Assembly (NCBI GenBank): GCA_017621795.1
Contig: JAGASJ010000006.1
Span: 1-48,200, forward strand
Direction: 5' to 3'
Length of the DNA stretch: 48,200 nt
From: Oscillospiraceae bacterium
GTDB lineage: Bacteria > Bacillota > Clostridia > Oscillospirales > Oscillospiraceae
In this document: piece after piece, positions 1 through 48,200 of the stretch
How positions within the stretch are numbered: the stretch's first letter is position 1
Layout of the letters: each line of letters begins with the position of its first letter
Notes under the pieces: generated by a model
Databases searched by the model: none
What the model saw: the letters and a program-made list of their open reading frames with translations, nothing else
Told to the model about the DNA's origin: nothing
Program-made: the position numbers and the translations under genes

Positions 1-3000
1 GGCCAATTGGAATTCAGTCTTTCTGTAGATAAAAATGCACACACGATCCGGCTGCCTGCCGGTTTGGAGCTGGGTGGCTACACCTTGGCGGAAGATTTTA
101 TCTTCTACACCGATGCGAACGGCCATATAACGGAGGATAAAACACCGGAGAGCACAGATCCTACAGAACCTCCGACGACAGAGCCCACAGAACCTACAGA
201 GCCCACAGAGCCCCCGACGATGGAACCGGATTCCTACGAGTTTTCCATCACCGGAGTAGCATCCGGTGTATACCGCAGCAATAACAGTGACTGGTATATT
301 ATTTTAAATACCGCTGATTCGGCTTTTGAGCTGGGAACAACTGTTGGCTGGGTTGCGCCGTTAACGGAAGGCGGTGCCAAGGTTTGGTTCCAGTCCAATG
401 CCGCAATGGGACAAGGCGGCGGCAAGCTGATCTTCACGTTAGAGGCGAGCAAGGACGAGCATTCGGTAACCTTACCGGCAGGACTGGCGCTGGGTAATTA
501 TTTCCTCCGGGAAGACTTCACCTTCTACACACACCTTAGCGGTGCAGTGGATACGGTACGGCCTACAGTTCTGAAGCAGTGGGGTATGACCCTTGGCGAC
601 GATCTGGATATGAACTTCTCTGTATCGGTTAATGAAAGTGAAGTTGCCAGTACCTGTGTACAAGTATCCGTTGCAGACGAAACCGTCTTGCTTTATCCGG
701 AAACGCTGGATCACGAAACCGGAAACTATATATTCTCTGTGGAGCTGGCAGCTGCACAGATGACCGAAACGGTTACCTTTACCTTGCTGGTGGGAGATTC
801 GGTAAAAGAAACCAATACATACACGGCCAGCCAGTATGCAAGCTATATTCTCAGTAATGATCAGTTCAATGAGACGACTAAAAATCTCGTTCGGGCAATG
901 CTTGTGTACGGTGCAAAGGCGCAAGCCTACTTCCGGTACAATACAGATGACTACGCCGATGCCGGTATTGAATACGAGCAGGCAGCTGTGCCCAGTGAGA
1001 TCGCGCCCCCGACATTGACCGGTGCAGTGGATGGACTGAGATACTACGGCGCATCCATGCTGTTTGCCTCCAAGCACGCAGTTCGCTACTACTTTATCCT
1101 CTCTGACGGCGCCAACATTGCGGATTATACCTTCACGGCCGGAGAAGAGGTGTTGACCGCCAAAGCCAAGGACGGTATGTATTTTGTAGATGTGGCCGGG
1201 ATCAATCCCCAGGATCTGGATCAGCCCATCCAAGTAACCGTTACCTGCGGTGAAAGTGCGTTGACGGTTGGCTACAGCGCGATGCACTACATTGTCAGAA
1301 TGTTCGGTAGCAATACCGGCAGCGAGCTGCAGGCGTTGCTGCAGGCAATGTATACCTACCATCTGGCAGCCGAAGACTATGTCGTGGCAGCTTATAAACC
1401 CACATCTTTGACCGTGTCGCTTTATGATCCCCAGGAATCCGTGTATGGATTTACATTCAACACCAATGCAAAGCCTTTGAATACGGTGGTGCAGGTCAAA
1501 AAAGAAGGTACGGAAGAATGGAAGGAATACCCCGTTTCTTCTGTGAGCGCAACAACCTATAATGAAAATGATGTTGCTTTGAACTACTATATCTCCAAAG
1601 CGGAGGTGCAGTTAGAGAAAAACAGCAGCTATACCTACCGCATCTATGACAAAGAGATGAAGGTGGGTACAGAATATGCAACACTGACTGCCAAGGATCC
1701 TCAAACCGATTCCTTTACCTTTGTACACGTCAGCGATACACAGGAAGGCTCTACATATTTTAACCGCGTCCTTGCGCAGGTGACTGACCGTGCGGATTTC
1801 ATACTCCATACGGGCGATGTGGTGCAAAATTCCAAGTACGAGTACGAGTGGACGGAGATGCTGGATGATAACTTTGCGTATCTTTCCCGTATTCCTGTAA
1901 TGGCGATCTCCGGCAATCACGAGACGACCTATAATACAAGAGGCGTTGCGGAAACCTTTAAGCACTTTCATAACGCCATCCCCGCACAGGCTTCCACCAA
2001 TCTGGGTTATTTCTACAGCTTCATTTACGGCGATGTGAAATTTATTATGCTCAACACCAATGATCTGACTGGCAATAAGCTCAAAGCTGAGCAGTATAAT
2101 TGGCTTGTGAATGAACTGAAAACAAACACCTGCAAGTGGACCGTGGTAGCGCTGCACAATCCGATGTATTCCGCCGGAAGATACGGTTCGGACAGCACGA
2201 AAAATGAGATTGCCCTTGCCTTGCAGGAGCAGTTACGGGGACTTTTTGCCCAATACGGTGTGGATATTGTATTACAGGGACACGATCACGTTATTTCCAA
2301 AACAAAGCCGCTTGATGGCAACGGGATCGCCCTATCCGAAGTTATTGAAAATATGGATGGTGTGGAATATTCTGTTAATCCCGGCGGTGTTATTTATTTG
2401 ATGAACGGTCCTGCCGGCAGTCAAACACGGGTGCCCTATGTAACAAATGATACGCGGTATGCGTATGCAGAAGGTTCTAAAGCAGCATCCTGGGCAGAAC
2501 TTTCCTTTGAGGGGGATATCTTGACGGTTACTGTGAAATACCACGACGGAACGAACGAAAAAGTGTATCATACCTGGGGCATCAAAAAGGATGCATCCGA
2601 TGTACCTGCTGTGCGTGTCTCCTCCGTGTATCCCTATGCAGATTTTGCAAAGGCATATCTGGAGGCAGAAGATCCCAATGTGTCCGATTATACCTGTGGC
2701 TCTGTGAATCCCAATGTAGATACGGTTATTTCTTGGAAAAGCAACAGCCAGGCTACCGGTTATACGGTTTTGCTGTCTACCGAAAAGGATTACAGCAATG
2801 CAAAAACCTATAATGTACCTGCCGAAAACTGCTCTGTGGCAGTGAACAACCTGCTCAAGGCGCAAACTTATTATGTAAAAGTTATGGCAGATGGTACTGT
2901 TGCGGCAGTGGAGACTTCCTTTACCACCACCGATCTGGGCCCCCGTGTGATGACGGTGGATGGCGTATACAATGTTCGGGATATGGGCGGCTATGTCACC

Positions 3001-4131
3001 GCATCCGGTAAGACCACCAAACAAGGCCTGATCTATCGTGGCGGCGCACTCAGCCCTTCCGCAGACTACCCCAATGTCCAGATCACCGAAGTCGGCATTG
3101 CGACGATGGCAGAAGAGATGGGCATTCGTACAGAAATCGATTTCCGAAATTCCACCGAGGCACTGGGCGTTACAGAAAGCCCTATCCCCGATGCAGAATT
3201 GATCTACTGCACACTGGGCGGATATGACTCCGGAATGATCGATTACGCAGAGTCCTACAAGAAGACTTTCCAGCTTCTGGCACGGCCTGAAAGCTATCCC
3301 GTTTATTACCATTGTACCGGCGGCGCTGACCGCACCGGAACGGTGTCCTATTTGTTGGGGGCGCTCCTTGGTATGGATGAGGCAGACCTGATCCGTGATT
3401 ACGAATTTACAAGCTTCTCCATGTATGGCGAACGAAATTCTAAAACGACGAAATATGCCTTTGGCGCGATGTGTGCGTTGCTGGAAACCTATGAGGGTGC
3501 AACCCTTGCGGATAAGGCAGAGCAGTATCTGCTTTCTATCGGTGTTACAGAAGATGAGATATTCAACATCCGTGCCATTATGTTTGGTGAGGAGCCTAAA
3601 GAGCTGCCGGAAGATGGTGCGGACACACCGGAAGATGCTGTGCCGAATTTCTTCGATTATATGGTCAGCAAGGAAACCATCACCCTCAATAGCAGTATGA
3701 CCTCGGTGACCTCCGATCTGGCAGTTGGCTACGGACAAACCGTGCGTATTCCGCTGGATACGCAAATCGTATCCACTGGCAGCGGCAGACTGTTGGTGTA
3801 TATCGGCAGCTACGGCCTGAATATGCGGGGCAATTCCCTGCGGTTCCACATCAATGATGGCTCTGATACGGAGATAAAACCCCGACCCGACAGTACAGCA
3901 TATATGATCTACAATAATTTCTTCGATGACGGCGGCTATATGGATCTGACGGTTACCTTGACAGATACCGGTGTGACCTTTGACATTGTGGCTGTAAACA
4001 GCCGCAGCAGCCAGACCTTCAGCTACACCTACGAAAATGTACGGATTGCCAATGACATCGCTTCTGCTGATGCCAAAATCACGGTAAAGATCGATCCGAC
4101 CCAAGTCAGCGAAGTGATCCTTGCACCGTAA
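1..4131 (+). CDS. Large extracellular protein with metallophosphatase and tyrosine-phosphatase domains (5' end missing)
   Basis: The reading frame is open at base 1, so the N-terminus, including any signal peptide, lies outside. Counting from base 1, the visible 1376 residues hold the end of one beta-sandwich repeat, a Pro/Thr/Glu-rich linker (about 45-80), a second copy of that repeat (about 80-185), and beta-rich modules with an AMLVYGAKAQ segment common in clostridial surface proteins. A purple-acid-phosphatase-like Fn3 and a calcineurin-like metallophosphoesterase follow (SDTQ about 579, GDVV about 606, GNHE about 638, LHNP about 718, GHDH about 761). After another Fn3 comes a Cys phosphatase domain of the lipid/tyrosine phosphatase family (NVRDMGG about 990, HCTGGADRTG about 1104, a CX5R loop), then a C-terminal beta domain. 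It probably removes phosphate from extracellular substrates; the substrate is unknown. No LPXTG or SLH anchor is visible at the C-terminus. Confidence 0.85.
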   Translation, partial: GQLEFSLSVDKNAHTIRLPAGLELGGYTLAEDFIFYTDANGHITEDKTPESTDPTEPPTTEPTEPTEPTEPPTMEPDSYEFSITGVASGVYRSNNSDWYIILNTADSAFELGTTVGWVAPLTEGGAKVWFQSNAAMGQGGGKLIFTLEASKDEHSVTLPAGLALGNYFLREDFTFYTHLSGAVDTVRPTVLKQWGMTLGDDLDMNFSVSVNESEVASTCVQVSVADETVLLYPETLDHETGNYIFSVELAAAQMTETVTFTLLVGDSVKETNTYTASQYASYILSNDQFNETTKNLVRAMLVYGAKAQAYFRYNTDDYADAGIEYEQAAVPSEIAPPTLTGAVDGLRYYGASMLFASKHAVRYYFILSDGANIADYTFTAGEEVLTAKAKDGMYFVDVAGINPQDLDQPIQVTVTCGESALTVGYSAMHYIVRMFGSNTGSELQALLQAMYTYHLAAEDYVVAAYKPTSLTVSLYDPQESVYGFTFNTNAKPLNTVVQVKKEGTEEWKEYPVSSVSATTYNENDVALNYYISKAEVQLEKNSSYTYRIYDKEMKVGTEYATLTAKDPQTDSFTFVHVSDTQEGSTYFNRVLAQVTDRADFILHTGDVVQNSKYEYEWTEMLDDNFAYLSRIPVMAISGNHETTYNTRGVAETFKHFHNAIPAQASTNLGYFYSFIYGDVKFIMLNTNDLTGNKLKAEQYNWLVNELKTNTCKWTVVALHNPMYSAGRYGSDSTKNEIALALQEQLRGLFAQYGVDIVLQGHDHVISKTKPLDGNGIALSEVIENMDGVEYSVNPGGVIYLMNGPAGSQTRVPYVTNDTRYAYAEGSKAASWAELSFEGDILTVTVKYHDGTNEKVYHTWGIKKDASDVPAVRVSSVYPYADFAKAYLEAEDPNVSDYTCGSVNPNVDTVISWKSNSQATGYTVLLSTEKDYSNAKTYNVPAENCSVAVNNLLKAQTYYVKVMADGTVAAVETSFTTTDLGPRVMTVDGVYNVRDMGGYVTASGKTTKQGLIYRGGALSPSADYPNVQITEVGIATMAEEMGIRTEIDFRNSTEALGVTESPIPDAELIYCTLGGYDSGMIDYAESYKKTFQLLARPESYPVYYHCTGGADRTGTVSYLLGALLGMDEADLIRDYEFTSFSMYGERNSKTTKYAFGAMCALLETYEGATLADKAEQYLLSIGVTEDEIFNIRAIMFGEEPKELPEDGADTPEDAVPNFFDYMVSKETITLNSSMTSVTSDLAVGYGQTVRIPLDTQIVSTGSGRLLVYIGSYGLNMRGNSLRFHINDGSDTEIKPRPDSTAYMIYNNFFDDGGYMDLTVTLTDTGVTFDIVAVNSRSSQTFSYTYENVRIANDIASADAKITVKIDPTQVSEVILAP

Positions 4132-4182
4132 GAAGGGGTAGGGCATCATTTCCTTACCATCGAGGCCCTTTGATCCAAACAA

Positions 4183-4215
4183 AACCGGTTGAGCTTGTGC
4201 TCAACCGGTTTTTAT
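4183..4215. terminator. Bidirectional intrinsic terminator
   Basis: Twelve-base perfect stem (AACCGGTTGAGC / GCTCAACCGGTT) with a TTGT loop, followed by T on the plus strand and preceded by A residues. It lies between the convergent ends of the phosphatase gene and the XRE regulator. Confidence 0.8.
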
Positions 4216-4229
4216 AATTGCATAGATGA

Positions 4230-4802
4230 TTAAATCGGAATTTCGTAATTGCACTTTATCAGGTTCCATCCGTCAATGCGGATGCTGCTTCCCTCCAAAG
4301 GATGCTCCAATGGTCGGGTTTCCACAAAAACATCTGTCACAGTGACTAAAAACTGACGGTTATCCTTTTGGACCAAATAAAAAGCCTTGTCTTTACTTTT
4401 TAGGCGGTCCAACGGATTTGACCGGCAATCGGCAGGGGTGTCGGCAAGCAGCTCCAAGCTGGCGGGATCCTGACGCCCAAGCAGAGGATAGATGGTTGCA
4501 TCCGGGAATTTGTCCCGTACGACCCGATCTTTTTTGACTTTGCTGCAGCCGTAGCCATAAGTGGCAAGGTTATAGCTTTCCCGGATCACAGAATCCTTAG
4601 CAGTCTCTGCTTCATCCAGCAGATGGTCTACGCTGACATTCAGAAGTCTGGCCAAAACCTTCAGGTTTCCCACATCCGGCAGACCCTTATCGGTTTCCCA
4701 TTTGGCGATGGCAGAACGGGAAACGGACATCTTTTCTGCCAATTGCTCCTGGGATAGGCAGCATTTTTTCCTGGCTTCTCTGATTTTTTCGCCTAAAGTC
4801 AT
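4230..4802 (-). CDS. XRE-family transcriptional regulator
   Basis: A 190-aa protein with an N-terminal HTH_XRE domain (about residues 5-62; the pattern LSQEQLAEKMSVSRSAIAKWE is a standard recognition fold with hallmark Q and S positions). The C-terminal 120 residues are not a family I recognise and may be a sensor domain. An AGGAGGT ribosome site lies 7 bases before the ATG. It is transcribed divergently from the leader and ABC exporter operon, with palindromes between the two promoters, so it is the obvious candidate local regulator of the exporter and of itself. DNA binding is well supported; the target and signal are inferred. Confidence 0.85.
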   Translation of the reverse strand: MTLGEKIREARKKCCLSQEQLAEKMSVSRSAIAKWETDKGLPDVGNLKVLARLLNVSVDHLLDEAETAKDSVIRESYNLATYGYGCSKVKKDRVVRDKFPDATIYPLLGRQDPASLELLADTPADCRSNPLDRLKSKDKAFYLVQKDNRQFLVTVTDVFVETRPLEHPLEGSSIRIDGWNLIKCNYEIPI

Positions 4803-4833
4803 TTATCTACCTCCTCTCGGCTCAGCTTTCACC

Positions 4834-4862
4834 ATCTTACCGAATTTTTTACAAAAAATCAA
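4834..4862 (-). promoter_or_regulatory. Promoter of the XRE regulator
   Basis: On the minus strand, -35 TTGATT (4857-4862), a 17-base spacer and -10 TAAGAT (4834-4839), then the AGGAGGT site and start codon at 4802. Confidence 0.6.
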
Positions 4863-4876
4863 CCATATATCGCAAT

Positions 4877-4898
4877 CGGTTCTGTTACGAACCGTAAC
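4877..4898. promoter_or_regulatory. Overlapping palindromes between divergent promoters (candidate operator)
   Basis: Two interlocking inverted repeats: CGGTTC-N6-GAACCG (4877-4894) and GTTACG-AAC-CGTAAC (4884-4898). They lie 16 bases before the exporter -35 and 15 bases before the regulator -35, the position expected for the XRE protein to control both. Binding is inferred. Confidence 0.5.
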
Positions 4899-4914
4899 GG
4901 CTACGGATAATCCC

Positions 4915-4943
4915 TTGACAGCATATCCTGGCGGTGCTATGAT
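4915..4943 (+). promoter_or_regulatory. Consensus promoter of the leader and ABC exporter operon
   Basis: Perfect -35 TTGACA (4915-4920), 17-base spacer and -10 TATGAT (4938-4943). Transcription should begin near 4950, leaving a leader of about 185 bases before the first exporter gene. Confidence 0.8.
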
Positions 4944-4977
4944 ACTGGTAAATTATGAAAGAAAGGAGCAATTAAAT

Positions 4978-5037
4978 ATGTTGATGAACAGAAGGATTAT
5001 TCATAGCGGAAGTATTGCTCCTTTGCGGTCAGTATAG
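4978..5037 (+). CDS. 19-aa leader peptide upstream of the ABC exporter
   Basis: ORF encoding MLMNRRIIHSGSIAPLRSV with a strong AAAGGAG site 9 bases before the ATG and a TAG stop. It sits between the promoter and an intrinsic terminator, all upstream of the exporter. The segment holding its Shine-Dalgarno (AAAGGAGCAAT, 4962-4972) is perfectly complementary to ATTGCTCCTTT inside its own distal coding part (5014-5024), so its translation and the RNA fold are coupled. The arrangement matches bmrB, the leader of bmrCD in Bacillus subtilis, which controls the exporter by ribosome-mediated attenuation. I see no residue similarity to bmrB; the likeness is in layout. Confidence 0.6.
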   Translation: MLMNRRIIHSGSIAPLRSV

Positions 5038-5069
5038 GTGTTTTGTGCGCTTATTTACTGCGTTTACAA

Positions 5070-5100
5070 GGGTGCAGGCTTCTGCCTGCACCCTTTTTTT
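5070..5100 (+). terminator. Attenuator: intrinsic terminator before the ABC exporter
   Basis: Perfect 10-bp GC-rich stem (GGGTGCAGGC / GCCTGCACCC), a TTCT loop and seven T residues, ending 33 bases before the exporter ATG and downstream of the leader ORF. No gene precedes it on this strand other than the leader, so it is best read as a regulated attenuator. Confidence 0.75.
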
Positions 5101-5133
5101 ACGCCTAAGATCAATAAGAAATGGAGATCGAAA

Positions 5134-6939
5134 ATGAAAAACAAGCAAACGATTTCATTGCTGTGGCGCTTTCTCAAAGGCGCCAAGCGTTACTTTCTCA
5201 TAACCATCCTTGCAGCGGGCATAACCGCCCTGGCAGATATGCTCCAGCCTCAAATTATTCGTGCCGCTATTGACTGCGCTTTGGGCGGCAAAGAGGCGGA
5301 TTTTCCCGCATTTGTGATGAATGCGGTGGACCGTATCGGAGGATTTGCCTACTTGGGACAGCATTTATGGATCATGGCCCTTGCTGTACTGATCGTGGCC
5401 TTGGTACAGGTGGTCTCTCAGTATACCTTTCGGGTGTTTAATACCAAGGCATCGGAAACATTGGTCAAAACGATGCGCGATCAGCTCTTTTCCCATATTC
5501 AGCATCTTCCATTCTCCTGGCACATGAAAAACCGCACAGGAGACATTATCCAGCGCTGCACCTCAGATATTGACACTACAAAAAACTTTCTGTCTGAACA
5601 ACTCACTTCCGTTTTTCGCATCGCGTTGCTGCTCATTTTGTCCGTGGCGTTTATGTGTTCTATGCACCCGCTGCTTACTTTGATCGCAATGCTTCCCACG
5701 CCGGTGATCATCCTGTATTCCTTCCGTTTTCACAAGAAAATTCATGACGGATTTGAGAAATGTGACGAAAGCGAAGGAAAGCTTTCCGCTATGGCACAGG
5801 AAAATCTCACCGGTGTACGGGTGGTAAGAGCCTTTGGCCGGGAGCGAGCGGAAATTGAGAAATTTGAAAAACAAAATAATGACTATACGACCTTGTGGGA
5901 GAAAATGGGCAAGACCCTTTCCCGGTTTTGGAGCATCTCCGACATTCTCTCCGGCGTACAGGTGATGCTGGTGGTGATCTTTGGCGCGGTTTATTGTGTC
6001 CGTGGCAGTCTGCTGGAGGGGGAATATATCTCCTTTATCTCCTATAACGCGATGATGGTGTGGCCTATTCGTCAGTTGGGACGTATGATCTCCGAGCTAA
6101 GCAAAGCCGGCGTATCCATTGATCGGGTGGCCTACATTATGAATTCCCCCGTGGAGCAGGATGCGCCTGATGCCATAGATGCGCCTATGGACGGTGATAT
6201 ATGCTTTGACCATGTCAGCTTCGCCTACGAAAACAGTCCCGAAATTCTCCACGACATTCATTTTACAATGAAGGCGGGTACGACCTTGGGTATTTTGGGA
6301 GGCACCGGCAGCGGTAAATCCACGTTGATGCTGCTTCTTGACAAGCTGTATCCTTTGGAGGAAGGTTGCGGACGAATCACCATTGGCGGAACGGATATCC
6401 GCAAGATTCGCACCGGGCATTTGCGCCAAAATATTGGAATGGTGTTGCAGGAGCCGTACCTGTTCTCCCGTACCATCGCCGAAAATATTGGCATTACATC
6501 TCCCGAGCCGGATATGGAGGCCATCCGTGCCGCTGCGCAGGCAGCCGCGCTGGACGAGTCCATCAATTCCTTCACCGCCGGTTACGACACGATGGTAGGT
6601 GAGCGGGGTGTCACCCTTTCCGGCGGGCAAAAACAGCGTGCGGCCATTGCCCGTATGCTGGTAAATGATACGCCCATTATGATCTTTGACGATTCCTTGT
6701 CTGCGGTGGACACCGAAACCGATGCAAAAATTCGTCAGGCTATCGAAAAAAGGTTTGGAAAAGCCAGCGTAATTCTGATTTCACACAGAATCACAACGCT
6801 TTCCGCGGCAGACAAAATTATTGTACTGGATCGTGGCCGTATCGTTGAAGAAGGCACCCACGATACACTGAAGTCTGCCGGGGGAATCTATCAAAAAATT
6901 TACGAAGCCCAAAGCGGCATTCAGGAGGTGTGTCCGTAA
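5134..6939 (+). CDS. ABC exporter subunit A (degenerate Walker B), heterodimer partner
   Basis: A 601-aa half-transporter with an N-terminal six-helix exporter domain (about 15-310) and a C-terminal ATPase. Walker A is GGTGSGKS near residue 390 and the signature LSGGQ near 495. Walker B ends IFDD near 516, with Asp where the catalytic Glu should be. That is the mark of the degenerate-site subunit in heterodimeric exporters such as BmrCD, LmrCD and TM287/288. The upstream in-frame extension to 5038 would run through the attenuator; ATG 5134 has GGAG 7 bases before it and starts a normal sequence. The next gene starts at its stop codon. It probably exports drugs or another amphipathic compound across the cytoplasmic membrane; the substrate is unknown. 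Confidence 0.9.
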   Translation: MKNKQTISLLWRFLKGAKRYFLITILAAGITALADMLQPQIIRAAIDCALGGKEADFPAFVMNAVDRIGGFAYLGQHLWIMALAVLIVALVQVVSQYTFRVFNTKASETLVKTMRDQLFSHIQHLPFSWHMKNRTGDIIQRCTSDIDTTKNFLSEQLTSVFRIALLLILSVAFMCSMHPLLTLIAMLPTPVIILYSFRFHKKIHDGFEKCDESEGKLSAMAQENLTGVRVVRAFGRERAEIEKFEKQNNDYTTLWEKMGKTLSRFWSISDILSGVQVMLVVIFGAVYCVRGSLLEGEYISFISYNAMMVWPIRQLGRMISELSKAGVSIDRVAYIMNSPVEQDAPDAIDAPMDGDICFDHVSFAYENSPEILHDIHFTMKAGTTLGILGGTGSGKSTLMLLLDKLYPLEEGCGRITIGGTDIRKIRTGHLRQNIGMVLQEPYLFSRTIAENIGITSPEPDMEAIRAAAQAAALDESINSFTAGYDTMVGERGVTLSGGQKQRAAIARMLVNDTPIMIFDDSLSAVDTETDAKIRQAIEKRFGKASVILISHRITTLSAADKIIVLDRGRIVEEGTHDTLKSAGGIYQKIYEAQSGIQEVCP

Positions 6940-8744
6940 TGGCGGATCAGACGACCAAACATTTGAAATTCTTTGGTATTGGCAGGATCATTCCATACCT
7001 CTCCAAGGTCAATAAGCTCATATTTTTAATGGTCTTTTTCGGACTGACAGGCAGCCTGACGGATATTATCCTGCCGCTGTTCCAGCGCTATGCATTGGAT
7101 CATTTTGTGGGGCAAGGTGCCTTTGATACCATTGCAATATTCACCGTTTTTTACCTGATGACGATCCTGATCGCTGCTGTATCCAATTACATCTCCTGTG
7201 CGCTGGCCATCATCATCGAAATGCGCACCAATCGAGAGCTGCGGCAGCTGGGGTTTAACCATCTGCAAACCTTGTCCTTCTCCTATTTTAATCAGAACAG
7301 TGTCGGATACATCCACGCCCGTCTTATGAGTGACACCTCCCGCATCGGTAGCTTGGTATCCTGGACGTTGGTGGACTGCGTTTGGCGTTTCAGTTATCTC
7401 ATTGGTGCAATTGTGGTGATGATCGTTTTGAATGCGAAGCTGGCGGCAATGGTGCTGTCCATCCTTCCGTTGCTGACGGTACTGTATGCAATTTTTCAAA
7501 AACGGCTGATTACTGTAAATCGGCAGGTGCGGGAGATCAACGCCCAAATTACCGGCAATTATAACGAGGGCATCACCGGTGCGAAAACGATCAAATCACT
7601 GGGCATCGAGGAAAAAATCCAGTCCCGCTTCACAGAGGAAACCCAAAATATGCGAAAAAAGAGCATTCAGGCATCCCGTTTACGGGGTCTGTTTGCCGGC
7701 ACGATGAATCTTGCATCCAGTGTTGCCCTGGCCATCGTGCTTTGGAAGGGCGGATATATTGCCACTGAGGAACTGGGGACGTTTTCTGTATTTATGTCTT
7801 ATGCCCAGGGGATGATGGAGCCTCTGCGGTGGTTGGTGGACATCATCTCCGATCTGATCACTACCCAAGTCAATATTGAGCGCTTCACAAATCTGCTGGC
7901 GGTAAAATCCGATGTAGAGGATTCGCCGGAGGTTGTGGAGAAATACGGCGACATCCTTAACCCCAAAAAGGAGAACTGGGAAGAACTGCGAGGGGATATC
8001 GAATTTAAGGATGTAACCTTCCAATATCCGGACGGTGACGAGACGGTCCTGGAGCATTTCTCCTTAAAAGTACCCTTTGGTTCTCATCTTGCCATTGTGG
8101 GGGAGACCGGTGCAGGCAAATCCACCCTGGTGAATCTTGTCTGTCGGTTCTACGAGCCGACACAAGGCAGGGTGTTGATCGATGGCAGGGATGCCCGGGA
8201 ACGTAGCCAGCTTTGGCTTCATTCTGCTATAGGCTATGTACTGCAAACGCCCCATCTGTTCTCAGGTACAGTGCGGGAAAATCTGCTGATGGGAAATCCT
8301 GACGCATCGGAGGACCAAATTTGGCAGGCTATTCACGCTGTTTCCGCGGATGATGTAATTGCCCATTTGGAAAAGGGCTTAGACACCGATGTGGGAGAGG
8401 GCGGCGACCTGCTTTCCACCGGCGAGAAGCAACTGATTTCCTTTGCACGGGCCATTTTGGCAGATCCGAAGATCCTGATACTGGACGAGGCTACGGCTTC
8501 CGTGGATACGCTCACAGAAGCAAAAATCCAAGCTGCACTTGAAGGTGTTACCGCAGGCCGAACTTCTTTAATGATTGCCCATCGGCTTTCTACCGTGCGG
8601 AATGCAGACATTATACTGGTGGTAAAAAACGGACGAATCGTGGAGCAAGGCTCCCACAGTGAGCTTTTAAAGCTGCAGGGCTATTATTATGAGCTGTATA
8701 CCCGCCAATACGAAGAGGAAGCTACCGCAAAGATTCTTGCATAA
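6939..8744 (+). CDS. ABC exporter subunit B (canonical Walker B), heterodimer partner
   Basis: A 601-aa half-transporter of exactly the same length as its partner. The stop TAA and the start ATG overlap by one base, and AGGAGG lies 10 bases upstream; a GTG nine bases earlier is possible but too close to that site. Membrane helices fill about residues 25-310. The ATPase has Walker A GETGAGKS near 388 and Walker B LILDE near 513 with the catalytic Glu. Its signature reads LSTGE rather than LSGGQ. With subunit A this makes one intact ATP site (B Walker motifs plus A signature) and one degenerate site, so the two should work only as a heterodimer. Confidence 0.9.
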   Translation: MADQTTKHLKFFGIGRIIPYLSKVNKLIFLMVFFGLTGSLTDIILPLFQRYALDHFVGQGAFDTIAIFTVFYLMTILIAAVSNYISCALAIIIEMRTNRELRQLGFNHLQTLSFSYFNQNSVGYIHARLMSDTSRIGSLVSWTLVDCVWRFSYLIGAIVVMIVLNAKLAAMVLSILPLLTVLYAIFQKRLITVNRQVREINAQITGNYNEGITGAKTIKSLGIEEKIQSRFTEETQNMRKKSIQASRLRGLFAGTMNLASSVALAIVLWKGGYIATEELGTFSVFMSYAQGMMEPLRWLVDIISDLITTQVNIERFTNLLAVKSDVEDSPEVVEKYGDILNPKKENWEELRGDIEFKDVTFQYPDGDETVLEHFSLKVPFGSHLAIVGETGAGKSTLVNLVCRFYEPTQGRVLIDGRDARERSQLWLHSAIGYVLQTPHLFSGTVRENLLMGNPDASEDQIWQAIHAVSADDVIAHLEKGLDTDVGEGGDLLSTGEKQLISFARAILADPKILILDEATASVDTLTEAKIQAALEGVTAGRTSLMIAHRLSTVRNADIILVVKNGRIVEQGSHSELLKLQGYYYELYTRQYEEEATAKILA

Positions 8745-8778
8745 TTTTATCATCACACTAAAAAAACCCTTGAGGCCA

Positions 8779-8807
8779 TTGACGAAAATGAGGGAAAGCA
8801 ATACAAT
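8779..8807 (+). promoter_or_regulatory. Promoter of the small Cys-phosphatase gene
   Basis: TTGACG (8779-8784), 17-base spacer, TACAAT (8802-8807), about 30 bases before the coding region. Confidence 0.55.
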
Positions 8808-8835
8808 GGTCTCACAGAAAGGTTGGTGATATGAA

Positions 8836-9312
8836 GTGCATATACACATTATGCCGATCAAAAGCTTCCTCAGAAGCAGTATTGACCCCCATTGTTCCGC
8901 CGCGGTCATCAGCACATCGTCAGATGCCCACGAATTGAAAATCTCCTGTCCTTACATACTGGCCGAGTATATGGACCTGGATTATGAATCTCCCCGTTCC
9001 TTTTCGGTGGAGCAGGCAGATGGTTTTGCAGACTTTTTAAAGGCATTAAAAGAAAACACCACGGATTTATATGTCTGCTGTGACGCCGGAGAAAGCCGAT
9101 CCCCGGCCATTGCCGCGGCAATTCATCGGTGGATGGCACAGAGCGATGCTTATATATGGGAAAGTCCGAAGTATCACCCCAATGTGCTGTGTTTTTGCCG
9201 TATGCTGGAGGCACTGAAAATGGATATTACTGATGAAGAGATCGACATTCTGATTCAGACCAACCAAAGCGCATTTAAGAAAGCGATTCAGCAGGCAAAG
9301 CAGGGTGGATGA
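8836..9312 (+). CDS. Small dual-specificity-type protein phosphatase
   Basis: A 158-aa cytoplasmic protein with a Cys-based phosphatase loop CDAGESR (C82 to R88, CX5R) followed by SPAIAAAI, as in clostridial dual-specificity phosphatase-like proteins. It is smaller than most and its substrate is unknown. The start is unclear: GTG 8836 is in frame, but the Shine-Dalgarno (AAAGG, 8818-8821) is best placed for ATG 8831, which is in another frame and would stop after 35 codons. One lost G after ATG AAG would explain this. It has its own promoter and a terminator follows. Confidence 0.75.
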   Translation: MHIHIMPIKSFLRSSIDPHCSAAVISTSSDAHELKISCPYILAEYMDLDYESPRSFSVEQADGFADFLKALKENTTDLYVCCDAGESRSPAIAAAIHRWMAQSDAYIWESPKYHPNVLCFCRMLEALKMDITDEEIDILIQTNQSAFKKAIQQAKQGG

Positions 9313-9317
9313 TGAAA

Positions 9318-9350
9318 ATGCCCCCGGCCCTTTACAGGGGCTGGGGGCAT
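9318..9350. terminator. Terminator between convergent genes
   Basis: ATGCCCCC-GGCCC pairs with GGGC-TGGGGGCAT around a short loop. The T run is on the minus strand, so it mainly serves the acetyltransferase gene, but the stem lies between two convergent genes. Confidence 0.65.
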
Positions 9351-9352
9351 CC

Positions 9353-9916
9353 TTATTGGTCAACGTGTTTTTCAGGATGATACAGGATGTACTCGAAGGT
9401 GTTTTCGGTCGTATCGTAGTGTGTCTCAAATTTGGTGTTCTTGATATACTGAAAACCGCATTTTTCAATGACCCGCTTGGATTGCGCATTGCGGTCAAAA
9501 TGACCCACAATGATAAAGTCCAGCTTTTTCACACGGAACAGCCAGTCAATGACTGCCTTTACCGCTTCCGGCATCAAGCCCTGACCCCAGTATGCTTTGG
9601 ACAGCACATACCCGATTTCGCGGCCCTGCAGCGCATCCAGCTCCGGGTAGTACGCTTCCCGGTACTGCTCAATACCCAGCGAGCCAATAACCTTCTCGTT
9701 GTGTTCCAGCGCAAAGGTCTTTTTGTCGTTTATGAAGCGCTCTAAAATCATTTTGGATTCCTCTATATTGCGATGAGGATTCCAGCCTGCCATCTGACCG
9801 ACCCCGTCCACACGTGCATACTCGTACAGATCGTATAGATCCGATTCCTTCCAGGGCCGCAAGGTAAGACGATCTGTGGTCAGTACAGTGCCCGTGATGT
9901 CAATTTGACTGTTCAT
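9353..9916 (-). CDS. GNAT N-acetyltransferase (RimJ/RimL type) under an attenuator
   Basis: A 187-aa cytoplasmic acetyl-CoA-dependent transferase. It opens with TDRLTLRPWKESD, typical of the RimJ/RimL group, has the acetyl-CoA loop GQGLMPEA in the middle, and the common FDRNAQSKRVIEKCGFQ segment near the end. GGAGGT precedes the ATG. It is preceded by a consensus promoter, a 30-codon leader ORF and a terminator-like hairpin that ends just before its ribosome site. Members acetylate ribosomal protein N-termini or small amines, including some antibiotics. The leader arrangement favours a stress- or drug-inducible role, but the substrate cannot be read from sequence. Confidence 0.85.
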   Translation of the reverse strand: MNSQIDITGTVLTTDRLTLRPWKESDLYDLYEYARVDGVGQMAGWNPHRNIEESKMILERFINDKKTFALEHNEKVIGSLGIEQYREAYYPELDALQGREIGYVLSKAYWGQGLMPEAVKAVIDWLFRVKKLDFIIVGHFDRNAQSKRVIEKCGFQYIKNTKFETHYDTTENTFEYILYHPEKHVDQ

Positions 9917-9935
9917 TTTCTTACCTCCTAAATAT

Positions 9936-9979
9936 TAAAAAGCAGTGCAAACAGAAACACTTGTTTCGGCTTGCACTGC
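9936..9979 (-). terminator. Attenuator hairpin before the GNAT gene
   Basis: On the minus strand GCAGTGCAA and GAAAC pair with GTTTC and TTGCACTGC, followed by TTTTT. It ends about 20 bases before the acetyltransferase start and lies between that gene and its leader ORF. The plus strand also ends in TCTTTTT, so it could act in both directions. Confidence 0.7.
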
Positions 9980-10010
9980 ATCTTTTTACAATCTTCGCTT
10001 TCGAATGATC

Positions 10011-10103
10011 TTAAAAAGCGTATGACAATGTAAGCCCGACCGCATGCTGAGGCATACCGTTACCGGACTGGATATCCACCGCATTGAAGCAAAATGCGAA
10101 CAT
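10011..10103 (-). CDS. 30-aa leader peptide upstream of the GNAT gene
   Basis: ORF beginning MFAFCFNAVDIQ and ending GLTLSYAF, with AAGGAAGGAG before its ATG and a consensus promoter just upstream. A longer in-frame version reaching 10328 would cross the promoter and a terminator and is not credible. The RNA is highly self-complementary: GACAATGT over the start codon pairs perfectly with ACATTGTC near the stop (10100-10107 with 10024-10031). Smaller stems lie inside (CGCATT/AATGCG and GTATGC/GCATGC). It is therefore either a translated attenuator leader, a structured regulatory RNA, or both. The terminator before the acetyltransferase follows it. Confidence 0.6.
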   Translation of the reverse strand: MFAFCFNAVDIQSGNGMPQHAVGLTLSYAF

Positions 10104-10133
10104 TGTCAGCGCTCCTTCCTTATGTTTTATGCG

Positions 10134-10162
10134 ATTATACACCCTGTAATATTCGTTGTCAA
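10134..10162 (-). promoter_or_regulatory. Consensus promoter of the leader and GNAT unit
   Basis: Minus strand TTGACA (10157-10162), 17-base spacer, TATAAT (10134-10139): a perfect match to the housekeeping consensus. Transcription should start near 10127. Confidence 0.85.
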
Positions 10163-10204
10163 CATCATTCTTGCTTATATTTGTTGACTCGGTTGAACAA
10201 TGCC

Positions 10205-10234
10205 AAAAGCGGAGGGTCGAACCCTCCGCTTTTT
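10205..10234. terminator. Terminator ending the sigma-factor operon
   Basis: AAAAGCGGAGGGT pairs with ACCCTCCGCTTTTT around CGA. It lies seven bases after the stop of the 53-aa gene and separates that operon from the next promoter. Confidence 0.75.
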
Positions 10235-10240
10235 CTGAAA

Positions 10241-10402
10241 TCATAGTCGCTTTTTGCGCCACGTTTTTATAGACTTGCTTTTCTTGATCTGCATCTTCCT
10301 GAGTTCTTCCGGCTCGCAGTTCCAGCATTGTTCAGCTTCATACCACCTTCGTGTATCCGAATCCAAGATACCAATACAGGTCAAAGGATACTTTTCGTTC
10401 AT
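10241..10402 (-). CDS. Small 53-aa protein, last gene of the ECF sigma operon
   Basis: A short ORF starting at ATG 10402, beginning MNEKYPLTCIGILD and ending in a very basic tail (KTWRKKRL). It contains a CWNC pair. It starts 15 bases after the stop of the repeat-protein gene, has a modest GAAAGAG site, and is followed at once by a strong terminator. That bracketing is the main support for it being a gene. I recognise no family. Confidence 0.5.
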   Translation of the reverse strand: MNEKYPLTCIGILDSDTRRWYEAEQCWNCEPEELRKMQIKKSKSIKTWRKKRL

Positions 10403-10417
10403 AGGCAACTCTTTCTA

Positions 10418-11647
10418 TCACAGCACATAATCGGCAGCATTGATGACCTTAGTCTCCAGTGCGCCAGTAATTCCGCCCATGGCATTCTTCAGCATATCAC
10501 CAATACCCATTCCGTCCTCGCCCTCTGCGGTACCAATGGATCCGCAATCTGTACAGATCATGGTTACTGCATCTTCCAGATCCTCACAGCACTTCACAAC
10601 ACCGCAATCCTCAATATGCAGTCGTTCTACGATCAGCTCCTTGGGAATATCGTCCGCAATCTTAACAATACCGCAGTCGCAGACATCAATGCCCAGAGGC
10701 TGATGCTCCAACATCCATTTGGTGATCTTTACGACAGGCTTATCCTCCAGAGTTGCTCCCTTGGGCTTGGCAAGCTTCACTTCGCCGGAGATTTCTGTAA
10801 TCACCGCTACCAGCTTTTCCTTGAGATCCTGGGGTACTTTCGCATCACCACGAATATTGAGGTATTTCAGTTCGTCCAAAGCATCCGCATTCTCGGGTAC
10901 AGTCACATCCCCGATCACATACAGCTGCTTGCCGTAGCGGCGCAGGGTGTCTTCGTCCAAGGTGATATCATCCAACACGACAGCAGTGCCGTCCGGAACG
11001 ATAATAATCTCTGTTCTTTCATCGATCATATCGATGAGAGACTCCACCTTGGACTGGGAAATAATTGCTTCCTTGGTGCTGAAGGTCACGCCCTTAGCCT
11101 TCAGCGTATCTGTGTCCAGCTCAGGGTCAACCATGATCATCCGGCGGCCGGACCAGTACAGGCTGTTCTTTGCCCGGAGCGCAAACAGTTTGTCAATAAC
11201 TGCACTACGCTTCAGCACAATCGCGCCATCGGGATAACAGGTGGTAGAGCCATTTACATTTACACCATTGAGGAGTGCATAAATGCTTTCCGGGCAGGTA
11301 AGGCTGCCGTTAATGGTCATACCCACACACTGGGCCAGCTGCTGTTGAGTATCAGGACCGATGGTAAGGGCACCATTGACTACCATATAGTATTTTGAGG
11401 TAGGTACGACATCGCCGCTCTTGATCTCGCTGCTGCCGTTGATAGTACGCAGATCAACGTCTCCCTCAATTTCCAGAACATTGGCGCAGTTCAGGGTAAA
11501 GGGCAGCTTATTCATTACTGCTTTTGCGTTGGGGCTTGTCAGTACCATGGCACAGTTAATAGTAATTTGCTCGTAGTGAGCGTAGTTTTCTTCCAGTGCA
11601 TTTCTTGCATCGCAGGTTGCGCAGTTGATCATCAGTTTCTTTGCCAT
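10418..11647 (-). CDS. Repeat protein with Asn-Gly/Asn-Cys rungs, ECF sigma partner
   Basis: A 409-aa protein with no signal peptide or membrane segment. The first half carries spaced INC, LNC, ING and VNG turns between short hydrophobic strands, which suggests a beta-solenoid, loosely like bactofilins. The second half again alternates strands with short acidic loops and ends in cysteine-rich pieces (DVCDCG, EDCG, KCCED, ICTDCG). The start is ATG 11647 with GGAGGAAACGATT before it; an upstream ATG at 11662 is part of that ribosome site. The gene follows the sigma-factor gene directly and the 53-aa gene follows it. I do not recognise the family. A polymer, scaffold or metal/redox sensor is conceivable, but that is a guess. 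Confidence 0.75.
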   Translation of the reverse strand: MAKKLMINCATCDARNALEENYAHYEQITINCAMVLTSPNAKAVMNKLPFTLNCANVLEIEGDVDLRTINGSSEIKSGDVVPTSKYYMVVNGALTIGPDTQQQLAQCVGMTINGSLTCPESIYALLNGVNVNGSTTCYPDGAIVLKRSAVIDKLFALRAKNSLYWSGRRMIMVDPELDTDTLKAKGVTFSTKEAIISQSKVESLIDMIDERTEIIIVPDGTAVVLDDITLDEDTLRRYGKQLYVIGDVTVPENADALDELKYLNIRGDAKVPQDLKEKLVAVITEISGEVKLAKPKGATLEDKPVVKITKWMLEHQPLGIDVCDCGIVKIADDIPKELIVERLHIEDCGVVKCCEDLEDAVTMICTDCGSIGTAEGEDGMGIGDMLKNAMGGITGALETKVINAADYVL

Positions 11648-11661
11648 AATCGTTTCCTCCA

Positions 11662-12123
11662 TTATCTTTCAAGGTTTTGTTTTAAGAATTTTCGGCAGCG
11701 GGACAGCTTTGAGCGAATCGTTCCTGGCGGGAGATTCATCATTTGAGCGATTTCTTCAGCTGAGTAGCCGTCAAAGTACCGGAGTTGAAAAATCGCTCTA
11801 TCTTGCGGATTGATGCTCTGAAGCAGCATAGCATTTTCAATTTCCTGCATTCCCGGATCATCTATGTATTCAGGCTGCCAATTCTGCTCATATTCACTTT
11901 CCAGAACGGCCCGACGGTAGCGATCAAAGAACAGGTTTTTGAAGGTTCGGAAAAGCCACGCCCGCTGCTTGCTGGGGGACAAATCCGCTACGGTTTCTGT
12001 ATTCATGAGCGCTTTCACAAAGGTTTCCTGTACGAGATCTTCCGCAAGTTCCTTGCTTCCGCTCATGCGGGTCCCATAGGCCACAAGTTCTTTGTAGTGG
12101 TCTTCATAAAGTTCTTCCCACAA
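11662..12123 (-). CDS. ECF-type RNA polymerase sigma factor
   Basis: About 153 aa with region 2 (AEDLVQETFVKAL, then AWLFRTFKNLFFDRYRR) and region 4 (YSAEEIAQMMNLPPGTIRSK, a helix-turn-helix reading -35 elements). I placed the start at TTG 12123, which has AAAGGGGGG at the right distance and begins WEELYEDHYKELV as other ECF factors do. ATG 12147 lacks a ribosome site and may coincide with the transcription start. No anti-sigma factor with a membrane segment is nearby, so the repeat protein downstream, or nothing, may regulate it. An ECF-like sequence upstream suggests autoregulation. Confidence 0.85.
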   Translation of the reverse strand: MWEELYEDHYKELVAYGTRMSGSKELAEDLVQETFVKALMNTETVADLSPSKQRAWLFRTFKNLFFDRYRRAVLESEYEQNWQPEYIDDPGMQEIENAMLLQSINPQDRAIFQLRYFDGYSAEEIAQMMNLPPGTIRSKLSRCRKFLKQNLER

Positions 12124-12148
12124 AGGTTTTGTCCCCCCTTTCTGCATG

Positions 12149-12180
12149 GATAACGAATGACGAAGGCAAAGTGTTGCATC
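12149..12180 (-). promoter_or_regulatory. Possible ECF-type autoregulated promoter
   Basis: On the minus strand TGCAAC, 17 bases, CGTTA, close to the AAC/CGT pattern of extracytoplasmic sigma promoters. Transcription would begin near 12147 and so just before the proposed TTG start. The match is short and needs experimental support. Confidence 0.35.
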
Positions 12181-12219
12181 GCCAGAATAAATTTTCAAAA
12201 AGTATTTTCCATAGTAATG

Positions 12220-12252
12220 GGGCCGTAGCACTTTTGCATTTTGCTACGGCCC
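12220..12252. terminator. Hairpin between the GNAT-like gene and the sigma gene
   Basis: Perfect 11-bp stem GGGCCGTAGCA / TGCTACGGCCC. A short T-rich tail (TTTAATT) lies on the plus strand only, so its polarity does not match the minus-strand genes on both sides. Confidence 0.45.
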
Positions 12253-12258
12253 TTTAAT

Positions 12259-12642
12259 TCAGCTTATATGTGCGAAAGTTGAGCCTAGTCTTACATCAAA
12301 GCCCAGAACCTGATACATTCCCTCATCGCAGGGAGCGCAGGTGACAGTCAGACTGGCAAGACCGTTTTCTTTACTCCATTTCCGCGCCGCCTTTACCAGC
12401 AACCGGGCTATGCCATTCTTGCGAAACACTGGTTCAATGTAGAAATCATCGAATACACCGGTATCGGTACAGGCAAAGGTGGAGAAGCACTTCGCCACAC
12501 TACACATTCCCACAGCACGGTATCCCCGTTTCGCTACAAAGAATGTGATCTTGCCGTCCCGGATTGCATGGGCAAGCTGCTCCTGGGTAAACCCGGATTC
12601 TTTGCGAAGCCTGCGGATACTTTCACCTAATCGTATCTCCAT
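12259..12642 (-). CDS. HTH-GNAT chimera (XRE helix-turn-helix fused to a truncated acetyltransferase)
   Basis: A 127-aa product. Residues 1-27 read like the start of an XRE repressor (LGESIRRLRKESGFTQEQLA), but the recognition helix is missing. From about residue 28 it is a GNAT: strand FFVAKRG, then FDDFYIEPVFRKNGIARLLVKAARKW with the acetyl-CoA loop RKNGIA, and YQVLGFD near the end. The usual N-terminal 40 residues of a GNAT are absent. An AAAGGAG site, a promoter (TGGACT-N16-TATAAT) and an intact frame show it can be expressed. It is probably a recombination product; whether it retains acetyltransferase activity is doubtful. Confidence 0.65.
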   Translation of the reverse strand: MEIRLGESIRRLRKESGFTQEQLAHAIRDGKITFFVAKRGYRAVGMCSVAKCFSTFACTDTGVFDDFYIEPVFRKNGIARLLVKAARKWSKENGLASLTVTCAPCDEGMYQVLGFDVRLGSTFAHIS

Positions 12643-12746
12643 ATACGTTGCTCCTTTGCTGCTTGGTGCTTTTATTATATCACCAACAGTCTAAAAGTCC
12701 ACGGATTGATAGTAAAATTGGTTTAAAAACTTTTTGACCAACAGTA

Positions 12747-12781
12747 AAAAAACGGCGGCCTGGATTTCTCCAGGCCGCCGC
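12747..12781 (-). terminator. Terminator of the five-gene operon
   Basis: CGGCGGCCTGG pairs with CCAGGCCGCCG, followed on the minus strand by seven T. It ends the run of genes from 16225 down to 12788. Confidence 0.8.
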
Positions 12782-12787
12782 CAGTTG

Positions 12788-13354
12788 TTATACTTTGTAA
12801 GAGAAAGTCAATCCATCGTATTTTTGTCCGTCAACCTCTCGTGTGCCCACGTTGCGGTTACACTCCACAAAACCGAGCTTTTCGGCACAGCGAATCATCC
12901 GGGTGTTGCCGGACCAGGTCTGAGTATAAAGCTCGTTTACGCCGTTTTCAAAGAAGTAGTGCATAAAGGCACGGAGCGCATTTGTGCCGATACCGTTGCC
13001 CCAAACATCACTTTCGCAAATGTCAATGCCAACGGCACGATAAACGGTCTGACCGTCTTTGATCTCGCCGATCCATTCGTAGTTCTCGTCAATGGGGTAG
13101 GAGCTTACCCAACCAATGTGTCTACCATCCCATTCAATTTCAAACTTCCAGCGGCGAACATCATCGGAAAGATCTTTCACGGACTCATAGTATTCACGCC
13201 AAGACTTCTGCTCGGTTTCTTCGTCCGATTCGATAGGCTCCCACGGTGCATCAGTATTTGACCACTGTGTTTCTGTAGTAAACCAACGCACGTAGTCTTC
13301 AATATCAGACTCGATCATATCCCGCAGGATGATGTTCTCAAATCTGATTTCCAT
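12788..13354 (-). CDS. GNAT N-acetyltransferase (RimL type)
   Basis: A 188-aa protein with FENIILRDMIESDIEDYVRW at its start, VGIDICESDVWGNGIGTNALRAF (acetyl-CoA loop WGNGIG) and GNTRMIRCAEKLGFVE near the end, all marks of the RimJ/RimL acetyltransferases. It overlaps the previous gene by 17 bases and closes the operon before a strong terminator. The substrate is unknown. Confidence 0.85.
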   Translation of the reverse strand: MEIRFENIILRDMIESDIEDYVRWFTTETQWSNTDAPWEPIESDEETEQKSWREYYESVKDLSDDVRRWKFEIEWDGRHIGWVSSYPIDENYEWIGEIKDGQTVYRAVGIDICESDVWGNGIGTNALRAFMHYFFENGVNELYTQTWSGNTRMIRCAEKLGFVECNRNVGTREVDGQKYDGLTFSYKV

Positions 13355-13781
13355 TTTCCATCACTTCTTTCACAATTGCATCCAAATCTGTTTCGCCGGA
13401 TACAATATGCAGGTCATACTGCTCTGCATCAAAACAGCCGTGCTTCTTTTCCAGCATAGCGGCCACGGGAGCGGGAAGATTTCCGTGCATCCGCTGGGCA
13501 AACCGGGACTTGATCAGGTCCAGATCTGCCGTTACAAGGATACGCAGAGCCCCCTCCGGCAACAGCGGAAGATGCTCCTTCTCGGAGATCACATAAATGA
13601 TGTTTTCGCCGTTTACTGCGGCAGTCAGCTTCTTTTGGAACATTACTTTCGCGATGTTCTCATTCTTCGCAAGGCGCAGATAGTCCTTCCCGGTAAATAC
13701 TTCGCAAGGAAAGCTGGCGGCAATCTTCTCCGCAAGGGTAGACTTGCCGGTACAGCTTTCGCCAAAAATTCCGATGACCAT
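13338..13781 (-). CDS. P-loop kinase-like protein (cytidylate-kinase-like fold)
   Basis: A 147-aa protein with Walker A GESCTGKS at residues 7-14, a conserved DYLRLAKNE segment and the LVTADLDLIKSRFAQRM stretch that resembles the lid region of small nucleoside or cytidylate-type kinases. GAGAGGAT precedes the ATG. It lies between an HD phosphohydrolase and a GNAT in one operon. The phosphate acceptor cannot be told from the sequence. Confidence 0.7.
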   Translation of the reverse strand: MVIGIFGESCTGKSTLAEKIAASFPCEVFTGKDYLRLAKNENIAKVMFQKKLTAAVNGENIIYVISEKEHLPLLPEGALRILVTADLDLIKSRFAQRMHGNLPAPVAAMLEKKHGCFDAEQYDLHIVSGETDLDAIVKEVMENGNQI

Positions 13782-13796
13782 AGGTTATCCTCTCTA

Positions 13797-14447
13797 TTAT
13801 ATAATGGATGTACTACCATCTAATTGTGCTTTCAGCTTTTCGTAGAATTGGATGTAGAAATCCAGCCGCCCAAGCCACATCTTTTTTGCTGTAGCTGTAC
13901 CCAGCTTTATTTCTTTGTATTTGGTCAGGCGGTCAATGGTGGAAGCGACCGTTTCCCGCTTGTCTGCCAAATTCATTTCGCTGAACTTGAGATATTCCAA
14001 GGTTTCATAGATGCGGTAGGCATCAAAACGGTCGATGTTATCCGCGTCACCCACAGTTTCGCAGAAGGGTGTCCGTTCCCACTGAAAATCTGCTTCGTCG
14101 TCCACGTGGATGGCAATGCCGTAGCAAATCTCATTGATCGCATCGGCAGGCAGACCAAGGCTTTCAAGGAAAGGCCTTGCAATGGCGGCACTGCGGCGAC
14201 CGTGATTCATTCGATCCTGGCGAGTCACCATTTCCTCGCAATAGGAAATGTCGTGCAGCAGACCTGCGATCACGGCATAGGTCACATCAAATCCTTCCGC
14301 TTCTGCAATCGCCTTTGCGATGTTTGCCACACGGTAGGAATGCTCCAAGCGATAATCCCGGTCAGCGGGATTGGCCTGCAGATAGCTGCTTGCGGCAAAA
14401 GTGTCCTTTAAAAAGGCTTCTGTTTTTTTAATGCTTTCTGTATGCAT
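13797..14447 (-). CDS. HD-domain phosphohydrolase
   Basis: A 216-aa cytoplasmic protein with the HD signature: LEHSYRVANIA, then GLLHDISYCEE, and GDADNIDRFDAYR further on, giving the metal-binding His, His-Asp and Asp. ATG 14447 has GAGGA 9 bases upstream; a longer start inside the preceding gene lacks this. Proteins of this type hydrolyse nucleotides or cyclic nucleotides. Its neighbours, a Nudix fusion and a P-loop kinase, suggest nucleotide metabolism, but the substrate is unknown. Confidence 0.8.
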   Translation of the reverse strand: MHTESIKKTEAFLKDTFAASSYLQANPADRDYRLEHSYRVANIAKAIAEAEGFDVTYAVIAGLLHDISYCEEMVTRQDRMNHGRRSAAIARPFLESLGLPADAINEICYGIAIHVDDEADFQWERTPFCETVGDADNIDRFDAYRIYETLEYLKFSEMNLADKRETVASTIDRLTKYKEIKLGTATAKKMWLGRLDFYIQFYEKLKAQLDGSTSII

Positions 14448-14457
14448 CTTCAGTTCC

Positions 14458-15201
14458 TCACGGTTGCAATAATTTTTTGCAGGCATCAAAGGTGTTTGGG
14501 AATAAATAGTCCTTCAGTTCCTCTGCAGTCACCCATTTGAGCTGATCGATTTCGCCTTCGCGCACCTTGGGCGTGCCCTCGACCTGCCCCAGGAAGAAAA
14601 CGACCTGTTTTCGGGCAAACTTGGAGATCGGGTATTCGATCGTGGCGGTCCTGCGGGTATCCAGGGTGGCCGTCATACCGGTTTCCTCGTATAACTCCCG
14701 CAGTGCTGTTTCGGTGTCGGATTCTCCTGCCTCAATATGTCCTTTTGGGAGACTCCAGCATTTAGAACGGCTTTCAAGGACCAGTAGAAATTCCTGTCTG
14801 CCGTTTGTGATTCGGTAGGGAAGTACACCGCAGGATTTTTCAAAACAGGATATGATCTGCACAGAAAAATACTGTTCCTGAAAGTGCACAGCTTCCGCGA
14901 TTTGCCCCTGATGATAAACTGCACCTGCGGGTGCGACCACCAGCTTGTCCTCACGGTCGTCCTTTCGGCGAATCGCGCCGATCACCTGCCCGTCAAACTC
15001 AGTGATCGGGCCGTCTATTCCAAGTATGTAAGCGTCCTGTTCCTCACCGTCACCGGCGATCAACCCCGGAATGTATCCATAGTTGATGGGGTACACAATG
15101 TCCCCGTGACGGTAACCCACAGGACGATCCACCACAATATGCACCGATTTCCCTATATGATCCTGTATGATTTGATTTTTTAAGTCTGTGTCTTTATGCA
15201 T
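14458..15201 (-). CDS. Inorganic-pyrophosphatase-like domain fused to a Nudix hydrolase
   Basis: A 247-aa fusion. Residues about 15-115 resemble a family I inorganic pyrophosphatase core (INYGYIPG, GDGEEQDAYILG, then DDREDKLVV), with the acidic metal-binding pattern partly kept. Residues about 130-245 form a Nudix domain with an intact Nudix box running from GHIEAGES through REL to EETGM, matching GX5EX7REUXEEXGU. GAGGAT lies before the ATG. The product could hydrolyse a nucleoside diphosphate compound, with the first half removing or sensing pyrophosphate. The fusion is visible; the reaction is inferred. Confidence 0.8.
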   Translation of the reverse strand: MHKDTDLKNQIIQDHIGKSVHIVVDRPVGYRHGDIVYPINYGYIPGLIAGDGEEQDAYILGIDGPITEFDGQVIGAIRRKDDREDKLVVAPAGAVYHQGQIAEAVHFQEQYFSVQIISCFEKSCGVLPYRITNGRQEFLLVLESRSKCWSLPKGHIEAGESDTETALRELYEETGMTATLDTRRTATIEYPISKFARKQVVFFLGQVEGTPKVREGEIDQLKWVTAEELKDYLFPNTFDACKKLLQP

Positions 15202-15220
15202 GGATATCCTCTAATGTTCG

Positions 15221-16225
15221 TTATCGAAATTCGATTTTCCCCATATCCGTCCAATACCTGTTTGCAGATTCAATGATTCTGTCGGCATCATATTTGCCGA
15301 ACATCGTTACAGTTAACTTTCTGTTTTTCATATTCCACCAACCGGCGACAGTGCCGTCCATCAGGATTGCCGGACGGACGATCCCCGCAAGATTAAAGAT
15401 GTCACGAATGTGCTCCTTGGGCAGAAAAAGGCTCTGCGTTTTCTCATATCCCAGCATCAGCTGGTCAAAGCCTGCAAGGAACAGACAATCCGGAAGCGCG
15501 CCATCAGCCGATCCTTGATCAATGTAAAAATAGGTTTTACCGTCCAATACCGCTTCCGAAACAGGAAGCGCTTTCAGCCATACCTTCACATTTGCCTGTG
15601 TTGTATTAAAGAAATAAGCGGCGTCTTTGATTGTAGCAGGGCCAAAGTGGGTGAAATAACGGCGTACAAGCTCTAACCGGGCAGGTGCTTCTGCCATCGG
15701 CTCAAAAGCGGGGCAAAGCTGATATGCCTTCTTTTCCTGAACCTTGTGGCAAAGCCGCCCTGTTTCACACAGCGCGCGGATCAAGCCGCCCCAGGGGTCA
15801 AACAGGCTTTTGCCTTCGTTGTCACTCATGCCGGCTTTCTCGCATACTTTTTTCAAAGCCTCCCGTTCATCCATTCCTTGAGCAACAGCATCTACAAGCA
15901 GGTCTGCAAAATAGGCTTTTCGCTCTGCGCTGATATAGGTATCGGATTCCATCGTATCCACAGGCCGCAGAAAGTGTGTTCTTCCTTCGTGCAGAAAAAG
16001 CGGCAGATCCTCTACAGAAAACAGATGCATCGTACCACGGTTTGTCCAGCTCTTCACAAGCCCGTCTGTATGTACTTCGTCTGCGCGAATCGCAAGGGCG
16101 TGTAAGGCGTGATTTAGAAACTGTGCCTGCAATCCGCACAGATCCTTTACCACTGTTTGCGTATCCGCAGGCATCAAAAGATGCTGAGCACGCAGCCTGC
16201 GCAGCTTTATCTCCTCAAGAGTCAT
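15221..16225 (-). CDS. AlkZ/YcaQ-like winged-helix DNA glycosylase
   Basis: A 334-aa protein of the winged-helix HTH_42 family that includes Streptomyces AlkZ and Escherichia coli YcaQ, which excise bulky or cross-linked alkylated bases. The N-terminal GLQAQ puts the catalytic QxQ motif at Q33 and Q35, and the sequence ends with the VAGWWNMKN wing typical of the family. AAAAGGAG precedes the ATG. It is the first gene of a five-gene run that also holds nucleotide hydrolases, in keeping with DNA and nucleotide damage control. No clear promoter is visible upstream. Confidence 0.8.
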   Translation of the reverse strand: MTLEEIKLRRLRAQHLLMPADTQTVVKDLCGLQAQFLNHALHALAIRADEVHTDGLVKSWTNRGTMHLFSVEDLPLFLHEGRTHFLRPVDTMESDTYISAERKAYFADLLVDAVAQGMDEREALKKVCEKAGMSDNEGKSLFDPWGGLIRALCETGRLCHKVQEKKAYQLCPAFEPMAEAPARLELVRRYFTHFGPATIKDAAYFFNTTQANVKVWLKALPVSEAVLDGKTYFYIDQGSADGALPDCLFLAGFDQLMLGYEKTQSLFLPKEHIRDIFNLAGIVRPAILMDGTVAGWWNMKNRKLTVTMFGKYDADRIIESANRYWTDMGKIEFR

Positions 16226-16298
16226 ATAGCGCTCCTTTTGCCGGTTTTGTATTTTCCCGTTAAGTTCTCCGACAGATCATATTCTGATTTCTGTCTGT

Positions 16299-17402
16299 TC
16301 ATTTGGAAAAATACCCACGAATGGCCTGCATCCGTTCCATTTGCGGAACACTGAAGGGACAGCGGCTGTCACAGTGACCGCATTGCAGGCAGGCGTCCGC
16401 CTTGACGGTCAGCTTGGTATAGTGGTTGGCGGCGATCTCGTCGCCGGCCTGTGCCAGGTCGTAATATTTGTTTACAAGACCGATGTCAATGCCTGCGGGG
16501 CAGGGCTGGCAGTGGTTGCAGTAGACGCAGGTGCCGGTAATGGTGTCGGCAGTGAAGGTGCCAATAACGGAATAATCTTTTTCTTCGTCGGTTGCATTCA
16601 GAAACTTCAGTACCTGGTCCAAGTGCTCCATTGTCTGCACACCGGGTACAGCCGTCAACACGCCGGGGCGGTCAATGGCGTACTGCAAACACTGGGTGTG
16701 GGTCAAAGCCTGACCGAAAGGGGAGTGCTCCGCGCTGAGCAGCTGACCTGCAAAAAAGGGCTTCATAACGGAGATGCCCACACCCTCCTTGGCACACCGC
16801 CGGAACAGTGCGATGCGCTCCTGTACCGAGCCGATGCCGTACTCGTCGCCCTTTTCAAAATCGTAGGCGGGGTTGATGGAAAACATCATCATATCTATTA
16901 GACCGGTATCCAAAATGCGGTTTGCCACACTGGGGGTATGGGAGGAAAAGCCGATATGGCGCACGATGCCCTTGCTTTTTAGCTCCCGGATGTAGTCTAA
17001 AACACCGATTTTACATAGCTTATCAAAATCCTCATCCTCGTCCACACAGTGCAGGAAGCCAAAATCCACATAGTCCGTGCCTAATTGTTCCAGCTCCCAA
17101 AGGAAGGTTTTTTTGATGGTTTCAAAATCCCGGCACCAGCCGTATTCACCCTTTTCGTCGTATACCGCGCCGAAGTGGACCTGCAAAAACACCTGCTCCC
17201 GACGTCCGGCAATGGCTCTGCCAACAGGGGCATAGGTAGCGCCGGCGGTACACAGATCGAAAAAGTTGATGCCGTGGTCTATGGCCTTGCGGATGATGGC
17301 CTCGATCTCATCTACCGGGGTCGTGCCAATGCCACCGAGCCCTAAACCGATAACACTGAATTTTTCGTTTTCATTTCCGTGGGGAAGTTTTCTGTATTCC
17401 AT
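16299..17402 (-). CDS. Aldo/keto reductase with C-terminal 4Fe-4S domain
   Basis: A 367-aa protein. Residues 1-270 form an aldo-keto reductase barrel (IGLGLGGIG near the start, then HGINFFDLCTAGATY, where the usual catalytic Tyr region is altered). The C-terminal 90 residues carry two cysteine clusters, CVYCNHCQPCP and CLQCGHCDSRCP, which should bind two 4Fe-4S clusters. Such ferredoxin-fused reductases are common in anaerobes; their substrates are mostly unknown. It is a single gene with its own promoter and AAGGAG site. Confidence 0.9.
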   Translation of the reverse strand: MEYRKLPHGNENEKFSVIGLGLGGIGTTPVDEIEAIIRKAIDHGINFFDLCTAGATYAPVGRAIAGRREQVFLQVHFGAVYDEKGEYGWCRDFETIKKTFLWELEQLGTDYVDFGFLHCVDEDEDFDKLCKIGVLDYIRELKSKGIVRHIGFSSHTPSVANRILDTGLIDMMMFSINPAYDFEKGDEYGIGSVQERIALFRRCAKEGVGISVMKPFFAGQLLSAEHSPFGQALTHTQCLQYAIDRPGVLTAVPGVQTMEHLDQVLKFLNATDEEKDYSVIGTFTADTITGTCVYCNHCQPCPAGIDIGLVNKYYDLAQAGDEIAANHYTKLTVKADACLQCGHCDSRCPFSVPQMERMQAIRGYFSK

Positions 17403-17440
17403 AAGGATGCTCCTTGTCTGCAGCGAATATCTTTGCTTCT

Positions 17441-17469
17441 ATTTTACCTTTTTTATGCGCAAATGTAAA
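17441..17469 (-). promoter_or_regulatory. Promoter of the aldo/keto reductase gene
   Basis: Minus strand TTTACA (17464-17469), 17-base spacer, TAAAAT (17441-17446). Confidence 0.65.
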
Positions 17470-17560
17470 TGGTTAAAACAGAAAGAGTGAAAAAGCGATG
17501 CACAACAAAGGTTGCATTTACTTAAGAAAGCCTTTGATGTGTTCATTAGCACAAAGAAAA

Positions 17561-18022
17561 CTAATCAGGACTTCCCAGTAAAGTGACCATCATAAGCCCA
17601 TTGCGTTCCCGCTTGTGTGCATATTCAACTAAATTCCGTGCGTTGCTGGCCGGGTGCCAAGCATTGGCAATCAGATAATCCACATGATCGACCATATAAC
17701 GATTTGCGCGAACGATGGCGATCCTGCGGGGCACGGTCTCCATTCCCGGTGGATAATAGGTATTATCAAATCCGGGCGGTGTCTCAATCGGTCGTTCAGC
17801 AGGATGATAGGGGATGAGCAGGGATAAAGTTATTTTGGGGTATTTTTGCTTTAATGAAATAACAGCCCTGGCAGCCAAATGATCAAAATTCCCATACCTG
17901 CCGACAATAAACGCTGTTACACCATACTCGGATATATGCTTTTCAACAGTTTGGATGAGTATGGGCAGCAATTTGCTGGATGTTTCCCTATGACCGATCA
18001 GGAAGCAGCTTTTTCCTTCCAT
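17561..18022 (-). CDS. SLOG-superfamily protein (DUF1273/YpsA-like)
   Basis: A 153-aa protein beginning CFLIGHRETS, with FIVGRYGNFDHLAARAV and YLIANAWHPASNARNLVEYA. This is the Rossmann-like SLOG pattern of DUF1273/YpsA proteins, thought to bind nucleotides or nucleotide-derived signals. A promoter (TTGCAT-N17-TATAAT on the minus strand) lies in the gap to the divergent XRE gene. The ligand is unknown; some SLOG proteins act as sensors in defence systems, but nothing else here supports that. Confidence 0.7.
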   Translation of the reverse strand: MEGKSCFLIGHRETSSKLLPILIQTVEKHISEYGVTAFIVGRYGNFDHLAARAVISLKQKYPKITLSLLIPYHPAERPIETPPGFDNTYYPPGMETVPRRIAIVRANRYMVDHVDYLIANAWHPASNARNLVEYAHKRERNGLMMVTLLGSPD

Positions 18023-18047
18023 ATTTTCACACGCCTTTACTTGTACA

Positions 18048-18068
18048 TATCGTAGAAATTATACGACA
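18048..18068. promoter_or_regulatory. Inverted repeat in the SLOG/XRE divergent gap
   Basis: TCGTA-N7-TACGA overlaps the -10 region of the SLOG gene promoter and lies about 70 bases before the XRE gene. It is a plausible operator for that regulator; binding is not shown. Confidence 0.35.
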
Positions 18069-18137
18069 TAAATTATTAAAATGCAACGATTTGTCAAAGT
18101 ATAATTAACGAAGAATGCAAGTAAAGGAGTGAGCATT

Positions 18138-18443
18138 ATGAAAGACATTCTTGCAACGATCACAAAATACCGTGAAGAAAGAGGTTGGACAGAGTATCAG
18201 TTAGCTGAACATTCCGGCCTGCCCCAGTCTACCATCTCCTCCTGGTATCGCAAAAATATGATTCCCACCATTTCGTCGCTGGAAAAAATATGCAGTGCAT
18301 TTGGCATTACATTGTCTCAGCTGTTTGCAGAGGGAGATGCGGCGGTCTCTCTGACTGCTCCCCAAAAGAAGCTTTTGGACCGCTGGAGCAGACTTAGTGA
18401 GGAACAGCAAAACGCGGTATTCTTGCTGATAGATAAAATGTGA
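18138..18443 (+). CDS. Small XRE-family regulator
   Basis: A 101-aa protein that is almost entirely an HTH_XRE domain (YQLAEHSGLPQSTISSWYRK is the helix-turn-helix), with a short C-terminal helix. ATG 18138 is 8 bases after AAAGGAG; a GTG at 18129 overlaps that site. A TATAAT lies in the upstream gap without a good -35. It is divergent from the SLOG gene and probably regulates it or itself. Confidence 0.8.
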   Translation: MKDILATITKYREERGWTEYQLAEHSGLPQSTISSWYRKNMIPTISSLEKICSAFGITLSQLFAEGDAAVSLTAPQKKLLDRWSRLSEEQQNAVFLLIDKM

Positions 18444-18465
18444 TCATATAGAATATATCTGCACG

Positions 18466-18510
18466 AAAAAGGGCTTTTGATCTGTGTTTACCAGACCAAA
18501 AGCCCTTTTT
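18466..18510. terminator. Bidirectional terminator between XRE and trkH
   Basis: AAAAAGGGCTTTTG pairs with CAAAAGCCCTTTTT around a loop with additional pairing. T runs on both strands serve the two convergent genes. Confidence 0.75.
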
Positions 18511-18514
18511 ATGT

Positions 18515-19969
18515 TTATTTGCCTCTCCAGGTGTTGCGGGAGAGCAGGACCAAAATGGGGAAGATCTCCAATCTGCCTGCCAGCATATCCACGATCAGCA
18601 CCAGCTTGGAGGCTGCGCTGTATACGCCATAGTTTGCCATCGGGCCCACTGCTTCCAATCCGGGGCCGATGTTATTGAAGCAGGCCAGCACCGCAGAGAT
18701 GTTGGTGCCGGTGGAGAAGTTGTCCAGCGACAAAATAAGGAAGCTCAGCACAATAATAATGACATAGGCGGACAAAAAGGCGTTGGTGTTGTCCAGTACC
18801 TTTTCCTCCACGGGGCGTCCGTTGTTGCGCACCACCATCACCTTGCGGGGATTGAGGATCTGGCGAATATTCCGCCGCAGACTCTTGAAAAGCAGCAGCA
18901 CACGGGCCACCTTAATGCCGCCGCCGGTAGAGCCGGCACAGGCACCCACCATCATCAGCATCAGCAAGATGCCCTTGGAAAAGCTGGGCCATTGGTCAAA
19001 ATCGGTGGTGGAGAAGCCGGTAGTGGTCATGATAGAGGATACCTGAAAAGCGCTGTGCTTCAGGGTCTCCCCAATAGAGCCGTACAGATCATAAATATTA
19101 AACGCGATCAGCACCACAGACACGAAAGCAATTCCAAAATACAGCCGCAGCTCTTCGTCCCGGAATACTCCCCGAATCTGTTTTAAAAGCAGAAGGTAGT
19201 AGCAGCTGAAATTGATGCCGAACAGGAACATAAATATGGCAGTGACCCACTGAATATAGGAGCTGTAGCCCCCTAAGGAATCGTTTTTAACGCCGAAGCC
19301 GCCGGTACCGGCAGTGCCGAAGGCGGTGCAAACCGCTTCCAGCAGGTTCATCCCGCCAAGCAGCAGAAAGACGAGATTTAAAACCGTCAGTGCCATATAG
19401 ATGCCGTAGAGAATAATGGCGGTCTGCTTCATTTTGGGCACCAGCTTGCCCACATCCGGTCCGGGGCTTTCTGCCCGCATCAGATGCATGGTAAAGCCCT
19501 TGCCCCGTTCACCGCCGGTGGAGATGGCCAGCAGAAAGACCAGAACGCCCATGCCGCCAACCCAGTGGGTAAAGCTGCGCCAATATAAAAGCCCTTTGGG
19601 CAGTGCCTCCACGTCGGAAAGGATGGATGCGCCGGTGGTTGTAAAGCCGGAGACGGTCTCAAAAAGGGCGTCCACAAAATGAGGGATACAGCCGGAGAAT
19701 ACAAAGGGCAGGCAGCCGAGTATACTCATCATAATCCAGCTGACGCCTACACACACCAGGCCGTCACGGGGACCGAATTGCCGCTTGGCCTTTCGGCAAA
19801 GCAGGTATAAAAACCCCGAGAAGGCGAGAATGATCGCCAAAGCGTACAAAAAGCCCTTAATGGCGGCAGTTTCATTTGAAAACAAGCTGATCATCAGCGC
19901 CGGGAGCATAAAGACCCCTTCAATAGCGATCAGCTGGGCGATAAATCGCCCGGTCATTTTATAATTCAT
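18515..19969 (-). CDS. trkH: Potassium uptake channel subunit TrkH/KtrB
   Basis: A 484-aa membrane protein with about ten hydrophobic helices. It contains the repeated selectivity-loop segments of the family: SGFTTTGASI, GTAGTGGFG, TTTGFSTTDF and NNIGPGLEAVG. It forms the potassium-conducting subunit in the cytoplasmic membrane, gated by the RCK subunit TrkA encoded just upstream. GAGG lies between the trkA stop and this ATG. The pair imports potassium for turgor and pH control. Confidence 0.93.
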   Translation of the reverse strand: MNYKMTGRFIAQLIAIEGVFMLPALMISLFSNETAAIKGFLYALAIILAFSGFLYLLCRKAKRQFGPRDGLVCVGVSWIMMSILGCLPFVFSGCIPHFVDALFETVSGFTTTGASILSDVEALPKGLLYWRSFTHWVGGMGVLVFLLAISTGGERGKGFTMHLMRAESPGPDVGKLVPKMKQTAIILYGIYMALTVLNLVFLLLGGMNLLEAVCTAFGTAGTGGFGVKNDSLGGYSSYIQWVTAIFMFLFGINFSCYYLLLLKQIRGVFRDEELRLYFGIAFVSVVLIAFNIYDLYGSIGETLKHSAFQVSSIMTTTGFSTTDFDQWPSFSKGILLMLMMVGACAGSTGGGIKVARVLLLFKSLRRNIRQILNPRKVMVVRNNGRPVEEKVLDNTNAFLSAYVIIIVLSFLILSLDNFSTGTNISAVLACFNNIGPGLEAVGPMANYGVYSAASKLVLIVDMLAGRLEIFPILVLLSRNTWRGK

Positions 19970-19977
19970 AAGAAACC

Positions 19978-21336
19978 TCAGGCGAAAATATCGTTGACGT
20001 TGTGCAAAATACCCCGTCCGCTGGTAACGACCACAATGGTGTCACCGGGCACAAATACCGACAGACCGTTGGGCACCTGGGTGTTTGCACCGTGGGTGAT
20101 GCTGGAAATCAGCACATTGGGCTTGAGCTTTATATCCTTCAGCGTCTTCCCACAATGGCGGGTAGCGTCGTCCACCAAAAATTCCACAGCCTCCACCTGC
20201 CCGTCGGCGATGGCGTGGACGGAGATGGCGGCACCGGTTTGGTTTTGCATTGCACGGACGTACTGCACGATATTATTACAGCACAGCTCGCGGGGGGTAA
20301 TGATACTGCCCAAAGCCATACTGTCTGCCAGTGCGCTGTTTTCGGCGTGGCTGAGCTTGGTGATGATCTGCTTTACACCCCGACTGCCGGCATACAGGGA
20401 GATGATCATATTGGTTTCATCTGTGCCGGTCAGGGTGATCACACTGTCCATATCCGCGATACCCTGTTCTTCCAGGATGGTGTGGGAACTGCAGTCACCG
20501 TGAATAACCGTGGCGTTGGGCAGATCCTTTGCCAGCCGCACACACTGCTGACGGTCCTTTTCCAGCAGATACACAGAGATGTTGTCATCGGCCAAAAGAC
20601 TGGTCAGGTAATAGCTGACGCGGCCGCCGCCGCAAATCAGGATCTTCTTAGCCTTTTTCGGTACGATGCCCAGGTTTTTCAGGAGCACTTCCAGATTGGA
20701 GGTGGGGGCGGTAACAAAGATGCGGTCGCCCTCCTGAAGGACGAAGTTGCCGCTGGGGGCAACGGCGTTGCCGGCACGCAAAACGGCGCATACCAGCACG
20801 CGGCATTTGATCACGTTGCCCATTTCGCTCAGAGGCAGATTGCACAGCTTGCTGCTGGCGTCTATACGCAGTTCTACGATTTCTGCCCGCCCCTTGGCAA
20901 AGGACTCGCGGCGAAGAAAGCCGGGGAATTTCAAAAGCCGTTCGATTTCCATTGCGGCCTGCTTTTCGGGATTCACCGTCATAGAAAGAGGGAATACATC
21001 CCGCATCGTCATAATTTGGTCGGCATATTCCGGGGTGCGGATACGGGCAATGGTATGCAGATTGGGATTCAGGCCGTGGGCGGTCATACAGCACAGCAGG
21101 TTTACCTCGTCCATGGCGGTGACGGCGATCAGCAGATCCGCTTCGTCTACGGAGGCATTCAAAAGAACCTCCTTGGAGGCACAGTTTCCGGATACAGCCA
21201 TAGCGTCATACTGCTCTACAGAATGATCCAAAACGTGATTGTTGCTGTCGATCATTGTCAGGTTGTGCCCTTCGGCAGAGAGCTGGTGCGCCAGTGTTTG
21301 ACCAACCTTGCCGCCACCTGCAATAATAATATTCAT
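19978..21336 (-). CDS. trkA: Trk potassium system regulatory subunit TrkA
   Basis: A 452-aa cytoplasmic protein with two RCK units. Each has a Rossmann N part that binds NAD(H) or another nucleotide (NIIIAGGGKVGQTLA at the start, ILICGGGRVSYYL near residue 220) and a TrkA_C part. ATG 21336 has AAGGAG 9 bases before it; the longer in-frame start at 21462 would run into a repeat. trkH follows after 8 bases and is probably co-transcribed. Confidence 0.93.
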   Translation of the reverse strand: MNIIIAGGGKVGQTLAHQLSAEGHNLTMIDSNNHVLDHSVEQYDAMAVSGNCASKEVLLNASVDEADLLIAVTAMDEVNLLCCMTAHGLNPNLHTIARIRTPEYADQIMTMRDVFPLSMTVNPEKQAAMEIERLLKFPGFLRRESFAKGRAEIVELRIDASSKLCNLPLSEMGNVIKCRVLVCAVLRAGNAVAPSGNFVLQEGDRIFVTAPTSNLEVLLKNLGIVPKKAKKILICGGGRVSYYLTSLLADDNISVYLLEKDRQQCVRLAKDLPNATVIHGDCSSHTILEEQGIADMDSVITLTGTDETNMIISLYAGSRGVKQIITKLSHAENSALADSMALGSIITPRELCCNNIVQYVRAMQNQTGAAISVHAIADGQVEAVEFLVDDATRHCGKTLKDIKLKPNVLISSITHGANTQVPNGLSVFVPGDTIVVVTSGRGILHNVNDIFA

Positions 21337-21419
21337 AGCGAAATACTCCTTCGTGATCTTTGTAATAAAAAGGACGGTGCGTAGCTCCTTGTTATTACCA
21401 TACTGTGGAGGTTGCTTAC

Positions 21420-21565
21420 GGCTCCCCTGTAGGGGAGCTGGCATATTGCCGTTTTTAGGCAATATGACTGAGGGGTTTACAGACCTATAAGTATATAATA
21501 GACGGAGACTCCGTTAACCCCTCCGTCTCGCCTTACGGCGAGCCACCTCCCCTACAGGGGAGGCG
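21420..21565. repeat. Palindromic intergenic repeat
   Basis: A block of nested palindromes: CTCCCCTGTAGGGGAG at the left, CATATTGCC/GGCAATATG, a central GACGGAG piece, CTCGCC/GGCGAG, and CCTCCCCTACAGGGGAGG at the right. The right half (21515-21565), read on the minus strand, matches 26536-26590 closely. It looks like a dispersed non-coding repeat family and fills the gap between mgtC and trkA. Confidence 0.75.
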
Positions 21566-21642
21566 CTGCGGACGTTCCTTCATAACAATGATGTATGGTT
21601 TAGCCTTAACAAGATAGTGGTTTACAGATCTTGCCCATTCGG

Positions 21643-22320
21643 TTAAATGGCTTCTACGTAGGAAACGCCATCCATCCCTAAAAGCAGCTTTAAAATATCC
21701 GCAAGGGGTATACGACTCTTCAGCTCGATGTTGGCAGTGTAGGCGCGGGTGCCGCTTTCCACATCTGCACCCACTTCCTTCTGAAGATCGCAGATCTCAA
21801 TACCCTGCTGGCGGATCTGCCGCAGAAAATCTCCCAAAGAGCCATCGGAGGACAGCTCAAAATAAATATCCAGGGATTTGGTGCTGCGGTGCATTTTGCT
21901 GTCCATCTTCTGCATCAGGGTCATGATCAGCAAAACGGCGGCCGTGCCAATAAAGGCGGCCTCATAAAAGCCGATTCCAATGGCCAAACCTACCCCTGCC
22001 GAGGCCCACAGACCGGCGGCGGTGGTCAGTCCCTTGATTTGATGGCGGCGGGTCACAATGATGGTACCTGCGCCTAAAAAGCCGATACCGCTGACCACCT
22101 GTGCGCCCATACGTACCGGGTCACCCATGTGCCCGTTTGTTTGGAAGATGTACTGATTGGTCAGCATGATCAGGCAGGAGCCAACGCAAACCAGCATATA
22201 AGTACGCAGTCCTGCGGCGCGGTTTTTCAGGCCTCGCTCCCAACCCATTGCGCCGCCTAAAATCACAGCGGCCAGGATGCGCAGGGCAACAGCCCAATAA
22301 GTAATTTCTCGCAATTGCAT
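21643..22320 (-). CDS. MgtC/SapB family membrane protein
   Basis: A 225-aa protein with four or five N-terminal membrane helices carrying the family signature GGAMGWERGLKNRAAGLRT and GAGTIIV, and a soluble C-terminal domain of about 80 residues that may be ACT-like. MgtC-type proteins affect magnesium homeostasis and membrane energetics; direct transport is doubtful. It follows the YhaN-like gene by 51 bases and may belong to that operon. Confidence 0.88.
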   Translation of the reverse strand: MQLREITYWAVALRILAAVILGGAMGWERGLKNRAAGLRTYMLVCVGSCLIMLTNQYIFQTNGHMGDPVRMGAQVVSGIGFLGAGTIIVTRRHQIKGLTTAAGLWASAGVGLAIGIGFYEAAFIGTAAVLLIMTLMQKMDSKMHRSTKSLDIYFELSSDGSLGDFLRQIRQQGIEICDLQKEVGADVESGTRAYTANIELKSRIPLADILKLLLGMDGVSYVEAI

Positions 22321-22371
22321 AAAATCACTCCTTTAATCCATTTTATGGGGAATAACCCTGTTTATTTCAAA

Positions 22372-24531
22372 TTACTTTGACAGGATCTGTTTTTCTCTGG
22401 ACTGACAGGAAAACAGTAAAACCTGCTTGCCGTCAGATTCCTTTTTCAAAAGCTCCAGTGCCTTTTTGAGACGGGCATCGTCAAACCGAACAAAGGCATC
22501 GTCCAGCACCAGGGGTGCCTCCGGGGTCAGTGCTTGGGCAACTGCCAGCCGCAGTGCGAAATAAAGCTGATCGGCAGTGCCATCGGAGCGCCACTGTACG
22601 CCGTGGGTCACATCCTCCTCACGGGCGGCAGTGAACAGGGAAAAGTCGTCGCTGATGGTGAGCTTTTCGTACCGACCGTCAGTGAGGAAGGCAAAATACT
22701 CCTGGGCCTGCTTGCTGATACGGGGGGCGAATTTGCGCTGCAGTGCGGAAGATGCCTGATACAGTGCCTCCTGTGCCAGCTCCAAAGCCTTGTAGTACTC
22801 CTCTAATCGGGCAATGCGGAGATTTGCCTGCTCCAGCCTTGCACGAATGGCCTGTTCGCTGCCCAGGCTTTCCGCCTGACCGAGGCATTGTCCCAGCTTC
22901 AGCTGGGATTGCTTCAGATCAAAGCCGGCAGATTCCAGGGCGCGGTCGGTCTCTTCCCGGGAAAGGGTCAGACTGTCCGGCAGTGCCGCGGGCGCAGGGG
23001 TGGAGACCACGGCACAAAGACCGTCATAATGCTTTTGTGCCTGCTGCAGCACCTGCTGTTGCGCCTCGTATGTATTGTGCACCTGCAAAATATGGGAAAA
23101 GTGTGCCGTGTAAGCTTCCGGTGTTCGGTCACCGCAAAGCTGGCTGATGGCATTTTGCAGCGCGTCTTTTTCTGCCGTCAATGCGGCGCGGCTTTTCTCG
23201 TACTGTGCCAGCTCCTCCTGATAGGTCTGCACCTGCCGGGCGTACTGCTCAGCATCGCTGATCCAGCGGTCTGAGGAAAGTGCCGGATATTTTTCTGCAA
23301 TTTTCCGTAATGCTTTTTGCTTTTTCTTTGCGCCTACAGAAGAAGAAACCAGCCCGTAGGCAAGGCCGATGACTACCAGTGCGCCGCAGCCGATCCACAG
23401 CCAAATGGGGACAGGATTTAAAAGCGCCATACCCACCGCACCGCCAAGGATGGCAATGGCGGCAAGCAATGCAAACACAAGATAGCCGGTCTTTTCCTTT
23501 TTGGCACCCATCAGGGCGTTGTAGCGCTGGGTGTCCTTTTGGGCGTTCTCCAAGGCCTGCGCAGGGGAAAGACCTGTAAACGGCACAGGCACCTCCGGCT
23601 GAATGGGGGGTGCGGTGAGGGAAGACAGGCGGGCATTTAATGCGATCTGCCTGTTTTCCAAAGCCTCCAGCTTGCCCAAAGCATCTGCCGCGGCTTCTTT
23701 TTCGGGAAGCTGACTGCAGGTGCTCTGCAGCTTCTGCAGCTGTGCGGTGAGGGCATCGCACTGGGCCTTTGCCTCCTCGATCTTGGCGTGCCCCTGTTGA
23801 GCGTTTTCGTAACGCAAAGCGGCGGCGTGATTTTCCAGATCTCGGATCTGCCGTTCCAAATTCTTCTGCAGGATCCGCTGTTGGGTGATTTCCTGTTCCA
23901 GTGCTTTCAAACGGTCCAGCTTTTCCTGCAAAAGTGCCTGCTCCTGTTCTGCCTGGGGAAGCAGACCGGACCGATTAAAGCGGCATTTGTTTTTTAGATC
24001 CCGCAAGTGCTTACCCAAGGTGTCGGCAGCACAGCTTTCGTCACCGCTGGTCACCAGGCTGTTGAGACGGCGGCGCAGAGAGTCGTCCTGAGTCACAGGC
24101 ATATCCTGCAGACGGATAAAGCCGGCGCGGGTAAATACACTGCGCTCCACGCCCAAAAGCTGCTGGCCGCAGTTGGCAGCAGTAAGCTCCGGTACAGGCA
24201 GACCGCTATGGGTCTCGTACGCCTTAAATTCACCAAAGGGGATACGGGGTTTGCCGGAACGTTCAATGGTGATGTCTCTGCCGTTCCAGTTCAGCTCCAT
24301 TCTGCCGGACATGGCCGCGCCGGACCAGGGCGCATAGCGCTCCTTGTCGGCCAGCACAGAGCCACCGGCCCGCTGACGGGTATCAATACCGTAGAGCATC
24401 GCGGTAATAAAGGCACACCAGGTGCTTTTGCCCCATTCGTTGGGGGCTTCAATAATGTTGAGCCCTTCTTCAAAATGGAGCGTTTCGTGCTGTAATTTAC
24501 CGAAGGTGGCGGTCATTGAGTAGATTTTCAC
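22372..24531 (-). CDS. SbcC/YhaN-like AAA ATPase with coiled coil
   Basis: A 719-aa protein of the Rad50/SbcC kind. The N-terminus has Walker A APNEWGKST near residue 31. A coiled coil rich in Gln, Glu and Leu is interrupted by two hydrophobic stretches near residues 350-390 (LVFALLAAIAILGG and IWLWIGCGALVVIG). At the C-terminus is the Walker B LVLDDAFVRFDD near 675. The two hydrophobic stretches are also a feature of Bacillus YhaN. Its ATG overlaps the stop of the YhaO-like nuclease gene by four bases, so the pair should form an ATPase-nuclease complex acting on DNA ends. It is shorter than Bacillus YhaN. Confidence 0.85.
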   Translation of the reverse strand: MKIYSMTATFGKLQHETLHFEEGLNIIEAPNEWGKSTWCAFITAMLYGIDTRQRAGGSVLADKERYAPWSGAAMSGRMELNWNGRDITIERSGKPRIPFGEFKAYETHSGLPVPELTAANCGQQLLGVERSVFTRAGFIRLQDMPVTQDDSLRRRLNSLVTSGDESCAADTLGKHLRDLKNKCRFNRSGLLPQAEQEQALLQEKLDRLKALEQEITQQRILQKNLERQIRDLENHAAALRYENAQQGHAKIEEAKAQCDALTAQLQKLQSTCSQLPEKEAAADALGKLEALENRQIALNARLSSLTAPPIQPEVPVPFTGLSPAQALENAQKDTQRYNALMGAKKEKTGYLVFALLAAIAILGGAVGMALLNPVPIWLWIGCGALVVIGLAYGLVSSSVGAKKKQKALRKIAEKYPALSSDRWISDAEQYARQVQTYQEELAQYEKSRAALTAEKDALQNAISQLCGDRTPEAYTAHFSHILQVHNTYEAQQQVLQQAQKHYDGLCAVVSTPAPAALPDSLTLSREETDRALESAGFDLKQSQLKLGQCLGQAESLGSEQAIRARLEQANLRIARLEEYYKALELAQEALYQASSALQRKFAPRISKQAQEYFAFLTDGRYEKLTISDDFSLFTAAREEDVTHGVQWRSDGTADQLYFALRLAVAQALTPEAPLVLDDAFVRFDDARLKKALELLKKESDGKQVLLFSCQSREKQILSK

Positions 24532-25601
24532 GGCAGCTTCACCTCCTGACCGTCCAAGATCTGACGGGCGATTCGTGCCGCCAATTTGGCACGTTCCTGC
24601 TTTGCGGGATTTTCGTCCTGAGATGCCTGCTGCAGCATGGAGAAGAAAACACCCTCCAAGCTGTCTTCATCAGCAGTGCCCCACAAATCCTGTTCCGGCA
24701 GGGTGTTATCCCGCAGGGTCAGATGGGGAATGTGAGAAAAAGCGCTGTAAAGACTGTCTAAATCAATAGGCGGGCAGTAGCCGGTAAAGGTCACCCGATA
24801 AAAATCCTGGGATTCCAGGGCGGGCAAAACGTTTGCAAGTGCACCGTGGGCGCTTTCCCCGACCACCACCTCCTCGTCGTAAAAGCGGGGAGTGTCGATG
24901 GGCATAAAGGCGGCCTGCACGGTTTCGTCCAGGGTCACCAGGATCACACCCTTTGCGCCCAACTCGTCAAAGCCTCGACCCATGGGACAGCCGGGCCAGG
25001 CACACAGGCTGCTGCCGGTGCGCAGACTGCCGCCCTTGTGGATATGCCCCAGGGCCAAATATTGCAGATTACTGTTGCGCAGCTGATCCCGGGAGATGGG
25101 ACAGTAGGGGGTGTTGCTTCCCTCCATTTCGCCGTGAAGCACACCGATCTGCCACTTTTCCCCGCCGTCGGCGTGGAAGCCCTTGAGCAGGGCAGGGCAG
25201 TCCATTGCTTCGTATCCTGCGCCGTAAACACGCAGATCCAGCGCGGGAAAGGCAATGCTTTGCATTTTCGCCTCTTTGAAAATATGTACATTTTCCGACC
25301 AGCCGGGCTGGGCATAAGGGCTGTCCGGCGTGATGCAGTCGTGATTGCCGGGGGCAATGAGCACAGGAACGCTCAGCTCTGCCAGCGCGTTTTGCACAGC
25401 CTTTACGGTAACAGGGGCGGCCTTACCGTCAAACAGGTCACCGGACAGGAGCAGCAAATCGCACTGCTCCTGAGCACAAAGCCTGCATATTTTTTGAGGC
25501 AGCTTGGAGAGCTCCTGCCGCAGATAGGCAGATTCGCTTTCGCTGTGCCCCCGCATAGGGGCGTCCAAATGCCAGTCGGCACTGTGTAAAATCTTAATCA
25601 T
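24528..25601 (-). CDS. SbcD/YhaO-like metallophosphoesterase (nuclease)
   Basis: A 357-aa protein with the Mre11/SbcD metal motifs in order: HSADWHLD at residues 5-12, LLSGDLFD, APGNHD, GVLHGE and ALGHIHKG. ATG 25601 gives the family start MIKILHSADWHLD and has AAAGAGTGG upstream. It overlaps ymdB by 8 bases and the ATPase gene by 4, so the three are translationally coupled. As the nuclease partner of the YhaN-like ATPase it should process DNA ends or cross-links. Confidence 0.88.
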   Translation of the reverse strand: MIKILHSADWHLDAPMRGHSESESAYLRQELSKLPQKICRLCAQEQCDLLLLSGDLFDGKAAPVTVKAVQNALAELSVPVLIAPGNHDCITPDSPYAQPGWSENVHIFKEAKMQSIAFPALDLRVYGAGYEAMDCPALLKGFHADGGEKWQIGVLHGEMEGSNTPYCPISRDQLRNSNLQYLALGHIHKGGSLRTGSSLCAWPGCPMGRGFDELGAKGVILVTLDETVQAAFMPIDTPRFYDEEVVVGESAHGALANVLPALESQDFYRVTFTGYCPPIDLDSLYSAFSHIPHLTLRDNTLPEQDLWGTADEDSLEGVFFSMLQQASQDENPAKQERAKLAARIARQILDGQEVKLP

Positions 25602-26370
25602 ATAGATCCACTCTTTCTGCCTTGCGGCAAAGTCCGGTATCTGTATCAATGGTAAAGAGCACTGCTTCCAGTTTGGTGGGACCGTCTGCCCATTGATAGC
25701 GGCTGGTCAGGTCCCCGCGGAATTTGGCGATGGACTGCTTGGGCTGCACCCCCAAAACAGCGTTTTTGGGACCGGTCATACCCAAATCCGTCACATAGCC
25801 TGTGCCCTTTGGGAGCACTTGCGCATCACTGGTAGGCACGTGGGTGTGGGTGCCCCACAGGGCGCTGATGCGTCCGTCCAGCATATAGCCCATAGCCAGC
25901 TTTTCCGAGGTGGCCTCTGCGTGAAACTCCACGAAGATCAGCTTTGTGGGAATGTCCTTTAGGATCTTGTCGATCAGCAAGAAAGGATTATCCGGTGCAA
26001 AATCCATATTACACCGACCGATCAGGTCGATGACGGCCACCGGGCCACAGGAGGATTCGTATATGCCGTAGCCCCGCCCCGGGGTTTGAGGCGCGTAGTT
26101 GGCAGGACGTAAAATGCGAGGCTGCTCGTCCATATAGTCTACGATTTCCCGCTTGCTGAAGGTGTGATTGCCCATGGTGATCACATCTGCACCGGCATCC
26201 AGTAATTCCTCGCCCTGTCGGGGGGTCATTCCGACGCCGCTGGCGTTTTCACCGCAAACAGTGACAAAATCCGCACCGGTGCGCTTTTTTAACTGCCGCA
26301 AGCTGCGGCAGATGCGGTCAACGCCCGGTGTTCCCACCACGTCACCAACAGCCAAAACCTTAAAGTCCAC
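25594..26370 (-). CDS. ymdB: YmdB family metallophosphodiesterase
   Basis: A 258-aa protein with YmdB motifs: GDVVGTPG, CGENASG, GNHTF, EFHAEATSEK and GTHTHVPT. The Bacillus subtilis member hydrolyses 2',3'-cyclic nucleotides and affects biofilm and motility choice. It starts with GTG at 26370 after GGGGTGAG. It is the first gene of an operon with the YhaO/YhaN-like pair. Confidence 0.9.
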   Translation of the reverse strand: MDFKVLAVGDVVGTPGVDRICRSLRQLKKRTGADFVTVCGENASGVGMTPRQGEELLDAGADVITMGNHTFSKREIVDYMDEQPRILRPANYAPQTPGRGYGIYESSCGPVAVIDLIGRCNMDFAPDNPFLLIDKILKDIPTKLIFVEFHAEATSEKLAMGYMLDGRISALWGTHTHVPTSDAQVLPKGTGYVTDLGMTGPKNAVLGVQPKQSIAKFRGDLTSRYQWADGPTKLEAVLFTIDTDTGLCRKAERVDLYD

Positions 26371-26399
26371 ATACTCACCCCATTTTCCTTTATTATAAT

Positions 26400-26428
26400 A
26401 GTATATACCACCTGCGCCCCACTTGCAA
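26400..26428 (-). promoter_or_regulatory. Promoter of the ymdB operon
   Basis: Minus strand TTGCAA (26423-26428), 17-base spacer, TATACT (26400-26405). Confidence 0.6.
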
Positions 26429-26439
26429 GCATAAAATAG

Positions 26440-26600
26440 TGGGCGATGAACATCCGTTCTTCGCCCATAGGAATATGCCCATTGCTATAAATCGGTATGT
26501 ATAACACCGGGGAAGATACCATCTGCCCGCAAAAAGCCTCCCTCTGACGAGGGAGGTGGATTCGCCGTCAGGCGAAGACGGAGGGAGAGAGCCAAAAAGA
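26440..26600. repeat. Repeat-filled gap upstream of ymdB
   Basis: Contains an inverted repeat TGGGCGA (26440-26446) / TCGCCCA (26461-26467), a GGTATGTATAAC segment shared with 27259-27270, and a GCCTCCCTC...GAGGGAGG and GCCGT/GGCGAAG block (26536-26590) related to 21515-21565 in the opposite orientation. No gene is visible. Confidence 0.65.
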
Positions 26601-26649
26601 CGGTTTCTCTCCCGCTGTTATTTTGATATATCGGCTTTGCCGACACCGA

Positions 26650-26680
26650 TTAAAAACCGGGGCGGGAAATCCGCCCCGGT
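26650..26680 (-). terminator. Terminator of the lipoprotein gene
   Basis: ACCGGGGCGG pairs with CCGCCCCGGT around a 5-base loop, with TTTTTAATC following on the minus strand. Confidence 0.75.
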
Positions 26681-26724
26681 CATTCCGAGAAGCGCATTTG
26701 CGATAAGTGGCAATCCGTGTGTTT

Positions 26725-27147
26725 TTAGCCGATCCAAACAGCTAAAACAGTGCCATCCTGCTTAATGAGCGCTTGCGGTACAGCCCCTAATAAATCCTCA
26801 TCTATAACGCCATTTATATGCCAACATTCGTTGGCTTCATCAAATGCAATATGGAAAGGATGTTCTTTTATGTCTTCATACAATCCATCTATGTCCTCAC
26901 CATATTTATCTGTCCATAAATCCATAGCCTTTACGATTACATCGTCGGCATTTTCCAAAGAACCAACATTTAAATCACAGTGAAAATTCTCTATTTCCCA
27001 AGTGAAGTCCGTCAAATCAAATTTCATAATGTTGTGCGCCTGTATCTCACTTTGATGATTTTTTTCGTCTCCTGTAACATTCTTACACGATATCAAGGTC
27101 AGAGAAACGAAAACTAAGAGAATAATTAAAAAAACTTTGGTCTTCAT
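26725..27147 (-). CDS. Lipoprotein with NTF2-fold-immunity-like domain
   Basis: A 140-aa protein with a lipoprotein signal peptide (hydrophobic core IILLVFVSLTL, lipobox LISC) and a mature domain with ADDVIVKAMDLWTDKYGE, FDEANECWHING and a DGTVLAVWIG end. That pattern resembles NTF2-fold immunity proteins, in which a conserved VAVW-type end follows a W-x-V-x-G strand. I chose ATG 27147, 11 bases after AAGGAG. No toxin gene lies next to it, so it may be an orphan immunity gene in the repeat island. The immunity role is inferred from similarity by eye. Confidence 0.7.
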   Translation of the reverse strand: MKTKVFLIILLVFVSLTLISCKNVTGDEKNHQSEIQAHNIMKFDLTDFTWEIENFHCDLNVGSLENADDVIVKAMDLWTDKYGEDIDGLYEDIKEHPFHIAFDEANECWHINGVIDEDLLGAVPQALIKQDGTVLAVWIG

Positions 27148-27257
27148 TTCACACAATTCTCCTTTCTAATTCAGCTACGGCTTCTTAGTAGACTTGCAAG
27201 GACAAGGGGATAGTTAATGCGAAAATGACCGCCCCTCGTCCCCCGTGTATGCGGAAT

Positions 27258-27323
27258 TGGTATGTATAACGCCGTAGGGGCGGATATCATCCGCCTGCGG
27301 GAAGCTGATAGCCTCCCCTACGG
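27258..27323. repeat. Short imperfect copy of the GTAGGGGCGG repeat
   Basis: Starts with GGTATGTATAAC and continues with CCGTAGGGGCGGATATCATC, then CCTCCCCTACGG. The ends CCGTAGGGG / CCCCTACGG are inverted. It is related to the MITE-like element at 28640-28761 and to 26491-26530. It fills the gap between the lipoprotein and the next gene upstream. Confidence 0.65.
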
Positions 27324-27368
27324 ATTCTATCGATGGGTTGGCGCACTTTTCAACGAAGCCGCGGAGAC

Positions 27369-27383
27369 GACAGAACCGTCCCC
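27369..27383 (-). repeat. REP-like motif, inverted orientation
   Basis: GACAGAACCGTCCCC is nearly the reverse complement of GGGGACGGTTCTGTG found at 28045 and 28311. It lies directly beyond the 3' end of the 200-aa gene. Such motifs are common REP-like sequences in Firmicutes genomes. Confidence 0.6.
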
Positions 27384-27390
27384 TTGTCCC

Positions 27391-27993
27391 TCAGTCTGTC
27401 TTGCAGCGCAGAACATCGTCCGGTTGCACCTCATATAGGCGAAAAGTATGGGCCTGCATATCTCCGTCTCCAATTTCTCCTCGATCAAACGCTTGTTTGT
27501 AAGCATTTGTGAATAAGGTAACATCGTCCAACGAAGAAAATAACCCAAAGGAATTTACGCGATCCCAAAAGGGGGCCAGTGGCAAATACCAAGAAAAATC
27601 GGTGATAATCTGATCGTCGATTGGAATTGTATTGTACTCGTAGCCAAGAAATTTTTTGGGCACATCAGGACCGGTCCACACTTCTCCGTTGTAGTCGCTC
27701 TCAACAAATAACAGTCGAATAGGAATACTGTACTCTTGGCAAGTTTTAACATATCGAATAAGTAAATCGGGATTTGAGATAAATTCATGCAATATGTGCT
27801 CGTGCTCTGAAATTGAATGCCATTCTGCTTTCTTGCTTAAACTCAAACACTCCGGGGTAGAAAGCATTGATAACGGGTTTGAGTTCCGGGCGCTTAATCT
27901 GTAATAGTTATGGATTTGAATTATGTTTTCCATACCATGCGGATGGTCATAAAAATGTTGAATCAAGAACCCATTACGATAGTGTAAATCCAT
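27391..27993 (-). CDS. Hypothetical 200-aa protein between inverted repeats
   Basis: A cytoplasmic protein I do not recognise. It has no signal peptide; the middle holds LLFVESDYNGEVWTGPD and FLGYEYNTIPIDDQIITDFSWYLPL, and the end is acidic. The composition (acidic, many aromatic residues) and single-domain length are like those of polymorphic-toxin immunity proteins, but no motif proves this. AAAGG lies 9 bases before the ATG. It is bracketed by REP-like motifs in opposite orientation, and a consensus promoter inside the repeat copy upstream points at it. Confidence 0.65.
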   Translation of the reverse strand: MDLHYRNGFLIQHFYDHPHGMENIIQIHNYYRLSARNSNPLSMLSTPECLSLSKKAEWHSISEHEHILHEFISNPDLLIRYVKTCQEYSIPIRLLFVESDYNGEVWTGPDVPKKFLGYEYNTIPIDDQIITDFSWYLPLAPFWDRVNSFGLFSSLDDVTLFTNAYKQAFDRGEIGDGDMQAHTFRLYEVQPDDVLRCKTD

Positions 27994-28039
27994 ACGCTTA
28001 ACCTTTCACAAGTGACTCTCAATTGATGTTTATATGGAA

Positions 28040-28305
28040 GACAGGGGCGGTTCTGTGTCTTTGGTCCCTATCTTCTGCAATCCAATGGTTCCCCTTTTAG
28101 AATAAACACGGGATTTCAAAATGTCAAGAGCAGGTGCAGACGGCAGAATTGTCTGCTTGTCCTCGTCTTGACCTGTTGCTTGCAAAGCTTCATTAAAGCA
28201 GTATATCCGTCCTCCTTTTTGCTGCTTCTATCTATTTGTGTCACAACCTTACCGATGTGTGACATCTTTTTTAAAAAATTTTTTATTTTTAAAAAAGAAA
28301 AAACA
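28040..28305. repeat. Copy 1 of a tandem direct repeat of about 270 bp
   Basis: Begins with a REP-like GGGGCGGTTCTGTGTC and ends in an AT-rich palindrome (TTTTTTAAAAAATTTTTT) and AGAAAAAACA. It matches 28307-28580 closely apart from small indels and a few changed bases. On the minus strand it carries TTGACA-N17-TATTCT (28099-28127) reading toward the 200-aa gene. Confidence 0.8.
28099..28127 (-). promoter_or_regulatory. Outward promoter carried by the repeat
   Basis: Minus strand TTGACA (28122-28127), 17-base spacer, TATTCT (28099-28104). The same sequence occurs in the second repeat copy at 28373-28401. Transcription would start near 28092, about 100 bases before the 200-aa gene. Confidence 0.5.
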
Positions 28306-28306
28306 G

Positions 28307-28580
28307 GACAGGGGACGGTTCTGTGTCTTTGACCCCTGTCCCTCATTCAATTTCCGTCAAGACACCCCTTTTAGAATAAACACGGGATTTCAAAATGTCA
28401 AGAGCAGGTGCAGACGGCAGAATTGTCTGCTTGTCCTCGTCTTGGCCTGTTGCTTGCAAAGCTTCATTAAAGCAGTATATCTATCCTCCTTTTTGCTGCT
28501 TCCATCTATTTGTGTCACAACCTTACCGATGTGTGACATATTTTTTGAAAAAATTTTTTATTTTTAAAAAAGAAAAAACA
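28307..28580. repeat. Copy 2 of the tandem direct repeat
   Basis: Same organisation as copy 1: REP-like GGGGACGGTTCTGTGTC, then the shared block from CCCCTTTTAG (28365) to AGAAAAAACA (28580), offset by 274-275 bases from copy 1. Changes between copies include GACC to GGCC and CCGTCC to CTATCC. Confidence 0.8.
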
Positions 28581-28639
28581 ACAGACATTCTCAGCCTGTT
28601 GCAAAACTACTGTATTGGATGAAAACGTGCGATAGAATT

Positions 28640-28761
28640 CGTAGGGGCGGATATCATCCGCCCGAAAAATATTATAATCCGTCGGCTCTGCCGATACCTC
28701 AACCTGGCCCCCCTTTTTTCGTATCCGGGGAAACGGCGGGCGGATGATATCCGCCCCTACG
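28640..28761. mobile_element. MITE-like element with perfect 25-bp inverted ends
   Basis: Positions 28640-28664 and 28737-28761 are perfect reverse complements (key part GTAGGGGCGGATATCATCCG). Each end is itself nearly palindromic (GGGCGGAT/ATCCGCCC). The 72-base core has no coding potential, but its TCGGCTCTGCCGATACC resembles a piece at 26628-26645. No target-site duplication is obvious. Confidence 0.7.
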
Positions 28762-28790
28762 GTGTAGGACGTAGATTTATGCATAGTATG

Positions 28791-28821
28791 GGGGCGCGTT
28801 GCTTCATTTTGCAACGCGCCC
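28791..28821. terminator. Strong hairpin after obgE
   Basis: GGGCGCGTTGC pairs perfectly with GCAACGCGCCC around an 8-base loop. Neither strand has a good T run, so termination is uncertain. Confidence 0.4.
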
Positions 28822-28827
28822 AATTTA

Positions 28828-30108
28828 TTAGCGCTGATATTCAAACTGCATATCATACAGGTCCACAGTGTCCCCGTCCTGAATGCCCATATCCTCCAAC
28901 CGTTTAAACAGACCGCACTTGCGCAGCTGGACGTCAAAATAGTTGCGGGATTCGCTATCGTCAAAATTGATGTTCATCATCAGCCGTTCCAGCCAGCTGC
29001 CGGTGATGACCCAGGTGCTGCCCAAATGCTCGATCATCAGATCGTCGGGCGTACCCGCTTCTTCCACAAGCTCCACATACTCCGGCTCGTAGTATGCGAT
29101 CGGGGGAAGGGTGCGGAGCTTTTCCGCAACGATGCGCATCAGATTTTTGGTTCCCTGGGTCGTGCCTGCAGAGATTTCATACAGTTCACAGCCGGCATCC
29201 TCCACGTGCTTGCGCAGTCGCTGCAAATTATCGCTTTCCGGCATCAGCAGGTCGCACTTGTTGGCGGCGACGATCATGGGACGGTTGCTCAAATCCACAC
29301 TGTAGTTGGCAAGCTCGGCACAGATGGCGTCAAAGTCCTCCACAGGGTCACGTCCCTCGCTGCCGGAGACATCCACCACGTGTACCAAAAGACGGCAGCG
29401 GTCAATGTGCCGCAGAAAGTCGTGCCCCAGGCCTGCGCCGTCGGCGGCACCTTCAATGATGCCGGGGATATCTGCCATTACAAAGGAAACGCCTTCATCC
29501 ACATAAATAACGCCCAAATTGGGGAATAGGGTGGTGAAGTGATAATTGGCGATTTTGGGGCGGGCGTTGGAGGTAACGGAGAGCAGGGTAGACTTACCCA
29601 CATTGGGAAAGCCCACCAAACCAACATCCGCTAAAAGCTTCAGTTCCAGCACTACATCCCGTTCCTGACCGGGCGTACCGGCCTTGGCGAAGCGGGGGAC
29701 CTGGCGTGTAGGGGTGGCGAAATGGTTATTGCCCCAGCCGCCGCGGCCGCCTTTAGCCAATATAAAGTCCTCACCGGTGGACATATCCACGATCACCTGA
29801 CCGGTCTCAGCATCCCGTACCACTGTACCGCGGGGGACTTGAATGTATAAATTCTCGCCTCGCTTGCCGGACATATTCCGCCCTAAACCGTTTACACCGG
29901 CCTGCGCCACATATTTACGCTTATAGCGAAAATCCAGCAATGTGGAGAGATTGTCGTTGACCTGCAGAATCACATTGCCGCCGTGCCCGCCGTCACCGCC
30001 GTCAGGACCGCCGGAGGCAACGTATTTTTCACGGTGAAAGGCTACCGCACCATCGCCGCCCCGGCCACCGCACACCGTAATGCGCACTTTATCTACAAAT
30101 AGCTCCAT
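28828..30108 (-). CDS. obgE: Obg family GTPase, ribosome assembly
   Basis: A 426-aa GTPase. The glycine-rich Obg fold is at the N-terminus (VCGGRGGDGAVAFHREKY, GGRGGWGNNHFATPTRQ). The G domain follows with GFPNVGKST, DIPGIIEGA and NKCD, and an OCT domain of about 70 residues is at the C-terminus. Obg assists assembly of the large ribosomal subunit and stress signalling. It sits downstream of the L21-Prp-L27 genes, the usual order in Firmicutes. An inverted repeat, GATCCATAG (30141-30149) / CTATGGATC (30168-30176), lies in its 5' region. Confidence 0.95.
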   Translation of the reverse strand: MELFVDKVRITVCGGRGGDGAVAFHREKYVASGGPDGGDGGHGGNVILQVNDNLSTLLDFRYKRKYVAQAGVNGLGRNMSGKRGENLYIQVPRGTVVRDAETGQVIVDMSTGEDFILAKGGRGGWGNNHFATPTRQVPRFAKAGTPGQERDVVLELKLLADVGLVGFPNVGKSTLLSVTSNARPKIANYHFTTLFPNLGVIYVDEGVSFVMADIPGIIEGAADGAGLGHDFLRHIDRCRLLVHVVDVSGSEGRDPVEDFDAICAELANYSVDLSNRPMIVAANKCDLLMPESDNLQRLRKHVEDAGCELYEISAGTTQGTKNLMRIVAEKLRTLPPIAYYEPEYVELVEEAGTPDDLMIEHLGSTWVITGSWLERLMMNINFDDSESRNYFDVQLRKCGLFKRLEDMGIQDGDTVDLYDMQFEYQR

Positions 30109-30190
30109 ACTCGGTTACTCCTTTTTGCAATCTATACACTGATCCATAGCCGGAAAAGGTATTCTGCCTATGGATCGGCATATAAAAATG

Positions 30191-30220
30191 AGGGCTGCTG
30201 CATTAGTTTGCAGCAGCCCT
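30191..30220 (-). terminator. Terminator after rpmA
   Basis: AGGGCTGCTGCA pairs with TGCAGCAGCCCT; CATTTTTA follows on the minus strand. Confidence 0.65.
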
Positions 30221-30243
30221 TCCAAGCTTATTCGTGTTCGTGA

Positions 30244-30528
30244 TTACTGTTCTTGAGCATACACGGAGCACTGACGGCGATCCTTGCCCTTGCGCTCGAA
30301 ACGGACAGTGCCGTCTACCAGAGCAAACAGGGTGTCATCGCTGCCGATACCCACATTGACACCGGGGTGGATATGGGTGCCTCTCTGACGAACCAGAATG
30401 TTGCCGGCCAGAACGAACTGACCGTCAGCACGCTTCACGCCCAGGCGCTTAGCCTCGGAATCACGACCGTTCTTGGTAGAACCGCCGCCCTTGTGGTGAG
30501 CGAAAAACTGAATACCAATCTTCAACAT
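30244..30528 (-). CDS. rpmA: Ribosomal protein L27 with cleavable N-terminal extension
   Basis: A 94-aa large-subunit protein. It begins [10 protein letters not shown], the Firmicutes extension that Prp protease removes after the QFFA, exposing [20 protein letters not shown], the tail that reaches the peptidyl-transferase centre. The rest ([15 protein letters not shown]) is typical. GGAGGT precedes the ATG. The protease gene lies directly upstream. Confidence 0.97.
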
Positions 30529-30532
30529 GGCA

Positions 30533-30856
30533 TTACACCTCCAAAACTTCGATATAATCAGGATATTGATCCCGCAAATCTACAAGATAGACCATCAAAC
30601 CGGCAAGAACGTCCTGGATGGTATCTTCTTCCTCGCAGGAGGCGGGGAGCGTCAGGGTGATTCGTGCATCCTGCTCTTTAACCCGCACCTTTGCCTTGGC
30701 ACCGCAAACATCGTTGATGGTGACCTCGGCCAAACCGACTGCCGCGGAGATGGCCGCACAGACAATATCTGTACCGGCTTCTGCGTAGCCGCTGTGTCCG
30801 GACACGGAGAATCCTGTGATCCTCTCGCCCTCTCTAAAAAACGTACACTGTGTCAT
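30533..30856 (-). CDS. prp: Ribosomal-processing cysteine protease Prp
   Basis: A 107-aa protein of the YsxB/Prp family with the catalytic pair His21 (GHSGYAEAG) and Cys33 (DIVCAAIS). It cleaves the N-terminal extension of L27 and is essential in Staphylococcus aureus. It starts two bases after the rplU stop and ends four bases before the rpmA start. Confidence 0.93.
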
Positions 30857-30858
30857 AA

Positions 30859-31170
30859 TTACAGTGCGATCTTGGTGATTTCCACCTTGGTGTAGGGCTG
30901 ACGGTGACCGATCTTCTTCTTTTCGTTCTTCTTAGCCTTGTACTTGAAGACGTCGATCTTCTTGCCCTTGCCGTTCTTGATGGCCTTGGCCTCCACGGAA
31001 GCGCCCTCTACAACGGGGGTGCCGATCTTGGAGTTTTCGCCGTCCAGCACAGCCAGAACCTGGTCGAACTTTACGGTAGCCTCTGCTTCCACCTCCAGCT
31101 TTTCGATGTACAGGACATCACCCTCGGAGACGGTGTACTGCTTACCGCCGGTTACGATAACTGCTTTCAT
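30859..31170 (-). CDS. rplU: Ribosomal protein L21
   Basis: A 103-aa large-subunit protein with the typical start [18 protein letters not shown] and end [17 protein letters not shown] 31170 follows AGGTG; the in-frame GTG/TTG-type extension to 31182 adds only four residues. It is the first gene of the rplU-prp-rpmA operon. Confidence 0.97.
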
Positions 31171-31184
31171 TTTTTGTTTCACCT

Positions 31185-31254
31185 ACTTTATATTGTGTAG
31201 TCTCGCTCTAAAGGCGTGGATTTTTAGGATCCAACTTAAGCCCATTCAATGCGG
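31185..31254 (-). ncRNA. Possible L21 leader RNA
   Basis: The untranslated region between the promoter and rplU is about 70 bases and contains a GGATCCTAAAAATCC stem and a conserved-looking GAGCGAGACTAC end. L21 leaders that bind ribosomal protein L21 are known from Firmicutes; identity with that family is not proven here. Confidence 0.35.
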
Positions 31255-31261
31255 CTTGCAT

Positions 31262-31290
31262 ATTTTAGCACTCAAAACCCCAAAAGTCAA
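31262..31290 (-). promoter_or_regulatory. Promoter of the rplU operon
   Basis: Minus strand TTGACT (31285-31290), 17-base spacer, TAAAAT (31262-31267). Confidence 0.75.
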
Positions 31291-31339
31291 GGGCTTTTTG
31301 CAACTTTTTAGCAAATAACACACAAAATGTATCTGCAAA

Positions 31340-31990
31340 TCAGACGCTTGTATCTGCTTGCTCAGATTCGTCCCGGGGGAAGGCCCTGTCAAACCCATTT
31401 TCCACGATGCGGGTGTGGAGCGCAGCGATCAGAGCAGGGGCAAGCAGCAGCAGAGGAAGGGTGTAGGAGGTTGCGGTGCTGATAAACATAACGGCCACGG
31501 AGATCAAAAGCATCCCCACCGTACCCGGCAGGCGGGCTATAGAGAACAAAAACGCGTTGCGCAAAAGGTGTAAAAAGCTGTGGTGGTATCTGGATTGCAG
31601 AGGGACCAGCCAGCATAAATAGGCTGAAATAAAAATATAAGTCAGAAGATACATCAGAGAAAAGATCTGGGCAAGCTGAGTATCTGGGGCGTTTTGCTGC
31701 ATGATCAGCTTACCCATCAGGGCAACCAGCAGAAATGTTAAAAACAGCAGCGTCAGGGGGATACCCTGCTTCAGCTCCTTGCAGAAGGTTCGGAAGAAGC
31801 GGGTAAAGCACCCCTTTACGTCCGGTACTGTGCAGCGGCTGACTGCGTCAAACAGGGCGCATGCGGCGGGAATAATGGTGATGATGGGGATACAGCAGAG
31901 ATAAAACAGCAAGGTCAGGCCTACCAGATCCGGGAGCTTGCCGATCCAACGCCAAAAGGGCTTATCCATATCAAAAAGTCCGGAAAACAT
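31340..31990 (-). CDS. DUF624/YesL-like membrane protein
   Basis: A 216-aa protein with about five membrane helices. The start FSGLFDMDKPFWRWIGKLPDLVGLTLLFYLCCIPIIT is characteristic of DUF624/YesL proteins. Their function is unknown; many lie beside sugar transporters, but this one stands alone between rplU and smc. GAGGTG precedes the ATG. Confidence 0.85.
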   Translation of the reverse strand: MFSGLFDMDKPFWRWIGKLPDLVGLTLLFYLCCIPIITIIPAACALFDAVSRCTVPDVKGCFTRFFRTFCKELKQGIPLTLLFLTFLLVALMGKLIMQQNAPDTQLAQIFSLMYLLTYIFISAYLCWLVPLQSRYHHSFLHLLRNAFLFSIARLPGTVGMLLISVAVMFISTATSYTLPLLLLAPALIAALHTRIVENGFDRAFPRDESEQADTSV

Positions 31991-32021
31991 AATGTCACCT
32001 CATCGTGATATTTTCTGTAAT

Positions 32022-32050
32022 ATTGTACAGGGAAGGGGGAACTCTGTCAA
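32022..32050 (-). promoter_or_regulatory. Promoter of the DUF624 gene
   Basis: Minus strand TTGACA (32045-32050), 17-base spacer, TACAAT (32022-32027). Confidence 0.7.
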
Positions 32051-32096
32051 GCGCAGTTAATGAAAAGAATCTTTTGCCGCTCTCTGAATGAAAAAC

Positions 32097-32125
32097 TTGA
32101 AAAAAGGATGATATCGTGATAGAAT
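32097..32125 (+). promoter_or_regulatory. Promoter of the smc-ftsY operon
   Basis: TTGAAA (32097-32102), 17-base spacer, TAGAAT (32120-32125); an untranslated leader of about 120 bases precedes smc. Confidence 0.6.
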
Positions 32126-32253
32126 GGCTCTGTATGTCAGATTCTATATTTAAATATAGAAAAACCGAAGGATGTTTGCGAAAGAAAAGCTGTATGCACA
32201 GATGGGGCTGCAGCGAAGCAGAGCAGATAAGAGATTGAAGAAGAGGTGGGCTT

Positions 32254-35200
32254 ATGTATCTTAAAAGCCTGGAAGTACAAGGATTTAAATCCTTTCCGGA
32301 TAAGACCCTGATACGATTTGGTGATGATATTACGGCCATTGTCGGACCGAATGGCTCCGGCAAGTCCAATATCTCCGATGCCATTTTGTGGGTCATGGGC
32401 GAGCAGAGCACCAAGACCCTGCGCGGTGCCAAAATGGAGGACGTGATTTTCGGCGGCACGCAGAAGCGTGCGGCGGTGGGCTTTGCGGAAGCGACCCTGA
32501 CGCTGGATAATGCCGATCGCGCCCTGGCATACGATGCAGACGAGGTCATGGTGACCCGTCGGTATTATCGCTCCGGCGACAGCGAATACTATATCAACCG
32601 CCAGTCTGCCCGATTGAGAGATATTCATGAGCTGTTTATGGATACCGGCTTGGGCAGAGAGGGCTACTCCAACATCGGCCAGGGACGTATCGATGAGATC
32701 CTGTCCCTAAAAAGCGCAGACCGCCGTGAAATATTTGAGGAGGCGGCCGGCATCTCCAAGTACCGCCACCGCAAGGAGGAGACGGAGCGTAAGTTAGCCC
32801 ATACCGATGACAATTTGCTGCGCATCGGCGACAAGGTCTCGGAGCTGGAGCTGCAGCTGGAGCCGTTGCGCATCCAGTCTGAGAAGGCCAAAAAGTACCT
32901 GACCCTGAAGGAAGAGCTGCAGGGGATAGAGGTGGCTGTATGGATGGACCGGCTGGAGAAGCTCAGCCAAGATGCCAAGAAGGCAGAAGAAGACTATATT
33001 TCCGCCAACTTTGTCCGCCAGCAGGCCCATGAGGATTTGGACAACCTGTACGCCGCTATGGAGGAATTGGGGAACCGTTTGCGCCTTCGGAACGAAGAGA
33101 TTGAAAATCTGCGGGTGCAGGTCAGTATGCTGGACGGCGCCCATCAGCAGATTGACGGTCAGATCGCGGTTTTGGAGGCGGGCATCCGCAACAATGAAGA
33201 GAATATCCGCCGCAATCAGGAGGATATGCAGGGGCAGGAAAACCGCAGTACCGGCATTGTAAGCCAAATGGAGCAGGCCCATAGCCGCATTGGCGAGATC
33301 AGCCAGTCGTTGCAAAAGTATTCTGCCCAGCAGGAAACACTGCAAAAGCAGCTGGCAGAGATGACTGCCGATGCCCAGGGCATCACCCGCCGTTTTATGC
33401 AGCTGCGTACCGACGAGGTGCGGCTGACTGCGGATCTGGCATCCAAGGAGGCAGACCTGCGGGGCGTGGAGGCCGGTATGCAGGAGAGCAACGGCCGCCT
33501 GGAAACCCTGAAGGCCGATCTTCAGTCCGGCGAGGGAAGAAAGACCGAGGCAGAACGGGCGCTTTCAGAGAGCAAAGCCGCTTTGGATCGTGCAGGTGAA
33601 GAGGTCACCGTGCTGAAAAACGCCATTGCAGGCTACACTCTGCGCCAGTCCACCCGCGGCAAGCGGGCCGAGGAGCTTTTGGAGAAGCTGCAAAACCTGC
33701 GCAGCACCCTGGACGGCGTAAAGGCAAAGGTACGGGTATTTCGTGCTATGGAGCAGGATTACGAAGGCTATCACAAGTCCGTCAAGACGGTTTTACAGGA
33801 GCATAAGCGAGGCGGTCTGCGGAATATCCACGGTCCGGTTTCTCAGCTGATCCGTACCGAGGACGAGTACGCCTTGGCGGTGGAGATCGCCTTGGGCGGA
33901 GCTATGCAGTTTATCGTCGTGGATAACGAGCAGGATGGCAAGGCGGCCATTACCTATTTGAAGCGTGTGGGCGGCGGCAGAGCAACATTTTTGCCCCTGA
34001 GCGCTGTTCGTGGCAGAAAGCTCAGCGAACAGGGAATCGAAAATTGCGGCGGTTTTGTAGGCATTGCATCGGAGCTGATCACCTATGACCGGCAATATAC
34101 CGGCGTGATGGAAGACCTGCTGGGCCGCATCGTCATTGCGGAGAATATCGATTTTGCCATTTCTATGGCGAAGAAGTTTAACAATCGGTTTAAGATTGTT
34201 ACATTGGACGGGCAGGTGCTCAATGCCGGCGGCTCTATGACCGGTGGCTCTACCAGCCGCGAGGCGGGTATTTTGAGCCGTGCCAACGAGCTTTCCAAGC
34301 TGCAAAAGCAGGAGCAGGAATTGACAGAAAAGCTGCAAAAGCTGGAGGAGGAATACACCGAGGCACGCCGTGCCGCCGATCAGGTGGAATTTCAGCTTAC
34401 TGCCGCCAAGGAGCAGCTTGCCGAACAGGAGAAGCTGGCACTGACGGCGGAAGGTCAGGTCAAGCAGCACGAAATTTGGCTGCAGGCGATTATGGACGCC
34501 TATAACGCGGCCTGTCAGGAAAAAGAATCGCTGGAGCGCCGCCGCAGTTTGGATGACGAGCAGCGCTTTGGCATTCGGGCGCAGATCACGCTGCTGGAAA
34601 CCCAGCTGACCAAAACCCATCAAGAGCTTCAGCTTTTGGAGGGCAGTCAGGTGGACGCCCAGGAGCAGGTTGAGCGCATTACTGATCAGATCGGTGCACT
34701 GCGTACCGAGATGGCGGCGTTGGAGGCAGAAAAGAATACGGCAGAGAGCCACATCGCAGACCTGCGTATTTTGCAGTCTGCCGCATTGGGCGACAAGGAA
34801 AAGAAGCTGCAGGATATTGAGCTGATCCGTCAGGACAGCCTGCGTCTGCAGCAGCAGATCGAGGAAGCAAAGCGCCGCCAGCAGGATAACGACCTGGAAA
34901 CCGAAAAGGTGCGTCAGAACCTGAATGAGATCCTGCAAAGCTATAAGGATACCGAGGCGGAAAAGAGCCGCAAGGAGCTTCAGATCCAGGAACTGAATAA
35001 GGATATGCTGAAGATGGAAAATGCCTGTGCCTTGCTTGAAAACAAGAAAGAGACAACCGCCATCGAGGAGCGCAATACCATCGACCGTCTGTGGGAGACC
35101 TACGGTCTGACACCCGGTACCGCACAGGAAAAGCGGGGGCACATCGAGTCTGTGGCGGCAGGCACACGCCGCATTGCGGAGCTGAAGCGTTCTATTTCCG

Positions 35201-35826
35201 CCTTGGGCACACCCAATTTGGGCGCGATCGAGGAATATGTCCGTGTGAATGAGCGCTATACCTACCTCACCGGTCAGCGGGATGATGTGCTCAATTCCAA
35301 GAAGGAGCTGGAAAACATCATTCGGTCTATTACCCAGGAGATGACCGCTATTTTTGTCACCGAGTTTGAGAAGATCGACAAGTATTTCGGGCAGACCTTT
35401 GAAGAGATGTTCAGCGGCGGCAAGGGTCAGCTGGTTTTGGAGGATCCGGAACAGCCTTTGACCTGCGGCATTGAAATTCGGGTACAGCCTCCCGGAAAAC
35501 AGCTGAAAACCATTACCCTGCTTTCCGGCGGCGAGAAGGCATTTGTGGCCATTGCGCTGTACTTTGCCATTTTGAAGGTGCGGCCCACGCCCTTCTGTAT
35601 GCTCGACGAGATCGACGCCGCGTTGGACGACCGCAATGTGGAGCGGTTTGCAAGTTATCTGCACAATTTAAGCAAGAAGACCCAGTTTATCGTCATTACG
35701 CACCGCCGCGGCACCATGGAAGCATCCGACGTGCTCTACGGCGTTACGATGCAGGAGCAGGGCATATCCAAGCTGCTGCGCCTGGACCTGAACCAAATGG
35801 AAGAATATCTGGGTATTGGAGAATAA
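32254..35826 (+). CDS. smc: Chromosome segregation protein SMC
   Basis: A 1190-aa protein of full family length. It has an N-terminal Walker A GPNGSGKS near residue 33, long coiled coils (about 170-500 and 680-1020), a hinge between (about 515-640) with GGGRATFLPLSAVRGR, and a C-terminal LSGGEKAFVAIAL signature and Walker B FCMLDEIDAALDD. It forms a dimer that compacts and separates the chromosome with ScpA and ScpB, not seen here. ftsY follows after nine bases, the usual Firmicutes pair. Confidence 0.97.
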   Translation: MYLKSLEVQGFKSFPDKTLIRFGDDITAIVGPNGSGKSNISDAILWVMGEQSTKTLRGAKMEDVIFGGTQKRAAVGFAEATLTLDNADRALAYDADEVMVTRRYYRSGDSEYYINRQSARLRDIHELFMDTGLGREGYSNIGQGRIDEILSLKSADRREIFEEAAGISKYRHRKEETERKLAHTDDNLLRIGDKVSELELQLEPLRIQSEKAKKYLTLKEELQGIEVAVWMDRLEKLSQDAKKAEEDYISANFVRQQAHEDLDNLYAAMEELGNRLRLRNEEIENLRVQVSMLDGAHQQIDGQIAVLEAGIRNNEENIRRNQEDMQGQENRSTGIVSQMEQAHSRIGEISQSLQKYSAQQETLQKQLAEMTADAQGITRRFMQLRTDEVRLTADLASKEADLRGVEAGMQESNGRLETLKADLQSGEGRKTEAERALSESKAALDRAGEEVTVLKNAIAGYTLRQSTRGKRAEELLEKLQNLRSTLDGVKAKVRVFRAMEQDYEGYHKSVKTVLQEHKRGGLRNIHGPVSQLIRTEDEYALAVEIALGGAMQFIVVDNEQDGKAAITYLKRVGGGRATFLPLSAVRGRKLSEQGIENCGGFVGIASELITYDRQYTGVMEDLLGRIVIAENIDFAISMAKKFNNRFKIVTLDGQVLNAGGSMTGGSTSREAGILSRANELSKLQKQEQELTEKLQKLEEEYTEARRAADQVEFQLTAAKEQLAEQEKLALTAEGQVKQHEIWLQAIMDAYNAACQEKESLERRRSLDDEQRFGIRAQITLLETQLTKTHQELQLLEGSQVDAQEQVERITDQIGALRTEMAALEAEKNTAESHIADLRILQSAALGDKEKKLQDIELIRQDSLRLQQQIEEAKRRQQDNDLETEKVRQNLNEILQSYKDTEAEKSRKELQIQELNKDMLKMENACALLENKKETTAIEERNTIDRLWETYGLTPGTAQEKRGHIESVAAGTRRIAELKRSISALGTPNLGAIEEYVRVNERYTYLTGQRDDVLNSKKELENIIRSITQEMTAIFVTEFEKIDKYFGQTFEEMFSGGKGQLVLEDPEQPLTCGIEIRVQPPGKQLKTITLLSGGEKAFVAIALYFAILKVRPTPFCMLDEIDAALDDRNVERFASYLHNLSKKTQFIVITHRRGTMEASDVLYGVTMQEQGISKLLRLDLNQMEEYLGIGE

Positions 35827-35835
35827 GGAGAAACT

Positions 35836-36741
35836 ATGGGTTTTTTTGACAAAATCAAAAAAGGATTAACCAAAACGAGAGACGCGCTGGCCAACACCCT
35901 GGGCAATGTGTTTTCCGGCTCTGAAATCGACGACGATTTTTATGATGAGCTGGAAGAGAGCCTGATCTTGGCGGATATGGGCGTGGAAACCGCAGTAAAA
36001 GCCACAGAAAAACTGCGCAGACACATCAAGGAAAACCGCATTACTACCGCCCAGGAGGCAAAAAGTGCCCTGAAGGACATTTTGGTGGAAATGCTCAGTC
36101 AGGGAGATACCGCCCTGAATTTGTCCACAAAGCCCTCTGTGGTACTGGTGATCGGCGTCAACGGGGTGGGAAAGACCACCACCATCGGCAAGCTGGCTGC
36201 CCGTTTGGTAAATGAGGGCAAGAAGGTGATGCTGGTGGCGGCAGATACATTCCGCGCCGCCGCGGCGGACCAGCTGGAAATTTGGGCACAGCGTTCCGGG
36301 GCACTGATCGTGCGTCAGAATGAAGGGGCAGATCCTGCTTCTGTGGTGTTTGACGGCATCCGTTCTGCCAAAGCCAAGGATGTGGATGTGATCTTGATCG
36401 ATACCGCAGGCCGTCTGCACAACAAGCAAAACCTGATGAATGAGCTGGCAAAGATCAGCCGCATTACCGAACGGGAGCTGCCGGACGCATCACGGGAGAC
36501 ACTGCTGGTGCTGGATGGCACCACCGGGCAGAATGGCTTGGTGCAGGCCAAGCAGTTTAAGGAAATCGCAGGTGTCACCTCGGTGGCGCTGACCAAGCTG
36601 GACGGCACTGCCAAGGGCGGCATTGTGATCGCTATTGCCGATGCACTGCAGATTCCGGTGAAGTTTGTGGGTGTGGGCGAGCAAATTGATGACCTGATGC
36701 CCTTTGAGGCTGCGCCCTTTGTGGAGGCACTGTTTTCATGA
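35836..36741 (+). CDS. ftsY: Signal recognition particle receptor FtsY
   Basis: A 301-aa NG-domain GTPase with GVNGVGKTTTIGKLA (G1), DTAGRLHN (G3), TKLDGTAKGG (G4) and the closure GVGEQIDDLMPF. The acidic A domain of the Escherichia coli protein is missing, as in many Gram-positives. It docks SRP and nascent membrane proteins at the membrane. AAGGAG lies before the ATG, and the next gene overlaps its stop (ATGA). Confidence 0.97.
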   Translation: MGFFDKIKKGLTKTRDALANTLGNVFSGSEIDDDFYDELEESLILADMGVETAVKATEKLRRHIKENRITTAQEAKSALKDILVEMLSQGDTALNLSTKPSVVLVIGVNGVGKTTTIGKLAARLVNEGKKVMLVAADTFRAAAADQLEIWAQRSGALIVRQNEGADPASVVFDGIRSAKAKDVDVILIDTAGRLHNKQNLMNELAKISRITERELPDASRETLLVLDGTTGQNGLVQAKQFKEIAGVTSVALTKLDGTAKGGIVIAIADALQIPVKFVGVGEQIDDLMPFEAAPFVEALFS

Positions 36742-37343
36742 GAGTTGTATTAGCCAGTAAAAACGCCCATAAGCTTCGGGAAATCAGCGCCATTACGGAA
36801 AAGTTTAACATAGAGCTGGTATTACAGTCGGAACTGGGATTAGATTTGGATGTGGAGGAAAACGGCACCACATTTGAAGAAAATTCCTATATTAAGGCCA
36901 ATGCGGTTATGCAGGCCACCGGACTGCCGGCACTGGCGGATGATTCAGGCATTGCGGTAGATGCGCTCAACGGCGAGCCGGGGATCTATTCTGCCCGATA
37001 CGGCTTTGATGACAGCCTGGATGATTACGGCAGACTGTGCCTGCTGCTGAAAAATATGGAGCAGGTTCCCGATGACCGCCGTCAGGCACAATTTGTCTGT
37101 GTGATCACATTGGTGACACCCGAGGGTGAAGTGATCCAGGCGCGGGGAGAGGCCCACGGCATTCTTCTGCGCCAAACTGCCGGTCAGGGAGGCTTCGGCT
37201 ACGATCCCATTTTCTATTACCCCCCGTTGGGCAAGACCTTTGCAGAGCTTGCGCCGGAGGAAAAGAATAAAGTGTCCCATCGGGCAGCGGCATTGGTATT
37301 ATTGAATGAGAAACTACGGGAGGCAGGATATGCTGACAAGTAA
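36738..37343 (+). CDS. rdgB: RdgB/HAM1-type non-canonical purine NTP pyrophosphatase
   Basis: A 201-aa protein beginning VVLASKNAHKLREI, with NSYIKANAV, LADDSGIAVDALNGEPGIYSARY and GGFGYDPIFYYP, all diagnostic of RdgB/HAM1. It hydrolyses dITP, XTP and ITP to monophosphates and so keeps deaminated purines out of DNA. It overlaps ftsY by four bases and YhbY by fourteen. Confidence 0.95.
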   Translation: MRVVLASKNAHKLREISAITEKFNIELVLQSELGLDLDVEENGTTFEENSYIKANAVMQATGLPALADDSGIAVDALNGEPGIYSARYGFDDSLDDYGRLCLLLKNMEQVPDDRRQAQFVCVITLVTPEGEVIQARGEAHGILLRQTAGQGGFGYDPIFYYPPLGKTFAELAPEEKNKVSHRAAALVLLNEKLREAGYADK

Positions 37344-37791
37344 GCAACGGGCAGATTTGAGAGCCCGGGCAAATGAATTGGAAACCACCCTGATGGTGGG
37401 AAAGGGCGGCGTGACCGAGGCGGTCATTGCCGAGGCGGAAAACCAGCTGACTGCCAGAGAGCTGGTAAAGGGCAAGGTGCTGGAAGGGGCAATGATGACC
37501 CCCCGGGAGGTGTGTGACGAGCTGTGCGAGGCCACCAGCGCCGATGGTGTTGCGGTGATCGGCACCAAGTTTGTGATTTACCGCTTCTCCGAAAAGCTGC
37601 AGCAGGAGCGCAACCAGGTTGGCCGTGCCAAGCGGAAGGAGCGCAAAAGCAATCCTGTTCGCAAGGGCGCACAGGCACGTCGTCAGGCGGCGAAAAATGT
37701 GCGGGAGCAGCGCAACGCCTACTTCCGTCAGCAGGCCATTGAACGGTCCATCGAAAAAGCGAGAGAGCGCCAGTTGCGGGGCGAAGACTAA
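37330..37791 (+). CDS. yhbY: YhbY-type CRM-domain RNA-binding protein
   Basis: A 153-aa protein. Residues 1-97 are a CRM domain (LTSKQRADLRARANELE, then MVGKGGVTEAVI with the GxxG loop), as in YhbY/YqeI, which bind the large-subunit rRNA during assembly. The final 55 residues form a highly basic helix-like tail (KRKERKSNPVRKGAQARR) that the minimal family members lack. GGGAGG precedes ATG 37330. Confidence 0.9.
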   Translation: MLTSKQRADLRARANELETTLMVGKGGVTEAVIAEAENQLTARELVKGKVLEGAMMTPREVCDELCEATSADGVAVIGTKFVIYRFSEKLQQERNQVGRAKRKERKSNPVRKGAQARRQAAKNVREQRNAYFRQQAIERSIEKARERQLRGED

Positions 37792-37821
37792 AAACTCTAT
37801 GAAGCGGGAGGGCAGATGATT

Positions 37822-39006
37822 ATGGCACGCATCGGCATTTATGGCGGAACATTTAATCCGCCCCATATCGGTCATCTTTCAGCGGCAGAGTATGCCGTGG
37901 ATGCGCTGTGTCTGGAAAAGCTGCTGCTGATCCCCGCCTGCATTGCACCGCATAAGCAGCTGCCGGAGAATGCCCCTACACCTGCCCAACGGCTGGAAAT
38001 GGTGCGTTTGGCGGCAGGGGATGATCCCAGGTTGACGGTGTCGGATATAGAGCTTCAACGGGGGCAGGTGAGCTATACCTACCAAACGGTGGAGCAGCTT
38101 GCGGCCCGGTATCCCGATGATGAGCCGGTGCTTTTTATGGGTACGGATATGTTTTTGAGCTTTCAAAACTGGCGTTACCCCGAACGGATCATAAAAAAGG
38201 CATCCTTGGCGGTGTTTTATCGGGGCGACCCCAATGAGCAGTCCCTTATTGCGGCGCAAAAGGCGCTGTATGAACAGCAGGGGGCAACGGTGTATCTGGT
38301 GCAAAACCCGGTGACGGACATCTCCTCCACCGATATACGCAGAATGCTGATATTTCGGTGCGCAAGCCCGTTTCTGCATCCCGCGGTGGAGCAGTACATT
38401 CGCAAAAATGGGCTTTACGGCACCGGGGAGTCCTATAAAAATCTGTCTTTGGAAGCATTGCAAAAGGTGGTCGTGGGGCTGCTCAACCCCAATCGGGTAA
38501 AGCACGTACTGGGGTGCTGTGAGACGGCTTGCGAACTGGCGCGGATTCACGGTGCGAACGAAACCGATGCTATGCGTGCGGCACTGCTGCACGATATCAC
38601 AAAGGCGCTGGACGGTCCTGCCCAGTTGACACTGTGCAGTGAATATGGTATAAGTTTAAACGACTTTTCCTGCCAAAATCCCAAAACCCTCCACGCCCTG
38701 ACAGGCGCGTTGGTGGCAGAGCGGATCTTCGGCGAAAACCAAAACGTGGTGTCGGCGATCGAGAGCCATACCACCGGCAAAAAGCAGATGAACACGCTGG
38801 AAAAGATCATCTACGTGGCAGACTATATGGAGCCCAACAGAGATTTTGAGGGCGTGGAGCAGCTGCGTGCTTTGGCATACGAAAATTTGGATGAAGCCCT
38901 GAAAATGGGTTTAAATATGACGATTTCCCTGTTAAAAAAACAAAATCGGGAGATTTCTCCCGAATCTGTCCAGGCACTTGCCTGGCTTGAGAAGAAAGGA
39001 TCATGA
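37822..39006 (+). CDS. nadD: NadD-YqeK fusion: nicotinate-nucleotide adenylyltransferase with HD hydrolase
   Basis: A 394-aa fusion. Residues 1-195 are NadD, with GGTFNPPHIGHL and ISSTDIRRM, making deamido-NAD from nicotinate mononucleotide. Residues about 210-394 are a YqeK-type HD domain (RVKHVLGCCETACEL, ALLHDITKAL, IESHTTG, YVADYMEPNR), a family shown to hydrolyse diadenosine tetraphosphate symmetrically. In Bacillus subtilis nadD and yqeK are separate adjacent genes. ATG 37822 has GGAGGG 9 bases upstream; ATG 37816 is also possible but closer to it. Confidence 0.93.
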   Translation: MARIGIYGGTFNPPHIGHLSAAEYAVDALCLEKLLLIPACIAPHKQLPENAPTPAQRLEMVRLAAGDDPRLTVSDIELQRGQVSYTYQTVEQLAARYPDDEPVLFMGTDMFLSFQNWRYPERIIKKASLAVFYRGDPNEQSLIAAQKALYEQQGATVYLVQNPVTDISSTDIRRMLIFRCASPFLHPAVEQYIRKNGLYGTGESYKNLSLEALQKVVVGLLNPNRVKHVLGCCETACELARIHGANETDAMRAALLHDITKALDGPAQLTLCSEYGISLNDFSCQNPKTLHALTGALVAERIFGENQNVVSAIESHTTGKKQMNTLEKIIYVADYMEPNRDFEGVEQLRALAYENLDEALKMGLNMTISLLKKQNREISPESVQALAWLEKKGS

Positions 39007-39007
39007 T

Positions 39008-39376
39008 ATGTTAAGTGCAAAAGAAGTAGCCTATGCTGTAACGAAGGCATTAGACGAAAAAAAGGGTATGGATATTAAGCTTCTGCGAATCAACGAGGTA
39101 TCCTCTTTGGCAGATTACTTTTTGATCTGTACCGGCACCTCCAATACCCACGTAAAAACGTTGTGTGACTATGCCGAGTATACGTTGGAGCAGCTGGGGG
39201 AAAAGCTTTTGGGCCGTGAAGGTCATCGGGGCAACACCTGGGAATTGCTGGACTACGGCTCCCTGGTGGTGCACGTGTTTACCGATGAGGCGCGGGCATT
39301 TTACAGCTTGGAGCGCCTGTGGGCAGATGCCGAGCAGGTGGATATTCAGGATATTGTAATGCCGGAAGGCAATTAA
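39008..39376 (+). CDS. rsfS: Ribosomal silencing factor RsfS
   Basis: A 122-aa protein with DIKLLRINEVSSLADYFLICTGTS and WELLDYGSLVVHVF, the marks of RsfS (formerly YbeB/YqeL). It binds L14 and blocks joining of the ribosomal subunits when nutrients are short. AAAGGA precedes ATG 39008, and it follows the nadD fusion by one base. Confidence 0.95.
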   Translation: MLSAKEVAYAVTKALDEKKGMDIKLLRINEVSSLADYFLICTGTSNTHVKTLCDYAEYTLEQLGEKLLGREGHRGNTWELLDYGSLVVHVFTDEARAFYSLERLWADAEQVDIQDIVMPEGN

Positions 39377-39390
39377 GAGAGGGTTTTATA

Positions 39391-41814
39391 ATGAATTACG
39401 AGCACGCGAATGTAGAAGCCAAATGGCAAAAGTATTGGCAGGAAAACAACACCTTCTACACAGATGTGTGGGATTTTTCCAAGCCCAAGTACTATGTGTT
39501 GGATATGTTCCCCTATCCCTCCGGTGTGGGTCTGCACGCAGGCCATCCGGAAGGCTATACTGCCACGGATATTATGTCCCGTATGAAGCGGATGCAGGGC
39601 TACAATGTACTGCATCCCATGGGTTACGATTCCTTCGGCCTGCCTGCGGAGCAGTATGCCGTCAGCACCGGCAACCATCCCAACGGCTTTACTCAGGAGA
39701 ACATCAAGACCTTCTCTGCACAGCTCAAGGAGCTGGGCTTTGACTACGACTGGTCTAAAATGACCGCTACCTCTGACCCGGAATTTTATAAGTGGACCCA
39801 GTGGATCTTTAAGAAGCTGTACGAGGCAGGTTATGCCAAGCGGATCGAAATGCCAGTCAACTGGTGTGAGGAGCTGGGCACGGTGCTTTCCAATGACGAG
39901 GTCATTGACGGCAAATCCGAGCGTGGCGGTTACCCGGTCGTGAAGAAGAATATGATGCAGTGGGTCATTGACCAACCTGCATTTGCAGAGAAGCTGCTGG
40001 ACGGTCTTAACGAGGTCGACTGGCCGGAATCCACCAAGGAGATCCAGCGCAACTGGATCGGCAAATCCACCGGTGTGGAGGTGGATTTCAAGCTGGTAGG
40101 CGGTGGAGAATTTTCCATCTATACCACCTGCATCGAGACCATCTACGGCATCACCTTTATGGTGCTGGCGCCGGATGGCAAGATCGTGGAAAAGCTCATG
40201 GACCGTGTTGAAAACCCGGAGGAGGTAAAGGCTTATATTGCCGAATCCGTCAAAAAGAGCGATATGGACCGCACTGAGCTGAATAAGACCAAGTCCGGCT
40301 GTCCCTTGAAAGGCATTTATGCCATCAATCCGGTAAATGGCAAGCAGGTGCCTGTGTTTATCGGCGATTTTGTGCTGGCAAGCTACGGTACCGGCGCGGT
40401 TATGGCTGTTCCCAGCCACGATCAGCGAGACTTCGAGTACGCCATTGCACATCAAATTCCGATGCTGCAGGTCATTGAGGGTCGGGATGTATCCGCCTGT
40501 GCCTTTGAAAAGCAGGATTATTTAGGCAAGGGCTGTAAGCTGATCAATTCTGAGGAATTTACAGGCTTGACGGTAGAGGAGGCCAAGGAGGCCATTACCT
40601 GCAAGCTGGAAAAGCAGGGCGTTGCCCGCAGAAAAGTGAACTACCACTTCCGTGAGTGGATCTTTGCCCGTCAGCGCTACTGGGGCGAGCCGGTGCCCTG
40701 TATTTACACAGAGGACGGCAAGACGGTATTCCTGCCGGATGAGGAGCTTCCTCTGATCCTGCCGGAGCTGGACGATTATAAGGGCCGCGGCGGCAAAGCA
40801 CCGCTGGAAAACGCCACCGAATGGAAGCAGTATGACCGCAATGGACTGAAGGGCGTGCGGGAGACCTCTACGATGCCCGGCTCAGCAGGCTCTTCCTGGT
40901 ACTATATGCGCTATATTGACCCCCATAATGATCAAGCATTTTGCGATCCCAAGCTGTTGGAGCACTGGATGCCCGTAGATCTGTACATCGGCGGTCCGGA
41001 GCATGCTGTGGGCCATTTGATGTATGCCCGTATTTGGAACCGCTTTTTGTACGACTGCGGTCTGTCCCCGGTGAAGGAGCCCTTTAAGAAGCTGGTGCAC
41101 CAGGGTATGATTTTGGGTGAAAACGGCATTAAGATGGGCAAGCGCTTCCCGGAATATGTGGTCAATCCCTCCGATATCGTGCGGGAGTACGGTGCAGACA
41201 CCCTGCGCCTTTACGAGATGTTTATGGGACCGCTGGAGGTCTCCAAGCCTTGGAGCACCACTGCTGTGGCAGGCGCAAGAAAGTTTATCAACCGCGTGTG
41301 GAATTTCTTTAGTGAGCCGGCAAACATCACCGATGCCGATGATGGCAAGCTGACCAAGATCTACCACCAAACCGTTAAAAAGGTCTCCTCCGACTTTGAG
41401 GCGCTGGCCTTTAATACCGCCATTGCGCAGATGATGGTCTTTGTCAATGAGGTCTACAAGAACGGCACCTGTCCCAGAGCCTACGCAGAGGGGTTTGTGA
41501 AGATGATGTCCTGCATTACACCCCACGTTGGAGAGGAGCTGTGGCAAGTGTTGGGCCATTGCGATACCATTGCCTACGAATCCTGGCCTACCTATTCCGA
41601 GGAAAAGTGCAAGGATACAGAGGTAACCGTGGCGGTGCAGGTCAACGGCAAGATGCGTGGCACTGTGGAAATGGAAGCAGACCTGCCTGACGGGGATGTG
41701 GTGGCAAACGTACTGAAAAACGAGAAGATTGCCGCATTCTTAGAGAAAAACGGTGGCAGCATTGTCAAAACCATTGTGGTAAAAAACAAGCTTGTAAACC
41801 TGATTGTGAAGTAA
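39391..41814 (+). CDS. leuS: Leucyl-tRNA synthetase
   Basis: An 807-aa class I synthetase. It has the HIGH-type motif HAGHPEGY near residue 51, an inserted editing domain (about 220-400), and SSWYYMRYIDP and GPEHAVGHLMYARIW. The KMSKS position reads KMGKR (IKMGKRFPEYVVNPSDI, near residue 581). The C-terminus binds the tRNA. ATG 39391 follows AGAGAGGG 14 bases after the rsfS stop. Confidence 0.97.
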   Translation: MNYEHANVEAKWQKYWQENNTFYTDVWDFSKPKYYVLDMFPYPSGVGLHAGHPEGYTATDIMSRMKRMQGYNVLHPMGYDSFGLPAEQYAVSTGNHPNGFTQENIKTFSAQLKELGFDYDWSKMTATSDPEFYKWTQWIFKKLYEAGYAKRIEMPVNWCEELGTVLSNDEVIDGKSERGGYPVVKKNMMQWVIDQPAFAEKLLDGLNEVDWPESTKEIQRNWIGKSTGVEVDFKLVGGGEFSIYTTCIETIYGITFMVLAPDGKIVEKLMDRVENPEEVKAYIAESVKKSDMDRTELNKTKSGCPLKGIYAINPVNGKQVPVFIGDFVLASYGTGAVMAVPSHDQRDFEYAIAHQIPMLQVIEGRDVSACAFEKQDYLGKGCKLINSEEFTGLTVEEAKEAITCKLEKQGVARRKVNYHFREWIFARQRYWGEPVPCIYTEDGKTVFLPDEELPLILPELDDYKGRGGKAPLENATEWKQYDRNGLKGVRETSTMPGSAGSSWYYMRYIDPHNDQAFCDPKLLEHWMPVDLYIGGPEHAVGHLMYARIWNRFLYDCGLSPVKEPFKKLVHQGMILGENGIKMGKRFPEYVVNPSDIVREYGADTLRLYEMFMGPLEVSKPWSTTAVAGARKFINRVWNFFSEPANITDADDGKLTKIYHQTVKKVSSDFEALAFNTAIAQMMVFVNEVYKNGTCPRAYAEGFVKMMSCITPHVGEELWQVLGHCDTIAYESWPTYSEEKCKDTEVTVAVQVNGKMRGTVEMEADLPDGDVVANVLKNEKIAAFLEKNGGSIVKTIVVKNKLVNLIVK

Positions 41815-41850
41815 AAGTGGGCATTTCCACGAAAATAACGGAAATACTGC

Positions 41851-41879
41851 TTGACAATTTGCAAAAACCGTCTTATAAT
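41851..41879 (+). promoter_or_regulatory. Consensus promoter of rpsU
   Basis: TTGACA (41851-41856), 17-base spacer, TATAAT (41874-41879): a perfect consensus. The leader contains a GTATCC (41907-41912) / GGATAC (41924-41929) stem. Confidence 0.85.
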
Positions 41880-41949
41880 AGCTTAGCCTGAAGATAGGCC
41901 CTGAACGTATCCTGGAAGTAGCCGGATACCATCGGAGGGAGGGAAAAAC

Positions 41950-42132
41950 ATGTCTGAAATTCGCGTAAAGGAAAACGAATCTCTGGAGAGCGCTCTGCGT
42001 CGTTTCAAGCGTAGCTGTGCCAAGGAGGGCGTGATTGCTGAAGTTAAGAAGCGCGAGCACTATGTCAGCCCCAGCCTGAAGCGTAAGCAGAAGTCTGAAG
42101 CTGCCCGTAAGAACAAGAGAAAGTTCTATTAA
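41950..42132 (+). CDS. rpsU: Ribosomal protein S21
   Basis: A 60-aa basic small-subunit protein with [20 protein letters not shown] and [20 protein letters not shown], typical of S21. It has its own perfect promoter and terminator, and GGAGGGAGGG before the ATG. Confidence 0.97.
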
Positions 42133-42158
42133 TATCCCTTCGTGCTGAATATGCAAAC

Positions 42159-42195
42159 AAGGTCCTGCGGAATATTCCGCAGGACCTTCTTTTTT
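42159..42195 (+). terminator. Terminator of rpsU
   Basis: AAGGTCCTGCGGAA pairs with TTCCGCAGGACCTT, then CTTTTTT. Confidence 0.85.
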
Positions 42196-42210
42196 AGCAA
42201 AATAAACCGT

Positions 42211-42239
42211 TTGACAAAACAGAACAAATGTTCTATAAT
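42211..42239 (+). promoter_or_regulatory. Promoter with embedded LexA (SOS) box
   Basis: TTGACA (42211-42216), 17-base spacer, TATAAT (42234-42239). GAAC-AAAT-GTTC (42222-42233), the GAACN4GTTC core of Gram-positive LexA sites, fills the spacer next to the -10 element, so bound LexA would block RNA polymerase. Confidence 0.8.
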
Positions 42240-42265
42240 AATCAAAAAGAGAGGAGGGCGATTTT

Positions 42266-43768
42266 GTGCAGAAGACCTATATTGCCATTGACCTGAAATC
42301 CTTTTACGCATCTGTAGAGTGCGTAGTACGCAATTTAGATCCATTGACTACCAACCTGTTGGTAGCCGATCCCGGTCGCACCGAGAAAACCATTTGCTTA
42401 GCGGTGTCGCCCTCTCTGAAAAGCTACGGCATATCCGGCAGAGCCCGCCTGTTTGAGGCGGTGGAGCAGGTACGGCAGGCAAATACCCTGCGCCGTGGTA
42501 TTGCCCCCGGAAGGAAGCTGACGGGCAAGTCCTTTGACGCAAAGGCGCTGGAAGAAGATCCGTCACTGGAGATCGACTATATTACCGCACCGCCTCAAAT
42601 GGCGTTGTATATGGAATACAGCGCCCGTATTTACGAGATTTACCTGCGGTATGTGGCGCCGGAGGACATTCACCCCTATTCGGTGGATGAGGTTTTTATT
42701 GACGCAACGCCCTATTTGCGCGCGGCAGGCACAGACGGATACGGCTTTGCCCGTATGCTGATTCAAGCAGTACTGAAGGAGACCGGCATTACCGCTACCG
42801 CAGGTGTGGGCACCAATCTATATCTGTGCAAGGTAGCTATGGATATTGTGGCAAAGCATACCGAGGCGGATGCACAGGGGGTGCGTATTGCCCAATTAGA
42901 CGAGCAGGAGTACCGGAGACTACTGTGGGGGCATACGCCGCTTACTGATTTTTGGCGTGTAGGCAGAGGCTATGTGGGCAGGCTGAAAAAGCTGGGTCTG
43001 CATACCATGGGCGATATTGCCCGCTGCTCCATCGGTTCTGCGGATGGGTTTTACAATGAGGACCTGCTTTATAAGACCTTTGGCGTGAATGCCCAACTGC
43101 TGATCGACCACGCCTGGGGATGGGAGCCCTGCACATTGCGGGAGATTAAGGCTTATAAGCCCATCACCAATTCTATTTCCTCCGGTCAGGTGCTGCACTG
43201 CCCCTATGATTTTGAAAAAACAGCGGTGATCGTGCGGGAAATGACAGACCTGCTCACACTGGATTTGGTGGAAAAGGGACTGGTGACCGACCGACTGACC
43301 TTGACGGTGGGCTACGATATTGAAAATCTCACCGACCCGGTCCGTGCGGCCACCTATACCGGGCAGATCGTTACCGACCATTACGGCAGGCGTATTCCAA
43401 AGCACAGCCACGGTACGGTCAATCTGCCTCGGCCAACCTCCTCCACCCGGGAAATTACGGAGGCGGTGATGGAGCTGTACCATCGCATTACCAATCCGGC
43501 ACTGCTGACCCGCCGCATTTGTATTGCCGCCTGCCAGGTGGTGGCGGAATCGGGGGTTTCAGAGCCCTATTGCCAGATGGATCTATTTGCAGATCCTCAT
43601 CAAGAGGAACAGAAACGACAAGATCGGGAAAAGGAAAAAAGACAGCAGAAGGCGGTCATCGGCATTAAGCACAGATATGGCAAAAATGCCATTTTGAAGG
43701 GTACGAATTTTCGGGAGGGCGCAACTACTCGCCAGCGGAATAAACAGGTGGGAGGGCATCGGGCATGA
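42266..43768 (+). CDS. Y-family DNA polymerase (UmuC/UvrX-like)
   Basis: A 500-aa translesion polymerase. It opens IAIDLKSFYASVECV with the first catalytic Asp, has YSVDEVFID near residue 135 with the catalytic Asp-Glu, and GVGTNLYLCKVAMDIVAKH, then the little-finger domain and a basic tail. It starts with GTG after GAGGAGGG. It copies past DNA lesions at the cost of mutations. The LexA box in the promoter and the coupled YolD-like gene mark it as an SOS-induced cassette like UvrX-YolD of Bacillus. Confidence 0.92.
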   Translation: MQKTYIAIDLKSFYASVECVVRNLDPLTTNLLVADPGRTEKTICLAVSPSLKSYGISGRARLFEAVEQVRQANTLRRGIAPGRKLTGKSFDAKALEEDPSLEIDYITAPPQMALYMEYSARIYEIYLRYVAPEDIHPYSVDEVFIDATPYLRAAGTDGYGFARMLIQAVLKETGITATAGVGTNLYLCKVAMDIVAKHTEADAQGVRIAQLDEQEYRRLLWGHTPLTDFWRVGRGYVGRLKKLGLHTMGDIARCSIGSADGFYNEDLLYKTFGVNAQLLIDHAWGWEPCTLREIKAYKPITNSISSGQVLHCPYDFEKTAVIVREMTDLLTLDLVEKGLVTDRLTLTVGYDIENLTDPVRAATYTGQIVTDHYGRRIPKHSHGTVNLPRPTSSTREITEAVMELYHRITNPALLTRRICIAACQVVAESGVSEPYCQMDLFADPHQEEQKRQDREKEKRQQKAVIGIKHRYGKNAILKGTNFREGATTRQRNKQVGGHRA

Positions 43769-44187
43769 CCATTAAAACCACCCACCGTTATGACGATATT
43801 ATCGACCTGCCCCATCCGATATCCGGCAGACATCCGGCAATGTCTATGTACGATCGTGCGGCGCAGTTTTCACCTTTTGCCGCACTGACCGGTTACGAGG
43901 ATATTTTGGAGGAAACAGGCCGCCTGACCGATGCAGATACGGAGCTGACGGAAGCGGCTGTGGAGGCCATTGATCGGAAGCTTCGGCTTCTGCAGGAGCA
44001 CAGCGGCGCGCCAAATAAAATTACCGTGACCTATTTTCAGCCGGATAACCGCAAGGCCGGCGGCAGCTTTGTGACGGTGACCGGGTCTTGTAAAAAGGTA
44101 CTGTCCTATGAGCGCCTGCTGGTGCTTTGCGATGGTACAGCCATTCCCATCGACCAAATCAAAAGCCTGTTTGCAGAGCTTCTGTAG
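43765..44187 (+). CDS. YolD-like protein
   Basis: A 140-aa protein with YDDIIDLPHPISGRHPAMSMYDRAAQFSPFAAL, the YolD-like pattern, and a C-terminal half of strands. It overlaps the polymerase stop by four bases (ATGA), and such proteins are regularly encoded beside UvrX-type polymerases. It may be a polymerase cofactor like UmuD; no peptidase motif is seen. Confidence 0.8.
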   Translation: MTIKTTHRYDDIIDLPHPISGRHPAMSMYDRAAQFSPFAALTGYEDILEETGRLTDADTELTEAAVEAIDRKLRLLQEHSGAPNKITVTYFQPDNRKAGGSFVTVTGSCKKVLSYERLLVLCDGTAIPIDQIKSLFAELL

Positions 44188-44219
44188 TATATAATATAAT
44201 GTGCAAAAGGAGGATGACA

Positions 44220-44459
44220 ATGAAAGAGTATGAGCTGGTGCGGGAGATCCAAAACCTGTGCCGTAACAATCAAATGCGGGATGTGTTCATCAGCGAGGTG
44301 AGGACCGATCATCCCGAAAGCTATGTCCGTGATTTTTTGAAGGATAGTGCCGCCTGCCTGACGGTGGATGCGCGGGAAGACGGCAGTGTGACGGTCTATG
44401 CCGATTGCGACGGACTAACGCAAAAATTCATTTTCACCCCAATAGAAACCGCTGATTAA
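44220..44459 (+). CDS. Small conserved-looking protein, third gene of the SOS operon
   Basis: A 79-aa acidic protein beginning MKEYELVREIQNLC and ending in a strand-rich half (GSVTVYADCDG). AAGGAGG lies 7 bases before ATG 44220. It follows the YolD-like gene by 32 bases in the same direction. I recognise no family; the position suggests a part in the SOS response. Confidence 0.65.
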   Translation: MKEYELVREIQNLCRNNQMRDVFISEVRTDHPESYVRDFLKDSAACLTVDAREDGSVTVYADCDGLTQKFIFTPIETAD

Positions 44460-44484
44460 ATCGTCTGCGGTTACAATAGAGCGA

Positions 44485-45048
44485 TCAGCGTAATAAGATG
44501 GGCTGGATCTGCTGGCCCGTGGCGGCCAGTGTGACGGTTTGGGGAATACGGGTGAAGTCTGCCACCATAGAGTTGGGCTTGCGCTGGGGATCATCCTGTC
44601 CGAAGGGGACGAAATAGTAGTGCTTGCGGTTTAAGAGCCTGCCGATATTCTCTGCCGCGCCGGACAGGGCGTCGTTGGTGGAAATGGCCAGCACCACAGG
44701 CTTTTTGTTGCGCAGATGGCTCTTGGCTGCCATGGTTACCGGTCCGTCGGCAATGCCGTTTGACAGCTTTGCCAGGGTGTTCCCTGTGCAAGGGGCGATC
44801 ACTAAAATGTCAAAAAGCTTCTTCGGGCCGATGGGTTCAACCTGCGCGATGGTGTGCAGCGGCTCTGTGCCGCAAATTTCTGTAACACGGCGGATGTGCT
44901 CCGCGGCAGTGCCGAAGCGGCTGTCAATGGTATATGCGCTGTGGGAGAAGATGGGTGTAAGATGATGGGTGTGCGCTAAGTTTTCTAGGACCGGGAAAAC
45001 GGAAGAAAAGGTACAAAAAGAGCCGCAAATGGCAAATCCAATATTCAT
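44485..45048 (-). CDS. spoVFB: Dipicolinate synthase subunit B
   Basis: A 187-aa flavoprotein-like subunit: NIGFAICGSFCTFSSVFPVLE, then DILVIAPCTGNTLAKLSNGIADGPVTMAAKSHLRN, as in SpoVFB/DpaB. With subunit A it makes dipicolinic acid from a lysine-pathway intermediate in the mother cell, for the spore core. GGAGGAAGAAAA precedes ATG 45048; a longer in-frame start would lie inside the other gene. The genes overlap by four bases. Confidence 0.9.
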   Translation of the reverse strand: MNIGFAICGSFCTFSSVFPVLENLAHTHHLTPIFSHSAYTIDSRFGTAAEHIRRVTEICGTEPLHTIAQVEPIGPKKLFDILVIAPCTGNTLAKLSNGIADGPVTMAAKSHLRNKKPVVLAISTNDALSGAAENIGRLLNRKHYYFVPFGQDDPQRKPNSMVADFTRIPQTVTLAATGQQIQPILLR

Positions 45049-45773
45049 TTTTCTTCCTCCTTTAAAAGCCGCATAACGGTCCGTGCAATGAGCTTTCCGG
45101 CACTTTCCGGGGCAAATTTTCCGGGCAGTCCCCGTGCCCACAGAACGTCTGCTCCGCCAATACCCGGGCAGGATGCCAAATCAATTTTCAGTGCGTCCCC
45201 GGGTGGGTCGGGCAGAACCATAGCGGGTACGGTATTGAGAATCACCCGATAGCCGTCTGTTTGGTCTAAAGAAGCTGTATCGTATCCCAAAGCAAGGGCA
45301 AGGGCCTGTTCTGAGGGCCTGCGGGCGATCACGGTTACCTGCGCTTCCATTCGGCGCAGCAGATCTGCCAGGCATTTTCCAATGCGTCCCCAGCCGATCA
45401 CCAATATTTTTTGTCCTCTCAGGGTAGCAGGAAGCCGTTCCATAACCAACCGTAGAGCGCAGTGGGCGGTGATATAGGCGTTTTCTGCCGCAAAGTCGGT
45501 GTCCTCTATCAGATCGTGCACCGTATAACCCTCCACGGGCGGGAGCTTTCCACCGAAAACGGTGATGCTTTTCGGAAGATTCCCCAATACCTCCGGCCAC
45601 AGGCCGTCGCCCTTGATATGTCGGTCGTCGTCCAAAGAGGGTACGGGAAGCAGTAGGTGGGTGATGCTCTCTGTGGGGATGGGGGAGAAGGGAATGCCCC
45701 ATTCAGATAAATAATGCACACAATACCGCAAGGAGGGTGTGTTACCGGCGGTATAGAATAAACAGCGATCCAT
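45045..45773 (-). CDS. spoVFA: Dipicolinate synthase subunit A
   Basis: A 242-aa NAD(P)-binding protein. The N-terminal part leads to PLPVEGYTV-like segments and a Rossmann loop GQKILVIGWGRIGKCLADLLRRM, as in SpoVFA/DpaA, then RVILNTVPAMVL and ASCPGGI-like residues. It is shorter than the usual 290-300 aa family length, mainly at the N-terminal region. ATG 45773 follows AAAGGATG; an upstream extension lacks a site. On the minus strand CACC-N16-CATAATCTG upstream resembles a sigma-K promoter with one mismatch. Confidence 0.85.
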   Translation of the reverse strand: MDRCLFYTAGNTPSLRYCVHYLSEWGIPFSPIPTESITHLLLPVPSLDDDRHIKGDGLWPEVLGNLPKSITVFGGKLPPVEGYTVHDLIEDTDFAAENAYITAHCALRLVMERLPATLRGQKILVIGWGRIGKCLADLLRRMEAQVTVIARRPSEQALALALGYDTASLDQTDGYRVILNTVPAMVLPDPPGDALKIDLASCPGIGGADVLWARGLPGKFAPESAGKLIARTVMRLLKEEEK

Positions 45774-45821
45774 AAAATCATCCTTTCGTGACAGATTATG
45801 CGACAGCCTCCACCTTGGTGC

Positions 45822-45849
45822 TTGATTTTTCGGATGTAATATATATAAT
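45822..45849 (+). promoter_or_regulatory. Promoter of the DUF4364 gene
   Basis: TTGATT (45822-45827), 16-base spacer, TATAAT (45844-45849). Confidence 0.6.
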
Positions 45850-45869
45850 AAAGGTAAGAGGTGAAACGT

Positions 45870-46409
45870 ATGCAGCGACTTGGATTTATCCACGATATGA
45901 TGGATGTCAAGGTTTTGATTTTATTTGTGGCAGCCCGTTCCAATTATCCCATGAGTGCCCAGGAGCTTTATGAGCTGTGCTATCAGGATGAGTGCCTGAG
46001 CTATTTTGATGTATGTACCGCCATACCCGAGATGGTGCAGTCCGGCCATCTTCAGCAGGTAGAGGGCGAAAAGTACGAGATTACGGAAAAAGGCCGCCAG
46101 GACGGAGAGCTCACAGCGGACTCTATTGCCTTCACAGTGAAACAGCGGGCAGAGGATGCGGTTGCAAAGTTCAATCGGCAGCTTCGCCGCAGCAGCTTTG
46201 TGAAAACCCAGGTGATCGCCCGGGAGGCAGGGGACTATTCTGTGATTATGTCCCTGGACGATGAGCAGGGCAACCTGATGACGTTGGAGCTGATGGCACC
46301 GGACCGCCGTCAGGCACTGCGGCTGAGTAAGCTGTTCGAACAGCGGGCCGAGGATGTTTATAATCTGACAATGACTGTTCTTTTGGAGGACGAAGACGAG
46401 CTGGAATAA
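45870..46409 (+). CDS. DUF4364 family winged-helix protein
   Basis: A 179-aa protein with GFIHDMMDVKVLILFVAA and an ELYELCYQDECLSYFDVCTAIPEM helix-turn-helix region followed by LQQVEGEKYEITEKG, the wing. DUF4364 proteins occur across Clostridia and look like DNA-binding regulators; no target is known. GAGGTG lies 7-8 bases before ATG 45870; the GTG at 45861 overlaps it. Confidence 0.85.
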   Translation: MQRLGFIHDMMDVKVLILFVAARSNYPMSAQELYELCYQDECLSYFDVCTAIPEMVQSGHLQQVEGEKYEITEKGRQDGELTADSIAFTVKQRAEDAVAKFNRQLRRSSFVKTQVIAREAGDYSVIMSLDDEQGNLMTLELMAPDRRQALRLSKLFEQRAEDVYNLTMTVLLEDEDELE

Positions 46410-46442
46410 AGAAGTTGTTTAGAAATAATTGATCGCCTACCC

Positions 46443-46472
46443 TTGCCGTTATGGCACCTGTCGTGCTATAAT
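46443..46472 (+). promoter_or_regulatory. Promoter of hpf
   Basis: TTGCCG (46443-46448), 18-base spacer, TATAAT (46467-46472). Confidence 0.55.
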
Positions 46473-46520
46473 ATAATTGAAGAGCCGGGGAACCGGTAAA
46501 TACGAAAGGAGCGACCGTAT

Positions 46521-47057
46521 ATGAAGTTTCAATTTAGCGAAAAGAAAGTCAAACTGCCTCGTAATGTTCACGACTACGCCGAGAAAAAGGTTATGAAGCT
46601 GGCACGGTATTTTGAGGAGGATGCGGAGGCGCTCATCGTATTTTCTGTAGAAAAGAATCGGAACAAGGTGGAGCTCACCGTTCACGGTGCAGGCACCTGG
46701 TTCCGAGCAAGTGAGGCTACCTCCGATATGTTTGCCTCCATTGATGCGGCGGTAGGTACCATCGAAGGCCAGATTCGCAAAAATAAGACCCGCCTGGCAC
46801 GCCGTCTTCGTCAGGATGCCTTCACCCGCACAGTGGAAGAGACGTCCTTTGCGCCGGAGCCGGAGGACGACCTGAACATCGTCCGTATTAAGAGCTTCTA
46901 CTTCAAACCGATGACGCGGGAGGAAGCAGTTATGCAGATGAACCTTTTGGAGCATAACTTCTTCGCATTCCGGGATGAAGACAACGGCGGCACCTTCGCA
47001 GTGGTCTACCGCAGAAAAGACGGCGGCTACGGTCTCATTGATGATGCACACGAATAG
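46521..47057 (+). CDS. hpf: Long-form ribosome hibernation promoting factor
   Basis: A 178-aa protein. The N-terminal 100 residues are the RaiA/HPF fold that binds the decoding centre (KKVMKLARYFEEDAEALIVF, SIDAAVGTIEGQIRK). The C-terminal domain (IVRIKSFYFKPMTREEAVMQM, LLEHNFFAFRDE) dimerises 70S particles into 100S. It is a single gene with an AAAGGAG site. Confidence 0.95.
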   Translation: MKFQFSEKKVKLPRNVHDYAEKKVMKLARYFEEDAEALIVFSVEKNRNKVELTVHGAGTWFRASEATSDMFASIDAAVGTIEGQIRKNKTRLARRLRQDAFTRTVEETSFAPEPEDDLNIVRIKSFYFKPMTREEAVMQMNLLEHNFFAFRDEDNGGTFAVVYRRKDGGYGLIDDAHE

Positions 47058-47267
47058 AGGAGTTCCATTTTCCTGATAGAGTCCCAAAATAACGGCACAA
47101 ATTTCAGTACTACTGAATTTAGAAAAGTGGCAGTACATGAAATTGGTCATGGCTTGGGATATTTGGGCCATTATGAAGCCGGAAATGTAATGCCGTCTAT
47201 CTTTTCTAACATTGTATCTACAACACCTAGCCAAAACGAAAAGAATCATTTAGGCCAAGTCTATTAA
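47058..47267 (+). pseudogene. 3' fragment of a matrixin-like metzincin protease
   Basis: The frame from 47058 to the TAA at 47265 reads ESQNNGTNFSTTEFRKV followed by HEIGHGLGYLGH, a full HExxHxxGxxH zinc site, and the Met-turn-like NVMPSIFS, then a C-terminal tail ending GQVY. There is no start codon, promoter or ribosome site of its own, and the N-terminal two thirds are missing. The fragment begins at the stop codon of hpf and by chance shares its frame. It is the remains of a secreted zinc protease cut off by recombination or deletion. Confidence 0.75.
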
Positions 47268-47281
47268 TAGGGGGTAGAAAT

Positions 47282-47851
47282 ATGTATAAATTGCGTAGAT
47301 TGTTTGCATTGATAGTGGCCTTATCCTGCGTGCTGATCATTTGCGTAGGTTGCAATGAGAAAAGCAAAACGTTACAGAATGATGAATCCGTTTCGCCCCA
47401 AGCGGGGCTTCAACTGGACGATGCTTTTAAACCGAACACCGATAACCCTGTTTTTGCAACGTATGATTGGGGCTACGACAACATAGAAGATGTGGTGCAG
47501 GATGCAGATGTTATCGTCCGTGCAAGACCGGTCGGTAAGGAAGTGGATTCCGCTGTGGCCTCCTGTTGGATTTTACAGGTGGAGCAGTCCAATATAGAGG
47601 GGGTTACCACTGTGAAACTGCGGCAGGTAAAGGACGAGTACTACCTGCGTGAAGAGGAAGAGGTTGTGCTGGCCCTCCAGGAACAGGAGGATGATCCGGG
47701 GTACTATTATGTGCAGGGCGGCGGTTATGGCTTGTTCAGAATCAATACAGAGGATAATGTTATGGAAGGCCTGTTGCTTGAGCAACTCCTGACGGATTAC
47801 GAAAACGCAACCCTCACCGACGTGTATGAAGCATTAATCGCCCTAAAATAG
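47282..47851 (+). CDS. Lipoprotein of unknown function next to the protease remnant
   Basis: A 189-aa protein with an N-terminal signal (LFALIVALSCVLIICVGC) and lipobox VGC, so it should be lipid-anchored outside the membrane. The mature part (DNIEDVVQDADVIVRARP and a GGYGLFRINTEDN end) resembles lipoproteins that often follow extracellular protease genes, but I know no function. A GGGGG site lies before the ATG. It probably formed an operon with the protease before that was truncated. Confidence 0.7.
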   Translation: MYKLRRLFALIVALSCVLIICVGCNEKSKTLQNDESVSPQAGLQLDDAFKPNTDNPVFATYDWGYDNIEDVVQDADVIVRARPVGKEVDSAVASCWILQVEQSNIEGVTTVKLRQVKDEYYLREEEEVVLALQEQEDDPGYYYVQGGGYGLFRINTEDNVMEGLLLEQLLTDYENATLTDVYEALIALK

Positions 47852-47866
47852 CAATCTAAATTTAAC

Positions 47867-47900
47867 AAAGGCTACCGTAGTATTCTGCGGTAGCCTTTTT
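47867..47900 (+). terminator. Terminator of the lipoprotein gene
   Basis: AAGGCTACCG pairs with CGGTAGCCTT, then TTT. Confidence 0.75.
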
Positions 47901-47974
47901 AATGAATCAAAAAGTTGCGTAAATCGATTAAAAATGCACGGTTTTCACATATTGCACGGGCAATATGTTAGGCA

Positions 47975-48046
47975 AAAAACAATTATGAAAAAAATATAAT
48001 TTTTTGGAAAATAATGCTTGACAATGGGAAAACACCGTGATAGAAT
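47975..48046 (+). promoter_or_regulatory. Strong promoter with AT-rich upstream element, probably of an rRNA operon
   Basis: An A/T-rich tract (ATGAAAAAAATATAATTTTT) precedes TTGACA (48018-48023), a 17-base spacer and TAGAAT (48041-48046). No coding region follows up to 48200. The downstream leader has TTGTAAATTGAATAACG and GCGAGAAATCGAA stretches of the sort found before 16S rRNA genes in clostridia. The 16S gene itself would lie to the right of the window. Confidence 0.55.
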
Positions 48047-48200
48047 AAGCAAGCTAACCGCGAGGCAGTAGCGTCTGTACCTTGTAAATTGAATAACGCA
48101 AAGACGAAATGAACACCTTGGACAATTTATAATGGATTGTTTTAAGCGAGAAATCGAAATAACAGCCAACGAAATTCTTGAGTAAAATTTGCTAGACAAA

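Follow-up and report, generated by a model that had tools for sequence, protein, structure and literature searches.

A leader-terminator unit in front of a GNAT acetyltransferase gene of an Oscillospiraceae bacterium is best explained as, and very probably is, a ribosome-mediated transcription attenuator. The unit lies in a stretch of 48,200 nucleotides (contig JAGASJ010000006.1 of assembly GCA_017621795.1), which we call the window. Comparison of related units shows that segments 1 and 3 of its RNA compete for segment 2, with segment 4 completing the terminator, and this switch would most likely let the acetyltransferase be made only when ribosomes stall. The features are listed below in the order of transcription.

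10162-10157 and 10139-10134, minus strand: promoter, TTGACA and TATAAT separated by 17 nt (12 of 12 consensus bases)
10112-10119, minus strand: ribosome-binding site of the leader, GGAAGGAG (from the sequence)
10101-10108, minus strand: segment 1, TGACAATG, the putative anti-antiterminator arm, covering the leader start codon (pairs with segment 2)
10011-10103, minus strand: leader ORF of 30 codons, MFAFCFNAVDIQSGNGMPQHAVGLTLSYAF and stop (from translation; relatives have similar leaders)
10042-10057, minus strand: inner hairpin, GTATGC (10057-10052) with GCATGC (10047-10042) (covariation in 23 units)
10023-10037, minus strand: segment 2, GGGCTTACATTGTCA, at the 3' end of the leader (pairs with segment 1 or segment 3)
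9968-9978, minus strand: segment 3, CAGTGCAAGCC, the 5' arm of the terminator (pairs with segment 2 as antiterminator or with segment 4 as terminator)
9942-9952, minus strand: segment 4, GTTTGCACTGC, the 3' arm of the terminator (covariation with segment 3)
9937-9979, minus strand: intrinsic terminator, hairpin 9979-9942 followed by TTTTT at 9941-9937 (folding against shuffles)
9353-9916, minus strand: GNAT acetyltransferase of 187 aa, the putatively controlled gene (PF13302, E = 2.3e-26)

The elements that an earlier note had read from these letters, namely a TTGACA-N17-TATAAT promoter, a 30-codon ORF whose ribosome site is strong, a five-T terminator and the acetyltransferase, are all present; the note gave no strand, and the entire unit from promoter to GNAT gene lies on the minus strand. 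Seven sites of the TTGACA-N17-TATAAT type occur in the window at no more than one mismatch, compared to 0.17 expected. The description of the RNA as unusually structured also held, as the leader RNA is more stable than 200 of 200 shuffles (z −3.9 without and −5.1 with the terminator) and the terminator stretch alone folds at −25.7 kcal/mol versus a shuffled mean of −10.4. Three stems had been proposed. Pairing of GACAATGT with ACATTGTC is present in the window and conserved in relatives, and the inner stem GTATGC/GCATGC covaries, its outer pair being C-G in 13 and G-C in 6 of 23 units with 15 to 20 of the 23 paired at each position. The third stem, CGCATT/AATGCG, was rejected, with 4 to 13 of 23 units paired per position. 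A GTCCG sequence in the middle of the leader (10068-10064, minus strand) is conserved in an alignment of 35 units, its first G being invariant and its last C and G conserved in at least 90%; no pairing partner was identified for it in that alignment. Upstream of the unit, the region 10418-12231 (minus strand) encodes a 414-aa protein without a Pfam match, which adjoins a sigma-70 family (ECF-like) factor.

Segment 2 is complementary both to the leader start (segment 1) and to the 5' arm of the terminator (segment 3) in the alignment of 35 units (A1), giving two alternative helices, 1:2 and 2:3, next to the terminator helix 3:4. In these units the terminator covaries strongly, with 29 cells changed on both sides and none of 500 shuffles as high. 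Helices 1:2 and 2:3 were 89% and 92% paired, neither above shuffles, as is to be expected when segment 2 itself had served to find the units. The units were therefore regathered with a covariance model (R1), which was built from the 35 units and replaced the segment 2 pattern for searching; since R1 also weighs segment 2, the ascertainment is reduced but still present. In compiling the 95 units, nine matches that were short or antisense, two matches of 31-32 bits (L247, L248) and repeated loci were removed by hand. The match at L228, which is without segment 2, was dropped as well. L228, L219, L238 and L240 share another leader ending (..PLYSF), their segment 2 being altered, and these four seem to form a sub-class.

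From the compiled units, 70 model-aligned loci were hand-picked for a second alignment (A4), with near-copies thinned and weaker loci omitted. This alignment was fitted to helices 1:2 and 3:4, leaving 2:3 as the unfitted helix. For 1:2 plus 3:4, 96.6% of cells were paired and 12 of 18 pairs changed on both sides; the 134 two-sided change cells were equalled in none of 500 shuffles, and slid versions of the helices were 24-49% paired. Four pairs of 1:2 show two-sided changes, one of them being C-G in 39 units and U-A in 21. The unfitted 2:3 was 95.5% paired (slid versions 30-41%), with two-sided changes in 6 of 11 pairs and 20 cells, and five measures were reached by 0 or 1 of 500 shuffles. One pair of 2:3 is an A.C mismatch in 22 of the first 35 units, that of the window included, and is unpaired in 19 of 68 cells in the set of 70. 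Clear single cases are a change from U-A to C-G in 2:3 (L216), a change from A-U to C-G in 1:2 (L192) and two-sided changes in 1:2 (L206 and L177).

We also counted pairs without an alignment, anchoring on the start codon, segment 2 and the hairpin and permuting segment 1 or segment 3 among units. Across 91 units (L225 and L219, in which the script located no start, and L238 and L240, in which it did not locate segment 2, being omitted from the 95, and at least L177, L233 and L243 being kept with segment 3 misplaced by the script), helix 1:2 was paired in 670 of 728 cells versus a permuted mean of 636, and 2:3 in 939 of 1001 versus 925; neither observed value was reached in 1000 permutations. 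The same held for 72 less similar representatives (1:2, 522 of 576 versus 495; 2:3, 741 of 792 versus 728; 0 of 2000 permutations for either). By shuffles, permutations and counts that all ignore the relatedness of the units, the comparison supports two mutually exclusive helices, a predicted antiterminator (2:3) and a predicted anti-antiterminator (1:2). The earlier note had suggested an attenuator leader, a structured regulatory RNA or both, and the open ORF described below, the two exclusive covarying pairings and the covarying terminator give good support for both. It had also named covariance analysis over related genomes as the check, and alignments with neither codon-level conservation of the leader nor covarying stems as the outcome that would count against it; covarying stems were found, and codon-level conservation of the peptide is weak. 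What the note had missed was the antiterminator pairing of segment 2 with the 5' arm of the terminator, as well as the spread of the cassette in front of many different genes.

The leader ORF appears to be kept for its openness more than for its product. With starts chosen to favour such ORFs, an ORF runs through segment 2 in 93 of the 95 compiled units. Among the 88 units that start with ATG, segment 2 is read in frame 0 in 57 (ending like GLTLSYSF), in frame 2 in 30 (ending like GLYCRTQ) and in frame 1 in a single unit, and in all 88 no stop codon interrupts the leader frame before segment 2, compared to 34 and 25 of 88 for the other two frames, a difference that is due in part to the choice of start. 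Segment 2 thus hardly changes as RNA although it is read in two frames, and the leader frame stays open, so that segment 2 is conserved as RNA and the ORF is conserved as open. The C-terminal part of the peptide differs between the two frame classes while the RNA is the same. In a group of 23 units the peptide is weakly constrained, pN/pS being 0.71 in the leader frame versus 1.02 and 0.91 in the others.

These data suggest how the switch could operate. Without a ribosome, segments 1 and 2 would pair, segment 3 would be free, and helix 3:4 would terminate transcription. During normal translation the ribosome would end at the stop codon above segment 2, and 3:4 would again form. A ribosome halted at the first codons, by a bound drug or by some other arrest, would cover segment 1 and allow 2:3 to form, which would prevent the terminator and permit transcription of the acetyltransferase gene. 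Translation of the leader, early stalling and read-through are steps that we infer. As the peptide is weakly constrained, the unit would probably sense where a ribosome stops, near the start, and not one special arrest peptide; a position sensor for ribosomes at the first codons is probably the best fit to the weak constraint. When the window RNA was folded up to segment 3, the probability of 1:2 was 0.85 and that of 2:3 was 0.01 without a ribosome; with a ribosome at codon 3 the probability of 2:3 was 0.98, and with a ribosome at the stop codon both were 0. Across the 91 units, the number in which 2:3 had a probability above 0.5 rose from 39 without a ribosome to 77 when one sat at codon 3, and it was still 35 with one at the stop codon; 1:2 exceeded 0.5 in 37 units without a ribosome. 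By this model folding, the clean three-state logic would therefore hold for the window and in part only for other units. The open frame in 88 of 88 units, the frame classes and the folding bear indirectly on the prediction that the leader is translated and that ribosome position decides termination.

The main competing form of attenuation is a drug-specific leader of the Erm/Cat type, in which one drug would make the ribosome stall on a specific nascent peptide. This would be a sub-form of attenuation and is compatible with the ribosome-mediated attenuator; it would predict that a possible resistance enzyme is preceded by a leader ORF whose ribosome site is strong, and leaders of the window's own genus are alike in their N-terminal residues (MF.YCFN). 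We nevertheless consider it rather unlikely, as the peptide is not conserved in the way such a mechanism would ask for (the pN/pS value of the 23 units, and C-termini that differ by frame class while the RNA stays) and unrelated genes stand behind the same element. Attenuation by charged tRNA, for instance sensing of tryptophanyl-tRNA, is suggested by two units before or near trpS (L189 in genome G148 and L185 in G032), the first with four Trp codons in its leader, and in each of these genomes the trpS behind the leader is the sole trpS match. Against it, the window leader holds no Trp and no run of any single codon (over all leaders, composition was taken as a pool), and in G032 a methyltransferase gene lies between leader and trpS, so that in G148 trpS may just have moved up to first position. 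We regard this form as quite improbable. The idea that trpS is a duplicated resistant target was rejected, with one match in each of three genomes tested.

Two further explanations would make the leader ORF or the whole arrangement incidental. A ligand-binding riboswitch would agree with the covarying inner hairpin, the strong conservation of the RNA and the conserved GTCCG without a known partner; it is very improbable given that length changes between start and segment 2 keep two of the three frames (57, 30 and 1 of 88) with the frame open, and that the window has no match in Rfam at the gathering score. A relaxed Rfam search of 9900-10200 gave five sub-threshold matches, the best at 18.6 bits, and no known family of T-box, riboswitch or leader. 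Hardly credible is an arrangement of promoter, small upstream protein and ordinary terminator in which leaky read-through yields the acetyltransferase: promoter and terminator are both strong, as this would have it, but mutually exclusive covarying helices are conserved across many genera. The ribosome-mediated attenuator remains our preferred explanation.

Units of this kind are widespread in relatives. R1 matched 33 of 136 genomes of the genus at E ≤ 0.01, two of the 33 having weak matches alone, and 50 of 394 genomes of the order at E ≤ 0.001, representing 31 of 168 genera and ten family labels (one of which, f24, has a weak match only). The segment 2 pattern with up to three mismatches occurred in 34 of the 136 genus genomes, some of them chance matches without a leader (for example L116, L134 and L139), compared to 4 with the pattern reversed, and at most of the pattern loci that were read a leader and a terminator are present before different genes. 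In a sample of 391 genomes of the class, R1 and R2, with filters that lose weak matches, matched one genome beyond the order (G597) at E ≤ 1e-4. That unit (L255) precedes a methyltransferase gene, and a further ORF at the locus looks, by eye, like members of the nucleoside-phosphorylase-like group described below. The GNAT of the window has a single match in its own genome. Leader and terminator stand immediately before the gene of GNAT relatives with 77-82% identity (L061, L035, L002, L003, L038 and L039) and 68-69% identity (L006 and L016), while other relatives, such as L040 and L005, are without them; in L004, L041, L042 and L031 the leader precedes a methyltransferase gene and the GNAT gene comes after it. 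Genome G286 has three units, before a kinase-like gene and genes of both methyltransferase groups introduced below.

Mobility by viruses was considered and rejected, as the exact segment 2 pattern occurs in one stretch of viral contigs (L249) without a model match at E ≤ 0.1, and so was mobility by a Subdoligranulum plasmid (L250), which encodes a methyltransferase with 59% identity but lacks a model match and, on inspection by eye, a leader of this sort. Among phages, the window GNAT gave a single distant match (37% identity). The window itself holds another unit at 4915-5102 on the plus strand, before an ABC transporter pair, with TTGACA-17-TATGAT and a leader of 19 codons, MLMNRRIIHSGSIAPLRSV. 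Its ribosome-site stretch, GGAGCAAT, forms pairs with ATTGCTCC inside the leader, its terminator is formed by GGGTGCAGGC and GCCTGCACCC, and its logic is the same as that of the acetyltransferase unit. Its matches to models R1 and R2 are weak (E 0.009 for the genome, 0.00017 for the window) and lie mostly in the terminator.

The genes behind the element are diverse. A next gene was called in 87 of the 91 units and sorted partly by eye; a cluster of 70 members was sorted by eye on the first 60 residues, and the label kinase-like and the labels of L199 and L204 were likewise given by eye. On this sorting, 38 genes encode class I methyltransferases of one broad group (L156 and L182 being divergent) and 8 a second group, 14 encode GNATs like that of the window and 10 GNATs of a second type, six of which are long enough for a methyltransferase fusion. 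Downstream of the leader at L157 (G174) and L159 (G283), a GNAT and a methyltransferase are fused in one ORF. Five genes are nucleoside-phosphorylase-like (the one tested matched PF01048), three are kinase-like and nine are single cases, one of them a fragment (L183). The kinase-like genes (L184, L202 and L218) encode small proteins (..GKMTVGQE..), and L202, the one tested, has no Pfam or NCBIfam match. One single case is a streptomycin adenylyltransferase, ANT(6) (PF04439, E 4.3e-104; PDB, 1.1e-58; 249 of 420 bits for NCBIfam ANT_6), and another is an S66 peptidase, whose closest chains are named Peptidase S66 and MccF-like (E 3e-93; MccF itself 2e-40); an S51 peptidase, trpS and GNATs are further ones. 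The methyltransferase found behind many units matched, at L114 (1625-2410, plus strand), part of the PADLOC model mads_2 (E 4e-20, 138 residues), possibly merely through a shared methyltransferase fold.

Some of these genes look like drug-resistance genes. Induction by antibiotics and a role in resistance, which the earlier note had expected of the window acetyltransferase, are putative; the enzyme itself scored far below the curated cut-offs, with 36.3 of 190 bits for its best NCBIfam match, a RimJ-like model, and at most 23.3 bits for AAC(6') models. We tentatively raise a broader possibility, less than evenly likely in our judgement, that the cassette is one generic sensor of early ribosome arrest placed before many unrelated enzymes in one order, marking a resistance regulon in cis. 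If so, GNATs of the RimJ/RimL type, MccF-like S66 and S51 peptidases, nucleosidase-like enzymes, methyltransferases and ANT(6) would fit a defence against translation inhibitors of the gut, and the inhibitors met there would include peptidyl- or aminoacyl-nucleotide compounds like microcin C. As outlined in PMC9239234, MccG (S51 peptidases), MccF and MccE2 (a GNAT) inactivate compounds of the microcin C type. With its covariance model the element behaves like a class and is open to searching. Through it, genes whose substrates are unknown become tied to what is likely a translation-arrest signal, and candidates for resistance genes emerge in gut bacteria that are known mainly through metagenome assemblies. 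Because the constraint on the RNA (segment 2, in two frames) is separable from that on the peptide, sensing of position and sensing of a nascent peptide can be told apart.

In Erm and Cat leader peptides, a stalled ribosome frees a paired segment, in a way that depends on an arrest peptide and often controls translation rather than transcription. Release of a paired segment by a stalled ribosome is common to those systems and to the switch proposed here, and the dependence on an arrest peptide is where they differ. To our knowledge, most descriptions of antibiotic attenuators treat a single gene at a time, as do those in the papers on attenuators and uORFs cited below. By titles and abstract openings, the element is named nowhere among the matches listed in the open-licence literature. 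The Listeria hflXr/rli80 system, as far as the account in PMC6310831 goes, has an ORF of 14 residues with an RLR motif before one gene; like the unit described here, it places a short ORF over an anti-antiterminator, followed by an antiterminator and a terminator, and attenuates transcription of a resistance gene, whereas the present leaders (30 codons in the window) have a weak peptide constraint and many unrelated target genes. The toiL uORF of E. coli, in the outline given in PMC12121999, similarly responds when drugs of different classes halt ribosomes at any of several positions, among them the start codon, but its targets are translation and Rho-dependent termination in a single operon and not an intrinsic terminator. 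The motifs uORFC-6-1 and uORFC-8-2, in what PMC8632094 sets out for them, resemble our element in combining a uORF and RNA structure found by comparison and in being read as likely ribosome-dependent regulation; each is tied to one gene, mainly in the case of hflX and exclusively in that of cysS. Mechanisms of this kind are thus already known; what is new is a single gene-independent RNA cassette common to many gene families across an order, which also differs from the known systems in keeping its switch segment in two reading frames.
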